Shown here piece after piece: positions 1 to 54,243 of a DNA stretch of 54,243 nucleotides. Numbering within the stretch: position 1 is the stretch's first letter; every line of letters begins with the position of its first letter. Location of the stretch: the NCBI GenBank assembly GCA_902386135.1, contig CABMIB010000107.1, positions 1 to 54,243 on the forward strand, given 5' to 3'. The notes beneath the pieces were generated by a model. It was not told where the DNA came from. It worked only from the letters and a program-made list of their open reading frames with translations, and made no database searches. The translations under genes were made by a program, and so were the position numbers. The stretch comes from an uncultured archaeon. Its GTDB lineage: Archaea > Halobacteriota > Methanosarcinia > Methanosarcinales > Methanoperedenaceae.

Positions 1-100
1 GTGGTCTTCCTTGCTTTTTCTTTGGTTTCGGTGGTGGTAATAAAGGTTCGGTCTTCTTCCAAAGTTTGTCTGGTATCTGATAATCAGTCCCTACATCCGT
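1..100 (-). pseudogene. IS5-family transposase N-terminus (partial, start codon ACG)
   Basis: Translation on the minus strand from base 100 gives DVGTDYQIPDKLWKKTEPLL followed by PPPKPKKKQGRP. This is the usual N-terminal DNA-binding segment (DUF4096-like, 'W..iepllPpp..kGRPr') of IS5-group transposases. The gene runs off the left edge, so the DDE catalytic core is not visible. Where the family normally has a start methionine before 'DVGTDYQ' this copy has ACG, and no ATG, GTG or TTG lies between it and the upstream in-frame stop. The start has either mutated, making the gene inactive, or initiation is non-canonical. The family assignment is from the motif; inactivity is inference. Confidence 0.6.
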
Positions 101-156
101 AAATATTCCCCTATTTTATCCTGGCATCATGGTTCTTCTATTTATCGGATAGGCTC
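1..156 (-). mobile_element. Left-edge fragment of an IS5-type insertion sequence
   Basis: Only one end of the element is inside the window. The outer end reads, on the minus strand, GAGCCTATCCGATAAATAG starting at base 156, and looks like a terminal inverted repeat. It is followed outward by TTA(G), a target type often seen for IS5-group elements. Immediately inside lies the transposase N-terminus (1-100). The end resembles both ends of the 126-bp MITE at 42580-42705, which suggests one family. The other end of the element lies outside the window, so its length and the target duplication cannot be checked. Confidence 0.6.
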
Positions 157-265
157 TTAGTAAGTATAGGGTTCTTTATTCTGTGGATAATAAGACTAAA
201 ACAGTCCGGATAACTTCAGTTCAGCATAGAGGCGATGCCTATAAATGATGGTCTTATGCAACAGC

Positions 266-542
266 GATACGTTGCCCTTGCGTGCCTTTGATGGCTATTA
301 TCTCAATGAATCCCAGGCAATCGTTTTACGTGAGCAGCTTCAAGCCTCTTGCGAATAGAAAACCACGACGCTGCGCAGTTCGCAGGGTCGCCTCCCCACG
401 CTTCGGGGCGCGCCGTCCCCGCAGGGATTCGGCTTTGCTGAACCTTCGGCGGCGGGGGCTGGAAGTGGGAGCGCTCCTGTATTGGCTCGTATCAATAACT
501 GACCGTCAAGATTGGGGATGGATTTTTATGAGAATAGTGTAA
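266..542 (+). repeat. GC-rich structured repeat, copy 1 of 3
   Basis: This copy aligns along its length with 1371-1609 and 2506-2788, all in the same orientation. Its outer arms CTTCAAGCC (338-346) and GGCTGGAAG (457-465) can pair with one G-U. Inside are TGCGAA/TTCGCA arms, a CCCC-GGGG hairpin and a TCCC-GGGA hairpin. It is much richer in G+C than the surrounding genes. Long ORFs on both strands cross it, but single-base indels between copies shift their frames, so it is probably not coding. The last bases, from 518, are the first codons of a 46-aa ORF. The function is unknown; a structured RNA, a MITE or a cassette boundary are possible. Confidence 0.75.
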
Positions 543-658
543 GTTTCACAATAGGCGCGTTCAATGATATAGTTAACTGGGCGGTTTCGATTGTAGCTGT
601 ACCGTCTTTCATTACTGTTTTCCAAAGAACTGGACATATCAGAAAAATACTTGAATAA
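518..658 (+). CDS. Small hydrophobic protein, 46 aa, starting in the repeat
   Basis: ATG at 518 opens a 46-codon frame, MDFYENSVSFTIGAFNDIVN followed by a hydrophobic stretch (WAVSIVAVPSFITVF) and a basic tail (QRTGHIRKILE). This would be a single-pass membrane micro-protein. The first codons (MDFYEN.V) lie in the conserved 3' end of repeat copy 1. Copy 3 carries the same opening at 2764 but stops after 19 codons. A G-rich stretch (TTGGGG) lies just upstream. I recognise no family. It may be a real small protein or the remnant of a longer gene whose start was supplied by the repeat. Confidence 0.4.
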   Translation: MDFYENSVSFTIGAFNDIVNWAVSIVAVPSFITVFQRTGHIRKILE

Positions 659-740
659 CAACTTTTATGTTTGGTAAGCATAGTGATTTATTGCATTTGA
701 CCTTACAAGTGTTGCATATGCTTTAATGGCGGGATAATAA

Positions 741-1286
741 ATGGCAACTGAGATGGATTTTGCGATTGAAGAATTCAAGACGCTGAGAGAAGAAATTGCA
801 GTCAAAAACGACAGATGCTATCAAATCCTCAGTCTTGGTTTTGGAGGCATTACTATCATTTTGGGATTTATTTTTCAGTATGGAATTTATGATTTATTTT
901 TTTTCTTACCCCTTCTTATACTGGCAAATTCGTATCTGTACAATTCAGAGAAAATTGCAATAATACACGCTGGTTTGTATATTAAAAAAATAGAAAATTG
1001 CATTTATAGAAAGTGTAGTGCTACCAACAGATGCAACGAAGATATAATTTTTGGAGATATGGGCTGGGAAAATAATTTAAAAAGAAATATATACATACCT
1101 ATTACGTATGCTGCGAATACCATCTTTCTCATTTTTTACGTAATGTGCGTTGTCGAAGCATGGGAAAATAGTAAAAGTCCACTGAAAAACTTGTTCATGA
1201 TTTTGCTGGTAATAGGATTTGTAATTATTATTAAATTGTTTTATGATGCCCCTAAAAAACAGTTGGCATTGTCAAAATCTTCTTGA
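741..1286 (+). CDS. Four-TM membrane protein of unknown function
   Basis: This 181-aa protein has a soluble charged N-terminus of about 25 residues (EEFKTLREEIAVKNDR). A close pair of hydrophobic helices follows (about 28-47 and 52-68), then a polar middle and a second pair (about 118-138 and 148-168), ending in a short basic tail. The layout recalls small SLATT-like or effector-type membrane proteins of defence loci, but no motif settles this. The gene is AT-rich and sits between repeat copies 1 and 2 with no partner on its strand. ATG at 741 is the only good start. Expression and role are unknown. Confidence 0.6.
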   Translation: MATEMDFAIEEFKTLREEIAVKNDRCYQILSLGFGGITIILGFIFQYGIYDLFFFLPLLILANSYLYNSEKIAIIHAGLYIKKIENCIYRKCSATNRCNEDIIFGDMGWENNLKRNIYIPITYAANTIFLIFYVMCVVEAWENSKSPLKNLFMILLVIGFVIIIKLFYDAPKKQLALSKSS

Positions 1287-1370
1287 TGCCGTACCATTAT
1301 GAGGTAAATTCGCTTTGCAAGCTCCCTTCAGGGCGGGAAGTAATCCTCGTGATTTGTGAGTGATGCAACG

Positions 1371-1609
1371 GCGTTGCCCTTGCGGAGCGTGCTTTTGATG
1401 TATATTATCGCAACTCATCCCAGGCAATCGTTTACATGAGCAGCTTCAAGCCTCCTGCGAATAGAAAGCCGCGACGCCGCGCAGTTCGCAGGGTCGCCTC
1501 CCCACGCTTCGGGGCGCGCAATCCCCGCAGGGATTAGGCTTTGATGAAATTTCGGCGGCGCGGCTGGAAGAGGGGTCGCTCCCATCCTGGCGCATGTACA
1601 ATAATTGAG
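1371..1609 (+). repeat. GC-rich structured repeat, copy 2 of 3
   Basis: This is the shortest copy. The outer arms are CTTCAAGCC (1444-1452) and GGCTGGAAG (1562-1570), with the same inner hairpins as the other copies. It lacks one T in the 'cgttttac' run and one base in the G-rich stretch before GGCTGGAAG, changes that break any shared reading frame but keep the stems. It ends near 'acaataattgag', without the 3' extension carrying the MDFYEN start. With the flanking AT-rich DNA it fills the gap 1287-1734, where I see no gene. Confidence 0.75.
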
Positions 1610-1734
1610 TAACGGACTCCGCATTGGAAGGTGAAAAGCACTAGTGTAGATGTGTATGAGGGTTTGTATTATTTATTCGTTGTTTTGGCTTTTTCAATAA
1701 AAGGGGCACGAAATGAGCTTTGGGCTTAGATTGC

Positions 1735-2202
1735 TTATATTCCAAATTCTTCAATCGCTTTGCTGATACTCCAGACCTCGATTATCTTTTCATCGTTTAT
1801 TCTATCAAAATGCCTATCATTAGTTATTAAAATTGCACCTTCTTGAAGGCAGGTAGCGGCGTGATAGATATCTATTAGCTCATCTTCCGGAAAATACGCT
1901 TTGCAAAGGCGCAAAAACTTCTCATCGATATCTACCACTTCTGTTTTATCTATTAATTTCTGGAGTATTTCTTTTCCACGCATCGATTCAAAGACCTGCG
2001 AATACTTTTCCATTTCCATGATCAGGAATTCATTGCCAATAAGTACAGTAGTTGTATCATCGATCAGTTCTAAAAGTAGTCTAAGCGATATAGTTTCCTT
2101 TTTGGGATTCTTGATGGCAGCAATGAACAGGTTTGTATCAACCAAAAACTGACGGATGCTTTTTCCTGATTTTTTCTTTGACTTCACTTCGCACCTTACC
2201 AA
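1735..2202 (-). CDS. vapC: PIN-domain ribonuclease toxin (VapC type)
   Basis: This 155-aa protein is predicted to be a Mg2+-dependent RNase toxin. The PIN core begins at about residue 17 (FLVDTNLFIAAI, first catalytic Asp). An internal acidic Glu region follows (NEFLIMEMEKY), then DELIDIYHAA and the C-terminal LITNDRHFDRI, so the acidic quartet typical of PIN nucleases appears present. The frame overlaps the upstream antitoxin gene by 65 nt, and no ATG/GTG/TTG closer to the PIN core replaces the annotated start. Antitoxin-first, overlapping organisation is usual for such pairs. The target RNA cannot be told from the sequence. Confidence 0.8.
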   Translation of the reverse strand: MVRCEVKSKKKSGKSIRQFLVDTNLFIAAIKNPKKETISLRLLLELIDDTTTVLIGNEFLIMEMEKYSQVFESMRGKEILQKLIDKTEVVDIDEKFLRLCKAYFPEDELIDIYHAATCLQEGAILITNDRHFDRINDEKIIEVWSISKAIEEFGI

Positions 2203-2401
2203 CTACTGCATCAATATCGATATTTTTAAAATCTTTCTCAAGCTGTTCCGCCAGTTCTTGAATGTTTATCTTTTTGATAATCAAAAGATCGTCTTTAACG
2301 TCTGCAATGAGCAGCTTTGAGCTTTCGTCTAGCTTCAACTTCTTGCGCAGGGCACCTGGAATGACAATCCTGCCGGCTTTATCTATATTCACGATTTCCA
2401 T
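2138..2401 (-). CDS. vapB: AbrB/SpoVT-fold antitoxin
   Basis: This 87-aa protein has an N-terminal swapped-hairpin DNA-binding domain (VNIDKAGRIVIPGALRKKL, residues about 4-22), a hallmark of AbrB/MazE/SpoVT antitoxins. A lysine- and acid-rich C-terminal tail (about 45-87) would bind and inhibit the PIN toxin. It is the first gene of the pair and overlaps vapC by 65 nt. Three 8-bp tandem repeats between its TATA-like element and its ATG suggest autoregulation by the antitoxin or the complex. The pair is bracketed by structured repeats 2 and 3, fitting acquisition as a module. Confidence 0.8.
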   Translation of the reverse strand: MEIVNIDKAGRIVIPGALRKKLKLDESSKLLIADVKDDLLIIKKINIQELAEQLEKDFKNIDIDAVVGKVRSEVKEKIRKKHPSVFG

Positions 2402-2434
2402 ATTATGCCATTATGGTATTATGGTATAATAATG
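2402..2434 (-). promoter_or_regulatory. vapB promoter with tandem 8-bp operator repeats
   Basis: On the plus strand ATTATGCC, ATTATGGT and ATTATGGT lie in tandem (2402-2425), directly before ATAATAATG, an AT-rich element that reads TTATTATA on the minus strand. The repeats would lie between the TATA box and the start codon of the antitoxin gene. This is a natural place for AbrB-type autorepression. The repeats are seen directly; their binding by the antitoxin is inference. Confidence 0.5.
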
Positions 2435-2505
2435 TTTTTGGATATGTTTTACTCAATCGCTTACAGGGGCTCTAATATCTTAAGCCTGTAAATGATACAG
2501 CTGTA

Positions 2506-2788
2506 ATACGTTGCCCCTGTGTGGCGTATCTTTGATGGATATTATCGCAACTCATCCCAGGCAATCGTTTTACGCGAGCAGCTTCAAGCCTCTTGCGAAT
2601 AGAAAGCCGCGACGCCGCGCAGTTCGCAGGGTCGCCTCCCCACGCTTCGGGGCGCGCCATCCCCACAGGGATTCGGCTTTAGCGAAACTTTGGCGGCGGG
2701 GGCTGGAAGTGGGGGCGCGACTGTCTTGGCACATATACGATAATTGACCGTCGAGATGGGGAGATGGATTTTTATGAAAATAGAGTAA
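2506..2788 (+). repeat. GC-rich structured repeat, copy 3 of 3
   Basis: This is the copy closest to copy 1. The outer arms are CTTCAAGCC (2582-2590) and GGCTGGAAG (2701-2709); TGCGAA (2594-2599) pairs with TTCGCA (2623-2628). The 3' end again contains 'gatggatttttatga', so an ATG at 2764 opens MDFYENRVKLMEV..., but this frame stops at 2823 after 19 codons. With short AT-rich flanks the copy fills 2435-2898, where no longer gene is credible. Confidence 0.75.
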
Positions 2789-2898
2789 AACTAATGGAAG
2801 TAATAATCTGCGATAGTAACTGAGCCTTTATGTCACTCAGGTATTGCCCTTTAAGGTTATAAAAAAGGAATATCTGAGAACCGTGCCTAAGTTTGGAT

Positions 2899-3855
2899 TT
2901 AAGCTTTTTTATGTCGTGGCTCAAATTGTTCATAGTATTTTATTTGTTGATTTATCCATTCTATATTGTCTTTATGTCCAGGGTCATCTCTATCCCCCCA
3001 GTCGTCCATGTGCTTTTCATCAAAAATAGTTGGGTGCTGTTGTTTTATCTTTTCTATTTCCAGTCGTCTATAAAGTAACAATTCTTTAAGTTTATTTGCT
3101 GGAATCCCTCTCAAATAAGTTTCTAATGTTAATTTGTTTATAGCATCGACTATAAACTTATTCATCAGCCTATCGCTTATATTCGGCTCTTTTTCCATAC
3201 CATCTCTCCGCACCATTACTTTGGCAGCATCTATTATAACATCATCGAGAGTAAGACTTAATTTTTCACCAGCCCATCTAAAACACATATTGTATGTGAA
3301 ATTACTCATACCAAAAGGTTCATCTATAAAATTTTTACTAATTTCTTTTATCAGTCCGCTAATTAAATACAAATGAGTTTCAAGTACTGCATCTTTTTTA
3401 TTTTTATCAGCATCAGCATAGCTTTTTAGAGCGTTAATTATTGCGCCAGCGATAACACCAATCCCTTCGCATAACACTGAAGCATGTTCAAATTCAAAAT
3501 CATCGTATATAGATTCGGTTTCAGGTTTTTCATTTTGATTTTTGATTAACCACTCTCTTGAATTTTTTATTATATCTTCATGACCAATAAGAATACCTGG
3601 AGCAAGAGGATACTTTGCTTTTTGATATTCGATTCCTTTTCCTCTTTGTGAATGGACTCGAGATTTAATAACCTGACCGATTGAACATAAGTAAAAAAGA
3701 GCTTTGCTTAGAGTGGCAGAACTCATAGATACTTTTTCTCTTAAATCCTTAAAACGGATAGGACTACCATCTTGCGGCAAAGATTGGAATACTTCAAAAA
3801 TAATATTGCGTCCCTTTTTTATCTTTTGTGGTCTGCCCTTCTTATTTTTTATCAT
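2899..3855 (-). CDS. Winged-helix DNA-binding protein, unknown role
   Basis: This 318-aa protein starts with a lysine-rich tail (GRPQKIKKGR, AT-hook-like) followed by a winged helix-turn-helix at about residues 18-75 (FKDLREKVSMSSATLSKALF, then a wing near GKGIEYQKA). This looks like MarR/ArsR-type or replication-initiator-like winged helices. The remaining 220 residues are helical, with no motif I recognise, and end in an acidic, Trp-containing segment (DDWGDRDDPGHK). It is AT-rich like the other accessory genes here and transcribed divergently from 3926. It is probably a DNA-binding regulator of acquired DNA; the target is unknown. Confidence 0.6.
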   Translation of the reverse strand: MIKNKKGRPQKIKKGRNIIFEVFQSLPQDGSPIRFKDLREKVSMSSATLSKALFYLCSIGQVIKSRVHSQRGKGIEYQKAKYPLAPGILIGHEDIIKNSREWLIKNQNEKPETESIYDDFEFEHASVLCEGIGVIAGAIINALKSYADADKNKKDAVLETHLYLISGLIKEISKNFIDEPFGMSNFTYNMCFRWAGEKLSLTLDDVIIDAAKVMVRRDGMEKEPNISDRLMNKFIVDAINKLTLETYLRGIPANKLKELLLYRRLEIEKIKQQHPTIFDEKHMDDWGDRDDPGHKDNIEWINQQIKYYEQFEPRHKKA

Positions 3856-3925
3856 AAATCTCCATTTAGTTTACTTTTCTAATCTATATATCTAAATAAC
3901 TCATATAAGGTTATCGTGAATAACA

Positions 3926-4255
3926 ATGATAAAAAATGTAAAACTGAATAAATTCAATGGTAAACTGTTAGACGCATCGATTTTTTTGGGTGCTGAGTTT
4001 ATTGAACCATTTGTAAAAAATGCAAAGGATACTCATCTAAAAGTAGAGATTGAGAAGACCAGAGATGGTATTTTCTTCTCTGTCATGTTCTCAATTTTCT
4101 CTATGGTTATGCAAAACAAAAAGCGTAAGCTATTAAATGAGAAAGCTCCGAAGAAGTCAGTACAAATACCTTATGTAAAAACGAAAAGTATATCCTATAT
4201 TGTTTATTTGCAATTGCCTGTTCTACAGTTGATAGTATGCAAAAAGGTTAGGTAA
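3926..4255 (+). CDS. Hypothetical protein, 109 aa
   Basis: This is a basic 109-residue reading frame with a mixed N-terminal half (IFLGAEFIEPFVKNAKDTHL) and a hydrophobic C-terminal stretch (YIVYLQLPVLQLIVC). No family is recognised. The ATG follows a GTGA-like site (cgtgaataaca), giving modest support for translation. The gene is AT-rich and lies between a winged-helix gene and another orphan. It may be the fragment of a longer gene. Confidence 0.35.
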   Translation: MIKNVKLNKFNGKLLDASIFLGAEFIEPFVKNAKDTHLKVEIEKTRDGIFFSVMFSIFSMVMQNKKRKLLNEKAPKKSVQIPYVKTKSISYIVYLQLPVLQLIVCKKVR

Positions 4256-4374
4256 ATATAATGGTCATTTTACCCAAGTTGCATGGGAGTTAGAGGTAAA
4301 CAGCTCTATTTCTACCCGATTACAGATAACTGAATGTGAATAAGTTTATGTTCGTCCATTGCTATTAGTTTGAA

Positions 4375-4875
4375 ATGATGGATTATAATGAGGTTACAGC
4401 TTGGTCTACGGTGGTTTTAGCAGTAATTACAGGATATTATGCTTATATATCACGTTTAACTTTTAGAGAACTAAATAAAGATAGACAAATAGCTGCAATA
4501 GAAAAAAAATTAGAAAAAGTATATAGTCCTTTTGAAGAAGCAATAACTACTTTAAAGAATGATGTATCAGAAGACGATCCACATGGTATTCCAACTCCTG
4601 AATCAGTAGAGAGGCAATATTACATTTTTGACAAAAAAATTACTGAAGTGAAAAAAAACTATGGTCATTTAATTGACCCAGATATAATTAAAAATCATTT
4701 TAATATTTGGGAAATTTCAAAACGGGCATTCATAATAGTAAATGTCCCCAAATCCCGAAAGGAATATGACCAACATATAGATAACTTTCTTAAAGATGTC
4801 AGGGCAAAAAAGCATAAATACCAAATTGAACTTGCTAATTTACAAGAAAGGAAATTCGAAATTGAAGATTTTTAA
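4375..4875 (+). CDS. Single-TM protein with charged cytoplasmic domain
   Basis: This 166-aa protein has an N-terminal membrane helix at about residues 8-28 (AWSTVVLAVITGYYAYIS). A highly charged helical region follows, with coiled-coil character at about 38-60 (AAIEKKLEKVYSPFEEAI) and again near the C-terminus (KHKYQIELANLQERKFE). The pattern 'TM + LNKDRQ + coiled coil' is common among orphan proteins of archaeal and bacterial accessory islands. I recognise no catalytic motif. ATG at 4375 or the adjacent ATG at 4378 could start it. The gene is very AT-rich, unlike proS downstream, which fits acquired DNA. Confidence 0.55.
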   Translation: MMDYNEVTAWSTVVLAVITGYYAYISRLTFRELNKDRQIAAIEKKLEKVYSPFEEAITTLKNDVSEDDPHGIPTPESVERQYYIFDKKITEVKKNYGHLIDPDIIKNHFNIWEISKRAFIIVNVPKSRKEYDQHIDNFLKDVRAKKHKYQIELANLQERKFEIEDF

Positions 4876-5233
4876 GCTATAAAATGCTTGTTGTAGTTCC
4901 AAAATGTGTAAGAAAATTACGTAACAAAATTTAGGTAAAAATTATTCAATCATTTTTAAATATCTCACGTATTTTCATAACCGAAAGAGATAAAATCTAT
5001 ATGCCTTATTTCAGGTTGTTTTTAGGTCAATCTTATTTATTGTGTTGCACATAGACATAATTACCAACACGAATTGAAACGGTCACGGAATATTTCTGGT
5101 AATCTCATCTTAAATCCAGGGCAGCATTCAGGAATAGAATTAAAATGCAATTCCAAATTCTTATACTCATTAAATTATCATTGTTTTTTTATCTTGATAA
5201 CTTGAAGTTTAAAATAAGCCTATATTAAATAAA

Positions 5234-5273
5234 TTTATAGCTTATAAGACACTAGTAGCACCCCATACGGTGA
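5234..5273 (+). promoter_or_regulatory. proS promoter and Shine-Dalgarno site
   Basis: The gap 4876-5278 (about 400 bp, AT-rich) holds no credible gene. Near its end TTTATA (5234-5239) is a likely TATA box. GGTGA at 5269-5273 matches the archaeal 16S tail and lies 5 nt before ATG 5279. That places the start at 5279 rather than at the GTG (5270) inside the ribosome-binding site. Confidence 0.5.
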
Positions 5274-5278
5274 CCTTA

Positions 5279-6739
5279 ATGGCAGAAAAGCGAACAGAAG
5301 AAAAACAACCCGAAGAAAAGAAAGCAGTCCTTCCTCCAAAATCGGATTTCAGCGAATGGTATAATGAACTTCTAATGATGGGAGAGATAATGGATGTGCG
5401 TTATCCTGTTAAAGGGCTGTATGTCTGGTTCCCCTTTGGCTTCGAGGTACGCAACAGGACATATGCGATAATAAGAGAACTGCTCGATAAAGACCACAAA
5501 GAAGCGCTTTTCCCTCTTCTCATTCCAGAGACCGAGTTCATGAAGGAAGCAGAGCACATAAAAGGTTTTGAGAACGAGGTTTACTGGGTCACCCGCGGGG
5601 GCAAGAACGAACTTGATGTCAAACTTGCGCTGCGCCCGACGAGTGAAACTGCAATTTATCCGATGTACAAGATATGGGTGCGCTCCCATGCCGACCTGCC
5701 GATCAAAATATACCAGATAGTGAACACGTTCAGGTATGAGACGAAACACACGCGTCCTCTCATCCGCCTGCGCGAGATTACCTCGTTCAAGGAGGCGCAT
5801 ACCGTGCATGCCACCTGGGATGAGGCTGCGGAGCAGGTAAAAGAGGCGGTGCGCATCTACCAGGAATTCTACAGAAGGCTTGCTATTCCCACCATCGTCT
5901 CAAAACGTCCTGACTGGGATAAGTTCCCGGGCGCTGATTACACGATGGCCGTCGATACGCTGATGCCTGATAACAAGACATTGCAGATAGGGACGGCGCA
6001 CCATCTCGGGAGTAATTTCGCAAAGACTTTCGATATCAAATACGAGGATCTGAACGGCGAGCAGCAGTACGCGCATCAGACCTGCTACGGGATATCGGAA
6101 AGAAGCATAGCTGCGCTGATTTCTGTTCACGGCGATAATAAAGGGCTTGTGTTCCCGCCTGAAGTCGCGCCCATCCAGGTCGTCATCATCCCGATTTTGT
6201 TCGGAAAGAGCGTAGAGATAACCGGTGCCTGCCGCGCTGTTGCAGAACGGCTGAAAGCAGAGGGCATCCGCACGGTTCTGGATGAGAGCGATGAGCGCCC
6301 GGGTGCCAAGTACTATAAATGGGAAATGAAAGGCGTGCCGCTCCGGGTGGAGATAGGTCCGCGCGACCTGAAAAACAATGCAGCGATGGTTGTAAGGAGG
6401 GACAGCGGAGCAAAGGAAACTGTTCCTGTGGACAATATTACAGAAGAGATCAAAATACGATTTGAAAGTATCCGTAAAAGCCTGTTTGAAAAAGCTGAGA
6501 GCTCATTGAAAGAACGCATATTCGATTGTAAGACGCTTGAAGAAGTGAAAGATAAGCTCTCTGGAGGCATCGCCCGGATACCCTGGTGCGGCGAGCGCGA
6601 ATGCGGGCTTGCGATGGAGAATGAAGTGGGCGCGGGAATTCTCGGCGTGCCCGAGGGCGGGCTTGGCAGGGGCGCAGGAAGCTGTCCTGTCTGCAGGAAA
6701 AATACAGGAAGCATGGCGATAATGGCTAAAACTTATTAG
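5279..6739 (+). CDS. proS: Prolyl-tRNA synthetase (archaeal/eukaryotic type)
   Basis: ProRS charges tRNA-Pro with proline in the cytosol. The 486-aa product has the class II catalytic core: motif 1 region near '[19 protein letters not shown]', motif 2 '[22 protein letters not shown]', and motif 3 near '[13 protein letters not shown]'. An anticodon-binding domain follows. The C-terminal zinc-binding-like extension has four cysteines (PWCGERECG and CPVCRKN) and ends in the -Tyr typical of archaeal ProRS. There is no bacterial editing insertion. Length matches the family. Start ATG 5279 is chosen because GGTGA lies 5 nt upstream. It is monocistronic, with a T-run downstream. Confidence 0.95.
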
Positions 6740-6756
6740 GCGCGTAAAGTAAAGAT

Positions 6757-6785
6757 AATATAGAAAAAATATTTTTTTTTGTTTC
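6757..6785 (+). terminator. T-rich terminator after proS
   Basis: A weak AT hairpin (AATATAGAAAAAATATT) runs into nine T residues at 6772-6780, shortly after the proS stop at 6739. U-rich tracts are the usual 3'-end signal in euryarchaea and the substrate of FttA, whose gene lies just downstream of psmB. Termination here is inferred from sequence only. Confidence 0.45.
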
Positions 6786-6791
6786 AAAAAG

Positions 6792-6868
6792 CGAAAACCT
6801 TTAAATACCACAAAACAATTTAGATATTACTAATTTTCTCATTTTTTGTAATGAGGTATTTGTGAGGT
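6792..6868 (+). promoter_or_regulatory. psmB promoter (BRE + TATA) and Shine-Dalgarno site
   Basis: CGAAAACC (6792-6799) followed by TTTAAATA (6800-6807) is a good BRE/TATA pair, predicting a transcript start near 6830. GAGGT at 6864-6868 lies 8 nt before ATG 6877 and supports that start over the GTG at 6862. A duplicated GAGGTATTT also occurs at 6853-6861. Confidence 0.6.
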
Positions 6869-6876
6869 ATTTAAAA

Positions 6877-7509
6877 ATGGACGACATGCAATATAAAGGA
6901 ACTACCACAGTTGGGTTAGTTTGCGATAAAGGAGTAGTCATGGCTACTGAGAAAAGAGCCACGATGGGAAACTTTATCGCAAGTAAGGATGCCACGAAAA
7001 TATACCAGATAGATGACCTCGTAGCGATGACCACGGCAGGTTCTGTAGGAGACGCCCAGAGGCTTGTAAAATGGATGCAGGTCGAGGCAAAGCTCTATAA
7101 AATGCGCAGGGAAGAACCCATGACCGTAAAGGGGATAGTAACTTTGCTTGCTAATATCTTAAGCGGTTCAAGATACTACCCGTACTATGTCCAGCTTCTT
7201 GTTGGCGGAGTAGATAAAAACGGACCGAGTATCTATTCACTTGATGCCATCGGCGGGGTAATCGAAGAGAAAAAAGCAGTAGCAACAGGGTCGGGCTCAC
7301 CAATGGCGTACGGTGTGCTTGAGGACAGGTATGCCGAGAACATACCGGTCGATGAGGGTGTTGAACTGGCTGTGCGCGCCATACACAATGCCATGAAACG
7401 GGACTCTGCATCGGGCAACGGCGTCCGTGTGGTAAAAATCACGGCTGAAGGGTATACAGATATAGACGAGAATGAGATTAAAAGAATGCGTGAAAAGTTC
7501 ACGCAGTAA
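6877..7509 (+). CDS. psmB: 20S proteasome beta subunit
   Basis: This is the catalytic subunit of the archaeal 20S proteasome. Starting at ATG 6877 it has 210 aa with an 8-residue propeptide (MDDMQYKG) removed autocatalytically to expose the N-terminal Thr nucleophile of TTTVG. The conserved residues are visible: Asp/Lys equivalents ([10 protein letters not shown]), [12 protein letters not shown] and RDSASG. This is the usual Ntn-hydrolase core, and length matches archaeal beta subunits. The GTG at 6862 would give a longer propeptide but overlaps the ribosome-binding site. It is followed 41 nt later by fttA on the same strand. No alpha subunit gene is in the window. Confidence 0.96.
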
Positions 7510-7550
7510 AATTTTATTTTCTATTTTTTTCATTTTTAAGGAGAACACTG

Positions 7551-9464
7551 ATGACAGTTGAAGAAGTACTGAACGATTTAAAACAGAGAATCCGGGCTCA
7601 GCTCCCAAAGGATATAACGATATCCGACGTAGATTTTGAGGGACCGGAGCTGGTCATCTATACCGAGGAGCCAAGGAAATTCGCTGAAAATGGCGACCTT
7701 ATAAAGTCCATTGCAAAGGAGATCAGGAAAAGGCTGGTTGTCAGACCTGATCCGAAGGTGCTGGCGCAGCCCGAAGAAGCGATTACCTCGATTTTAAAGA
7801 TCGTCCCGCCTGAGTCGGGTATTACCAATCATTATTTTGATACTGAAACGGGCGAAGTCGTGATCGAAGCCGAGAAGCCGGGCCTTGTAATAGGCAGGCA
7901 CGGCGAGACACTTCGCGAGATTACAAAAGAGGTAGGATGGACTCCAAAGGTGGTCCGTACGCCTCCCATGAAATCCACTACAGTCAATAACATACGCCAG
8001 TTCATGCGCGCCAATAAGGATGAGCGCAAGACGATACTTAGGACAATAGGCAGGAAGATACACCGCGGCGTATCGTCCAAGGACAAATGGGTAAGACTGA
8101 CGACCCTTGGCGCCTGCCGCGAGGTAGGGCGGAGCTGCTTTTTACTTTCAACTCCTGAGACAAGGGTACTGATCGATTGCGGAGTCAGCGTGGGCGGAGA
8201 AGATAACGGGACCCCGTATCTCTACGTACCTGAGGTGCATCCGATAAACCAGATAGATGCAGTCATTCTTACGCATGCACATCTTGATCATATAGGGCTT
8301 GTACCCTTATTGTACAAATACGGATTTGAGGGACCTGTTTACTGTACTCCACCGACGCGCGATCTGATGGCGCTGCTCCAGCTTGACTATATCGATGTGG
8401 CAGCCCGCGAAGGGAGGAAAAATCCCTACGAATCAGCCATGATCCGCGAGGTGCTCAAACATACTATCACGTTGAACTACGGCGATGTCACAGACATAGG
8501 TCCGGATATGAAACTGACATTCCACAATGCCGGGCATATACTGGGTTCATCTATAGCGCATTTCCATGTAGGGGATGGTCTGTATAATATCGCTTTCACA
8601 GGCGACTTCAAGTATGAGAAGACTCGGCTGTTCGACCCGGCCGAAACAGAGTTCCCGCGCATAGAAACAGTTGTGATGGAAGCCACTTACGGCGGGTCAA
8701 AGGATATTCAGCCACAGAGAAAAGATGCTGAGCGGCATTTGCAGCAACTGGCTAAAGAGACCCTTGATAACGGGGGAAGTCTCCTTATCCCGACGTTCGC
8801 CGTGGGAAGAAGCCAGGAAGTCATGATAGTGCTTGAAGAAGCCATACGCAGGGAATTGATCAATGACGTTCCTGTTTATCTTGACGGCATGATCTATGAG
8901 GCGACCGCTATCCATACCACGCATCCTGAGTATCTGAATAACGAACTCAGGAACCAGATTTTCCATAAAGGGATGAATCCCTTCCTTGCAGAATGTTTTG
9001 TCCAGGTTGATTCAAAGGAGAAGCGCCAGCAGATCATAGAAGACCGCAAACCATGCATCATCCTTGCAACTTCCGGTATGCTCAACGGCGGACCTGTGAT
9101 GGAATATCTAAGAACTCTTGGAGCCGAGGAAAAAAATACTATGGTCTTTGTGGGTTATCAGGCAGAAGGGACTCTTGGACGGCGCATCCAGAAGGGATGG
9201 AAAGAGATACCCATGCATGCATCCGGAGGGAAGACCGAGATGGTCAAGATAAATATGCATATAGAGACGGTCGATGGTTTCTCGGGTCACTCTGACAGGA
9301 TACAGCTCATGGAATATGTCAGGAGATTAAGACCGCGGGCAGAGCATATCATAACCCAGCACGGTGATGAAAAGAACTGCATGGACCTGGCAAGTTCGAT
9401 ATACAGGAAGTTCAAGGTTGAGACCCGTGCGCCTATGAACCTGGAGACCATAAGGCTGGCTTAA
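7551..9464 (+). CDS. fttA: KH-domain beta-CASP ribonuclease FttA (aCPSF1)
   Basis: FttA (aCPSF1) is the archaeal CPSF73-like nuclease that cleaves nascent RNA at U-rich sites and terminates transcription. The 637-aa protein has tandem N-terminal KH domains (about 1-180, with GLVIGRHGETLREI). A metallo-beta-lactamase core follows, with LTHAHLDHIGL (zinc-binding HxHxDH) and HILGSS, then a beta-CASP domain with LIPTFAVGRSQE. The C-terminal motifs FSGHSD and QHGDEKN are present. An AAGGAG-like site 7 nt upstream supports ATG 7551. Between psmB and this gene is a T-rich tract (7512-7538) of the type the enzyme itself recognises. It converges with the XPD-like helicase gene, 2 nt apart. Confidence 0.95.
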   Translation: MTVEEVLNDLKQRIRAQLPKDITISDVDFEGPELVIYTEEPRKFAENGDLIKSIAKEIRKRLVVRPDPKVLAQPEEAITSILKIVPPESGITNHYFDTETGEVVIEAEKPGLVIGRHGETLREITKEVGWTPKVVRTPPMKSTTVNNIRQFMRANKDERKTILRTIGRKIHRGVSSKDKWVRLTTLGACREVGRSCFLLSTPETRVLIDCGVSVGGEDNGTPYLYVPEVHPINQIDAVILTHAHLDHIGLVPLLYKYGFEGPVYCTPPTRDLMALLQLDYIDVAAREGRKNPYESAMIREVLKHTITLNYGDVTDIGPDMKLTFHNAGHILGSSIAHFHVGDGLYNIAFTGDFKYEKTRLFDPAETEFPRIETVVMEATYGGSKDIQPQRKDAERHLQQLAKETLDNGGSLLIPTFAVGRSQEVMIVLEEAIRRELINDVPVYLDGMIYEATAIHTTHPEYLNNELRNQIFHKGMNPFLAECFVQVDSKEKRQQIIEDRKPCIILATSGMLNGGPVMEYLRTLGAEEKNTMVFVGYQAEGTLGRRIQKGWKEIPMHASGGKTEMVKINMHIETVDGFSGHSDRIQLMEYVRRLRPRAEHIITQHGDEKNCMDLASSIYRKFKVETRAPMNLETIRLA

Positions 9465-9466
9465 TA

Positions 9467-11641
9467 TCAATTCTTAGTCTGCGCTCTCCTGATATCATTA
9501 AAAAAGTTCATGAGCGAATATTTCACGCGCTCTGGTGCCACATCAACGATCTCAGCGCGCTCTTCCTCAGGGAAAAAATTGAATACGGAATATTTTCCCA
9601 GGCGTTTAACAGATGAGGAGGAGTATCGCCCGTCCAGGAGCACCCTGACGCCGTAGTCTGTTGGCGAGCGCACGACCCTGCCAAGTGCCTGCCTTACTTT
9701 TCGTATCGTAGGTACCTCAACAGCGTAATCCCAGCCGTGCCCGAACTCTGCCTCGTAGGCTGATTCGATCGCGCGCATCCTGTCATTCAGGGCCGGATAA
9801 CCTACTCCAACGATAACAACCGTCCTTCCTCTTCCGTCCTTATAATCCACTCCTTCCGTGAGCGTTCCCCACATGTACGAAATAAGCACAGCCTTCTTAC
9901 CGTTTTCTCCCAGCTTGAAAAACTCATCCCTGATCCCCTGGGCGGATACGCCCACTTCGTCAAGGAAAACGGGGACGCTGCATTTAAGTCTGTTCTTGTA
10001 CTGGACAGCTTCATTGTAACTCGGGAAAAAGATGAGCACGTTCCCATCCGACTGTTCTATTATATCGGTCAGAACCCTTGTGACGATTTCCTTGGTCTGG
10101 GGGTTGTCCCTGTCTTTAGCGAACAATGGAGGAGCGGATACGGCGATTGTAAGTCGTTTTTCTTTCGGGAACGAGAGACCGAAAGTTAATTCGCATGTCT
10201 CGCGTGCTATACCCAGGGTTGTTTTGACAGTCTCAAAAGGAGAAAGCGTCGCAGACATGAGCACCCCGGCATGGACAGAGTTAAATAACGGCGCGGTGAC
10301 GTTCTTCGGTATGCATGTGAACAGCTCAAGCCGCCCGTAGATATCACTGTTCAGGCGCCTGACGCTCAGGATAGGATAGTAGCCCCTGTCATTTGAGAAT
10401 TTCATGTAATTTGACAGGAAGCTTGCCGCAGCCAGGCTGCTGGATATTTTTTTTACAGGGCTTTTTCCTTCATTGAACTGCTGCTCATAGAATTTATCAA
10501 TGTTCAGTCCGACGCTCCTGATACGTTCTATAGTTTCATCCGGTTTTTTTATTCCCGCTCTTTCCATTGCCATTAAAAGCTTGGCCCTGAACATATCATT
10601 ACGTTCTTCCGGGTCTGCTATCCGGATGTCGTGCCAGTCGCCGCCCACTCTTTCCCGTTCACCGAATTTTTTATCGAGGATGTAATTGTACGTGGATTTC
10701 AAAGTGTTCTGAAGAACACCTAAAAATATTACAGCATCCCCTGAGGGCATTGTATCCTTATTTGCTTCGATCTCATCCAGCGCCCTGTTGATCGTGAGCT
10801 CAGTGAGGGTCATGGACGAGTGGGAGCGCGCGGCGGATTCGATATTGTGCGCTTCATCGAATATTACAATGATATCCTGCAGGGTTTTATCCATCCATCC
10901 CAGAACGTTGGTGCGTATATCCTCGTTAAGGAAATGATGATAATTGCAAATCAGGAGGTCTGCTTCTTTCATGTACCTTTTGAGCAGTTCGTATCCGCAG
11001 ATGTCATTTGAGGATGCCCAGTCAGCCACTTCCTCAGGCGTGCGAACGCCGGCAAAGAGCCAGGAACGGAACTCATCGGTATTGGTTTTGAGCATCTCAA
11101 GAAGCTTATCGCAGGAGTTCTTTTTGAGTTCGTGGAGCTGCCTATCGTACTTATCGGATTCCCTGCTCAGTTCCCGCTGGAGTTCTATCAAGCCGGTGTC
11201 TTTTATTCTCTTTTGTTTATCCTTGACGGATTTTATCTCGTTTTTTAACTCCGCAGAGTCTTTTTCATGCTCAAGCAGCTTGTAGGTATTATCCCTCAGC
11301 AGGCTGCATGTGTCGTAATCCATATTTGGCTTCGGGCACATCAGCATCTTGCCTTTCAATACAACCACTTTGATAGCATTCCGCTTCTGTATCTCCCTTG
11401 CCTCTTCGATGAACTGCGCCATCTGCTGGTGAACATTGGTGGCAATAACAACTGTTTTTTTCTCCTGCTTCGCTACATGGAGCGCAGGTACAAGAGCGCT
11501 CAGGGTTTTCCCTGTCCCGCAGGCGCCCTCAAACAGGACGAACTGCTTTTTAACAAGAGCCTCGTGGATAGCCTCCATCGCTTCAGGCTGGTTGGGATAA
11601 CAGGAGCTTTTCGGGAAATAGCGGAGATAGTCCTTTTTCAT
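9467..11641 (-). CDS. XPD/Rad3-like superfamily 2 DNA helicase
   Basis: This is an ATP-dependent 5'-3' DNA helicase of the XPD/DinG group, expected in repair or R-loop/G4 processing. Of 724 aa, Walker A is GACGTGKT (about 39-46) and the DEAH box is VIFDEAHN (about 265). The cysteines LMCPKP, YDTC, NSCDK and DICGYELL, all between Walker A and the DEAH box, match an XPD-type 4Fe-4S domain. Helicase motif VI appears as RQALGRVVRS near the C-terminus. A long charged coiled coil lies in the FeS/Arch region. It converges with fttA, leaving 2 nt between the stops. DinG-type enzymes are the alternative; motif order favours XPD-like. Confidence 0.88.
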   Translation of the reverse strand: MKKDYLRYFPKSSCYPNQPEAMEAIHEALVKKQFVLFEGACGTGKTLSALVPALHVAKQEKKTVVIATNVHQQMAQFIEEAREIQKRNAIKVVVLKGKMLMCPKPNMDYDTCSLLRDNTYKLLEHEKDSAELKNEIKSVKDKQKRIKDTGLIELQRELSRESDKYDRQLHELKKNSCDKLLEMLKTNTDEFRSWLFAGVRTPEEVADWASSNDICGYELLKRYMKEADLLICNYHHFLNEDIRTNVLGWMDKTLQDIIVIFDEAHNIESAARSHSSMTLTELTINRALDEIEANKDTMPSGDAVIFLGVLQNTLKSTYNYILDKKFGERERVGGDWHDIRIADPEERNDMFRAKLLMAMERAGIKKPDETIERIRSVGLNIDKFYEQQFNEGKSPVKKISSSLAAASFLSNYMKFSNDRGYYPILSVRRLNSDIYGRLELFTCIPKNVTAPLFNSVHAGVLMSATLSPFETVKTTLGIARETCELTFGLSFPKEKRLTIAVSAPPLFAKDRDNPQTKEIVTRVLTDIIEQSDGNVLIFFPSYNEAVQYKNRLKCSVPVFLDEVGVSAQGIRDEFFKLGENGKKAVLISYMWGTLTEGVDYKDGRGRTVVIVGVGYPALNDRMRAIESAYEAEFGHGWDYAVEVPTIRKVRQALGRVVRSPTDYGVRVLLDGRYSSSSVKRLGKYSVFNFFPEEERAEIVDVAPERVKYSLMNFFNDIRRAQTKN

Positions 11642-11702
11642 CGGTGGTTATAAGATACTGGGATGATATAAACAGTGCGCTTGTTCTTAAAATAGCTTCA
11701 AC

Positions 11703-11758
11703 AGCACCGGTGTGAAAAAGGTGGTATAATGTTAGCACCACTGTATATATCGGTGCTA
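11703..11758 (+). promoter_or_regulatory. Inverted-repeat operator around a TATA box
   Basis: TAGCACC (11733-11739) and GGTGCTA (11752-11758) form perfect 7-bp arms around a 12-nt centre containing TATATAT, the likely TATA box of the gene starting at 11783. A further AGCACC lies at 11703-11708. A repressor bound here would block TBP. The arms are seen; the regulator is unknown. Confidence 0.5.
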
Positions 11759-11782
11759 CTTGTATATAGACATAGGAGAAAA

Positions 11783-12199
11783 ATGAACTTACTTGAAAAA
11801 CAGGGAGAAAACATAAATTGTTTGGCAGTGGTTAGGGCGGACGATATATCAAAGGTTAAGACGGCTTTATGTGACCTGGTAAGGTATGCCCGTCTGACTT
11901 TCGCAGATAATGCCAGAAGGCTGGAACCTGCGTTTGCAGACAACATTCTTATCCACGTTATGAAAAGCCCGTTGAGGACCTGCTGTGAAGCGGCATCCAT
12001 TGTTCCGCTGGCAGATGAGCCCAGCGCAGCGATTGGCAGGCTGCGAAAGATACATCCTCCGGCTCATGTAATAATCGTAAGTCCAAGACATGAAATATAC
12101 CACGAACTTGTAAACTATGTGGATATATTGCCTGAAATAGACCTGACGCTGGAACCCAACGAGTATTCCGAACCTGTTCAGCAGGCAGAAGAAGCCTAA
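11783..12199 (+). CDS. Conserved small protein (methanogen type, possibly DUF356)
   Basis: This 138-aa soluble protein begins MNLLEKQGENINCLAVVRAD. An AGGAGA site just upstream supports ATG 11783 over an in-frame ATG at 11729 that lies in the promoter. The composition is that of a compact alpha/beta protein (ALCDLVRYARLTF; AHVIIVSPRHEIYHEL) with two adjacent cysteines (RTCCEAAS) and an acidic tail. It resembles small conserved methanogen proteins of the DUF356 kind, but I am not certain of the family. It is alone between the helicase and the fwd operon and appears to have its own operator-bearing promoter. Confidence 0.65.
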   Translation: MNLLEKQGENINCLAVVRADDISKVKTALCDLVRYARLTFADNARRLEPAFADNILIHVMKSPLRTCCEAASIVPLADEPSAAIGRLRKIHPPAHVIIVSPRHEIYHELVNYVDILPEIDLTLEPNEYSEPVQQAEEA

Positions 12200-12478
12200 A
12201 TTTGAAGGTACCTGTATCTATAATATTCAGGGCAAATAGAAGGTAATATATTTCACTGCAGAGTCGCGAAGAACGCTGAGTTCGTTGTAAATAACAGACT
12301 TATGCGAACCCGACGCGAGCTTTGCTTTTTATATTTAGAGCCGCTTTTTTCTAATCCAAATCCTCTGAGCCTAATATAGATGAGTTCTTGACTTTTGCCA
12401 CTCGTTTACCGAACAAAATCACATACTTTTTAAGCAAAGACGTAATTTAAGAACACATTTAATAAAAAGAGGTATCAG

Positions 12479-12853
12479 ATGACATTAAAAGTAACACTGA
12501 TCACAGGACGGACGATAAATCAGGGAGCAAATCTTGAGAACAAGACGTCCTCTGATTATCTTGAGGCAACCGCTTACTGCGAATTGAATTCAAAGGATGC
12601 AGGGTTTTTAGGCAAACCCGGAAGCAACGTGAAAGTTAAAAGCAGGCACGGTGAAGTAATTGTAAAGTTAAAAGAGAACAACGGCAATCCCGACGGTATT
12701 GCGTTCATCCCGATGGGTCCGTGGGCTAATGCTGTGATCGACCCTGATACCAGAGGCTGCGGGATGCCCGGGTTCAAGGGTATTCCGGTTGAGGTAGAAG
12801 CTACCAATGACAGGATATTATTAATGAAAGAACTGATAGCGAGGTATAAGTAA
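12479..12853 (+). CDS. fwdD: Formylmethanofuran dehydrogenase subunit D
   Basis: FwdD is the molybdopterin-dinucleotide-binding subunit of formylmethanofuran dehydrogenase. It corresponds to the C-terminal domain of formate-dehydrogenase-like enzymes. The 124-aa product matches the family in length and has the expected motifs: TLITGRTINQGA at the N-terminus, and FIPMGPWANAV with DTRGCGMPGFKG, which line the pterin site. GAGGT lies just upstream of ATG 12479. It is the first gene of D-B-A-C, and its stop overlaps the first base of fwdB. A T-rich element (CTTTTTAAGC near 12426-12435) could be the operon's TATA box. Confidence 0.93.
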   Translation: MTLKVTLITGRTINQGANLENKTSSDYLEATAYCELNSKDAGFLGKPGSNVKVKSRHGEVIVKLKENNGNPDGIAFIPMGPWANAVIDPDTRGCGMPGFKGIPVEVEATNDRILLMKELIARYK

Positions 12854-14151
12854 TGGCAGTAATAACCGATGCCCTCTGCCCGTTCTGCGGCTGCACGTGC
12901 GATGATCTCACGATAGTGACGGAAGGCAATAAGATAATTGAAGCGAAGCACGCATGTAAACTCGGTGCGGCAAAGATAATGGGGCACCACAGGATAAAAG
13001 CGCCGATGATGAGGACCGATAAGAACGGCAATTTCAAGGAAGTCTCGTACGAGGAAGCTATAAACGAAACAGCCAAGATCCTCGTAAACTCAAAGAGACC
13101 CCTCCTGTACGGCTGGGCGTCAGCGCTGTGCGAGGTGCATAAAAAGGGTATTCTCCTTGCAGAGGAAGTGGGAGGAATCATAGATAATACCGCTTCGGTA
13201 TGCCACGGTCCTTCCACGCTTGCAGTCCATGAGAAAGGCCTGCCGACCTCAACCCTCGGCCAGGTAAAGAACCGCGCCGATGTTGTTGTATTCTGGGGAA
13301 GCAACCCAGTACAGGCACATCCGAGGCACATGGGGCGCTACTCAGTTTTTGCCAAAGGATTTTTCTCGGACAAAGGGAGAAGAGGACGAAAAATCATTGT
13401 TGCGGACGTTCGAAAGACCGAGACGGCCAATATAGCGGATGAGTACATACAGGTGCAGCAGGGCAGCGATTATCTCGTTATCTCGGCATTGAGGGCGATA
13501 CTTTCAGGACATGCAGACGTAGTCCCTGATGCCGTTGGCGGTGTCCCGAAAGAGCAGCTCGTAAAGCTCGTGGATACATTAAAAGCTGCGAAGTTCGGTG
13601 CTGTTTTCTTCGGCATGGGATTGACCCAGAGCCAGGGAAGGTATAAGAACATCGATAATGCTATCTCCCTGATATTCGAATTGAACTCGTTCACGAAATA
13701 CGTCATCATGCCCATGCGCGGGCACTACAATGTGACCGGCTTCGGGCAGGTCTGCTCGTGGGAAACGGGCTTTGCGACTGCCGTGGATTTCGCACGGGGC
13801 GTCCCTTATTATAATCCCGGCGAAACAGCAGCCAACGACCTGTTGCTCCGGAAGGAAGCAGATGCAGCGATGATCATAGCAGGCGATGCAGGCGCACATT
13901 TCCCTGCAAATTCCGTGCGCCATCTTGCGAAAATACCGGTCGTCCAGATCGACCCATACTGGAACCCCACTACCGAGGTCGCAAACGTGGTAATACCCAC
14001 AGCAATCTGCGGCATCGAGGTCGAGGGCACAGCATACAGGATGGACGGAGTATCCCTGCGGTACAGGAAGATGATCGAACCCACACATCCGACGGATATG
14101 GAGGTCCTGGATAGAATAACAGAGCGTGTCAGAGAGATAAAGGGTGATTAA
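12853..14151 (+). CDS. fwdB: Formylmethanofuran dehydrogenase subunit B (catalytic)
   Basis: FwdB carries the W/Mo-bis-pterin active site that interconverts CO2 and formate before formate passes to FwdA. The 432-aa product has the N-terminal 4Fe-4S site CPFCGCTCDD with a distal Cys (AKHACKLG). The metal-ligand Cys is in NTASVCHGPS, a cysteine rather than the selenocysteine of some homologues. Formate-dehydrogenase-like residues follow, including a His next to that Cys. It begins at the fwdD stop and ends 2 nt before fwdA, so the operon is tightly coupled. Mo or W use cannot be decided from sequence; the D-B-A-C order resembles the fwd operon of Methanosarcina. Confidence 0.95.
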   Translation: MAVITDALCPFCGCTCDDLTIVTEGNKIIEAKHACKLGAAKIMGHHRIKAPMMRTDKNGNFKEVSYEEAINETAKILVNSKRPLLYGWASALCEVHKKGILLAEEVGGIIDNTASVCHGPSTLAVHEKGLPTSTLGQVKNRADVVVFWGSNPVQAHPRHMGRYSVFAKGFFSDKGRRGRKIIVADVRKTETANIADEYIQVQQGSDYLVISALRAILSGHADVVPDAVGGVPKEQLVKLVDTLKAAKFGAVFFGMGLTQSQGRYKNIDNAISLIFELNSFTKYVIMPMRGHYNVTGFGQVCSWETGFATAVDFARGVPYYNPGETAANDLLLRKEADAAMIIAGDAGAHFPANSVRHLAKIPVVQIDPYWNPTTEVANVVIPTAICGIEVEGTAYRMDGVSLRYRKMIEPTHPTDMEVLDRITERVREIKGD

Positions 14152-14153
14152 TC

Positions 14154-15866
14154 ATGGAGCTTCTGATAAAGAACGGCGCAGTGTATGACCCGAAAAACGG
14201 GATCAAAGGCGATAAAACAGATATTTCTATAAAAGACGGTAAAATAGTAGATAAGGTAAGCAGTAAAGCTTCCGTGATCGATGCCGGCGGGAGGCTCGTG
14301 ATGCCGGGCGGCGTTGATGCCCATTCCCATATAGCAGGCGCGAAAGTGAATGTCGGAAGAATAATGCGCCCCGAGGATACGCGGTCGGGATTAAAGCCAA
14401 GGACAAAAATAACGCGGCCATACACCGGTTATACCGTCCCGAACGTCTATGCCATGGGATATCGCTATGCTCAGATGGGCTATACTACGGTTTTCGAGGC
14501 TGCGCAGGCTATAATGAAAGCACGCCACACGCATGAGGAACTGGAGGAAATACCTATAATAGATAAAGGCGCACTCACGCTTTTCGGAAGCAACTGGCCA
14601 ACGATGGACTTCGTCCGCGAGAAGAACATGGATAAACTGGCGGCGTATGTTGCATGGGGTCTGCTTGCATCCCGCGGGTTCGGCGTAAAGGTCGTGAACC
14701 CGGGCGGCGGCGAGATGTGGGGATTCGGCAAGAACGTTACAGGCCTGGACGATGTCGTCCCGAATTTTGACGTTACACCAAGAGACATTATCGTGTCGCT
14801 GATGAAAGTCAATGAGATGCTCGGGCTTCCCCATTCCGTGCACCTTCACTGCAATAACACTGGAAAACCGGGCGACTACAAGACCACGCTTGCAAGTATG
14901 GAACTGGCGAAGCAGGTCAGGCCCAGTAAGGATAGGCAGGTGCTGCATGTAACGCATCTCACGTTCAATGCAATGGGTGGAACGAACTGGGGCGATTTTG
15001 AATCAAAAGCCGACGAAATCGCCAACTTTCTTAACAATAGCGAGAATGTAACGACTGACATGGGTCAATTGATATTTGGCAGCGCAACAACAATGACCGC
15101 CGATGGTCCACTCCAGTACGCTAATGCGAAGTTAACGCATGGAAAATGGGGCAACGGCGATGTTGAGCTGGAGGACGCCTCGGGTGTTGTGCCAATGTAT
15201 TATGCCAGGCAAGTCTCTGTTTTCTCTATTATGTGGGCAATAGGGCTTGAACTTGCACTGCTCACAAAAGACCCGTATAAGGTTTTACTCACAACAGACC
15301 ACCCGAACGGTGGACCGTTCGTGAATTACCCTGAGGTCATAGCCCTTCTTATGAGCAACAAAAAGCGCCAGGAGGAGATAAAAACGCTCCATGAGGCCGT
15401 TCATAAGAGGACAAAGATTCCGGGGATCGAGCGCGAACTTGACTTTAACGATATAGCGATCATGACCAGGGCAGGCTCTGCAAAGGTGCTGGGACTCCTT
15501 GATACCAAAGGGCACCTGGGAGCAGGCGCGGATGCCGATATCGCGATATATGACATCCAGCCTGACCAGATTGACCCGTCAGTGGAGCACGCAAAAGTAA
15601 AGAGCGCTTTCTCATCCGCAGCCTATACGATCAAGGGCGGCGAGATAGTTGTGAAAGACGGACAGATAGTGGCTACGCCGATGGGCAGGACATTCTGGGT
15701 AGATGCCTCTGTGCCTGACCAGCATACGGATATTATGATGAAGGACATACGCCTGAAATTCAAGAATTATTACTCCATCAACCTTGCGAACTACATGGTG
15801 CAGGACGCTTATGTTACCCATCCGAACGTGGTCAAAGCCGGCGTCATTTCTGTGGAGGTGAGTTAA
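14154..15866 (+). CDS. fwdA: Formylmethanofuran dehydrogenase subunit A (amidohydrolase)
   Basis: FwdA is a dinuclear-metal amidohydrolase that joins formate to methanofuran, or hydrolyses formyl-methanofuran in reverse methanogenesis. The 570-aa product has the metal motif GVDAHSHIAG and the likely carboxylated lysine in GFGVKVVNPGG. HLHCNN and HVTHLTF (metal His) and the catalytic Asp in TTDHPNGGPF are also present. Length is typical. It lies between fwdB (2-nt gap) and fwdC (1-nt gap). In an ANME organism this enzyme would perform the last C1 oxidation step to CO2. Confidence 0.96.
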   Translation: MELLIKNGAVYDPKNGIKGDKTDISIKDGKIVDKVSSKASVIDAGGRLVMPGGVDAHSHIAGAKVNVGRIMRPEDTRSGLKPRTKITRPYTGYTVPNVYAMGYRYAQMGYTTVFEAAQAIMKARHTHEELEEIPIIDKGALTLFGSNWPTMDFVREKNMDKLAAYVAWGLLASRGFGVKVVNPGGGEMWGFGKNVTGLDDVVPNFDVTPRDIIVSLMKVNEMLGLPHSVHLHCNNTGKPGDYKTTLASMELAKQVRPSKDRQVLHVTHLTFNAMGGTNWGDFESKADEIANFLNNSENVTTDMGQLIFGSATTMTADGPLQYANAKLTHGKWGNGDVELEDASGVVPMYYARQVSVFSIMWAIGLELALLTKDPYKVLLTTDHPNGGPFVNYPEVIALLMSNKKRQEEIKTLHEAVHKRTKIPGIERELDFNDIAIMTRAGSAKVLGLLDTKGHLGAGADADIAIYDIQPDQIDPSVEHAKVKSAFSSAAYTIKGGEIVVKDGQIVATPMGRTFWVDASVPDQHTDIMMKDIRLKFKNYYSINLANYMVQDAYVTHPNVVKAGVISVEVS

Positions 15867-15867
15867 G

Positions 15868-16626
15868 ATGCAGACAGTAACGCTAAAACCCAAAAAAGAG
15901 ATAAAGATATCAGTAGAAGCAGAGAACATCTCGCCTGATAAGTTCGCCGGGAAAACGGAGAAGGATATCCAGTCCATTGAGATCTGGATGGGAAACCGGA
16001 GGACCACTATCGGGGAGCTTTTCTCGGTTAAAGTCGAGGGTTCTGCTCCTGCGGCTGATACGAAGCTCGTTCTTGAAGGGGATTTCTCGCGTGTGAAGAG
16101 GATCGGAGAGGGAATGAGCGGCGGTCTGATGATAATCAAAGGCAATGTCGATATGCACGTCGGAGCAAAGATGAGCGGCGGCAAGATCACCGTAACAGGG
16201 AACGCAGACTCCTGGGCAGGCAGGGAGATGAAAGGCGGCGAGCTCATTATTGAAGGCAATGCCGGCTATTACCTTGGCGCAGGATACCGGGGCGAAACTT
16301 GCGGTATGCGCGGCGGGAAGATCATGGTCATGGGCAACGCACTTGACTTTGTGGGAGAGCACATGTGCGGCGGCGAGATCCTCGTGAAAGGCAATGCCGG
16401 GATACTTCCCGGTTTGAGCAACAACGGCGGCAAGATCGTGATCGAGGGCAATACCAGCAGACCTGGAAGCGAGATGGCAAAAGGCACAATAATCGTCAAT
16501 GGGACTGTGGATGAAATGATGCCGGTCTTCAAGCTTGAAGGTACAGAAGCGGTAGAAGGGGTTGCATACAGGAAATATACCGGAGATGTTATAATCAGCG
16601 GCAAGGGTGTGCTGTACGTGAAGTGA
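15868..16626 (+). CDS. fwdC: Formylmethanofuran dehydrogenase subunit C
   Basis: FwdC is the structural beta-helix subunit, related to the C-terminal domain of glutamate synthase. The 252-aa product shows the regular glycine-rich coil repeats (MSGGLMIIKGN, MSGGKITVTGN, MKGGELIIEGN, MRGGKIMVMGN, MCGGEILVKGN) that build the helix. It is the last gene of the cluster, 1 nt after fwdA. The polyferredoxin subunits FwdF/FwdG and FwdE are not in this window, so they must be encoded elsewhere for a complete complex. Confidence 0.94.
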   Translation: MQTVTLKPKKEIKISVEAENISPDKFAGKTEKDIQSIEIWMGNRRTTIGELFSVKVEGSAPAADTKLVLEGDFSRVKRIGEGMSGGLMIIKGNVDMHVGAKMSGGKITVTGNADSWAGREMKGGELIIEGNAGYYLGAGYRGETCGMRGGKIMVMGNALDFVGEHMCGGEILVKGNAGILPGLSNNGGKIVIEGNTSRPGSEMAKGTIIVNGTVDEMMPVFKLEGTEAVEGVAYRKYTGDVIISGKGVLYVK

Positions 16627-16709
16627 TAACTACAGTCAGACCTGCATTTCCGATATTAAAATAATAGTAGAAAACTATTTTTAGTATCGCAAATGAATAC
16701 AAAATTAAT

Positions 16710-17549
16710 ATGATAATGTTAACTGCAGTCGTAACAATAATGGTTACTGTCATTAATTCCACAGTAGCCCGGTATGTTACATGGCAGCTCTCCGTATTAG
16801 GCAATCCGCTCTACAAATTCATAGCATTTCATATAATATTATTTGCGATTTTGCTGGCTTTTTTCTATGACCGCAGGCAGGGATACAGAAATTCGATTGA
16901 AATCCTGGGCTCTTTAGCGCAACAGTTCCGAAGAAGGAGTCATGAAGGTAAAGTGAATTCGACCATGACTATGTATCGCGAGCACGCCAGGAAAGTCCGG
17001 CTCAGGTCGGTGCTGCTGCCGATTGCAATAGTCCTGTTCGCCGTGTATATACTCTCTGCTCATCTTCTCTTTTTTGCTATAATCACATCAGGCTCAATGG
17101 AACCGACATTCAAAAAAGGAGACCTTGTCCTTATGCAGGACATTTTAATACAACCGAAAGCCGGAGATATAATAATTTTTCCTGATCCTCAGAATTCCAG
17201 GGTTGGGAGCCAGCCTCTTACCATCACCCACAGGATTGAGAGTATATCAGCGGACGGCATCAAAACAAAAGGTGATAATAACCCGTATGTTGATTCATGG
17301 AGCGTCAGCAGGAAGATGGTACTGGGCAAGGCCATTGTTTTATACCGGCAACCTCTTGTTCTAAAAGACATGGGAAAATATTTCTTATTGGACTTCTCAG
17401 CACAACAGTATAACCAGGAATTCCTTGCGATCTCAAAGACTATCCAGAACATGAGAGCACTGGGTATTATGATATTCTTTATCTGCCTTGCGTTGTATTT
17501 GATACTGTCAGTAAGGGATGCCAGGACCTGGCATTTTAAAAACAGATAA
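16710..17549 (+). CDS. Signal peptidase I (archaeal, SipW/Sec11-like)
   Basis: This membrane serine protease removes Sec signal peptides. In 279 aa there are two N-terminal hydrophobic segments (about 1-18 and 30-48), a basic loop and a third TM (about 104-126). The catalytic Ser motif is SGSMEPTFKKGD. The catalytic His is in ITHRIES, where bacterial enzymes have Lys, and the Asp is in KGDNN, so this is the ER/archaeal type. A C-terminal TM (about 250-268) is followed by a basic tail. The N-terminal extra TMs make it longer than minimal archaeal enzymes. It opens a same-strand run of exported and membrane proteins up to the cytochrome at 22216. Confidence 0.88.
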   Translation: MIMLTAVVTIMVTVINSTVARYVTWQLSVLGNPLYKFIAFHIILFAILLAFFYDRRQGYRNSIEILGSLAQQFRRRSHEGKVNSTMTMYREHARKVRLRSVLLPIAIVLFAVYILSAHLLFFAIITSGSMEPTFKKGDLVLMQDILIQPKAGDIIIFPDPQNSRVGSQPLTITHRIESISADGIKTKGDNNPYVDSWSVSRKMVLGKAIVLYRQPLVLKDMGKYFLLDFSAQQYNQEFLAISKTIQNMRALGIMIFFICLALYLILSVRDARTWHFKNR

Positions 17550-17709
17550 ATATATGGATAGATTTGTACAGTAGTTAACAAAAGATACTCAATAAAGTGA
17601 GGGATAGGATCTGGCAGAATTAGAAAAAATAATAAATAAATTAATCAGTAAGCCTGAATCATATACCCTTCAGAGTGACCCGTTAGATGCATATATTCAG
17701 GCTCATAAA

Positions 17710-18603
17710 ATGTATGCCAATCCTTTTGCGGACAAGATCATTGATAGCAGGATGTTCATAAATAAGGATGAGACTGCCTGCCGCAGGATAGTGCGTGCTG
17801 CCAGGCATAACCAATCAAGCCTGATAATACTGACAGGCCCCACAGGTTCGGGGAAAAGCGAAAATGCGGATTTCATTGTGAGGAATTTACCTTCCGACTT
17901 TATTTTCTGGTATAACCAGGTGTATGGACAGAGCGCGCCTCAGCTTGCAACTTCCATCATCAGCGACCTTGACCCGGATTTCACAGCAAAACTGAGCACT
18001 GCGGACAGGGGGATGATCCTTGATATATACGGCAATGTACTGAAAGCCCTTGTCAGGCAGAACAGGAAATTATTCTGTATATTTGATCAGGGCGAGCATT
18101 TCTCTAAAGACGGCTTCGAACTGGTTATTAATTCGACCAATCCGTACTCTGCTACGAACAGGGCGTTCACTGGGTTGATACTTGCAGTCCCGCGTTTTGA
18201 GAAAAGCCTTGAGGAATGGACCGGGGATTTCGATACCACGCTGAGAAGGGCTTTAGTACGGGAGTACACCAGGCCTTTTACAATTTCCCAGCGCCTTGAA
18301 TATATTATGAGGGCAGTTGCAGCGGGAAGGAAGATGAGTTATCAGGAACTGATGAAAAAACGCGACTTTGACCCGTTCGATGAAGAAGCGATCGTATATT
18401 TAATAGAAAAGAGCGAGGGTCATCCGAGCACTCTTAATAGTTTATGTTACATTTCATTGGAACTGGCATCTTCGGTTTCATCTGATACTATTATAACAGA
18501 ATCCCTGGTTAAAGAAGCATGGGAGAAATTCCCGAATAAAAAAATACATCAAGAAGCAGTTAAATGGTATATGGAAAAAGGTCTATACGAAAAGCAAGAA
18601 TAA
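17710..18603 (+). CDS. AAA ATPase (Cdc6/ExeA-like), probably longer at the N-terminus
   Basis: This P-loop NTPase has Walker A GPTGSGKSEN and a Walker B region LFCIFDQGEHF, where the usual DE is DQGE. Arg-rich sensor segments and a C-terminal winged-helix-like part (about 200-297) recall Orc/Cdc6 and ExeA ATPases. The canonical start is ATG 17710 (297 aa), but the frame reads as protein for 33 more codons upstream (LEKIINKLISKPESYTLQSD...) to CTG 17611, just after a stop at 17605. GAGGG lies 8 nt before that CTG. A CTG start giving 330 aa is therefore plausible. It is followed by a membrane protein and a surface protein; the ATPase may drive or regulate their assembly. Confidence 0.75.
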   Translation: MYANPFADKIIDSRMFINKDETACRRIVRAARHNQSSLIILTGPTGSGKSENADFIVRNLPSDFIFWYNQVYGQSAPQLATSIISDLDPDFTAKLSTADRGMILDIYGNVLKALVRQNRKLFCIFDQGEHFSKDGFELVINSTNPYSATNRAFTGLILAVPRFEKSLEEWTGDFDTTLRRALVREYTRPFTISQRLEYIMRAVAAGRKMSYQELMKKRDFDPFDEEAIVYLIEKSEGHPSTLNSLCYISLELASSVSSDTIITESLVKEAWEKFPNKKIHQEAVKWYMEKGLYEKQE

Positions 18604-18615
18604 CGGTTGATCCCA

Positions 18616-19872
18616 ATGGAAAAAGATACTGCAAGGTACACGAGCACAAGGATTGATATCGGTTCATTATTAAATAAAGAAAATAAAAAACTGGATCTGG
18701 ATCACCTTCTGGAGCCGCCGACCTCTCCTGCCCGGAAGACCATCCGCCAGAGGAAGAAGGAAGTCAGGCATATCTCGCCAGGGGAGTATATCGTAATAAT
18801 CAGCATGGTCATAACCTCTTTATACCTGCTGGTTACGTCATTTTTCCCGCTTGTGTATAATGTTGTAACATCGTTTGAACCTATTAATTTCCTGATGAAC
18901 TTATTTTATTTTATACTCGGTATAGGAGTCCTGGCTGGCGCTTTTCTTGTATTTAAAAAAGAGACGCATCTTGAACATATAGCGGATGATACATTCGATG
19001 AAGTTATCTACAAGCGTCTTGAGCCTGTTTTACACGATGTGGCAGTTGTGCAGGTAGGGCTGACAGATATTGACAATAAACTTGAAATGATGAACCTGAA
19101 CATAGAAAAGATGGGTAAAGTCAAGGAGCCTGTGATACCCGTAACTGCGTCTGATGCTGCATATGCAACGGCTGCGCCATCTGTCCAGGCATCCGCGTAT
19201 ATTAAATATGTCCTGTTGATCAACATAACGCTTGCTGCATTCTTATTTATGCTGCAGTATCCGTTAGAGTACATCCCCTATGCAGTTACTATTGTTTACA
19301 TAATCTGGTGGGCGGTCATAACCGCAGAATTTAAACTCTGGAATGTAGAGGCTGTATGGATGTGGGTATTTGTTCCGATCCTGATACTCCCTGTTTACAC
19401 CATAATAATGAGCGCCTACCTGCTTGATTACCAGATGTTCGGCTCCCTGTTTTTGGGGCTCTGTATTTATGTGATAGTGTATTATTCCCGGTGTTCCAGT
19501 ACAGTAAGGGGCGTGCTGCCTCTTGACCTTCACATTGCGCTGCAGCAGTTCAAAGAAACGTTAAGAGAAAAGACCCAGATGGATGAATTAAAGTCCAGAA
19601 AAATCCCCGGTATTAACTTAAAAAACTCTTTTAAATTGGACTTAAGCCGGTTAACAACTCCGCTCTTGATCGGGTCGGTCGCTTTATTCGCAACCGCATG
19701 GTTCGGTTATTCTATCCAGCATGGTCTGATACCCAATGTCACTTGGGAAGCCCTGGGCGCCGGCCAGTTCTCATGGGAACCGCTATATTCCTTTATTCTT
19801 ACAGTGGCAGGGATGCTTCTCCTGGCACTGGGGCTGGGTATTATCTTCAAACTCCGGAGGAAACACGATTGA
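18616..19872 (+). CDS. Polytopic membrane protein (about 8 TM), unknown
   Basis: The product is about 418 aa with a charged cytoplasmic N-terminus (about 1-60, RKTIRQRKKEVR). Two TMs, a soluble loop with DIDNKLEMMNLNIEKMGK coiled-coil character, and about six further TMs follow. The final helix ends in a basic KLRRKHD. GGTTGATC just before ATG 18616 favours this start over TTG 18607. The stop overlaps the start of the next gene (TTGA), so the two are probably co-translated. No family is recognised. Position between an AAA ATPase and an exported protein suggests a membrane platform; this is inference. Confidence 0.7.
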   Translation: MEKDTARYTSTRIDIGSLLNKENKKLDLDHLLEPPTSPARKTIRQRKKEVRHISPGEYIVIISMVITSLYLLVTSFFPLVYNVVTSFEPINFLMNLFYFILGIGVLAGAFLVFKKETHLEHIADDTFDEVIYKRLEPVLHDVAVVQVGLTDIDNKLEMMNLNIEKMGKVKEPVIPVTASDAAYATAAPSVQASAYIKYVLLINITLAAFLFMLQYPLEYIPYAVTIVYIIWWAVITAEFKLWNVEAVWMWVFVPILILPVYTIIMSAYLLDYQMFGSLFLGLCIYVIVYYSRCSSTVRGVLPLDLHIALQQFKETLREKTQMDELKSRKIPGINLKNSFKLDLSRLTTPLLIGSVALFATAWFGYSIQHGLIPNVTWEALGAGQFSWEPLYSFILTVAGMLLLALGLGIIFKLRRKHD

Positions 19873-21614
19873 AATATTCAGTTATCCTGTTTGCAGTTCT
19901 TCCCGTACTTATTTTTTTACCTGCCATCTCATCCGCTGAGAGAATAAACGGTTTTGATGTCGAATGGAAAGATGCATCAACATATACGTTGAGCTGGACG
20001 AGCCCTTCTGTCAGCATAGAAGATTATTCTATAAAGGTAGTTGACTTCGACTGGGAGGGCCGGGTGGCTGTTTCAGTTACCCACAAAGGAGAGACACAGA
20101 ACGGGATAGTATCGCAGGGAGAGTACAGGATTTTCGATTTCACCCATAACAGCAGTACTTTTCAGGGGATAAAAATCGATCCTGATGAGATTTCCGGTTA
20201 TAACTGGCTTGAAAACCCTCCGGTCAATATAGGTACCTATCCGTGCTGCCCGCAGGCGGAAATAAGCGTCTCGGTCGCGGAAGAAGCTTCTCCTGCACTG
20301 AACATGGTAACTTCGCTTAACTGGGACGGCAGGTTAGGTTATGAATCCACTATGGATATCCAGATAGAGAACACAGGAGAGGCAGCATTCTCCGGAGGCA
20401 ATCTCACGATCGATACAGGCGGTTTGATACCTGATGAAAAGAAGCTGTCTGATTACGGGTTTTCGTACAACCCTTCAAAACACATAATAAGCCGCGTATG
20501 GTCTACTCCTCTTTTAGCAAATAATTCCTATAATACCAGCGTCTCCCTGAAACCGGTTCAGATGGCTCCGAATGCATCAACATTTATAATTAAAGTGGAT
20601 TCGAATTTCCGGGATTTAAACGGCAAAATATATACGTCTACTGCGACCTCGACTGTTTCGCTCAATAATACTATAAATATCGAGAAAACAATAACAAGCG
20701 CGACAGCTATCGGAGAACCGTATACTGATGATGAGGACAGGGGTATTGTAGGCCTGGGAAAAATAACTGTTGTAAATTTATATGTAACGAACCTGCAGAG
20801 TTATCGTGTAAGAGCGCTGAATCTTACAGATAGTATAATAGATGGTTTTGATTTGGTGAACAATAACACAAAATTACAATGGATCTTTGATATTAACGGA
20901 AGCGAAAGAAAAGAGTTCAGGTATGAGATGAGAGCAAGAAGTGCAGGTAGTTTTGAAGCGCCGGCAGCCACGGCAAAATGGACCGAATGGGGAGCCACAA
21001 AGCTGATTTCATCCAACAAGCCGTCGACCAGGGTATATGGAGCTTATGTGCTGATAACAAAAAGTACAAGAAAAACCACTTTTGGCCTGAACGAGAGCAT
21101 TAATGTGTCAGTACGCCTTGAGAGCACAGGCGACCTGCCTGCAGGAATAAATGTTACGGATATAATTCCAAAAAACACTACACTTATTTCCGGTTCTACG
21201 GCATTTAGAGGATACGTCCATCCCGGGGAAGTCGTTTATATAACATACGAGCTATCGGCAGACCAGACAGGGGAACTGGAATTCCCATCGCCGCAGATAA
21301 GTTTCTGGAAAAAAGATTATCAATTCTCATATAAATTCAAACCAGCCCCGAATATTACAATTATTAATTCCTCGACCGCTGTACAGGGTAATGCCGCAAA
21401 TATCAACCCGGGCGCCACTTTGGAACCTGCATTTCCCGTACTGACAGAGACTCCAACCACTACAGAGATGCCCGTACTTGCGCAGACGCCTGTCCCGAAA
21501 GGCCTGGTCGATATTATAAATGAGAAAGCACCGTGGCTTGAGGGTGTTATTCCCATGGTAATGTTGTTAGTAACGATTGTTTTAATGCTGATGCTGCATG
21601 TTCTTAACAGGTAG
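19869..21614 (+). CDS. Exported, membrane-anchored surface protein
   Basis: The start is TTG 19869, which overlaps the previous stop and has GGAGG 8 nt upstream. It gives a clear signal peptide (MKYSVILFAVLPVLIFLPAI, cut near SSA). In-frame starts inside the upstream gene (for example 19698) would destroy it. The 581-aa protein has a beta-rich extracellular part with DUF11/CARDB-like segments (SMDIQIENTGEAAFSGGNLT-like; ESTGDLPAGINVTDIIPKNT). A Thr/Pro stalk (TETPTTTEMPV) and a C-terminal TM (VIPMVMLLVTIVLMLMLHV) with a short basic end complete it. This is a cell-envelope protein with many N-glycosylation sequons, displayed outside. The hexaheme cytochrome gene starts 2 nt later. Confidence 0.8.
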   Translation: MKYSVILFAVLPVLIFLPAISSAERINGFDVEWKDASTYTLSWTSPSVSIEDYSIKVVDFDWEGRVAVSVTHKGETQNGIVSQGEYRIFDFTHNSSTFQGIKIDPDEISGYNWLENPPVNIGTYPCCPQAEISVSVAEEASPALNMVTSLNWDGRLGYESTMDIQIENTGEAAFSGGNLTIDTGGLIPDEKKLSDYGFSYNPSKHIISRVWSTPLLANNSYNTSVSLKPVQMAPNASTFIIKVDSNFRDLNGKIYTSTATSTVSLNNTINIEKTITSATAIGEPYTDDEDRGIVGLGKITVVNLYVTNLQSYRVRALNLTDSIIDGFDLVNNNTKLQWIFDINGSERKEFRYEMRARSAGSFEAPAATAKWTEWGATKLISSNKPSTRVYGAYVLITKSTRKTTFGLNESINVSVRLESTGDLPAGINVTDIIPKNTTLISGSTAFRGYVHPGEVVYITYELSADQTGELEFPSPQISFWKKDYQFSYKFKPAPNITIINSSTAVQGNAANINPGATLEPAFPVLTETPTTTEMPVLAQTPVPKGLVDIINEKAPWLEGVIPMVMLLVTIVLMLMLHVLNR

Positions 21615-21616
21615 TT

Positions 21617-22216
21617 ATGAAAATTAAAGCGGAGATTTTAGTCAGTTTGATCGTTTTAATAGTGATAGGATTTGTAGTCGGCATATTTCTATCTGTGTAC
21701 TCACCCGGCACATCTTCGCATATTGCTGAAGAGTCATCGCCAACTGGAAAAGATGTGCAAATAGGAGCTATATTGACGTCGAATTTCACCATAACAGTCC
21801 CCTCAGGACAAAACATATGTGAGGGCTGCCATCTTTCCGGGAAGAAATCCGTTCCCCAGGCATACAATGTGAAACAGCACGCCGGAGGGGGCGCCTACTG
21901 CCTGGACTGCCATAAGATCGACCACAATGTCCACCCGATAAACAACAATGTGACCTGCGAGCGGTGCCATGGAACAAAAACCCCGCAGGTCCCGGTATTC
22001 CGCAATGGCACTATAGCGTGCGCGGAATGCCATGATTACCCCGACCCGATGAAACCGAGCAATGGTAATCTTATTGTGATACATCGCCCCAGAGGCATAG
22101 ATTGCACAAAGTGCCATACAGATTCATGTTTAAAGTGTCATAGTGAGATCAAGAACGATACGAAATGGGAAAAAAGGCTTGGTCATTTTAGAGCTCTTTT
22201 AGGGACTGTACAGTAG
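21617..22216 (+). CDS. Membrane-anchored hexaheme c-type cytochrome
   Basis: This 199-aa protein has an N-terminal membrane anchor (about residues 6-28) followed by six CXXCH heme sites: CEGCH, CLDCH, CERCH, CAECH, CTKCH and CLKCH. Additional His residues (HAGG, DHNVH, HRPRG) could act as distal ligands. It would sit on the outer face of the membrane and carry electrons. Multiheme cytochromes are a hallmark of ANME archaea, which pass methane-derived electrons to outside acceptors. It directly follows the surface-protein gene (2-nt gap), suggesting one transcript. Redox partners are not visible. Confidence 0.93.
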   Translation: MKIKAEILVSLIVLIVIGFVVGIFLSVYSPGTSSHIAEESSPTGKDVQIGAILTSNFTITVPSGQNICEGCHLSGKKSVPQAYNVKQHAGGGAYCLDCHKIDHNVHPINNNVTCERCHGTKTPQVPVFRNGTIACAECHDYPDPMKPSNGNLIVIHRPRGIDCTKCHTDSCLKCHSEIKNDTKWEKRLGHFRALLGTVQ

Positions 22217-22266
22217 GATTATGCTTAGATTTATGGTGTAATAAACAAGAGGATAAGCTTAAAAAA

Positions 22267-22731
22267 ATGATATTGTTTGGACTGCTTAAATCGTATGGTA
22301 TAATAGGCCTTTTTGCTATCAGCATTCTTTCATCTGTCATCCCGGTACCGACAGAATTCGGTGTAGTGGAACTGCTTCGTGTAGGGACAAATCCTGGAAT
22401 AATAATAATTACATTGATTGCAGGATCGATAATTGGTGCATCACTGGGTTATCTCCTGGGAAAATATGAACTCCAGAAATTGATTCCCTTTCATAACAAG
22501 GAAAGAGAAAAAGAGGTACATATGCACTTTCGCAAATATGGTGCAATGCTGCTTCTTATTTCTCCCTGGATCCCTTTTGTGGGCGATCTTGCCCCCATGG
22601 TGGCGGGAATAGAGAATTATGAGTCAAGAAAGTTCCTGATAGTGATTTCAGTGGCAAAAGTAATTAAGAGCATTGGTGTTGTTTATCTGCTGATGAAAGG
22701 AATCCACTGGTGGGCATTGTTCATGAAATAG
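22267..22731 (+). CDS. VTT/SNARE-associated (DedA-like, YqaA type) membrane protein
   Basis: This 154-aa polytopic protein has the DedA/VTT layout: an N-terminal amphipathic entry with prolines (SILSSVIPVPTEFGVVELL). A glycine-rich re-entrant region follows (AGSIIGASLGYLLGKYE), then a central basic loop and the conserved late segment (ISPWIPFVGDLAPMVAG). It is shorter than full DedA proteins, as in the YqaA group. Relatives act in lipid scrambling or proton-linked transport; the substrate here is unknown. It has its own 50-nt leader after the cytochrome. Confidence 0.75.
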   Translation: MILFGLLKSYGIIGLFAISILSSVIPVPTEFGVVELLRVGTNPGIIIITLIAGSIIGASLGYLLGKYELQKLIPFHNKEREKEVHMHFRKYGAMLLLISPWIPFVGDLAPMVAGIENYESRKFLIVISVAKVIKSIGVVYLLMKGIHWWALFMK

Positions 22732-22863
22732 GTTCGAATGTTATTTATATGAAGCTTCGGAAACGCAAAGGTTAGTTATCTTCTCTATTTTTTTACTAAG
22801 TTTATGGATTCAAATCCCATCTCTCGCACTTCTGATAATTTCCCAGGAAATAACTTCAGAAAT

Positions 22864-22985
22864 ATTAACCATTCTCATTAAATGAAAACGGTCGAAAAAA
22901 ACTATTACTTGTGAGTAATTTCTATGGGTGAGGTTGGCTATTATACCACCATTACAAGAGAGCTTTTAATACCAACCTCATTCCA
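22864..22985 (+). repeat. Structured element pair, copy A
   Basis: This copy shares with 23330-23450 the blocks CATTCTCATTAA, AACGGTCGAAAAA, CTATTA, TTTCTAT.GG, and a perfect 9-bp stem. TGAGGTTGG (22929-22937) pairs with CCAACCTCA (22972-22980) across a 34-nt loop. The loop differs between copies while the stem is identical, which fits a structured RNA or a small mobile element. No coding frame is shared. Confidence 0.6.
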
Positions 22986-23137
22986 CACGCGCCCTGAAAT
23001 ATGATCAAAGTCCTTGGCAGGTCCGGGCCTGCAGCTGGGACATTGCCACGATCTCAGGACCTGCTCACCCAGGCAGCTGCAGAGAGTAACTTATTATTTT
23101 CCAGAAAATAACTCGCCAGCCCGATTTCGCGCATACT

Positions 23138-23296
23138 TCAAAAAATGAATATCTCGTCCTCATACACATAATAATTATGGTAATGACAATATTTATCTAA
23201 CCGTTCATAGAATCTTGTATCAGGTTGAGGTAAACATTTCATGTTCTCCACACCTATCCTATCCAAAATCTTTTTTACCTCAACCCAATTTACCAC
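23138..23296 (-). CDS. Small protein or gene remnant, 52 aa
   Basis: On the minus strand GTG 23296 opens a 52-codon frame with a protein-like composition: VNWVEVKKILDRIGVENMK, then CLPQPDTRFYERLDKY, CHYHNYYVYEDEIFIF and stop. A start helix, a PDTRFYERLD loop and a Cys/His/Tyr-rich end are visible. It is the only convincing coding stretch in the 1-kb gap 22732-23793. It lies between the two structured elements. The family is unknown, and it may be the 3' end of a decayed gene. Confidence 0.4.
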   Translation of the reverse strand: MVNWVEVKKILDRIGVENMKCLPQPDTRFYERLDKYCHYHNYYVYEDEIFIF

Positions 23297-23329
23297 TTTG
23301 CACTAAGCTGGAGCTGGACTAAGCCAAAG

Positions 23330-23450
23330 CTTTTAATCATTCTCATTAATAAGAACGGTCGAAAAAGCTATTAATCGTGGGTGATTTTCTATTGGTGAGG
23401 TTGGCTACTACATCGCTTAAGGGACGTTTTTAATGCCAACCTCATTTCCG
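23330..23450 (+). repeat. Structured element pair, copy B
   Basis: This is the second copy of the element at 22864-22985, in the same orientation. Its stem is TGAGGTTGG (23396-23404) with CCAACCTCA (23436-23444) and a 31-nt loop. The upstream AACGGTCGAAAAA block is identical to copy A. The downstream flank is a different sequence, so the boundary is near 'ctcatttcc'. Confidence 0.6.
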
Positions 23451-23501
23451 AAGTTGCCTGAGATTACGCAAAAGATGTGCCGTGGAGTGCGGAGATCATG
23501 G

Positions 23502-23533
23502 AGCTTGCTGGAAAATAAATACGTCTATAGATT
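23502..23533 (+). repeat. 32-bp direct repeat, copy 1
   Basis: This 32-bp copy begins AGCTTGCTGGAAAATAAATA and ends CGTCTATAGATT. It recurs at 23690-23721 with a single mismatch (A/G). Both copies can be read as a peptide SLLE(N/S)KYVYR, and both lie near the end of short open frames, so the repeat may derive from gene 3' ends or be a recombination site. Confidence 0.6.
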
Positions 23534-23576
23534 CTACATACGCAACAAATAAATCTATAAAATCCGATTAACTCTT

Positions 23577-23630
23577 GAAGCCCGCGCATTTCTGCGTTCG
23601 ATTCATGTATTTAACCTGCGGGCTTCTTTT
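23577..23630 (+). terminator. Hairpin followed by T-run in the gene-free gap
   Basis: GAAGCCCGC (23577-23585) and GCGGGCTTC (23618-23626) are perfect 9-bp arms around a 32-nt loop, followed by TTTT. This resembles an intrinsic-type terminator or a stable RNA hairpin. It lies between the two copies of the 32-bp repeat. Confidence 0.35.
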
Positions 23631-23689
23631 GTCCTTACTCGTCGAACATATTTTCGATGAAATCTGGTGGAGAAACTTCTGCCAGAGAA

Positions 23690-23721
23690 AGCTTGCTGGA
23701 AAGTAAATACGTCTATAGATT
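23690..23721 (+). repeat. 32-bp direct repeat, copy 2
   Basis: This is the second copy of the repeat at 23502-23533 (one mismatch). A 24-codon frame starting at ATG 23657 (MKSGGETSARESLLESKYVY...) crosses it and stops at 23731. It lies about 40 bp upstream of the promoter of the DUF373 gene. Confidence 0.6.
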
Positions 23722-23762
23722 ATATCATTAAGTTAACAATATCCTCCAAGGATTCGGAGGCT

Positions 23763-23789
23763 ATTTATATAAACATGAAGATAAGTGAG
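23763..23789 (+). promoter_or_regulatory. Promoter and ribosome-binding site of the DUF373 gene
   Basis: TATTTATATAAA (23763-23774) is a good TATA box only about 25 nt before ATG 23794, so the transcript is probably leaderless or nearly so. GTGAG at 23785-23789, 4 nt before that ATG, would then be usable only if the transcript started slightly upstream. Confidence 0.45.
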
Positions 23790-23793
23790 AACA

Positions 23794-24891
23794 ATGAGGA
23801 TACTGATCATATGCATAGACAGGGATAACGACCTTGGGGAAAAGGCAGGTGTCGTAAGCCCGATAATAGGCAGGGCGGCAAATCTTGATGCAGCCATAAG
23901 GCTTGCATGTGCCGATCCTGAAGATTCCGATATTAACACTATTTTTGGCGGGATTAATGTATATGATAAGCTGACCGCGGAAAAAAACGATGTGGAAATA
24001 GTTTCGATCGCAGGGGATAAAAAAGTTGGTATGCCTGCTGACAAGAAGATCACAGAACAGTTTGACATGATACTTCTGCAGTTAAAGCCGGACAGGGCGA
24101 TACTTGTATCGGATGGTGCGGAAGACGAATCTGTCCTGCCGATCATCCAATCCAGGATAAAAGTGGACTCTGTGCGAAGGGTCATCGTCAAACAGCATGA
24201 GAACCTGGAAAGCACATATTATATAATCAAAGAGGCTTTTAACGACCCGAAGATCTCGCGTACTTTTTTCATGCCCATAGGTCTTGCCTGCGTTATTTAT
24301 GCCATTTCATTGTATTTTAACCGCCCTGAGGTCGCGATAATGTCGATCCTGGGGGCAGTAGGTGTTTATATGCTCATTCGCGCCACTGGTCTTGAGGACG
24401 CCTTCACCGATTTTAAGACTTCGATGATGAATTCGCTCCAGACCGGGAAGATCACGTTCGTCATGTACCTTGCAGCCATAATACTGTCCCTGATAGGGAC
24501 TGTGCAGGGCGGAGTTGAACTCTGGAATTACTATAACCAGGAGATAATGGCAGGTTACCTGATATTGCTGATGGCGTATGTCAATGCATCCATCTGGTGG
24601 TATGTCCTTTCAGCTATGTTGATAAGCTCCGGAAAAATAATGGATATGCGTCTGGCAAATGAAAACATCGGCAGACAGTGGGCGCATCCCTTCTTTATAC
24701 TGGCCGGTGGTATCCTGTTCTGGAGCGGAAGCACCTATATTCTTGTTATAAGCGAAGCCCTGAACCGTTATCCTGTGATCGAGAACGGCTACCAGTTCAT
24801 AGTTTCAACGGTGGCGGTGGCAGTCATTATCGGGACTGTCGGGGCATGGCTCTCTATAAGAACGCCCAGGGGAAGTTTTTCAAAGAACTAA
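23794..24891 (+). CDS. DUF373 family membrane protein
   Basis: DUF373 proteins are archaeal proteins of unknown function with a soluble N-terminal domain and a membrane C-terminal half. Here MRILIICIDRDNDLGEKAGV opens an alpha/beta domain (about 1-150) with DRAILVSDGAEDESVLPIIQ. The membrane part has about six TMs from residue 155 to the end. Start ATG 23794 is preferred over GTG 23785 because the family begins 'MR.LVICIDRDND' and GTGAG precedes it. It converges with the next gene, with the stops overlapping by 4 nt. The physiological role is not known. Confidence 0.88.
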   Translation: MRILIICIDRDNDLGEKAGVVSPIIGRAANLDAAIRLACADPEDSDINTIFGGINVYDKLTAEKNDVEIVSIAGDKKVGMPADKKITEQFDMILLQLKPDRAILVSDGAEDESVLPIIQSRIKVDSVRRVIVKQHENLESTYYIIKEAFNDPKISRTFFMPIGLACVIYAISLYFNRPEVAIMSILGAVGVYMLIRATGLEDAFTDFKTSMMNSLQTGKITFVMYLAAIILSLIGTVQGGVELWNYYNQEIMAGYLILLMAYVNASIWWYVLSAMLISSGKIMDMRLANENIGRQWAHPFFILAGGILFWSGSTYILVISEALNRYPVIENGYQFIVSTVAVAVIIGTVGAWLSIRTPRGSFSKN

Positions 24892-25568
24892 TAGCCGTTG
24901 TGCTTTTCTACGGCTTCGCTGAGTGTCAGTTCCCCCTTTGCTACCGCCTTGGCAAGCAGCCGCGGGATTGTTGAGCGCCCGTTCGAATATTCCCTGCTGT
25001 GCTCCTGTATCACCCTCACCTCACCCTGTGAAGGCTCAATGAACTGTTTTCCCACGCATTTGCCCGGGATCTTTGCAATGTTGATAGCGGCGATTATATC
25101 TGATACTACCTGGCCGTGCACACCTTTTCCGAGGCGGGGAGTTGTGCCGGTCTCATCGACCATCTCCACCCGCAACCCCATGTCAAGGATGTCATTAACA
25201 AGCCTGGAACGGACAAGTCTTGCTCCGTGCCCTATCCTTACAAGGATGTCTTTATCCTTATATTCCCGCATGATCTGCTTTATCAGGGGGCAGACCTCGC
25301 CAACAGATACATGGTGAACCGAAAGTGCCTTGTTTTCCCCCAGCACAGCCATACCCGGATATTTCCCGGGGTCGATCCCTATTATTATCCTGTCAAAACT
25401 CTCTTTATGGAGCAAAGAGCAGGCTTTATCGATCGTTGATTGAGGTTTATCCGCGATGATCACCCTCTCGCGATTGAAATTAATGTTTGTGGATTCATTT
25501 TCAGTTGTAATGACCACACCCACCTGGGCAGGCACCGACTGGGAGGGAGTAAGGACCAGTAAATTCAA
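24888..25568 (-). CDS. RNase H-like fold protein (YqgF/RuvC-like), N-terminus uncertain
   Basis: The core has IIIGIDPGKYPGMAVLG, the first strand pair of an RNase H/resolvase-like fold. VRIGHGARLVRSRLVNDIL, VEMVDETGTT and a C-terminal helical part follow. Annotated from TTG 25568 it has 226 aa. The frame continues upstream as convincing protein, IALVTDDFPVYHSIIEEARS then RK, for 22 codons to ATA 25634, with AAAGG about 9 nt before it and a stop at about 25648. No ATG/GTG/TTG exists there. Either a non-canonical ATA start or a sequence error hides the true start. A nuclease or nucleotide-related role is likely but unproven. Confidence 0.65.
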   Translation of the reverse strand: MNLLVLTPSQSVPAQVGVVITTENESTNINFNRERVIIADKPQSTIDKACSLLHKESFDRIIIGIDPGKYPGMAVLGENKALSVHHVSVGEVCPLIKQIMREYKDKDILVRIGHGARLVRSRLVNDILDMGLRVEMVDETGTTPRLGKGVHGQVVSDIIAAINIAKIPGKCVGKQFIEPSQGEVRVIQEHSREYSNGRSTIPRLLAKAVAKGELTLSEAVEKHNGY

Positions 25569-25720
25569 CTTGCGGGAACGGGCTTCTTCGATAATAGAAT
25601 GGTATACCGGGAAGTCGTCCGTAACTAAAGCTATCTGTTTGTTCCTTTAAAGCCCTCCGTTATAACGTCGTATGGGTTCAATTAATTATATATTACTATT
25701 CAGGGTATATTAACTCTTCT

Positions 25721-27055
25721 TTATTCTTCGTCGCTCTCAGTAATTAACCCCTTCCCTGGAATGAACCTGCCGCGCCCTCTTTTTGCGATAATCTCGCCAT
25801 CTTCAAAGACCACATCCCCTCTTGATATCGTTATTTTCGGGAATATGCCTTCCATGCCATTGTATGGCGTCCATCCCGCTTTGCTGTGCATCTTTTCTTT
25901 GCGGATTTCCTGCACATCGCCCGCGATTATCATATCAGCATCATACCCCGGTGCAAGCACTCCTTTCCTCAGGCCGAACCTGCTCGCAGGGTTCTTGCCC
26001 GTGACCTCAAGCAGCCGTTTCAGGGTAATGAGGTTGCGCCTGACAGCCATGAGCATAAGGGGCATTAATGTTTCAACGCCCGGCACTCCAGCAGGCGCGC
26101 TCCATATGTCGGTATCTTTCTCAGGCTCAAGATGCGGCGCATGGTCTGAGGCCACAATATCGATAGTCCCGTCGCTCAACCCCGCCCACAGGCTCTGCTG
26201 CGACTGGTAATCGCGCAAAGGAGGGTTCATTTTCCCGAGCGTCCCCAGGCGCTTCCAGTCTTTTGTGAAGAGGAAGAGATGGTGCGGCGCTACTTCGCAT
26301 GTTACGTTCCTGTTTTCAGCTTTTGCTTTTCTTATGATCTCAAGGCTCTCACCCGCGCTGATATGGCAGAAATGGAGTTTTGTATCCCCGCCAAGCTTTA
26401 TTGCCTTTTCCACCGCGATCCTTTCCGATAAGGTAGGGCGCGCTTTTGAATAATTTTCCGGATCAAGTTTTCCTTTTAAAACCCGAACCGACTGCTTTAT
26501 GGTTTCCTCATCCTCTGCATGTATGCACGCAGCCGCGCCAAGGCCTCCTATTACCCCGAGCGCCTCACCCAGCGTCCTGTCATTAACATTCAGGGAGCCG
26601 GTGGATTCAGCCATGAAAATTTCCCCGAACGCAGTGGCGCCGAGTTCCCAGAGATTTTTCAGGGATTTCAGGTTCTGCGTTACCCCGGCATTTATGCCGT
26701 AATCGATTATTGCTTTTTTTGCCTCTTTTTTCTTTCTTTTGAATGAGTCGGTGTCTATCGTCGGTGGAATAGTATTAGGATGGTCAATGACCGTGGTCAC
26801 GCCGCCAGCCGCTGCGGCGCAGGAGCCGGTGTACCAGTTCTCCTTCTTCGTCATGCCGGGATCGCGGAAGTGTACATGCACATCGATCGCTCCCGGAAGG
26901 ACGAGCGCGCCTTTTGCGTCGATTACCCGGTTGAACTCCTCAGTTCCTACTATTTTACCGATTTTTGAGATTCTCCCGTTATCTACGGCTATCTCAGCAG
27001 GCTGTATTACATCACCGATAAAGATCCTGGCGTTCTTGATTACGAGGTCTGGCAT
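25721..27055 (-). CDS. pyrC: Dihydroorotase
   Basis: Dihydroorotase closes carbamoyl-aspartate to dihydroorotate in pyrimidine synthesis. The 444-aa amidohydrolase has the metal motif DVHVHFRDPG and a downstream helix Lys region. HAEDEETIK, HFCHISAG (metal His) and the catalytic Asp in VASDHAPH are also present. The C-terminal ENGEIIAKRGRG-like strand is standard. It starts 3 nt after the P-type ATPase stop, in a minus-strand run carB - ATPase - pyrC. This puts two pyrimidine genes in one cluster around a transporter. Confidence 0.93.
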   Translation of the reverse strand: MPDLVIKNARIFIGDVIQPAEIAVDNGRISKIGKIVGTEEFNRVIDAKGALVLPGAIDVHVHFRDPGMTKKENWYTGSCAAAAGGVTTVIDHPNTIPPTIDTDSFKRKKKEAKKAIIDYGINAGVTQNLKSLKNLWELGATAFGEIFMAESTGSLNVNDRTLGEALGVIGGLGAAACIHAEDEETIKQSVRVLKGKLDPENYSKARPTLSERIAVEKAIKLGGDTKLHFCHISAGESLEIIRKAKAENRNVTCEVAPHHLFLFTKDWKRLGTLGKMNPPLRDYQSQQSLWAGLSDGTIDIVASDHAPHLEPEKDTDIWSAPAGVPGVETLMPLMLMAVRRNLITLKRLLEVTGKNPASRFGLRKGVLAPGYDADMIIAGDVQEIRKEKMHSKAGWTPYNGMEGIFPKITISRGDVVFEDGEIIAKRGRGRFIPGKGLITESDEE

Positions 27056-27058
27056 AGA

Positions 27059-29509
27059 TTATACTTTTCCTGAACTGAATATTTTTTTTATCTCCAGTAA
27101 ACCAATAATAAATACCATCACAAGTGCAACAAGTATTAAATGGACTAAGCTGACCGGAGCAAGGTTAAACCTATCATTCAAAAACGGGACATAAATCCCC
27201 AAGATAAGAAAGGTGATAGCTGCTACTGCCCAGAGGTTAATGACCCTGTTAGCAAATATTCCCAGAGAGAAAATGGACTCTTTATCAGATCGGGAAATAT
27301 AAGCAAGGGCGATATGACCGAAGATCCAGGCTGAAAAGGCGTAGGTCTGCGTCTCCCTGACACTTAGACCCTGGCTGCGGGCATAAAAGTACACTAAAAT
27401 AACCCCGGCGAACAGGAACGCTCCCCTGGTTAAAAGGTCTTTAATTACCCGGTTATTGATTATGTTCTCTTTCGGGTTGCGGGGCGGCCTGGAGTAAATA
27501 TTTTTTTCTTTTGCCTCAGCGACAAAACCTGCAGAGGCGGCTAGATCCATGAATAATTCCAGGAGGATTATCTGGATGGGTGCAAAAGGCATGGGCATAT
27601 CTAAAAGGACGGGCAGGAGGAAGATCAATACTAAAGCGGTTTTCACCGAGAGATAGTAATTAATTCCTTTTTGCAGGTTATCAAAAAACTTTCTGCCTTC
27701 GAAAATACCCCGGGCAATGGTTACATAGTTATCATCAGTCACGATAACTTCTGCTGCTTCCTTGGCAACATCTGTTCCCCTGAGCCCCATCGCTATGCCG
27801 ATATCTGCACCTTTCAGTGCCAGCGCATCATTGATCCCGTCCCCGGTCACAGCTACTATTTCCCCGTTCTTCTGTAATGCTTTGACAATCCGGTATTTGT
27901 GCTCCGGGGTTGCCCTGGCAAAAACGGAGGACTCTTTCACGGTTTTCTGCAATTCTTCATCAGTTAAATTATCCAGTTCTTCGCCTGTTAGCACTTTATC
28001 AGGAGTTGAGATACCGACCTCCCTGGCAATGAAACGGGCTGTCAAAGGATGGTCCCCGGTAACCATGATGGTCCTGATGCCTGCTCTCATTGCAGCAGCA
28101 ATCGTCTCCTTAACTCCCTTCCTGGGCGAGTCTTCAAAGCTTATAAGACCTGCGAACTCCATTCCCCGCTCAAGCTTATCAAAATCAAGATCCTTCTCCG
28201 CAGGCGTTAATTTTTTATAAGCGATTGCGATTACCCTTCTGCCTTTTTCTGTTTGTCCGGCCAGTGCGGCCTTTATATCTTCGCTGATATGGGAGCAGCT
28301 TCTAAAAATTTCCTCAGGCGCGCCGCTTAAAAACAGCTCGTAATCCGACTCATTTTTCCTTATAACAGCTTTTGTTTTCCTGCCGTTCCCAAAATCCCTT
28401 ACGCGAATCAGTCGGGGCAGCACCTTATCTATTTTCCACTCACCTGCTTTATTTTTGATCTCCCGCTCCAGGGGGGATAAAGAGAATTCTGTCAGGGAGC
28501 CAAGGGCTTTTCCAAGGATTTCTTTCTCTTTATTCTCAGGATAAAATGAAACGATTTTCATCCGGTTCTCAGTGATAGTCCCGGTTTTGTCGGTAACAAT
28601 GACCGTGGCATTGCCTAAGGTTTCGGCGGCTTTTATTCTTTTGACTAAAAAATTGTTTTTTGAAAGAGTATATGCGCCCAGCCCCAGCACCATCGTAATA
28701 ATGATCGGAAGTTCTTCGGGAATAGTAGCAAAAGAAAGGGACAGGCCGGTCAATATCATCGTCTTTATATCCTGCCCTTTTAAAATCCCTATAACCGGAA
28801 TAATAATTGAGAAAAACAGGGCTACAAAAACCAGTTTACCGGCCAGGGATTTCATAGCAAGCTGAAGCTGGGTTTTAGGCGGTTTGATATCCCTGGAAGC
28901 AGCGGCGATTTTACCAATCCTGGTATTCTTACCTGTGGCAAAAACCCGTGCCAGTCCTTCGCCAGAGAGAACTATCGTGCCAGCATAAATTTCATCGCCG
29001 GTATTTTTGTCCTGAGGAAAAGACTCACCGGTCAAGGCCGACTCGTCCGGTTGCATGCCTGCTGAGCGTTCTATTTTTGCATCAGCAGCAACCCTGGTCC
29101 CGGTAGTCAGTATCAAAATATCCCCGGGTACGACGTTCTCCGAGTCGATTTCTGTGACCTTCCCGTCCCTTAACACTTTTGTTTTTGGCGCAGCTATTTT
29201 TCCTAAAGAAGCAATTGCTTTTTTTGCCCGGAATTCGTTATAAACTTCGGCTAAAACCAATAATACGATCACTATAAAGATGGTAATAGCATCCTCAAGT
29301 TTTCCCCAGATGCTGTAGAAAAAGCCGACGACCAGTAAAAGAAGGATCATTGGCTCTGTAACTTCGTGTTTTGCGATGCCAAAGAAACTGACCCTCGCCG
29401 GTTTAAAGATTTGATTCTGCCCGAATTTTGAAAGCCTCTCCCGGGCTTCGCCTGAACTCAGGCCGCTGATATTTTCCGGCTCATCGTTAGCAGTCTGCGT
29501 GGTATTCAC
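27059..29509 (-). CDS. P-type cation-transporting ATPase (P2 type)
   Basis: This 816-aa ion pump has the A-domain TGES loop, M4 motif PEELP and the phosphorylation site DKTGTITENRMK. The N-domain, TGDHPLTA and the hinge TGDGINDALALKGADIGIAMG are also present, with about ten TMs. The overall layout is P2A-like (Ca2+ or related). PEELP instead of PEGLP leaves the ion open; Mn2+, Ca2+ or H+ are possible. Start GTG 29509 overlaps the carB 3' end by 23 nt, and no better start lies close downstream. It is inserted between carB and pyrC, an unusual placement for an ion pump. Confidence 0.88.
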   Translation of the reverse strand: MNTTQTANDEPENISGLSSGEARERLSKFGQNQIFKPARVSFFGIAKHEVTEPMILLLLVVGFFYSIWGKLEDAITIFIVIVLLVLAEVYNEFRAKKAIASLGKIAAPKTKVLRDGKVTEIDSENVVPGDILILTTGTRVAADAKIERSAGMQPDESALTGESFPQDKNTGDEIYAGTIVLSGEGLARVFATGKNTRIGKIAAASRDIKPPKTQLQLAMKSLAGKLVFVALFFSIIIPVIGILKGQDIKTMILTGLSLSFATIPEELPIIITMVLGLGAYTLSKNNFLVKRIKAAETLGNATVIVTDKTGTITENRMKIVSFYPENKEKEILGKALGSLTEFSLSPLEREIKNKAGEWKIDKVLPRLIRVRDFGNGRKTKAVIRKNESDYELFLSGAPEEIFRSCSHISEDIKAALAGQTEKGRRVIAIAYKKLTPAEKDLDFDKLERGMEFAGLISFEDSPRKGVKETIAAAMRAGIRTIMVTGDHPLTARFIAREVGISTPDKVLTGEELDNLTDEELQKTVKESSVFARATPEHKYRIVKALQKNGEIVAVTGDGINDALALKGADIGIAMGLRGTDVAKEAAEVIVTDDNYVTIARGIFEGRKFFDNLQKGINYYLSVKTALVLIFLLPVLLDMPMPFAPIQIILLELFMDLAASAGFVAEAKEKNIYSRPPRNPKENIINNRVIKDLLTRGAFLFAGVILVYFYARSQGLSVRETQTYAFSAWIFGHIALAYISRSDKESIFSLGIFANRVINLWAVAAITFLILGIYVPFLNDRFNLAPVSLVHLILVALVMVFIIGLLEIKKIFSSGKV

Positions 29510-32500
29510 CCATGGATTTGATAGTGATCCTGCCTTTTTTCATTGCCTCGATCGCATCGGCAGCAGCAAGCGCAGCCTGTATAGTAGTAATATACGGGAT
29601 GCAGAAATCCACGGCGGCGCGCCGTATCTGGAACCCGTCTTTTACTGTCTGCTTGCTTCTGGGAGTATTAATGATAAGGTCAACTTTTTTCTGGTGGATG
29701 AGGTCAACGATATTGGGTGCGCCTTCACTTACCTTTTTTATGACATCTATTTTAACCCCGTTCTTTGAAAGATATGCGGCAGTGCCGTTCGTACCTATAA
29801 GATGCAACCCGGCAGCCTGCATCTTTTTCGCCACGCCGACAATAAGGGTTTTGTCATCGTCGCGTATGGACATGAATACCGTGCCTGAGAGCGGAAGCGT
29901 ATTGTCAGCGCCCCATTCGGCCTTGAAGAACGCTCTCCCGAAATCGTAATCTATCCCCATGACCTCGCCTGTGCTTTTCATCTCAGGTCCAAGTACGGGG
30001 TCGGCTCCCGGGAGTTTATCAAAAGGCAGCAGTACCTCCTTAACAGATACATGCTTTGTGACAGGGTCGCCAGCATAGCCAAGTTCCTTCAGCGTATGCC
30101 CGACCATGACCCTGGCTGCGATCTTAGCCAGCGGAAGCCCGACAGCCTTGCTCACAAAGGGAATCGTGCGGCTTGACCTCGGATTTGCCTCAAGCACGTA
30201 CACTACGCCGTTCTTTGTCGCCATCTGGATGTTGATCACGCCGACTACGCGGAGCGCAAGTGCGATCTTTTTCACATAATCGCGAACGATAGCAAGTATC
30301 TCAGGCTTCAGCGACTGCGGAGGGATAACGCAGGCCGAATCGCCTGAATGTATCCCGGCCTCTTCGATGTGTTCCATTATCGCGCCGATAAGCACTTCCC
30401 TGCCGTCGCATATGGCATCTACATCGATTTCAGTAGCATTATCAAGGAAATCATCGATAAGCACAGGATGCTCGTTCGATACCCTGACAGCCTCTTTCAA
30501 ATATCGCTCAAGGTCCCGGTCATCGTACACTATCTCCATCGCACGCCCGCCGAGCACATATGAGGGGCGGACAAGTACAGGGTATCCTATCCTTTTTGCC
30601 TCGTTGAACGCTTCCTTGTAATTGGTGGCGCATCCTGCCTCAGGCTGGAGAATCCCCATTTTTTTCATCATGGCATTGAACCGTCCCCTGTCCTCGGCAA
30701 TGTCCATGTCATCGGGCGTAGTTCCCAGGATAACGGTATTCAGATCGGTCCGCCTGTCAAGTTCTTTTTTAAGCGGGATTGCCATGTTAACCGACGTCTG
30801 CCCGCCGAACTGAACCATCACGCCGTACGGACGCTCCTTGTCTATGACGTTCATGACATCTTCAAGCGTCAAAGGTTCGAAGAACAGTTTATCCGAGGTA
30901 TCGTAATCAGTTGAAACGGTCTCAGGGTTGTTGTTGATTATATGGGTCTCTATACCCTCTTCTCGCAGTGCCGTTACAGCATGCACCGTGCAGTAATCAA
31001 ACTCGATGCCCTGCCCGATGCGGATGGGGCCTGAACCGATGATAAGGACTTTCTTTCTTTTGCTGGGAGCGGCTTCGCAGTGGTCTTCGTATGTGGAATA
31101 ATAATAAGGGGTGGCAGCAGCGAATTCGGCGGCGCAGGTATCCACCATCTTGTAAGTAGGGATGATCCCGTGCTCTCGCCGCATGTCGTTTATTTCTTCA
31201 CACGTCTTTTTGCATAAAAACGCTATCCTTTCATCGCTTAATCCCATGCGCTTTGCTTTCCGGAGATTATCAGGAGACAGGTCATTCTTTATCGTATCCT
31301 CAATTTCTATGATATTCTGTATCTTCCGGATGAAGAAAGGATCGATATTAGTCAGCCTTGATATTTCATCGATTGCCATGCCGTTACGCAATGCCTGGTA
31401 TATGACGAACAACCGCTCGTGCGTGGGATGGCGCAGTATGTCCAGTATTTCTTCATTGCTCCATTCCCTGAACCCGAAGTACATGTCCACTTCAAGGGAG
31501 CGGACCGCTTTCTGCAATGCCTCTTCTATCGTGCGCCCGATAGCCATCACTTCGCCCGTGCTCTTCATCGCGGTCGTAAGATGCTTATCTGCCGTCACGA
31601 ATTTATCAAAAGGCCAGCGCGGGATTTTGACTACGGTATAGTCGATTGTGGGTTCAAAAGAGGCAGGCGTCTTTTTGGTTATATCATTCGTTATCTCATC
31701 AAGCGTCATGCCGATGGCAATCTTTGCAGTTACGCGCGCTATCGGATAACCTGTGGCTTTTGATGCAAGGGCAGAGGAGCGCGAGACCCTGGGATTCACC
31801 TCGACTATCCTTACTTCATCGTCCCGCACTGCGAACTGGATATTGCATCCTCCCTCGATGCCCAGTGCCCTTATTATTTTTATTGAAGAGCTGCGCAGCC
31901 TCTGATGGTCTGCATCGGACAGCGTCTGCGAGGGCGTCACTACAATGGACTCGCCTGTGTGGATGCCCATCGGGTCGATGTTCTCCATGTTGCATATAAC
32001 GATGCAGGTATCGTTCCTGTCGCGCATGACCTCGTACTCGAATTCTTTCCAGCCGATGATGCTCTCTTCTATCAGCACCTGGTGGATGCGGGAGCGCTCA
32101 AGCCCGCGCTCTGTGATCTCAAGGAGCTGTTCCCGTGTGTAGGCGATACCGCCGCCCGCGCCGCCGAGTGTATATGCGGGGCGGATAATGAGCGGGAGAC
32201 CGAGTTCCTCGATCAGGGCTTGCGCTTCGCCAAGTGAGTTCACTGCCTTTGAACGCGGGACTTTCTCGCCGATGCTAATCATTTTTTTCTTGAACAGGTC
32301 GCGGTCTTCGGAGTCTTTGATGGCCTGCAATGAAGTGCCAAGAAGCTTTACCCCGAATTTATCCAGTACGCCCATCTCTGCAAGCTCTGTCGTGATATTA
32401 AGCCCCGTCTGCCCGCCAAGACCGGCGATGATGCCGTCAGGTCTTTCCCGCTCGATGATCTTAGCAACGATCTCAGGCTCAAGGGGTTCGATATAGATGG

Positions 32501-32687
32501 AATCGGCCATATCGGTATCGGTCATTATGGTTGCAGGGTTGCTGTTGACAAGGACGACCTTTATACCCTCCTCGCGGAGGGAGCGGCATGCCTGGCTGCC
32601 TGAAAAGTCGAATTCTGCCGCCTGACCTATCATGATCGGGCCTGAACCTATCAGCAGGACTTTCTTGATATCGGGTCTTTTTCGCAT
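29487..32687 (-). CDS. carB: Carbamoyl-phosphate synthase large subunit
   Basis: CarB makes carbamoyl phosphate from bicarbonate, ammonia/glutamine nitrogen and two ATP, for pyrimidines and arginine. The 1066-aa product is full length. It has two homologous ATP-grasp halves, each with a KKVLIIGSGPI(R/M)IGQ-type start, FDKLP-type linkers, and the C-terminal MGS-like allosteric domain from about 930. GAGGT lies a few nt before ATG 32687. The small subunit carA is not in the window. The stop overlaps the downstream ATPase gene. Confidence 0.96.
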   Translation of the reverse strand: MRKRPDIKKVLLIGSGPIMIGQAAEFDFSGSQACRSLREEGIKVVLVNSNPATIMTDTDMADSIYIEPLEPEIVAKIIERERPDGIIAGLGGQTGLNITTELAEMGVLDKFGVKLLGTSLQAIKDSEDRDLFKKKMISIGEKVPRSKAVNSLGEAQALIEELGLPLIIRPAYTLGGAGGGIAYTREQLLEITERGLERSRIHQVLIEESIIGWKEFEYEVMRDRNDTCIVICNMENIDPMGIHTGESIVVTPSQTLSDADHQRLRSSSIKIIRALGIEGGCNIQFAVRDDEVRIVEVNPRVSRSSALASKATGYPIARVTAKIAIGMTLDEITNDITKKTPASFEPTIDYTVVKIPRWPFDKFVTADKHLTTAMKSTGEVMAIGRTIEEALQKAVRSLEVDMYFGFREWSNEEILDILRHPTHERLFVIYQALRNGMAIDEISRLTNIDPFFIRKIQNIIEIEDTIKNDLSPDNLRKAKRMGLSDERIAFLCKKTCEEINDMRREHGIIPTYKMVDTCAAEFAAATPYYYSTYEDHCEAAPSKRKKVLIIGSGPIRIGQGIEFDYCTVHAVTALREEGIETHIINNNPETVSTDYDTSDKLFFEPLTLEDVMNVIDKERPYGVMVQFGGQTSVNMAIPLKKELDRRTDLNTVILGTTPDDMDIAEDRGRFNAMMKKMGILQPEAGCATNYKEAFNEAKRIGYPVLVRPSYVLGGRAMEIVYDDRDLERYLKEAVRVSNEHPVLIDDFLDNATEIDVDAICDGREVLIGAIMEHIEEAGIHSGDSACVIPPQSLKPEILAIVRDYVKKIALALRVVGVINIQMATKNGVVYVLEANPRSSRTIPFVSKAVGLPLAKIAARVMVGHTLKELGYAGDPVTKHVSVKEVLLPFDKLPGADPVLGPEMKSTGEVMGIDYDFGRAFFKAEWGADNTLPLSGTVFMSIRDDDKTLIVGVAKKMQAAGLHLIGTNGTAAYLSKNGVKIDVIKKVSEGAPNIVDLIHQKKVDLIINTPRSKQTVKDGFQIRRAAVDFCIPYITTIQAALAAADAIEAMKKGRITIKSMGEYHADC

Positions 32688-32946
32688 CTTACCTCAAGTC
32701 TCTAATTTTTAGCCCTAAATGTCAGGACAGGTTATTAATTCTATCCATTATTTAAAAAGAGCCTGGGGAAGAATTGGCAGAACTACTTTGCATGGTTCTG
32801 TCAAGTCTGCGGTTGTTCGAAGGGCTGTAAAAACAGGATATCCGGGACATTCGCCGGACTAAATATAGTATAAAGCGCAGGCATCCGGCGCTGCGCTCAA
32901 ATTATTAATTAGCAGGAACAATTTGATGAATATTGGGGCTACGAAC

Positions 32947-33369
32947 TTATCTTTCCGCTTTTGCAATCTCATTGAAGATATTTCCCATACATGTTTTGCA
33001 AGTCCTTGCATGTTCCACGATATCGGCTGCGGATATTATTCCCACTGTTTTTTCATCCTCCACTACAGGGATTCTTCTATATCCCATCTCACCCATGATC
33101 TTTGTAACATCCTCCATCTCCATATCAGGGCTGGCTGTAACAGGACTCTCTGTCATGAATTCGCTCACCCGGGTTTTGGAGGGGTCCTTTCCTGCTGCTA
33201 CTACCTTTGTAGCTATCTGCCTGTCAGTAACTATGCCCTTCAGGCGTCCGTTCTCCTCGACAAGTACAGTCCCTATATTCTCCTTTCTCATCTTTTCAGC
33301 AACTTCTTTTGCCGTCGCGGAAGCCTTAACCGTGACCGGGTCTTTAGTCATTTTCTCACTAACTTTCAT
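32947..33369 (-). CDS. Tandem CBS-domain protein with C-terminal CxxC
   Basis: This 140-aa protein has two CBS motifs, about residues 7-58 (MTKDPVTVKASATAKEV ... LKGIVTDRQI) and 70-122 (MTESPVTASPDMEMEDV ... VGIISAADIV). Such a Bateman module normally binds adenine nucleotides. The tail CKTCMGNIFNE adds a CxxC pair that could bind a metal or respond to redox state. No effector domain is fused, so it would act on a partner protein. The gap 32688-32946 upstream of carB holds no gene. Confidence 0.82.
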   Translation of the reverse strand: MKVSEKMTKDPVTVKASATAKEVAEKMRKENIGTVLVEENGRLKGIVTDRQIATKVVAAGKDPSKTRVSEFMTESPVTASPDMEMEDVTKIMGEMGYRRIPVVEDEKTVGIISAADIVEHARTCKTCMGNIFNEIAKAER

Positions 33370-33454
33370 ACAATCACTCCCTTATACAAAAATGGATTGA
33401 TTGAAACATATAGGTTTCGGGCAGGAAGAGTAACAGGATAACCGGGCGCACATC

Positions 33455-33555
33455 AATATTTATAGTAGTGCAGACTGATATTAATACGGGGTGAGGAGCA
33501 GATATTATTAAAAAGGTTCCAGCCATATAAACCAGAGGCAGGAATCAGAGCGGAG
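33455..33555 (+). promoter_or_regulatory. archease-rtcB promoter and Shine-Dalgarno site
   Basis: AATATTTATAG (33455-33465) is a likely TATA box, predicting a leader of about 70 nt. GGAG at 33552-33555 lies 5 nt before ATG 33561. A second AT-rich stretch (ATTATTAAAAAG, near 33504) is a weaker alternative. Confidence 0.4.
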
Positions 33556-33560
33556 AATAT

Positions 33561-33986
33561 ATGCCATATAGATATCTTGAGGACATTGCAACAGCAGACG
33601 CAGCATTTGAAGTTGAGGGAAAGACACTGGAAGAACTCTTCAGGGATGCTGCAATCGCTACTTTTGAAGTAATGGCGGATACAGGGACTGTTAAGCCTGA
33701 GGTAACAAGGGAAATAGAACTGGAAAACGAGGATGTGGATAATTTGCTTTTTGACTGGCTCTCGGAACTTGTTTACCTGAAGGATGCGGAAAGCCTCATT
33801 TTCAGCAGGTTTGATGTGAACATCAGAAAAAATGATGCCTACAAGTTAAAGGCAACAGTGTCAGGTGAGCCGATAAATCAGAGAGAACACAGCCTGAGGT
33901 CTGACGTGAAGGCTGTTACGTATCATATGTTCGAGGTCAAGAAAACAGGCGAGAACTGGACTGCCAGGGTCGTCCTGGATATATAA
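33561..33986 (+). CDS. Archease
   Basis: Archease activates the RNA ligase RtcB by promoting its guanylylation. The 141-aa product has the conserved MPYRYLEDIATADAAFEVEG start, an internal VDNLLFDWLSELVYL segment and SLRSDVKAVTYHMFEV. Acidic residues (ED, D near the C-terminal VVLDI) match the metal-binding site. Length fits the family exactly. It is 21 nt upstream of rtcB on the same strand, the classic functional pair. Confidence 0.95.
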   Translation: MPYRYLEDIATADAAFEVEGKTLEELFRDAAIATFEVMADTGTVKPEVTREIELENEDVDNLLFDWLSELVYLKDAESLIFSRFDVNIRKNDAYKLKATVSGEPINQREHSLRSDVKAVTYHMFEVKKTGENWTARVVLDI

Positions 33987-34007
33987 TACACATACAGGGG
34001 GGTTAGC

Positions 34008-35450
34008 ATGGAGATAAAAAAGATATCCGATTACATATGGGAAATCCCGACCACAGAGAAAGAAGGGATGCTTGTACCTGCAAGGATATACGCGACTGAG
34101 AAGCTCCTGCGCGAGATGGACGCCGGGGTATTCGAGCAGGTCACGAATGTGGCGTGTCTTCCCGGGATACAGAAATATGCGTACTGTATGCCGGATGGCC
34201 ACTGGGGATACGGCTTCCCGATAGGCGGGGTGGCGGCTTTTTCAAAGGAGGACGGGGTGATTTCCCCGGGCGGGATAGGCTTCGATATAAACTGCGGCAT
34301 GAGGCTTATCAGGACAGACCTGACAGTGAGCGAAGTCGCACCCAGGATAAGGGAGCTTGTAAATCTGCTATTTGAGACCGTACCTGCAGGCGTGGGAAGC
34401 AAGGGACTTGTGAAGCTCTCTGTTGAGGAATTCAAGCGTGTGATGACCTGCGGCGTTGACTGGTGCATCGAGAAAGGCTATGGCTGGGAAGAAGACCGGG
34501 AAAGGATCGAAGAGAACGGCTGCATACCGGGAGCCGACCCGTCAAAGATTAGCGAGAAAGCCATAAGCAGGGGAATAGCCCAGCTCGGGACCCTGGGCTC
34601 GGGGAACCACTATCTTGAGATACAGATTGCTACACCCGATAAGATATTCGATAAAGCCGCAGCAAAAGCGCTCGGGATATTCGAGAACCAGGTGCTTGTG
34701 ATGGTGCATTGCGGCTCAAGGGGTTTCGGGCACCAGGTAGCAACGGATTACCTGCGCGTTTTCGATGCCGCCATGAGAAAGTACGGGATCACGGTCAGGG
34801 ACAGGGAACTTGCGTGCGCCCCCTTTAACTCGCCAGAAGGACAGGATTACTTCAAAGCCATGAAATGCGCCGCGAATGTTGCATTTGCAAACCGTCAGGT
34901 GATAGTCCACAGGATACGGCAGGGATTCGGCAGGATATTCGGAAGAGAACCGGAGGATATGGGAATGCACATAATATACGATGTGGCGCACAATGTCGCA
35001 AAATTAGAGGTGCATGAGGTCGATGGGGTGGAGAAAGAACTTATAGTACACAGGAAAGGGTCTACGCGCTGCTTCGGTCCGGGGAGGAGGGAGGTGCCGG
35101 AGATTTACAGGAACATAGGTCAGCCCGTAATAGTAGGAGGCTCCATGGAGACCGGCTCGTATCTCCTTGTCGGGACAGAGAAAGCCATGAAAGAAACTTT
35201 TGGCTCGACCATGCACGGCTCGGGAAGAACTATGTCAAGGACAAAGGCAAAACATGAAGTTAGGGGCACCGAGCTAAAAAAGAAGATGGAGGAGGCGGGG
35301 ATCATAGTCAAGGCTGTCTCCATGTCGGGTCTGGCTGAGGAAGCGGGGTTCGCGTACAAGAACATTTCCGAGGTCGTTGAGACCATGGAGCTGGCTGGGA
35401 TTTCGAGGAAGGTGGTTGAGCTGAAGCCAATTGGAAATATAAAAGGCTGA
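34008..35450 (+). CDS. rtcB: RNA-splicing ligase RtcB
   Basis: RtcB joins 2',3'-cyclic phosphate and 5'-OH RNA ends, in archaea mainly to seal tRNA exons, using GTP and Mn2+. The 480-aa product has YCMPDGHWGYGFPIGG, the metal site GGIGFDINCGMR, HCGSRGFGHQ and the guanylate-acceptor His region near the C-terminus (STMHGSGRTMSR). No intein is present, unlike some archaeal copies, so length is standard. A G-rich site (GGGGGG) lies 5 nt before ATG 34008. It is transcribed with archease. Confidence 0.96.
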   Translation: MEIKKISDYIWEIPTTEKEGMLVPARIYATEKLLREMDAGVFEQVTNVACLPGIQKYAYCMPDGHWGYGFPIGGVAAFSKEDGVISPGGIGFDINCGMRLIRTDLTVSEVAPRIRELVNLLFETVPAGVGSKGLVKLSVEEFKRVMTCGVDWCIEKGYGWEEDRERIEENGCIPGADPSKISEKAISRGIAQLGTLGSGNHYLEIQIATPDKIFDKAAAKALGIFENQVLVMVHCGSRGFGHQVATDYLRVFDAAMRKYGITVRDRELACAPFNSPEGQDYFKAMKCAANVAFANRQVIVHRIRQGFGRIFGREPEDMGMHIIYDVAHNVAKLEVHEVDGVEKELIVHRKGSTRCFGPGRREVPEIYRNIGQPVIVGGSMETGSYLLVGTEKAMKETFGSTMHGSGRTMSRTKAKHEVRGTELKKKMEEAGIIVKAVSMSGLAEEAGFAYKNISEVVETMELAGISRKVVELKPIGNIKG

Positions 35451-35522
35451 TTTTTCTGAAATTTATTATAAAATTATTTGCATCCGCTATTAAAGATCGC
35501 TTTTTTCTCAAATCAGACCTTT

Positions 35523-36032
35523 CTAGAGTTCTGGCTCTATTTTGCGCTCGATGATCATTTCGCAGTACCGGCTGCCACTGCACATGTTCGCATTTAACAT
35601 GTGAACGTACCTGGGGTTAAGGTTCTCAACAGCCGATTTATCCAGGGTCATGCACGCTTTGAGATTAACTATCTCTGGATCTAAACCCATCTCTCTTGCC
35701 CTGTTCAGCATGGGGCACGCAATAACCTTCCCCACTACTCTATCTTTTGTCTCTTCTACCATCTCGAACTTGAATTCCGGTCCGAAGAGTATCGTTCCAA
35801 CAATTCCAAAAGCCTCGTTAATCTCAATGGCGTTACCTGAAGGCAAACCCAATGCCATTGCGATGTTCTTTACTTCCTTTCCACCTTCAGCCCAAATAGG
35901 CTTCTCGATCTCATCATACTTCTCGCCAAGAACTTTCCTGAAGTACATGTCATATATTATGGGCATGGCACTTGCTGATCTAGCTGCAATCTCCCACCTC
36001 TTTTCTGCGGGAATATCTTCGATACTTACCAT
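35523..36032 (-). CDS. ATC-hydrolase-family protein (L-2-amino-thiazoline-4-carboxylate hydrolase-like)
   Basis: This 169-aa protein resembles the PF14196 family. It has a helical N-terminus, CPMLNRAREMG in the middle, and the cysteine-rich end CMTLDKSAVENLNP...NANMCSGSRYCEM. GGAGGT 6-7 nt before ATG 36032 fixes this start; the GTG at 36047 lies in the ribosome-binding site. The founding enzyme opens a thiazoline ring on the way to L-cysteine, but most family members are uncharacterised. Several Cys could bind a metal or Fe-S cluster. It shares an operator-like sequence with the GYD gene and lies next to sufBC, which suggests sulfur metabolism by inference. Confidence 0.7.
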   Translation of the reverse strand: MVSIEDIPAEKRWEIAARSASAMPIIYDMYFRKVLGEKYDEIEKPIWAEGGKEVKNIAMALGLPSGNAIEINEAFGIVGTILFGPEFKFEMVEETKDRVVGKVIACPMLNRAREMGLDPEIVNLKACMTLDKSAVENLNPRYVHMLNANMCSGSRYCEMIIERKIEPEL

Positions 36033-36089
36033 CTTTCTAACCTCCACCTTATTTTTGCTTAAGGCTCTTCTTAGCCCCGATAGATATGA

Positions 36090-36149
36090 TTTTTAATTAT
36101 ACAAGTAGCTTATGGCAGCATAAGTATATACTTGCTATATCAAGTAGCC
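36090..36149 (-). promoter_or_regulatory. Promoter and operator-like repeats of the ATC-hydrolase-like gene
   Basis: On the plus strand TACTTG (36129-36134) and CAAGTA (36141-36146) form an inverted repeat with a 6-bp centre. CAAGTAGC occurs twice, at 36102-36109 and 36141-36148. On the minus strand a TATAATTAAAA element lies downstream near 36090-36100. The block GTATATACTTGCTATATCAA resembles the block upstream of the GYD gene. Confidence 0.5.
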
Positions 36150-36196
36150 ACCATTGAAGAGGTACTGATATCCTAAATTATCGGCTGGATGTCCGC

Positions 36197-36478
36197 TCAT
36201 TTAAGTGATTCTATGAACTCATCCACGGGTATTGCCTTGTATGTCGCTGTTCTGACGCTGCCGCGGGATAACATTTCAACAACTGCCCTGGTAATCTTGG
36301 CTTCACCATCTTCCACGATGGTCAAAAAGTCAAAATTTCCCAGGACGACGTATTGATCCAGCACGTTTACACCCATTTCTTTAAGCTCGGAATAGACTTC
36401 TTTCACTCTACCAGGATTCTTCTTGAGAGTCTTGGCACCTTCATCTGTCAATGTTGATATTATAACATATCTTCCCAT
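36197..36478 (-). CDS. GYD-domain protein
   Basis: This 93-aa protein is of the GYD/DUF1488-like small alpha/beta barrel type: MGRYVIISTLTDEGAKTLKK, VNVLDQYVVLGNFDFLTIVE, and RTATYKAIPVDEF. The 'GxYD' motif position reads LGNFDF here. GGAGGT 8 nt upstream fixes ATG 36478, with TTG 36493 inside the ribosome-binding site. Members are ferredoxin-fold-like and of unknown function. It has its own promoter between sufB and the ATC-hydrolase-like gene. Confidence 0.8.
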   Translation of the reverse strand: MGRYVIISTLTDEGAKTLKKNPGRVKEVYSELKEMGVNVLDQYVVLGNFDFLTIVEDGEAKITRAVVEMLSRGSVRTATYKAIPVDEFIESLK

Positions 36479-36517
36479 AATTAATACCTCCAATTCCCAT
36501 ATTTTATTAGGGCCTTT

Positions 36518-36548
36518 ATTGTATATATACGTAGGCTATTCAAGGTAC
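36518..36548 (-). promoter_or_regulatory. GYD gene promoter with the same operator-like block
   Basis: The plus strand has GTATATATACGTAGGCTATT (36521-36540) followed by CAAGGTAC (36541-36548), closely similar to GTATATACTTGCTATATCAA then GTAGC upstream of the 36032 gene. The TATATA part would be the TATA box about 45 nt before ATG 36478. Similar flanking sequence at two promoters suggests one regulator. Confidence 0.45.
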
Positions 36549-36587
36549 AGGAGTACGTTTTTGATACTCTGGCCTCTTGGTTCTTCC

Positions 36588-37808
36588 TCAAAGGAGGCGC
36601 TCTTCTCCCATACTGACCGCCTTTTTTATTTCTCTCTTTAAATGCTCCGGGATGCCTTTTATTTCAACATCCAGAAAACCCCTGATTATAGCAGATGTTG
36701 CTTCCTCACTGCTCAATCCTCTTGCCATCAGATACTGGATCTCTTCCTCTGCGATCTTGCCGACCGCCGCCTCATGGGACATTTCAATACCATTCACCTT
36801 GCCCTCAAGTTCGGGAATAGCATGAATCCTTCCCTTTTCTGAGAGTATAAGTCCCTTACACTCCAGATGCGCTTTAATTCCCGGGACCTCACCTATCAGA
36901 TGGCCCCGCGTTACTATATCGCCTCCTCTGGTTATAGCCCTTGCAACAAGTTCAGCCCTGCTGCCCTTTGCTCTCAAGAAGACCCTTCCGCCTACGTCCA
37001 TATTCGAGCCTTCTCCTGCGAACAAAATGGTATTGAATCTCACGGTAGCATTCTTGCCCACACAGTAGGCGGTTGGATACATCTGCAGGGTTTTTACGGG
37101 CTTCATGCAAACGTAATTGCTCAGGAATACGCCATTGTCTTCTATAATTGCGCCTGTCCTTGGTCTTACCTCTACGTCCTCTGCCCAGTTATGGATCATT
37201 GTAAAAGTGACCTGAGCGTTCTTCTTCACATAAAACTCTGAAATGCCGATATGAAGACCAGTTCTTACCCTGGGGGCTGTTGTACAACCGGTTATGATAT
37301 GAAGTTCAGAGTTCTCCTCAGCAATTATTATATTGTGCACGTTCTGCGCTAAGCCTTCCCGGGTCATGTAGAGACAGGCTTGCAGGGGGAATTCTACCTT
37401 TGTCCCGGGAAGCGCTCTTAAAAAATATCCATGGTTTTGTTTTAGCTCAGCTTGGGCTGTGTATTTGTCCGCATCCACGTTTACAGCCTTCCACCAGTAG
37501 TCCTGGAGCCAGTCGTATTTTTTAAGCGCCTCTGTGCTGCTCATTATTTCCAGGCCATTTTGATAGGCTGAGGATAATATAACCGAGTGGTCCATTTGAA
37601 AAAATGACCCTGATCTGCACGCTTCCTCTGCATCAATACCCGCACTGATGGCTTTTTCTTTAACCTCACCGGATAGCTCCTTTAGCTTTTGGATCTTACC
37701 ATGCTCCTTAACTTCCGCAGAGTAAGCGTTAAGATCAATATCCGGACCAATAGCAGAGGGTTTTTTCTCTGCCTTCTTTGCCATTTCCCTGACACTTACT
37801 TCAGACAT
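36588..37808 (-). CDS. sufB: SufB/SufD-type Fe-S cluster assembly scaffold
   Basis: SufB with SufC forms the minimal archaeal Fe-S cluster scaffold. The 406-aa product has the beta-helix core (about 130-330; LHIGISEFYVKKNAQVTFTM, MDVGGRVFLRAKGSRAEL) and the C-terminal LSSEEATSAIIRGFL with helix typical of SufB/D. Cys residues occur in GCTTAPR, YVCMKP, TAYCVG and LECKG. GAGGGGTG 6 nt upstream favours ATG 37808 over GTG 37817. It overlaps the end of sufC, implying coupled translation. No cysteine desulfurase gene is nearby. Confidence 0.9.
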   Translation of the reverse strand: MSEVSVREMAKKAEKKPSAIGPDIDLNAYSAEVKEHGKIQKLKELSGEVKEKAISAGIDAEEACRSGSFFQMDHSVILSSAYQNGLEIMSSTEALKKYDWLQDYWWKAVNVDADKYTAQAELKQNHGYFLRALPGTKVEFPLQACLYMTREGLAQNVHNIIIAEENSELHIITGCTTAPRVRTGLHIGISEFYVKKNAQVTFTMIHNWAEDVEVRPRTGAIIEDNGVFLSNYVCMKPVKTLQMYPTAYCVGKNATVRFNTILFAGEGSNMDVGGRVFLRAKGSRAELVARAITRGGDIVTRGHLIGEVPGIKAHLECKGLILSEKGRIHAIPELEGKVNGIEMSHEAAVGKIAEEEIQYLMARGLSSEEATSAIIRGFLDVEIKGIPEHLKREIKKAVSMGEERLL

Positions 37809-38587
37809 CTTGCACACCCCTCATAACCTTTGGTTCTTATATCCTCTAAAAGGTCTCTGGGATTCCCGGAGCAGATCACAGTACCGTTCAGCATGATACA
37901 GCCCCTGTCAGCATTCACATAATCCAGGATGTATCCTGCATGGGTTATGATCAGTCCTGCTTTGGTACGCTTGCTTGCCATTTTATCCTTTTCAAGCAGC
38001 TCATTTATCACCCTGCCCACTAAATTTATATTTACCAGATCTACGCCGGAATCAGGTTCATCGAGCATTATAAACCTGGGATCCTGAGCCAATAACTGGA
38101 GGAGTTCAGAACGCTTGATCTCCCCGCCGGAAAAGCCCAGGTTGATATCCCGGTCCAGACAATTGAGGAGGTTTAGTTTTCGGGCAAACTCATTGATTTT
38201 TTCCTCCTTGAAATCTCCTCTTTTCTCCATACAGATGCGCAGCATATCCTTTAACCTCACACCTCTAACAGCCGGAGGTCGCTGAAAGGCTATGCCGATC
38301 CCAAGCCTTACACGCTCATCTATGGTGAGCCCGGTGATGTCCTTACCGCTGAAAAGAATCCTGCCGGACTCTACTTTGTACCCAGGAATCCCTATTATCG
38401 TCTTCAAAAGCGAGGTCTTTCCAGAACCGTTCGGGCCTAACAGGACAATGGTCTCCCCCTGCGCGATGTGCAGATTCACATCTTTTAGTACTCTTTTGTC
38501 TTCAACACTGACCGTTAAATTATTTATCTCAATCATATCTAACTCGATCACTTCAACATCCATCTCCCTGCCCCCCGCAACTTCCAT
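37796..38587 (-). CDS. sufC: SufC Fe-S assembly ATPase
   Basis: SufC is the ABC-type ATPase partner of SufB. Walker A is GPNGSGKTSLL. The signature is LGFSGGEIKRSELLQ, Walker B is FIMLDEPDSGVD with the SufC-specific DSGVD, and the switch His is in ITHAGYIL. The annotated 263-aa frame has an N-terminal extension; the family normally begins near MIEINNLTVSV, so ATG 38536 or ATG 38563 are possible true starts. The C-terminus has a CARC pair. It is upstream of and overlaps sufB. Confidence 0.9.
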   Translation of the reverse strand: MEVAGGREMDVEVIELDMIEINNLTVSVEDKRVLKDVNLHIAQGETIVLLGPNGSGKTSLLKTIIGIPGYKVESGRILFSGKDITGLTIDERVRLGIGIAFQRPPAVRGVRLKDMLRICMEKRGDFKEEKINEFARKLNLLNCLDRDINLGFSGGEIKRSELLQLLAQDPRFIMLDEPDSGVDLVNINLVGRVINELLEKDKMASKRTKAGLIITHAGYILDYVNADRGCIMLNGTVICSGNPRDLLEDIRTKGYEGCARCLK

Positions 38588-38817
38588 AGTCTTCTTTTGA
38601 TTTCATCTACAATAAAACCTGCCAGCGGACAAAAGAGTGGTTAGAATTATTTTGATTTCAATCTCTTTGTCGCCAGTGTTTACATCCCTGATTATTAAGA
38701 TCAAACACATTCAGCCCTATCTGGGGTCAATCACCTCTTCAATCGTTATTCTTATATAGAACCTCAAACATTGATTTGCGAAAATCCAGAACCCGGCAGT
38801 TATATAATGCAGTGAAA

Positions 38818-38860
38818 TTTATATAACCCGTCGGTAACCGAAATAATCATAAACCGGAGG
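38818..38860 (+). promoter_or_regulatory. Thermosome promoter and Shine-Dalgarno site
   Basis: TTTATATA (38818-38825) is a strong TATA box, about 25 nt before a likely start near 38848. GGAGG at 38856-38860 lies 9 nt before ATG 38870. The rest of the 282-bp gap between sufC and this gene has no coding frame; a second AT element (TTATATAATG, near 38800) could be an additional promoter. Confidence 0.6.
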
Positions 38861-38869
38861 ATAATATTC

Positions 38870-40543
38870 ATGTCAACACAACTTGGCGGACAGCCTATTA
38901 TAATTTTAAGGGAAGGCACGGAAAGAAGGCGGGGGAATGAAGCCCGCAGCAACAACATCATGGCGGCAAAAGCAGTTGCAGCCGCGGTGAGAACTACGCT
39001 TGGACCAAAAGGCATGGACAAGATGCTCGTGAACGGCGGGAATATAACGATCACGAACGACGGAGTTACCATCCTCAAAGAGATGGACATCGAGCATCCT
39101 GCTGCAAAAATGCTTGTCGAGGTGGCAAAGACCCAGGACGACGAAGTAGGGGACGGCACCACGACAGCGGCAGTGCTTACCGGGGAATTGCTTGAGCGCG
39201 CCGAGGAGCTTCTGGAGCAGGACGTGCATCCTACAGTTATTTGCACAGGCTACAGGATGGCCGCAGAAAAGTCAATTGAGATATTAGCTGATATCACGCA
39301 TACCATTACAGAGAATGATGACGCCGCTCTCCTGAACATCGCAAAAACGGCGATGACCGGGAAGGGCGCAGAGGGTTCAAAAGACAAACTTGCCGATATC
39401 GTAGTGGGAGCCATCAGGTCTATCGTGGAAGAAGAAGACGGAAAGAAGATCGTGGATATCAATAATATAAAGACAGAGAAAAAGGTCGGCAGGAGCGTTG
39501 AAGATAGCGAGTTGATAAAAGGCATAGTCCTTGATAAGAACAAGGCGCATCACCACATGCCCGACAAGGTCAAAGACGCGAAAATAGCTCTTATCACCAG
39601 ACCTATCGAGTTCAGCAAGATGGAGCTTGAGGCCGAGATCAAGATATCTACGCCCGGCGAGCTTTCGAACTACCTTGACCAGGAAGAGCAGATCGTACAG
39701 GATATCGTGGACCGGATAGTAGCTTCGGGAGCGAACGTTGTGCTCTGCCAGCTTGGTATTGAGGATATTGCCCAGCATTTCCTGGCAAAAGCAGGTATTC
39801 TTGCGGTTGAACGCGTTGAGAAAAAAGACATCGAGAAGGTAGCAATGGCCGTAGGAGCCACACTGATCACGAGCGTTGATGATTTTGATGCTTCATATAT
39901 CGGGAGCGCAGGGCTTGTCGAAACAAGGGGACACGGCGAAGATAAGATGCTTTACATCACCGAATGCAGCAATCCGAAGGCGGTATCGATCCTTATCCAC
40001 GGCGGGACAGAGCACGTGGTGGACGGCACCGAAAGGGCGCTTGAAGACGCCTTAAGGGCAGTCGGCGTAGCGATCGAGGATGAGAAACTCGTCGCAGGCG
40101 CAGGCTCACCAGAGGTCGAGCTTGCTTTAAGATTGAACGAGTACGCTTCCACGCTGAAAGGAAGAGAGCAACTGGCCGTGACAAAATTTGCCCAGGCGCT
40201 TGAAATTATCCCGAAGACTCTTGCGGAGAACGCAGGTCTTGATTCCATTGATATGCTTGTCGAGCTTCGAAGCCAGCACGAGAGAGGGCAGAAGGACAGC
40301 GGGCTGAACGTATTCACCGGCGAAGCGGAAAATATGTGGGATAACGGCGTTATCGAACCCCTCCGCGTGAAGACGCAGGCGATAAGCTCGGCAACGGAAG
40401 CAGCAATTATGATACTGAGAATAGACGATGTTCTTGCCGCAACAGGTGGCACCGGGGATGGCGGAGCATGTGGCGGAGGTTCCTGCGGCGGCATGGGTGG
40501 AATGGGCGGCATGGGAGGCATGCCACCTGGCATGATGATGTAG
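38870..40543 (+). CDS. Thermosome subunit (group II chaperonin)
   Basis: The thermosome is the archaeal ATP-driven folding chamber. The 557-aa product has [10 protein letters not shown], the nucleotide-binding [20 protein letters not shown] and [30 protein letters not shown] is present, and the tail is the typical Gly/Met-rich [18 protein letters not shown]. Intermediate and apical domains are intact. A strong promoter and Shine-Dalgarno site fit high expression. It is a single gene; other subunits are not in the window. Confidence 0.96.
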
Positions 40544-40747
40544 GAATCCAGGAATACTTTCGCCCCGCTTGCAGAGCATATTAATAACGCCGCAGCGTTC
40601 ACTGGATCGGATTGGAGCGATAATCGCTTATCGTTCTCAATCCCCGTCCCCCCCTTTTTATTGGCTTTTAGAGAAAAGAGTTCCTATAGCAATTAACCTC
40701 AAAGTTTGGCTTTAGCATCCATGATCAGTTGCAACAAACCATGAACT

Positions 40748-40960
40748 CACCGCAAAGGACGCAAAGTTCGCAAAGATTTTATAGTGAAGTTCGAAAATAA
40801 CCGTAATAGGCATGAGAAATAAAACCGCAGATAAACGCAGATACGAAGCCACAAATCTGCGTTCATCTGCGTTTATCTGCGGCTAATGTTCATAAATTAC
40901 AGAAATTTAAGAACTATACTATAGCTGTTACACTTTGCGTTCTTTGCGCTCTTTGCGGTG
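40748..40960. repeat. Nested inverted-repeat element with 9- and 10-bp tandem units
   Basis: Within the gene-free gap 40544-41070, the outer arms are three 9-bp units each: ACCGCAAAG, GACGCAAAG, TTCGCAAAG on the left (40749-40775) and the complementary CTTTGCGTT, CTTTGCGCT, CTTTGCGGT on the right (40933-40959). Inner arms CCGCAGATAAACGCAGAT (40825-40842) and ATCTGCGTTTATCTGCGG (40865-40882) are perfect, and the right side carries three ATCTGCG-type units. Similar 'cgcaaag' and 'cgcagat' repeats are, from memory, spread widely in intergenic DNA of other prokaryotes. Function is unknown. Confidence 0.8.
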
Positions 40961-41070
40961 TTTTACATAGCTTATCTCCTGACAAACCTCAGAAAGGTTG
41001 TTCAATAATCACCTTAAGTTAACACCATCCTGTTTACGTTGAAAAAGCATATATCCCGGTAGGATAATCC

Positions 41071-41685
41071 ATGAGCATGCTTACAAAATCCGAGGGAGAA
41101 CTGGCAGTAAGGCTTGCCCGCCAGGCCATAGAAGAGTGCCTCAATAACGGGAAAAAGATCAGTCCTGATAACCTTCCCGTGGTATTTCGTGAAAATCGCG
41201 GCGTTTTCGTGACGCTGAATAAGAAAGCGGACACCCGGGAGCTTCGCGGCTGCATAGGCAGACCATATCCCGTAATGCCCCTTGGCGAGGCGATAATACT
41301 ATCTGCCATCAATGCTGCCAGGGAAGACCCGCGTTTTTATCCTGTGGAACCTGAGGAGATAGACGACCTTGTTATCGAGGTAACGGTACTTACCGTTCCT
41401 GAGTGCATCAAGGCAAAACCAAAGGAGATCCCGGAAAAGATAGTGATCGGCAGGCACGGATTGATAGTTGCGGCGAACAGGTGCCAGGGACTCCTGCTCC
41501 CGCAGGTTGCTGTGGAGCACGGTTTTGACTGCACCGAATTCCTATGCCAGACATGCGTGAAAGCAGGACTTATGCCGGATGCATGGCTTAACGGCGCAGA
41601 TGTTTACTCTTTTGAGGGGCAGATATTCCAGGAAGTCCTGCCCGGCGGGGAGATCAGGGAAAAAGTCTTATCCGAAGAGTGCTAA
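41071..41685 (+). CDS. AMMECR1-domain protein
   Basis: This 204-aa protein is of the AMMECR1 family, conserved from archaea to humans and of unknown biochemical role. The signature LRGCIGRPYP lies at about residues 51-60. Other family blocks are AARDPRF-like (AREDPRFYPVEPEEIDDL), EVTVLTVPE, IVIGRHGLIV and LLLPQVAVEHG. The C-terminal half ends in the usual WLNGADVYSFEGQIF. ATG 41071 is chosen; an in-frame ATG follows at 41077. It is followed 46 nt later by the DUF2111-like gene. Confidence 0.9.
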   Translation: MSMLTKSEGELAVRLARQAIEECLNNGKKISPDNLPVVFRENRGVFVTLNKKADTRELRGCIGRPYPVMPLGEAIILSAINAAREDPRFYPVEPEEIDDLVIEVTVLTVPECIKAKPKEIPEKIVIGRHGLIVAANRCQGLLLPQVAVEHGFDCTEFLCQTCVKAGLMPDAWLNGADVYSFEGQIFQEVLPGGEIREKVLSEEC

Positions 41686-41731
41686 ATAAATATAGGAAAG
41701 TATAACCCGACTTTATAAGGGAGTGTTAAGA

Positions 41732-42121
41732 ATGTCCGGATTACGAATTTCAGAGGATTCTACCAGCGAGGAGATTCTGCCTTTTGCAAAAATGGTGCAT
41801 GAACTGCTGTCCCTTCCAGTCACGATGCGCAGCAAAAACAAGAAAGGGGTAAGGCTTGAGCAGGGAAAAGTGGTCGATAAGGATTACACAGGTCCTGTAC
41901 TTGAAGAGGCTCTTGTAAAGAACAGCGTGATACATACCATTCCGGATAAAGGGGAGTATAAAGGAATTCCGGTCGTGGTCGCACCCATCCAGGACAGGGA
42001 AGGGAACCCGGTAGCAGCTATCGGCATCGTCGATGTTGTAAGCACTATCGACCTGGCGTCTGTGTTCGGGAATTACCCGCAGATAGTACGGCAGGTGGAG
42101 GAGAGGAAACGATCCATTTGA
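41732..42121 (+). CDS. DUF2111-like protein
   Basis: This 129-aa soluble protein resembles the methanogen-linked DUF2111 family. It has a helical start (SEEILPFAKMVHELLSLPVT), a basic loop with KNKKGVRLEQGKVVDKD, and a C-terminal GNPVAAIGIVDVVSTIDL sheet/helix. AAGGGAG, about 9 nt before ATG 41732, favours this start over GTG 41723. It has its own AT-rich promoter stretch after the AMMECR1 gene. The function is unknown. Confidence 0.75.
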   Translation: MSGLRISEDSTSEEILPFAKMVHELLSLPVTMRSKNKKGVRLEQGKVVDKDYTGPVLEEALVKNSVIHTIPDKGEYKGIPVVVAPIQDREGNPVAAIGIVDVVSTIDLASVFGNYPQIVRQVEERKRSI

Positions 42122-42256
42122 ACCAGAATCAATCTATCTCGTAGAACAGAGAATGTTAAGAACCCTCCGCCCGGGTATCACCATATCGGTCAGGTCATTT
42201 TGAATATGATCATCATACCACTTTGAACATAAAGCAGTTTGTTAACCGCAGTCCCT

Positions 42257-42559
42257 CTATTTTGCGCTTAAAACCTCGTGTATAGTTTCCAATAATATTT
42301 CAGCAGTATAAGGCTTTGGCAAAAAAGCGTGTACATGAGTGATTGCAGCTTTTGCAAGCTTATTTCTCTCGGTTAATCCACTGACTGCGATAAATTTGAT
42401 CTGAGGTTTAATCTTACGCAACACTTGAATGCTAGCCGGACCATCCATGAATGGCATCATCATATCCATAAGGATAACTTTGATTTCTTCTACGCTTTGT
42501 GCATATAATGCAATTGCTTCTGCACCATCATTAGCCGTGACTACTCTGTAAAGAATCAC
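42257..42559 (-). pseudogene. Response-regulator receiver domain, 5' truncated
   Basis: The frame covers the last two thirds of a CheY-like receiver. ANDGAEAIALY comes first, then the phospho-acceptor in VILMDMMMPFMDG, the conserved Ser in IAVSGLT, and the Lys in FLPKPYTAEILL. The N-terminal strand with the acidic pair (DDE) that binds Mg2+ is missing, and the frame is closed just upstream of GTG 42559. It therefore looks like the tail of a hybrid kinase or of a lost regulator. Its broken 5' end lies 21 bp from the MITE at 42580. It is very unlikely to be phosphorylated. Confidence 0.7.
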
Positions 42560-42579
42560 TGTTATAAAACACTAACTAA

Positions 42580-42705
42580 GAGCATATCTGAAAAGCGATA
42601 ATGGAATATTGTAAGAATTACAACAGGTTATAATATTCAAGTATTCTTTGTTATGTAGTGCATGTTGCCTATTGTAAAAAGTTACAATATTTTTCGGACA
42701 GGCTC
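42580..42705. mobile_element. 126-bp MITE with IS5-like inverted ends
   Basis: The left end is GAGCATATCTGAAAAGCG. The right end, read inward on the minus strand, is GAGCCTGTCCGAAAAATATT. They share GAGC.T.TC.GAAAA and match the outer end of the IS at 1-156 (GAGCCTATCCGATAAATAG). TAA flanks both sides (42577-42579 and 42706-42708), fitting a 3-bp target duplication. The inside is AT-rich, has ATTGTAA/TTACAAT arms, and encodes nothing. It is probably mobilised in trans by the IS5-type transposase. Confidence 0.7.
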
Positions 42706-43041
42706 TAAGTGGGGCGGAACGAAGTCGTTTTTCTCGCGCGAGGAATTATTCCTCCTGAAGATGAGCGGGACAGGCGATGCTTTCATCTCAAGCTTCGGTG
42801 CCATACACGAAGTCAAAATGAAAGGCGAGAGCTTTACCATCGATACGGGGCACATGGTGGCTTTCACGGAAGGGCTGGATTACAGCGTGAAAAGGGTTGG
42901 CGGTCTTAAGTCCTCTATATTCAGCGGCGAGGGGCTTGTGGCCGAATTTAAAGGCACGGGGACTCTCTTTACCTGCAGACAAGGAGCATGAACTCGTTCC
43001 TTGACTGGCTTGTGCCGTTCCTGCCCAAGAGTGGATCATAG
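42706..43041 (+). pseudogene. AIM24/TIGR00266-like gene, 5' truncated and frameshifted
   Basis: KWGGTKSFFSREELFLLKMS, ISSFGAIHEV, IDTGHMVAF, and LKSSIFSGEGLVAEF are the C-terminal half of AIM24-family proteins, which are usually about 220 aa. The N-terminal half is absent; the frame begins at the MITE end. Near 42970 the frame shifts: after GTGTLF the original frame stops at 42991. Another frame continues with the expected family tail LQTRSMNSFLDWLVPFLPK and stops at 43041. One lost base explains this. The gene is therefore broken twice. Confidence 0.75.
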
Positions 43042-43060
43042 CCACTAATACCTTTGAGCT

Positions 43061-43534
43061 TCACCTTTTCGACATAAGGCATATCTCTTCGGAATCGCTG
43101 CTATATCCAATCAGTCCGGCATGCCTTGTCCAGTTGATTATTATCCTGAAATAACTCTCGGTATCGGAGGAGGGTATCCTTCTCTGGATGAATTTAAGAG
43201 CATCCTCTTTGCTCATCCTGTGCTCATCCGATTGCATGAGTTCATTCCTGAGCTCTTTTATTATCTCCACGCCTGCAACTTTATTCCTTATTATCTTCTT
43301 TCTCTCCTGTATGCTCGCATTAAGCAGTTTCCGCGCATCTTCTGTCAGTTCGATATTGCCGTCGGTAGTGATGACAAACCCGAGCAGCTCCGCACCCTCT
43401 ATCGAGGGAAGGATCTCATCAAGCTCAAGATCGAAATCAGCAGCCAGGCGGGCGGCATCCTCCACTCCTCCTGCGTCATTGATTGCTTCAAGAAGCCCTA
43501 TTATCTCGCTGATTGTTGTCTTTGGAAAAATCAT
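43061..43534 (-). CDS. AAA-associated C-terminal-type protein of an ABC transporter
   Basis: This 157-aa protein looks like the PF09821-type domain often fused to or encoded next to NitT/TauT-type ABC ATPases. It has TISEIIGLLEAINDAGGVED, AADFDLELDEILPSIEGAEL, and a C-terminal helical part with INWTRHAGLIGYS. Its start is 6 nt after the stop of the ATPase gene. Here it is a separate gene rather than a fusion. It may regulate the transporter; the mechanism is unknown. Confidence 0.8.
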   Translation of the reverse strand: MIFPKTTISEIIGLLEAINDAGGVEDAARLAADFDLELDEILPSIEGAELLGFVITTDGNIELTEDARKLLNASIQERKKIIRNKVAGVEIIKELRNELMQSDEHRMSKEDALKFIQRRIPSSDTESYFRIIINWTRHAGLIGYSSDSEEICLMSKR

Positions 43535-43540
43535 GTTTTA

Positions 43541-44287
43541 CTATACTATTAGTGAATAGACTTTATCAACCCATCGATAGAACTCAGGGTCTTTCCTGTT
43601 GCGAGGTCTTTCCAGTTCAACCCTCAGATCCGCCACGATTTTTCCGGGGCGTGGTGAGAGGACGATTATGCGGTTAGCCATGTACACGGCCTCTTCTACG
43701 TTATGGGTTACCATGATTACCGCATCAGGCGGCATGTTTTTATCAGCCCATAGCATCAGCAGTTCATCTTTTAAGTTCTGGGCTGTCAGTGCATCAAGGG
43801 ATGAGAACGGCTCGTCCATGCATAACAGCACAGGTTCCACAGCAAGGGCGCGTGCGAACCCGACCCTTTGCTTCATCCCGCCTGAAAGTTCGCGTGGATA
43901 TACCCTTTCAAACCCGTCAAGTCCGACAGCCTTGATATATTTACACGCCATTCCTTCTCTTTCTTTTTCATGCAGAACCTTAGATTCAAGCACAAGTTCT
44001 ATATTTTCCCTGACCGTAAGCCACGGGAAAAGCGCGAAATTCTGGAAGACCATGGCAACTTTCGGGTTATCGGGCGCTATTACTTTGCCTTTAAAAAGGA
44101 CTTCCCCTGAAGCAGGTTTCTCAAGTCCGATGATTATCCGCAGGAGAGTGCTTTTTCCACATCCCGATGGGCCCACGATGCAGATAAAATCGTTGTCTTC
44201 TACAGTGAAATTAATATTTTCAAGAACTGGTATCCTGGTACCATCTGTTTCATAGGTTTTCGATACATTTCTTATCTCTACGAGCAT
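43541..44287 (-). CDS. ABC transporter ATPase (NitT/TauT type)
   Basis: This 248-aa nucleotide-binding subunit has Walker A GPSGCGKSTLL, Q-loop VFQNFALFPW, signature LSGGMKQRV, Walker B LLCMDEPFSSLD and switch MVTHNVEEA. The sequence is typical of importers for nitrate, sulfonates or similar anions. Its permease is probably the fused protein at 47291-48928, separated from it by the 3-kb Nramp/MgtE-like insert. No solute-binding protein is in the window, so the substrate is unknown. Confidence 0.9.
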   Translation of the reverse strand: MLVEIRNVSKTYETDGTRIPVLENINFTVEDNDFICIVGPSGCGKSTLLRIIIGLEKPASGEVLFKGKVIAPDNPKVAMVFQNFALFPWLTVRENIELVLESKVLHEKEREGMACKYIKAVGLDGFERVYPRELSGGMKQRVGFARALAVEPVLLCMDEPFSSLDALTAQNLKDELLMLWADKNMPPDAVIMVTHNVEEAVYMANRIIVLSPRPGKIVADLRVELERPRNRKDPEFYRWVDKVYSLIV

Positions 44288-44317
44288 TAACGCCTCATTA
44301 ACCGAACTTAAACCATA

Positions 44318-45598
44318 CTATTCCAGGAAGTGATGTGTTAGATTCATTACGTCCCGATAAAGAACTACTCCATCTATTTTATTGTTCTCATTAGTTACTG
44401 GAATTGCACGGAAGCTGTATCTTGCAAACATGGTTGATGCTTCCTTTAAGGTACTTTCCGGCTTTAAGCTTATTATGTTTTTAGTCATAATATCTTTCAG
44501 CATTGCCGTGTCATTTGCCAGTAAAAGCTCTTTTATATCAATTACGCCCAGCAGCTCGTCCCGGCTGTCAACTACATAAAGATACATTACTACATCTTTG
44601 CCTTTGGCAATCCGCTGATACTCTCCTCGAGCCTGCTCCACTGTTATGTCGGGTTCAAATTTTAAGAAATTCAGCGTGGCGAAATTAAGAATTTTTTCCT
44701 CCTGTTTTTCCAGGATAGACTGGATTTTTCCTGCCTTTTCTTCATTCAGCAATTTTAAAATAATGTTCGCTTCCGCTGATGGCAGGGCTGCCAGGACATC
44801 CGCCGCCTGACCCGGGGTCATCTCATCGATCAGCAGGGCGGCTTTTTCTTTCTTTAACGAAGAAACTAGATCTCTTTGCACGCTGGGGTCGATCTCTTCT
44901 AAGACATCGGAAGCGTGCTCGGTATCAAGTTTATCAAATATCGTGACCCGCTGCTCTGGGTCTAATTCCTCCAGGATATCAGCCAGGTCCACAGGGTGGA
45001 TTTCAGACAGCTTCTCTTTCAGGATTTTTAACTTCACGTTTCCTTTAAAACTGCTGATCTTTGTGGGCAACGGCTGGATATATGCCCAGGAGATCGTTTC
45101 ATCTTTGATCTTATCAGCCAGTTTATAGATAAGGTTAGCAAAGCCTGTCAAACCCATCCTTCTAAGAAGTCCGTATCTGCTTAAATCCACATCACTGACA
45201 TATAATTTATTATTTTTTATGACCAGTTTCACATCATAGACCACTTCCACTTCCCTGTCTTCTATATCAAGAACTTTTTTATCCAGAATATAGTCTTTCA
45301 GCAGCACTGCCTCTTCACCGGGAGATCCTTCGTACTTCTCTAGGTCTTCAATATCGATGGCGACTTCCTTGACTGTCATCGACCTGATATTTTCCCAGGG
45401 AATAAGCAGGGATGGATTACCAAAAGAACGCGTGACGTAGAAATGCGTTACTACGGGTACTTTGCCATTTTCCTTGATAAGAATATCTGAAAGCTTTCCG
45501 ATTTTTTTACCGCGAAGAATAATCTTTGCCCCGATGATTTCACTTAAGAAATAGAAAGGCTTGAATTGGTTTGTATTTTGGGATATGTTCTCGTTCAT
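44318..45598 (-). CDS. MgtE-like cytoplasmic regulator: PRC barrels + MgtE_N + CBS, no TM
   Basis: This 426-aa soluble protein has two PRC-barrel-like segments (about 10-80 and 95-160; GKKIGKLSDILIK, REVEVVYDVKLV). An MgtE N-like superhelical domain follows (about 200-300; EIHPVDLADILEELDPEQRV, VLEEIDPSVQRDLVSSL, DEMTPGQAADVLAALP). A CBS pair comes last (about 310-425; VDSRDELLGVIDIKELL, DIMTKNIISLKPESTLKEA). These are the Mg2+-sensing parts of MgtE channels, but the five-TM channel domain is absent. It lies 3 nt after a small TM gene and close to an Nramp-like permease. Acting as the Mg2+ gate of that permease is an inference. Confidence 0.85.
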   Translation of the reverse strand: MNENISQNTNQFKPFYFLSEIIGAKIILRGKKIGKLSDILIKENGKVPVVTHFYVTRSFGNPSLLIPWENIRSMTVKEVAIDIEDLEKYEGSPGEEAVLLKDYILDKKVLDIEDREVEVVYDVKLVIKNNKLYVSDVDLSRYGLLRRMGLTGFANLIYKLADKIKDETISWAYIQPLPTKISSFKGNVKLKILKEKLSEIHPVDLADILEELDPEQRVTIFDKLDTEHASDVLEEIDPSVQRDLVSSLKKEKAALLIDEMTPGQAADVLAALPSAEANIILKLLNEEKAGKIQSILEKQEEKILNFATLNFLKFEPDITVEQARGEYQRIAKGKDVVMYLYVVDSRDELLGVIDIKELLLANDTAMLKDIMTKNIISLKPESTLKEASTMFARYSFRAIPVTNENNKIDGVVLYRDVMNLTHHFLE

Positions 45599-45601
45599 GA
45601 T

Positions 45602-45784
45602 TCATCCCACCATTTTTGATGTTATTAGAAATTTGTAAACCAATATCAACACCAGGATTATAAGATAAAGTCTCAGCATAAAAAGCGCGATTTTGACCGC
45701 TCGTGTCATTTTTATGCGAGGCGTAGAATATTTACGGTTAATCTCTTTTATTTTGTCAAACCAATTTTTGATAAAGTGTATCAT
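45602..45784 (-). CDS. Small single-TM protein
   Basis: This 60-residue protein has a basic amphipathic N-terminus (WFDKIKEINRKYSTPRIKM) and one membrane helix (about 32-52, ALFMLRLYLIILVLILVYKF). It is encoded between the Nramp-like permease (gap 4 nt) and the MgtE-like regulator (gap 3 nt), so it is almost certainly co-transcribed. Small TM proteins of this kind can be accessory subunits. No family is recognised. Confidence 0.65.
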   Translation of the reverse strand: MIHFIKNWFDKIKEINRKYSTPRIKMTRAVKIALFMLRLYLIILVLILVYKFLITSKMVG

Positions 45785-45788
45785 GATT

Positions 45789-47060
45789 TTACCCTCCGAA
45801 AAGTCCGGAGAAAAGCGCGCTGATACCGTACAATGTAGATAAAATGATAATCGCTATTACAATAGTAGAGTCGATGATATTTTGTAACAGGGTATTTTTG
45901 TATTTTCCCATTATCTCCTCGTTGTTGAGAAGCAATATCAAAAATACCAGTGCGGCGGGTAGCAGGGTTACAGCGATTACCTGTACGAAAAGAGTAATTA
46001 AGACAAGCGGCGCGCCGGGGATCAAGACAACTGCACCGGCAGTGACCAAAGCCAGGAAATAACAGGCATAGAACCATGCAGCTTCCTTGACTTTGTGATT
46101 CAGTGAATGCGCCCAGCCGAATACCTCCCCGAAAGCCCATGAGCCAGCTAAAGATATGCAGACGGCCCCCAAAAATCCGGCATCAAAAAGACCGATAGCT
46201 AAAAAAGTACCGATATATTTATCCTTGCCCATAAGTACCTGTGCTGCCTGGGCAGCGCTTTCTATATTCATTCCTTTCAAAACCGTGCCTGTAACAATAA
46301 TTACAAAAATAGCCACAAATACGGTGAATAAAGAGCCGACAAGGGTATCAAATTTTCCCCAGGGTATATCCTTTTCACGCATACCCTTATCTACCACTGA
46401 ACTCTGCTGGAAAAATAACATCCAGGGAGCGATGGTCGTGCCGATATTAGCCATTAAGAAAAAGAACAGTTCGTTAGTGAACCCGCCGGGGAAATGAGGA
46501 ATAATCCCCTGTCCAATAACCTGCGAGACCGATGGATGGACTAAAAAAGCGGTCGGGATATAAACTAAATTTAACCCGCAGAATATCAAAGTTATTTTTT
46601 CCCATGTCCAGTAGCGCCCCTGCAGGACCATTATTCCCATAATAACCGAAACGCCAATCACAGTAATGTAGGGTGGAACGCCAAATATACCGAGAGCAGC
46701 GGTCATTCCGATGAATTCCGTAACTAAAGTCAGCCAGTTTACTATTGTCAGGTCAATGAAGGAAAACCAGCCCCAGAACGGACCGAAAGCATCAAAAATC
46801 GCCTCGGCATGTCCACGTTTAGTCACGGCACCCAGCCGTACTGTCATTTCCTGTATAAAATACGCTATAGGTCCGAGCAGTACTAAAAACCAGATAAGAC
46901 CATAGCCATATTTGGCACCGGTAGCGGCATAGGTAGTGATGCCCCCGGCATCATTATCTGCCACCATCACAATAATACCAGGTCCGGCGAGCAGCAAATA
47001 TAACAGTATCGCCTTTTTCACCCTGCGATACTCATAATATAAGTGTGATGAAAATTTCAT
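45789..47060 (-). CDS. Nramp-related permease with altered metal site
   Basis: This 423-aa protein has 11 or so TMs of the Nramp/LeuT fold (LLAGPGIIVMVADNDAGGI; YFIQEMTVRLGAVTKRG). In classical Nramp the TM1 motif is DPGN and TM6 has MPH. Here the matching positions read DAGG (Asn to Gly) and APW (IAPWMLFFQQS; Met to Ala, His to Trp). The soft ligand Met that selects Mn2+/Fe2+ is therefore lost, as in Nramp-related magnesium transporters (NRMTs). With a membrane-free MgtE-like regulator downstream, Mg2+ import is my preferred guess; other hard cations are possible. Confidence 0.85.
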   Translation of the reverse strand: MKFSSHLYYEYRRVKKAILLYLLLAGPGIIVMVADNDAGGITTYAATGAKYGYGLIWFLVLLGPIAYFIQEMTVRLGAVTKRGHAEAIFDAFGPFWGWFSFIDLTIVNWLTLVTEFIGMTAALGIFGVPPYITVIGVSVIMGIMVLQGRYWTWEKITLIFCGLNLVYIPTAFLVHPSVSQVIGQGIIPHFPGGFTNELFFFLMANIGTTIAPWMLFFQQSSVVDKGMREKDIPWGKFDTLVGSLFTVFVAIFVIIVTGTVLKGMNIESAAQAAQVLMGKDKYIGTFLAIGLFDAGFLGAVCISLAGSWAFGEVFGWAHSLNHKVKEAAWFYACYFLALVTAGAVVLIPGAPLVLITLFVQVIAVTLLPAALVFLILLLNNEEIMGKYKNTLLQNIIDSTIVIAIIILSTLYGISALFSGLFGG

Positions 47061-47290
47061 ACCGGCTGGGATTCCTTATAACTCACGATTCCTCTTAATC
47101 CGATATCGCAAGACCAAGCATAATCAGCAAAAAGCCAATTAAGATTTTAATTCTGGAATCTGCCAAAATGTACCGCCTCAGTGTGATAATATATTTTAAC
47201 TTGCGCATTCTAATTCCTTCATCGTACCCAACTTATATCAAGCATGCCCTTTTTATGTTTTCCATCCCTTAAAATTTTTCTATCAGGAAA

Positions 47291-48928
47291 TTAATCGAAT
47301 TTATATTTAACCAGTGCCTTCCTGTACGCGGGCTGCCATATAAGTTTATTCAGGAATACGATGGTTAAAGACATACTGAGTACAGATAATAAGACCATGC
47401 TTGAATTCGGGGATTCGAACGTGGCTTTGTCTAGTAGATATCCTATCCCGAATAGATGATATTCTTGTCCCTTATAGGTAATATATTCAGCGACGATTAA
47501 CGTGTTCCAGCCTCCGCCCCATGCGGTTATGCTTCCTGTTATAAATGAAGGGAACATCGCAGGCAAAAGAACCTTTTTCCAGTAGAGCTTCCCTTTGACC
47601 CCAAAGGATGTGGCGGCATTATCTATATCTTTCGGGATTGACCTTACACCTGCGATCAGGTTAAAAAGCAGGTACCACTGCATTCCAAGCAATATGAGAA
47701 TAACAGCCGCAATATCCAGGCTCCCGTATTTTATGAAAATAACGACCATCGCCGGGAAGAGCGCGATCGCTGGTATGGAAGCCGCAACTTCCATCAAAGG
47801 CATCAGGTAGGATGAGGCTTTTTTGTTCTTCACTATATAAACGGCGGCAGGAACAGTCCATAAGGTACAGATTATATATGCAGCGCTTAACCGCAAGAAC
47901 GAGTACACTATTGCCAGCGGAATAGAATATGCATCGGTAGGCAGGTTCAGCAGCAATTTAACTATGGAGATAACAAAGTCATACATGATATAGGCAAGAC
48001 CCAGGAACAAAATAAGGAGACCTGAAAATTTCAGTGCACTTTTAATGATTTTATGTCCGTGGAACAGGATGTACAATGATACGGTTATATTTGAAAAAAC
48101 ATCGAAGATAAACCTGAATACCTGTTTAATGGCCTTTGTCTTAAGGATGAACTCTCCCGGCCTTTTCTCGCCTGCATACTCATAATTATATTTGTCAGCC
48201 CACGACTGCATCGGTCTCCAGATAAACAGCTCAAGTAAAAGTATGATAATTATTAAAACGGATAATCCTATAAGCATGAGGGCTATTTTCCCTGAATATG
48301 TCGTGTCTATCAGAAAGCTCCCAAGCCCGGGCAGTTTATACGTCCCCGACCCTGCCGATATGATTTCGGACGCGACTAAAAAAAACCATCCTGCAGACCA
48401 TGAAACAATGCTGTTGTAAACCAGTTTCGGGACGCATGCAGGAAGCGTGAGGCTCTCAAGGCGCTGCCATCCTCGAACCACAAAACTATCCGCAGCTTCT
48501 ATGAGTTCCTTCGGGATGGTGGTAAGGGATTCGTAAACCCCGAAAGCCATGTTCCATGCCATGCTTGTGAAAATCAGGAAAACTGCCGCAACTTCCACTC
48601 CCGGCCTGCCGGGGATGATCCCGATGAAAAACAGGACAGCAGCAGGGAAAAATCCCAGTATTGGCACGGACTGGAGGATATCAAGGACAGGAAGCATGAC
48701 CTTTCTTGCTCTGGTATTTGTCGCGGCGACATAGCCGTACGACAGTGCGAAACAGAGTGCAAAAAGATAAGCGGCACTCATCCGCAGTAAAGAGGATGCG
48801 GCATAGTATGGAAGTGATACAAGCTCCGGGAAATCTATATAATCAAAAAAATAGAAAGCTGATATGACCGATATCAAAAAGAGTATGATCGCAAGGATAA
48901 AGTGTCCCTTTTTCATTGTTAGCTGCAT
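47291..48928 (-). CDS. ABC transporter permease, two fused BPD domains
   Basis: This 545-aa protein holds two binding-protein-dependent transport permease domains in one chain, about residues 10-250 and 275-540. Each has an EAA-like loop: ELIEAADSFVVRGWQRLESL in the first and DIDNAATSFGVKGKLYWKKV in the second. About 12 TMs are predicted. The fused form acts as its own dimer and would pair with the ATPase at 43541-44287. The family is NitT/TauT-like; the substrate is unknown. Its ATG is at 48928, with an in-frame ATG at 48916 just downstream. Confidence 0.85.
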   Translation of the reverse strand: MQLTMKKGHFILAIILFLISVISAFYFFDYIDFPELVSLPYYAASSLLRMSAAYLFALCFALSYGYVAATNTRARKVMLPVLDILQSVPILGFFPAAVLFFIGIIPGRPGVEVAAVFLIFTSMAWNMAFGVYESLTTIPKELIEAADSFVVRGWQRLESLTLPACVPKLVYNSIVSWSAGWFFLVASEIISAGSGTYKLPGLGSFLIDTTYSGKIALMLIGLSVLIIIILLLELFIWRPMQSWADKYNYEYAGEKRPGEFILKTKAIKQVFRFIFDVFSNITVSLYILFHGHKIIKSALKFSGLLILFLGLAYIMYDFVISIVKLLLNLPTDAYSIPLAIVYSFLRLSAAYIICTLWTVPAAVYIVKNKKASSYLMPLMEVAASIPAIALFPAMVVIFIKYGSLDIAAVILILLGMQWYLLFNLIAGVRSIPKDIDNAATSFGVKGKLYWKKVLLPAMFPSFITGSITAWGGGWNTLIVAEYITYKGQEYHLFGIGYLLDKATFESPNSSMVLLSVLSMSLTIVFLNKLIWQPAYRKALVKYKFD

Positions 48929-48985
48929 TCACAGCATGGATACTAATAACTCTTTTTAAAGCTCCTCTGCTTACACCGGAAATCC

Positions 48986-49228
48986 TTACTGCACATCCCG
49001 TTTTCCGAGCCTTCCGCCCGCTATCTGCCCTGCAACATCGCAGAGTACAAGCAGCGGTATAACAGTCCAGTTAAGACCGGAGAATATCCGCAACAAAAAC
49101 ACGAAAGGCACAGGGATGTGTATAGCCATCATCCACTGCCTTGAGAACTTCGTGGCTTTACTTCTCATATAACCGAAAGGCAGGTTGATTATAAAGACTA
49201 CCAGCATTAGCTCGTTTATCGACGTCAT
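48986..49228 (-). CDS. Small membrane protein, 80 aa
   Basis: This protein has two to three hydrophobic helices (ELMLVVFIINLPFGYM, AIHIPVPFVFLLRIFSGL, WTVIPLLVLCDVAGQIAGG) with a conserved-looking RSKATKFSRQWMMAIH loop between them. It ends in GRLGKRDVQ. It resembles small orphan membrane proteins of methanogens. It lies upstream of the fused permease on the same strand, with 57 nt between. No function is recognised. Confidence 0.6.
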   Translation of the reverse strand: MTSINELMLVVFIINLPFGYMRSKATKFSRQWMMAIHIPVPFVFLLRIFSGLNWTVIPLLVLCDVAGQIAGGRLGKRDVQ

Positions 49229-49316
49229 TCTTATTCTATTCCTATTCTATCCAATATTCTTCTTGAACCTTCCTGTTTATGTAGTTTTTGCTTAGTTAAA
49301 ACCCTGTTTTACAGAT

Positions 49317-50417
49317 TTAAAGCGAAATCCGCAGGTTTCTGACGATCCTGTGGATTAACCCGATAAGGGTAACCGCCCAGGCAAACAGGGCTATATACAC
49401 GAAATAATGTGAGACCGGGTATAAAAAGACCAGTCCTGTGGCCCGGGCAAATACAAGAGTGCTTGCGGTGTACATGCCAAGAGGGAAAACGAGGCTCCAG
49501 TACTGCGGGTCATAGACAAGGGGCAGGCGCCTATACAGGTGGCGCCAGGCGGTCAGGATAAGGAGCAGGGGAATCCACCACGTGGCCGTAGCCCAGAAAA
49601 ACAGGGTGAATCCCTTGAGGAATGGAAGGATATCATTAAGGAATGGCCATTGGGCGGATGCGATAATGAGCCTGGCTCCTGCGAGCGTCGTGATCGCAGC
49701 AGCACCCATATTTACCCAGTAAAGCGGTATAAACTCAACGGGAGTAAGCCTGAAGAATGCGAGGCGGTAAAAGACTAAAGAGACAATAAGCATGTACAGC
49801 ATGGCGCCAAGCAGGTACAGAGCAAGTGCGAAGAACAAAATGGTGTCCTGATGGGCCGTAAATTTGGAGAAAACCTGCGCGCCAAGGACAGAGATGGATT
49901 GTGTGGCTACAACAGCGATGAACCATCCTCCGTGAACCCCTTCTTCCAGACCGGGCTTTGATTCGCGCACTATGACAGCAGTGAAAAATGCATATATCAG
50001 GATTAACCACAAAAGGGTTCCCGCGAGTAAAAGAAGAGTCGCGGTGGTGAAATCACCGGCAAGAATTACGAACTGGTTCCCGAATATACACGTCCCGGCT
50101 ACCATTGTAAAAAATCCGGGTCCCCTGGAGTGGTCGGTCAGGTCTGATATCATGTCGCCGGAATAAAAGAAAAGGCGAACCAGTATAAGAACCCATAAGA
50201 CTAAAAAAGCGACTTTGTTGATAAGGAAAAGCTGCATGGCTAGCCAGGTCATCCCCAGCATATATGAGGCGATTGAGATAATGCCTGTTGCCATTACAAA
50301 GGCAAAGTAGCCTGGGTACAGGTGTTTGAGCCAGGTAAGGTTTTTTGTTATTCCATTTAAGTATGTTGCCAAGCTTATTCCTGCCATTATACCAGTCTGT
50401 TCTGGTGAATTAATCAA
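49317..50417 (-). CDS. TDT/SLAC1-family transporter (TehA-like)
   Basis: This polytopic protein of about 366 aa (ten TMs) is of the voltage-dependent anion channel / C4-dicarboxylate-TehA group. LYPGYFAFVMATGIISIASY opens the first core helix, and further glycine/aromatic helices include GPGFFTMVAGTCIFGNQFV and VFPLGMYTASTLVFARAT. Members move anions such as malate, sulfite or chloride, or confer tellurite resistance. The start may be ATG 50417 or ATG 50387. It is divergent from the YHS gene, with a perfect palindrome in the shared upstream region. Confidence 0.82.
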   Translation of the reverse strand: MINSPEQTGIMAGISLATYLNGITKNLTWLKHLYPGYFAFVMATGIISIASYMLGMTWLAMQLFLINKVAFLVLWVLILVRLFFYSGDMISDLTDHSRGPGFFTMVAGTCIFGNQFVILAGDFTTATLLLLAGTLLWLILIYAFFTAVIVRESKPGLEEGVHGGWFIAVVATQSISVLGAQVFSKFTAHQDTILFFALALYLLGAMLYMLIVSLVFYRLAFFRLTPVEFIPLYWVNMGAAAITTLAGARLIIASAQWPFLNDILPFLKGFTLFFWATATWWIPLLLILTAWRHLYRRLPLVYDPQYWSLVFPLGMYTASTLVFARATGLVFLYPVSHYFVYIALFAWAVTLIGLIHRIVRNLRISL

Positions 50418-50467
50418 CCTATGCCCACCAGGCAGAACTGTAATGAAAGCATAGTCTGGAAGAGCAA

Positions 50468-50500
50468 GTACTTTACATCAGACGTAAAGTACATATATCC
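50468..50500. promoter_or_regulatory. Perfect 9-bp palindrome (operator) with TATA box
   Basis: GTACTTTAC (50468-50476) and GTAAAGTAC (50484-50492) are perfect inverted arms with a 7-bp centre. ACATATATCC follows directly and is the likely TATA box of the YHS gene. The palindrome sits where BRE/TFB would bind, so a dimeric repressor could switch the promoter; it also lies upstream of the divergent transporter gene. The regulator is unknown; a metal sensor is a guess from the YHS neighbour. Confidence 0.6.
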
Positions 50501-50530
50501 TTAAATTCATCTTAAACGGAGGATATGAAT

Positions 50531-50725
50531 ATGCAAATAGACCCGGTTTGTGGAATGCAGGTTGATGAAAGTACAGCACAGTATAAGACAGAGTACAAAG
50601 GAAAAACATACTACTTCTGCGCGCCCGGATGTAAGAAAGTTTTTGAATCTGAGCCTGAGAAATACCTTAAAGGCGGACCTGTTGGCATGGGCGGAGAGAA
50701 AAAGCCCTGGTGGAAGATCTGGTAG
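50531..50725 (+). CDS. YHS-domain protein
   Basis: This 64-aa protein has the full YHS signature DPVCGMQVDESTAQYKTEYK followed by GKTYYFCAPGCKKVFE, with metal-binding-type cysteines CGM and FC.PGC. YHS proteins bind or deliver transition metals, often with copper ATPases. GGAGG at 50518-50522 is 8 nt before ATG 50531 and only 2 nt before ATG 50525, so the former is chosen. The C-terminal tail GGPVGMGGEKKPWWKIW is an unusual Trp-rich extension. It opens a same-strand run to 52765. Confidence 0.88.
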   Translation: MQIDPVCGMQVDESTAQYKTEYKGKTYYFCAPGCKKVFESEPEKYLKGGPVGMGGEKKPWWKIW

Positions 50726-50773
50726 TTTCCGGTAGTTTATACTGATTTTTTTCAATCAGACAAACGAGAGAAT

Positions 50774-51163
50774 ATGAGACTATCGATTATAATTGTACTT
50801 TTTGCGATTATTGCTGCGGCCGCAGGCGGATGCATATCAGGCGATAAGCCTCCTGCAGATTTACTTGAACCTCGTGAGAATTCGGATGCCGGTATAAAAA
50901 TAACAGCAACCTACCTTCCCGATATCACGGATGCCACAGCTTTTGAGATCAAGGTCACAGCCCACAAGGACTATAACGATGCGTTCGGGAATATCTCCTA
51001 TCTCAGGGATCCCGGCGGGAAAATATACCTGCCTGTTTCCTACGAAGGCAGCGGAGGACATCACGCAAGCGGAGTGCTTCGGTTCCCGAAGATCGATAGT
51101 AAGAGATTTGAACTTGTTATCCAGGACATTGCGGGAGTAAAAGAAAGGGTGTTCAAGTGGTAA
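50774..51163 (+). CDS. Lipoprotein, small
   Basis: This 129-aa protein starts with a signal peptide ending in the lipobox AAGGC (MRLSIIIVLFAIIAAAAGGC). The mature domain (about 108 aa) is beta-rich (IKITATYLPDITDATAFEIK, LRDPGGKIYLPVSYEGSGGHH) and resembles small immunoglobulin-like sheets. The His pair in SGGHHAS could bind a metal. It follows the YHS gene and precedes a 4-TM protein, suggesting a metal- or sulfur-related envelope function. Family unknown. Confidence 0.7.
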   Translation: MRLSIIIVLFAIIAAAAGGCISGDKPPADLLEPRENSDAGIKITATYLPDITDATAFEIKVTAHKDYNDAFGNISYLRDPGGKIYLPVSYEGSGGHHASGVLRFPKIDSKRFELVIQDIAGVKERVFKW

Positions 51164-51169
51164 TATAAC

Positions 51170-51658
51170 ATGCCAGGAAAACAGGCTCTTAAAAGCTTTT
51201 TAAAAAATCCTTTTGTTTTCGGAGCAACGACAGGGATACTTGTAGTTCTTTTCAATATCTCTATCGCTTCAATAGCGGAAGGTTCTTTGAAAAGCGGTTA
51301 TTCTGTTTTTCTTGATAATGGCATCTTCGTTTACCTTATCCCCCTGGCGGTCGGAGTCCAGATGGGGCTTTTCAGGTACCATAGGAACCTGACGGCAGGA
51401 AACGTGTCCGGCTCCGAGAAAATGGGCATTGCAGGCTCAGCTACTTCGTCCATTGCGATGATAGCATGCTGCCTGCACCATGTGAGCGACCTGCTTCCAG
51501 CAGTGGGCCTTGTTCTTGCAGCGTCGTCATTCCTTACCGGGTATAAAGATACTATCATAATCATTGGATTATTAGCCAACCTGGCAGGCAGCGCCTATAT
51601 CGCAGGAGCAATTTTAAAAGACAGGTCGATTATTGATGAAAATAACAGTGCACTATGA
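51170..51658 (+). CDS. Four-TM membrane protein with CCLHH motif
   Basis: This 162-aa protein has about four to five hydrophobic segments and the motif IACCLHHVSDLLPAVGL near residue 105, a Cys-Cys/His-His cluster within or next to a helix. Such a cluster is a plausible site for copper or another thiophilic metal. The N-terminus is MPGKQALKSFLKNPFVFGAT. Its 3' end overlaps the next gene by 23 nt. It lies in a run with YHS and lipoprotein genes. No family name is secure. Confidence 0.6.
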   Translation: MPGKQALKSFLKNPFVFGATTGILVVLFNISIASIAEGSLKSGYSVFLDNGIFVYLIPLAVGVQMGLFRYHRNLTAGNVSGSEKMGIAGSATSSIAMIACCLHHVSDLLPAVGLVLAASSFLTGYKDTIIIIGLLANLAGSAYIAGAILKDRSIIDENNSAL

Positions 51659-51929
51659 CTTTACCCAGCAGGAACTGGCAGGCGAGATGGATGTTGTTGA
51701 GCTTCCGGAAGGCGCAAGGCTTGGAGAGCTGCTGCGGATCATTGACACAAAAATAGTTAATGCGGGGAACGATAAGAGTATTGACACCACATATAAGACC
51801 ACGCTTGTCGGCGGAGGGTTGAACGGATGCGTGGTCTTCATAAACGGAGCGGCGCCCGGGAAACTACTGGAACAGGAACTGCATGATGGGGATGACATTG
51901 AATTCGTTTACGGATTCTGCGGGGGATAA
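51636..51929 (+). CDS. Ubiquitin-like MoaD/ThiS-type sulfur carrier
   Basis: This 97-aa beta-grasp protein has MKITVHYDFTQQELAGEMDV, VVELPEGARLGELLRII, CVVFINGAAP, LHDGDDIEFVYGF and the C-terminus CGG. The terminal GG is what E1-like enzymes adenylate in MoaD, ThiS and archaeal SAMPs. Start ATG 51636 is preferred over the overlapping TTG 51633. The gene overlaps the 4-TM gene and its stop touches the DUF63 start. No E1 or sulfurtransferase gene is nearby, so the partner is encoded elsewhere. Confidence 0.8.
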   Translation: MKITVHYDFTQQELAGEMDVVELPEGARLGELLRIIDTKIVNAGNDKSIDTTYKTTLVGGGLNGCVVFINGAAPGKLLEQELHDGDDIEFVYGFCGG

Positions 51930-52765
51930 TGAACGGGTTAATTGATTTCATAAACAGGAACTATATTGAAGGCATCGTCAATGATACAAGCTATAACCAT
52001 ATCGACATGCTCACATACGTCATTGTTTTATTCGCGGGCGTATACGGCGTCTTAAGATTGTTAAACAGGTTGAGCATCAGGATTGATGAAGAGTTCGTGC
52101 TCGCTACGGTACCGTATGTTCTCATGGGTTCGGTATTCAGGGTTATTGAGGATGCGAACCTCCTTTCTCCACCGGTCAAATATCTTTTTATCACGCCGCT
52201 TATTTACTTTGTGATCTTTGCGATATGTTTTGGCATCCTTCTTTTGACAAGGTATCTTGAGAGAACCGGGAAAATAGAGAATTATATTAATGCATACGCA
52301 GGCGCAGGGATAATGATGTCAATAGCAGGGATTATGATTCTTGTTTTTAATTCCCGTAACTGGAATCCTGATATCCTGATTTATAGTCTTTTACCTGCGA
52401 TAGCATTAACCGGCATCATTAAAAAAACTTCTTCTGCTATTGGTATGGCATATCTTCGCAGCAGGGCTTACTCCATTGTGATCTTTTCGTTCCTGCTTGA
52501 TTCATTTACGACCTATATCGGCACCGACCTGCTAGGATATACGAACAAGCATCCTTTCAGCACGTTTCTGGCCTCAATTTTCGGGACAGGGATAATATTG
52601 ATACCCCTTTCCCTGGTACTGGTGCTGTTGATCGTACTCGTGCTCGAAAAAGATTCCGGAAAGGATACGAACAATGATGAGAAGTATATGCTTATACTGA
52701 CGCTGATAGTTCTCGGTCTTTCTATGGGTGCGAGGAACCTGATCGGAATTACCTTAGGGGTCTGA
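51929..52765 (+). CDS. DUF63 family membrane protein
   Basis: This 278-aa archaeal membrane protein of unknown function has about seven to eight TMs. Family blocks are FINRNYIEGIVNDTSYN, VPYVLMGSVFRVIEDANL, YLFITPLIYFVIFAI, LLDSFTTYIGTDLLGY and LGLSMGARNLIGITLG. The N-terminal part is short. ATG 51929 overlaps the last base of the MoaD-like gene. It is the last gene of the run. Confidence 0.88.
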   Translation: MNGLIDFINRNYIEGIVNDTSYNHIDMLTYVIVLFAGVYGVLRLLNRLSIRIDEEFVLATVPYVLMGSVFRVIEDANLLSPPVKYLFITPLIYFVIFAICFGILLLTRYLERTGKIENYINAYAGAGIMMSIAGIMILVFNSRNWNPDILIYSLLPAIALTGIIKKTSSAIGMAYLRSRAYSIVIFSFLLDSFTTYIGTDLLGYTNKHPFSTFLASIFGTGIILIPLSLVLVLLIVLVLEKDSGKDTNNDEKYMLILTLIVLGLSMGARNLIGITLGV

Positions 52766-52767
52766 TA

Positions 52768-53529
52768 TCAATCTACCCAAAGACCATTCCCAAACAGCTT
52801 CACTAACTGCCATCCTTTTATCAATCTTTGAGAATCTTTTTCTCTACTTGTCCAAGGACTTCCTGTTCGAAGAAATAGGATTTTTCCAGAATAGGCGCCA
52901 GACCTGCTGAAAAAAAGTCTGAAATCTCTGACTTCCGTTTCTGAATATACCCAGGCGTCAGCATCAAAAACCCAATTCTTTCCCGGAGGTGTACTATTAC
53001 TCATGCTAATTGTGAGTTCTTCAACAAATCGATAATCATTTTCTATGCTTCCAAGATTGCCAATATCTTGTATTATTTTGATTTCTCCTCCTGATCCGTT
53101 TATCTTGAGCGCCTTCCCATGCTCAGTATTTATTATTGAGGTTGTCAGATTACCTGTAATAATGGGATTTTCATACATTTTCGGCGTTTCTCCTTTCTCA
53201 TCGAGCATTACTGGGACATACAATGTAATTCTTTCAGAATCCGATTTGATATAGATTGAATCTGTGGAAGAGGAATTAAATAAACCGAAAGCATGGATAT
53301 TACCTATAACTTCATTATAGTATTTTTTGCTAAAATCCGTCGAATTCATCTCATCCGAGTCTGCTTCAACTGGAGTTAACGTAACGGTTGGGGCTAGAGT
53401 TTGTATTGGTGCGGTGGGCACAGGTATGGTTTCAGGTGGAGGCGAGCTCACACAGCCTGATATTATTAACGATGAAACTGCAACAGCAAATATAACGAAA
53501 TAAATAAGTTTTATTTGAATAATTTCCAA
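52768..53529 (-). CDS. Lipoprotein of unknown function
   Basis: This 253-aa protein has a signal peptide with lipobox IISGC (VAVSSLIISGC). A Pro/Thr-rich linker (PPPETIPVPTAPIQTLAPT) and a beta-rich extracellular domain with many Asn-X-Ser/Thr sites follow. The C-terminal segment ends KGWQLVKLFGNGLWVD. It converges with the DUF63 gene (2 nt apart). Methanosarcinales encode many lipoproteins of this look; no function is known. Confidence 0.7.
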   Translation of the reverse strand: MEIIQIKLIYFVIFAVAVSSLIISGCVSSPPPETIPVPTAPIQTLAPTVTLTPVEADSDEMNSTDFSKKYYNEVIGNIHAFGLFNSSSTDSIYIKSDSERITLYVPVMLDEKGETPKMYENPIITGNLTTSIINTEHGKALKINGSGGEIKIIQDIGNLGSIENDYRFVEELTISMSNSTPPGKNWVFDADAWVYSETEVRDFRLFFSRSGAYSGKILFLRTGSPWTSREKDSQRLIKGWQLVKLFGNGLWVD

Positions 53530-53861
53530 TCACCAGCCTTGTTGTCCGAATTATCTTTTCTCTTAATAATCTTTTCCAAAGAAGGGAGATAAAGTTTCCC
53601 TCCGATTTATGAAAAACAGCAAATCTTCAAGTTATTAATCGGAGTGCTATGGGGCAACGAACTTTCAGGTTAAAGAAGAGTCCGCTTTCCAATGACTTTT
53701 GAGAGCATGAAATGCCAATCGTCTTAAAGTCAACGACCTCGGTTTGAAAAAACCGAGGCATCCCACGTCGATGCTCATGGCTTTAGCATTTCAATCGATT
53801 TGCTGTGCGTCTGCATTTCGATTCAGGCGCAAGTATGTTGCTATTACTTTGTAGAAACAAA
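53530..53861. other. Gene-free gap with a 9-bp hairpin
   Basis: In this 332-bp gap CCTCGGTTT (53735-53743) and AAACCGAGG (53748-53756) form a perfect 9-bp stem with a 4-nt loop. Nearby GAAATGC (53707-53713) can pair with GCATTTC further on (near 53787), and 'gcatttc' recurs near 53813. Nested hairpins followed by 'gcatcccacgtcgatgctca' resemble ends of IS200/IS605-type elements, but no transposase or TnpB gene is present. It may equally be a terminator. I see no coding frame. Confidence 0.4.
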
Positions 53862-54243
53862 TCACAGAAGTCCAAAAGATTTTAGTAATACATAGGCGCC
53901 TATTATAATGAGTAATATTCCTGCCCCACCAATGTATTTCAAGGACCTTTGAGTCATTCCCACTTCCAGGGTTATATCCTTTTTTATCGTAGTTAAAGCA
54001 GTGAACAATAATCCTGCGAGTATTAAAATAACTCCCATTAGTTGAGGTAATTCCATTCCACTTTTTGGAGGTGGAGGCGATGGAAAAGTTGTCGGAGGAG
54101 GCGGAGATGGAGTGGTTGGTGCTGGAGTGGTTGGTGCTGGAGGGGTGGGTGCTGGAAGGGTGGGTGCTGGATTGGTGGTAGGTGGATAGGTGGGAGGGGA
54201 GTCGCTCGCAGAGGAAGAAGAGGAGGCTGCATAGTAGGGCGTA
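53862..54243 (-). CDS. C-terminal part of a Pro/Thr-stalked membrane protein (5' partial)
   Basis: The minus-strand frame that contains MELPQLMGVILILAGLLF is open upstream of that Met to the window edge. It begins with SSSSSASDSPPTYPPTTNPA, runs through repeated (P)APT(T/L/P)P units and SPPPPTTFPSPPPPKSG, and then has two TMs (about the last 60 aa). This is a stalk plus C-terminal membrane hairpin of a larger surface protein whose N-terminus lies outside the window. The Pro/His-rich ORF in another frame at 54038-54232 is a shadow of this stalk. Confidence 0.6.
   Translation of the reverse strand, partial: TPYYAASSSSSASDSPPTYPPTTNPAPTLPAPTPPAPTTPAPTTPSPPPPTTFPSPPPPKSGMELPQLMGVILILAGLLFTALTTIKKDITLEVGMTQRSLKYIGGAGILLIIIGAYVLLKSFGLL

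Follow-up and report, generated by a model that had tools for sequence, protein, structure and literature searches.

What do three tightly packed genes of an archaeon, encoding an Nramp-like permease, a small membrane protein and a soluble protein built from MgtE domains, do together? They lie in a window (the whole stretch of DNA analysed, 54,243 nucleotides) from an archaeal genome of 3.24 Mb in 120 contigs. A previous sequence-only reading had proposed a transport system for Mg2+ or another hard cation in which an MgtE-type gate controls a different transporter fold. The gene layout it described was borne out (Table 1): the Nramp-fold permease, the small TM ORF and the soluble MgtE-like ORF follow each other on the minus strand, the small ORF lying in the middle, with gaps of 4 bp on the permease side and 3 bp on the MgtE-like side. 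The domain assignment of the soluble protein also stood, as MgtE_N, CBS and PRC domains were recovered, the second PRC-like repeat was backed by hhalign and the predicted fold, and Pfam found no C-terminal MgtE channel domain, the protein stopping after the CBS pair. No fusion of permease and sensor genes was noticed among the ORFs. A 37-aa TM ORF directly upstream of the permease gene (47095-47208, minus strand) was rejected as a part of the cassette because it is not conserved; it may be the remnant tail of a decayed permease gene. Elsewhere in the window, the ORF at 32947-33369 (minus strand) weakly matches the MgtE-like profile (2e-7), probably via CBS domains.

Table 1 Features of the three-gene cassette and of the split operon around it (window coordinates).
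Feature	Position	Strand	Remark
ABC permease (fused double)	47291-48928	-	upstream half of split operon; outside cassette
NRMT permease gene, 423 aa	45789-47060	-	branch-A NRMT (Nramp-related Mg2+ transporter)
TM1 site motif D37-A-G-G40	46941-46952	-	EleNRMT D55, G58 (alignment)
TM6 motif A211-P-W213 in T208-T-I-A-P-W	46422-46430	-	EleNRMT T224, A227, W229
Small single-span membrane protein gene, 60 aa	45602-45784	-	no family; TM-helix motif LRxY(L/I)
PRC/MgtE_N/CBS protein gene, 426 aa	44318-45598	-	soluble, MgtE-derived
PRC barrel 1, residues 15-73	45380-45556	-	Pfam PF05239, 23.7 bits vs cut-off 21.2, E 4.9e-5
Second PRC-like repeat, residues ~94-178	45065-45319	-	hhalign vs PRC barrel 1, probability 80%, E 1.3e-5; model strands
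MgtE_N domain, residues 200-300	44699-45001	-	Pfam 1.3e-24; fold match 2oux/2zy9
CBS pair, residues ~303-420	44339-44692	-	Pfam 1.6e-17; no plug helix after
ABC ATPase	43541-44287	-	downstream half of split operon; outside cassette
AAA_assoc_C protein	43061-43534	-	downstream half of split operon; outside cassette

The permease matches the Pfam Nramp family (1.2e-75), and its best match by sequence in the PDB is EleNRMT (7qia, 9e-65). The best PDB fold for its AlphaFold model (pLDDT 94) is again EleNRMT (TM 0.84/0.88). The canonical Nramp/MntH motifs DPGN and MPH are absent from the permease, which reads DAGG and APW in their place. The sequence-only reading had this observation right but took it for a loss of the metal motifs; it is instead the signature of a known group, because DxxG in TM1 with TxxA/T in TM6 has been published as defining the NRMTs, in which the site is widened for hydrated Mg2+ and the proton-coupling residues are replaced (PMC8806188). 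Both halves of the signature are present in the window (D37-A-G-G40 and T208-T-I-A211). In the alignment, D55, G58, T224, A227, W229, E133 and Q379 of EleNRMT correspond to D37, G40, T208, A211, W213, E115 and Q360 of the window permease, so that in both the TM6b His has become Trp and the TM3 Glu is kept. As judged from sequence and modelled fold, the permease is thus a member of the NRMTs, closest to EleNRMT and with identical site residues.

To place it among its relatives we built a tree of 153 permeases, drawing on genomes of the window's class and on samples centred on Bacillota and Acidobacteriota, by a quick method and with long branches present. In this tree the NRMTs stand apart from the MntH-like rows and form two branches, A (97 rows including the window, local support 100) and B (47 rows). 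Branch B holds EleNRMT and those of clostridia, Acidobacteriota and a second set in Methanothrix, with the MgtE-like gene preceding the NRMT gene. Methanothrix-class genomes (L043-L050, G043) carry such branch-B pairs, near which an Lrp-type regulator recurs; G043 has both branches. Within branch A we distinguished three gene orders: NRMT-small-MgtE-like (subgroup I), NRMT-MgtE-like-small, the small protein being mostly 36-37 aa long (subgroup II), and NRMT-small without an MgtE-like gene (subgroup III, mostly Bacillota and often behind an M-box). The site residues are conserved across the branch (D37 100%, G40 97%, T208 95%, W213 100%).

The sequence-only reading had called for a co-occurrence analysis, and this analysis supports it: in a scan of 80 loci of named genomes the trio is conserved, with rearranged order, in archaea and in about 20 phyla as named in NCBI titles, a count drawn mostly from environmental MAGs in which single assignments may be wrong. 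Nramp homologues lacking the MgtE-like partner, which if general would refute the pairing according to that reading, do exist in part: one branch-A subgroup, III, consists of them. The set does occur in only one genome of its genus in the class sample, as might be expected if the three genes were chance neighbours with no joint function. That explanation is already contradicted by the co-occurrence data and we give it practically no weight. Besides the wide distribution in rearranged order, the three genes show correlated divergence across 62 cassettes (rho 0.82 for NRMT and MgtE-like, 0.51 for NRMT and small; 0/999 permutations), and a mechanical control that counted any small TM ORF beside the pair found one at 66 of 74 branch-A loci against 2 of 31 branch-B loci. 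The co-location of the three genes is far beyond chance.

We then compared the soluble partner with MgtE itself. Its model (pLDDT 88, pTM 0.50, with uncertain inter-domain placement) matches the cytosolic structures of MgtE. The Mg2+ sites mutagenised in Thermus MgtE (PMC5882242) were mapped onto 71 branch-A and 35 branch-B proteins. The Mg6/Mg7 equivalents are mostly acidic in branch A (E59 in 63/71, D95 in 61/71; D231 and D267 in the window). The Mg4/Mg5 residues of MgtE that bridge to the plug helix (D91, D226, D247 and D250, contacting it as the pairs D91/D247 and D226/D250) behave differently: the D91 equivalent is acidic in none of the 71 branch-A proteins versus 32 of 35 in branch B, and that of D250 in 2/71 versus 26/35. 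In the window the D226 equivalent is Ser; D247 is kept and may be a structural residue of the CBS domain. As branch-A proteins have lost the plug helix as well as the D91 and D250 equivalents, a plug-type gate is excluded for them, and the MgtE-type gate of the sequence-only reading has to be corrected. A Mg2+-responsive interface between N domain and CBS pair is possible. CBS pairs often bind adenosine ligands. It is conceivable, although we rather doubt it, that the protein serves as a Mg2+ buffer or chaperone, or senses a nucleotide as CBS ligand, and is no feedback sensor: it has lost the plug helix together with two of the residues that bridge to it, MgtE has been solved with ATP (5x9g) and Shin et al. 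raised a chaperone role (PMC4072509), but the E59 and D95 equivalents, acidic residues at the N-domain/CBS interface, are kept in most branch-A proteins.

The small gene was found beside 88 of the 97 branch-A rows, in all three gene orders and also in cassettes that have no MgtE-like gene, and beside none of the 47 branch-B rows. Among the nine branch-A rows without it, five come from truncated loci (for two of which the whole-genome scan did find the gene), two represent a single gene, and the true exceptions amount to three genes, all divergent branch-A NRMT paralogues (L131:11212-12435, L133:3983-5320 and L184:1465-2736). The L133 paralogue is followed in tandem by an M-box-NRMT-small unit. 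When whole genomes were searched with the small-protein profile, matches appeared in 7 of 150 genomes of the window's class and in 13 of 119 genomes of the Acidobacteriota-centred sample, every one of them beside a branch-A NRMT. A small gene in branch B was considered and rejected: the profile finds none, and the TM ORFs at 2 of 31 loci are unrelated and at chance level. The median dN/dS is 0.19 for the small gene (20 pairs), 0.07 for the NRMT gene and 0.10 for the MgtE-like gene. Conservation across phyla and this dN/dS mark the small ORF as a real gene.

Searches of Pfam, NCBIfam and the PDB placed the small protein in no family. What its members have in common is a TM helix carrying LRxY(L/I) near its beginning, with the Tyr invariant in 38 diverse members; basic residues ahead of the helix suggest by the positive-inside rule that the N-terminus is inside. 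Subgroup I members carry a conserved cytosolic segment, K..EIN.KY..P, which subgroup II members lack. The small protein is the most constant partner of the branch-A NRMTs, and as a partner of the whole branch it is apparently undescribed. We read it as a putative subunit of the permease, because the gene is retained in every gene order and also in cassettes that lack the sensor; the existence of three orders favours a functional link over inherited synteny. The small protein might instead act on the MgtE-like regulator, anchoring a soluble sensor to the membrane, as could be argued from its position between the two genes in subgroup I, from the cytosolic segment and from branch B, which has no small gene and retains the plug-site residues. 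Since subgroup III has the small gene and no MgtE-like gene, and subgroup II has the regulator with a small protein devoid of the segment, we consider an anchor quite improbable.

Which ion does the permease carry? Each of the three branch-A subgroups includes cassettes preceded by an M-box Mg2+ riboswitch: L139 (same cassette as L073) in subgroup I, L146 (same as L102) in subgroup II, and L150 (same cassette as L133), L131, L132, L135 and L174 in subgroup III. One M-box carrier is Alicyclobacillus sendaiensis. There is none in the window or in most of the branch-A loci scanned, and no Mn2+ riboswitch was found in the scanned loci. Because of these M-boxes before its relatives and of the NRMT site, Mg2+ is the most likely substrate. 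Alternatively, the permease could import Mn2+, or divalent cations broadly, with the MgtE-like protein sensing Mn2+, as suggested for Acidobacterium capsulatum. The NRMT of that species, encoded beside an MgtE-like gene, acted as a Mn2+ transporter: it rescued a Mn2+ defect, whereas its rescue of a Mg2+ defect was weak, and co-expression of the partner changed nothing (PMC4072509). EleNRMT carries both ions, and the absence of an M-box from the window fits this alternative too. Nevertheless we regard it as rather unlikely, given the M-boxes in the three subgroups and the lack of Mn2+ riboswitches; moreover the A. capsulatum pair, to judge from its gene order with the MgtE-like gene first, looks like branch B. 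The central idea of the sequence-only reading, Mg2+ transport with regulatory pairing, holds as far as an NRMT with an MgtE-derived partner and a likely Mg2+ substrate are concerned, but is largely prior art: Shin et al. (2014, PMC4072509) had already described a homologue of the MgtE cytoplasmic domain encoded next to most nrmT genes and proposed feedback regulation or a chaperone role. Our literature search found no description combining Nramp, MgtE and PRC.

The surroundings of the cassette bear on its arrival. In the 15 congeners with the flanking ABC system, the permease and ATPase genes adjoin each other (~10 bp) in every case in which the examined stretch covers both, and in the window the cassette separates them; the eight further genus members in the class sample lack the cassette. 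The comparison of these sequences indicates that in this archaeon an ABC-transporter operon was interrupted by insertion of the cassette. No substrate-binding gene was seen in the split operon. The correlated divergence of the three genes is consistent with a cassette moving as a unit. Many relatives are more than 70% identical across phyla and domains, which suggests a recent wide horizontal spread among sediment, peat and lake microbes. Cassettes L057-L098 are examples, with >70% identity between archaea and many bacterial phyla. The ABC transporter was rejected as a core partner: it lies near 4 other branch-A loci, but the further loci that span 9 kb or more (21 in branch A, 27 in branch B) do not have it. 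The same ABC family adjoins unrelated branch-A cassettes in L101, L121, L113 and L116. A putative P-type cation ATPase of ~890 aa, by the appearance of its sequence, adjoins four branch-A cassettes from different phyla (L127:2955-5633, L120:8847-11492, L094:7457-10102 and L074:2265-4886) and is possibly a second cation transporter of the same regulon.

In all, we think it fairly probable that the genes form a horizontally spread Mg2+ uptake cassette in which an NRMT is joined by a small membrane subunit and, in most cases, by a feedback sensor derived from MgtE. Transport, binding and regulation, as we infer them, would proceed as follows. The permease, with its LeuT fold, its DxxG-TxxA site for Mg2+ in largely hydrated form and Trp in place of the proton-coupling His, would import Mg2+, probably driven by the membrane potential. 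The small protein, with its predicted inside N-terminus and one TM helix, would bind the permease in the membrane as a constitutive accessory subunit and stabilise or tune it. The MgtE-derived protein would sense cytosolic Mg2+ and/or a nucleotide at the N-domain/CBS interface and restrain the permease when Mg2+ is plentiful. Because MgtE's plug helix is lost, this signal would need a different route to the permease, perhaps through the small protein. Against the importer cassette speak the missing M-box in the window and in most scanned branch-A loci, the Mn2+ result with A. capsulatum and the lack of effect of its partner, the three paralogues without a small gene and the loss of D91 and D250, on which closure of MgtE depends. 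Going further, the branch-A NRMTs might be hetero-oligomers with an obligate microprotein, the first such Nramp-fold transporters, in which its helix replaces MgtE's plug as the gating element of a detached sensor; this is a tentative proposal that we hold possible at best.

The usual view, to our knowledge, is that an Nramp-fold transporter consists of a single polypeptide. A tiny membrane partner that is conserved in archaea and bacteria, and in some of them under Mg2+-riboswitch control, would give the family a further subunit and account for one class of short ORFs that lack annotation. What is new is the split of the NRMTs into two branches, the constant microprotein partner that defines branch A, and a sensor without MgtE's gate; the pairing of NRMT and MgtE domains was known (PMC4072509). 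The natural comparison is between branch B, which keeps the plug residues but has no microprotein, and subgroup III, which has the microprotein but no sensor. It bears on how an MgtE-type sensor controls an unfused transporter, a question dating from 2014.

Compared with the described NRMT/NrmT proteins (Ca_c0685; EleNRMT, 7qia), the window permease has the same fold, the same DxxG-TxxA site and the same Trp in place of the proton-coupling His, both neighbour a homologue of the MgtE cytoplasmic domain, and some members are under M-box control. It differs in being only ~33-38% identical, in belonging to the separate branch A and in its reversed gene order; branch A is also almost always accompanied by the small membrane protein, which goes unmentioned in those parts of the two NRMT papers that were searched. 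With MntH/SLC11 Nramp proteins it shares the Pfam Nramp fold but not DPGN, MPH or the coupling His, and we know of no small subunit in that group. The MgtE-like protein has the N domain, CBS pair and E59/D95 equivalents of the cytosolic part of the MgtE Mg2+ channel (2zy9, 2oux), whereas it is separate and soluble, carries two PRC-like barrels in front, has neither channel nor plug helix and has lost D91 and D250. Finally, the small protein resembles MgtS, which binds and stabilises MgtA, and KdpF, which stabilises the KdpFABC complex (PMC10925321), in its tiny size, its single span and its link to one neighbouring transporter of Mg2+ or K+. Unlike them it has no family-level sequence match, it is operon-linked and near-obligate, and its partner is an Nramp-fold secondary transporter whereas theirs is a P-type ATPase.
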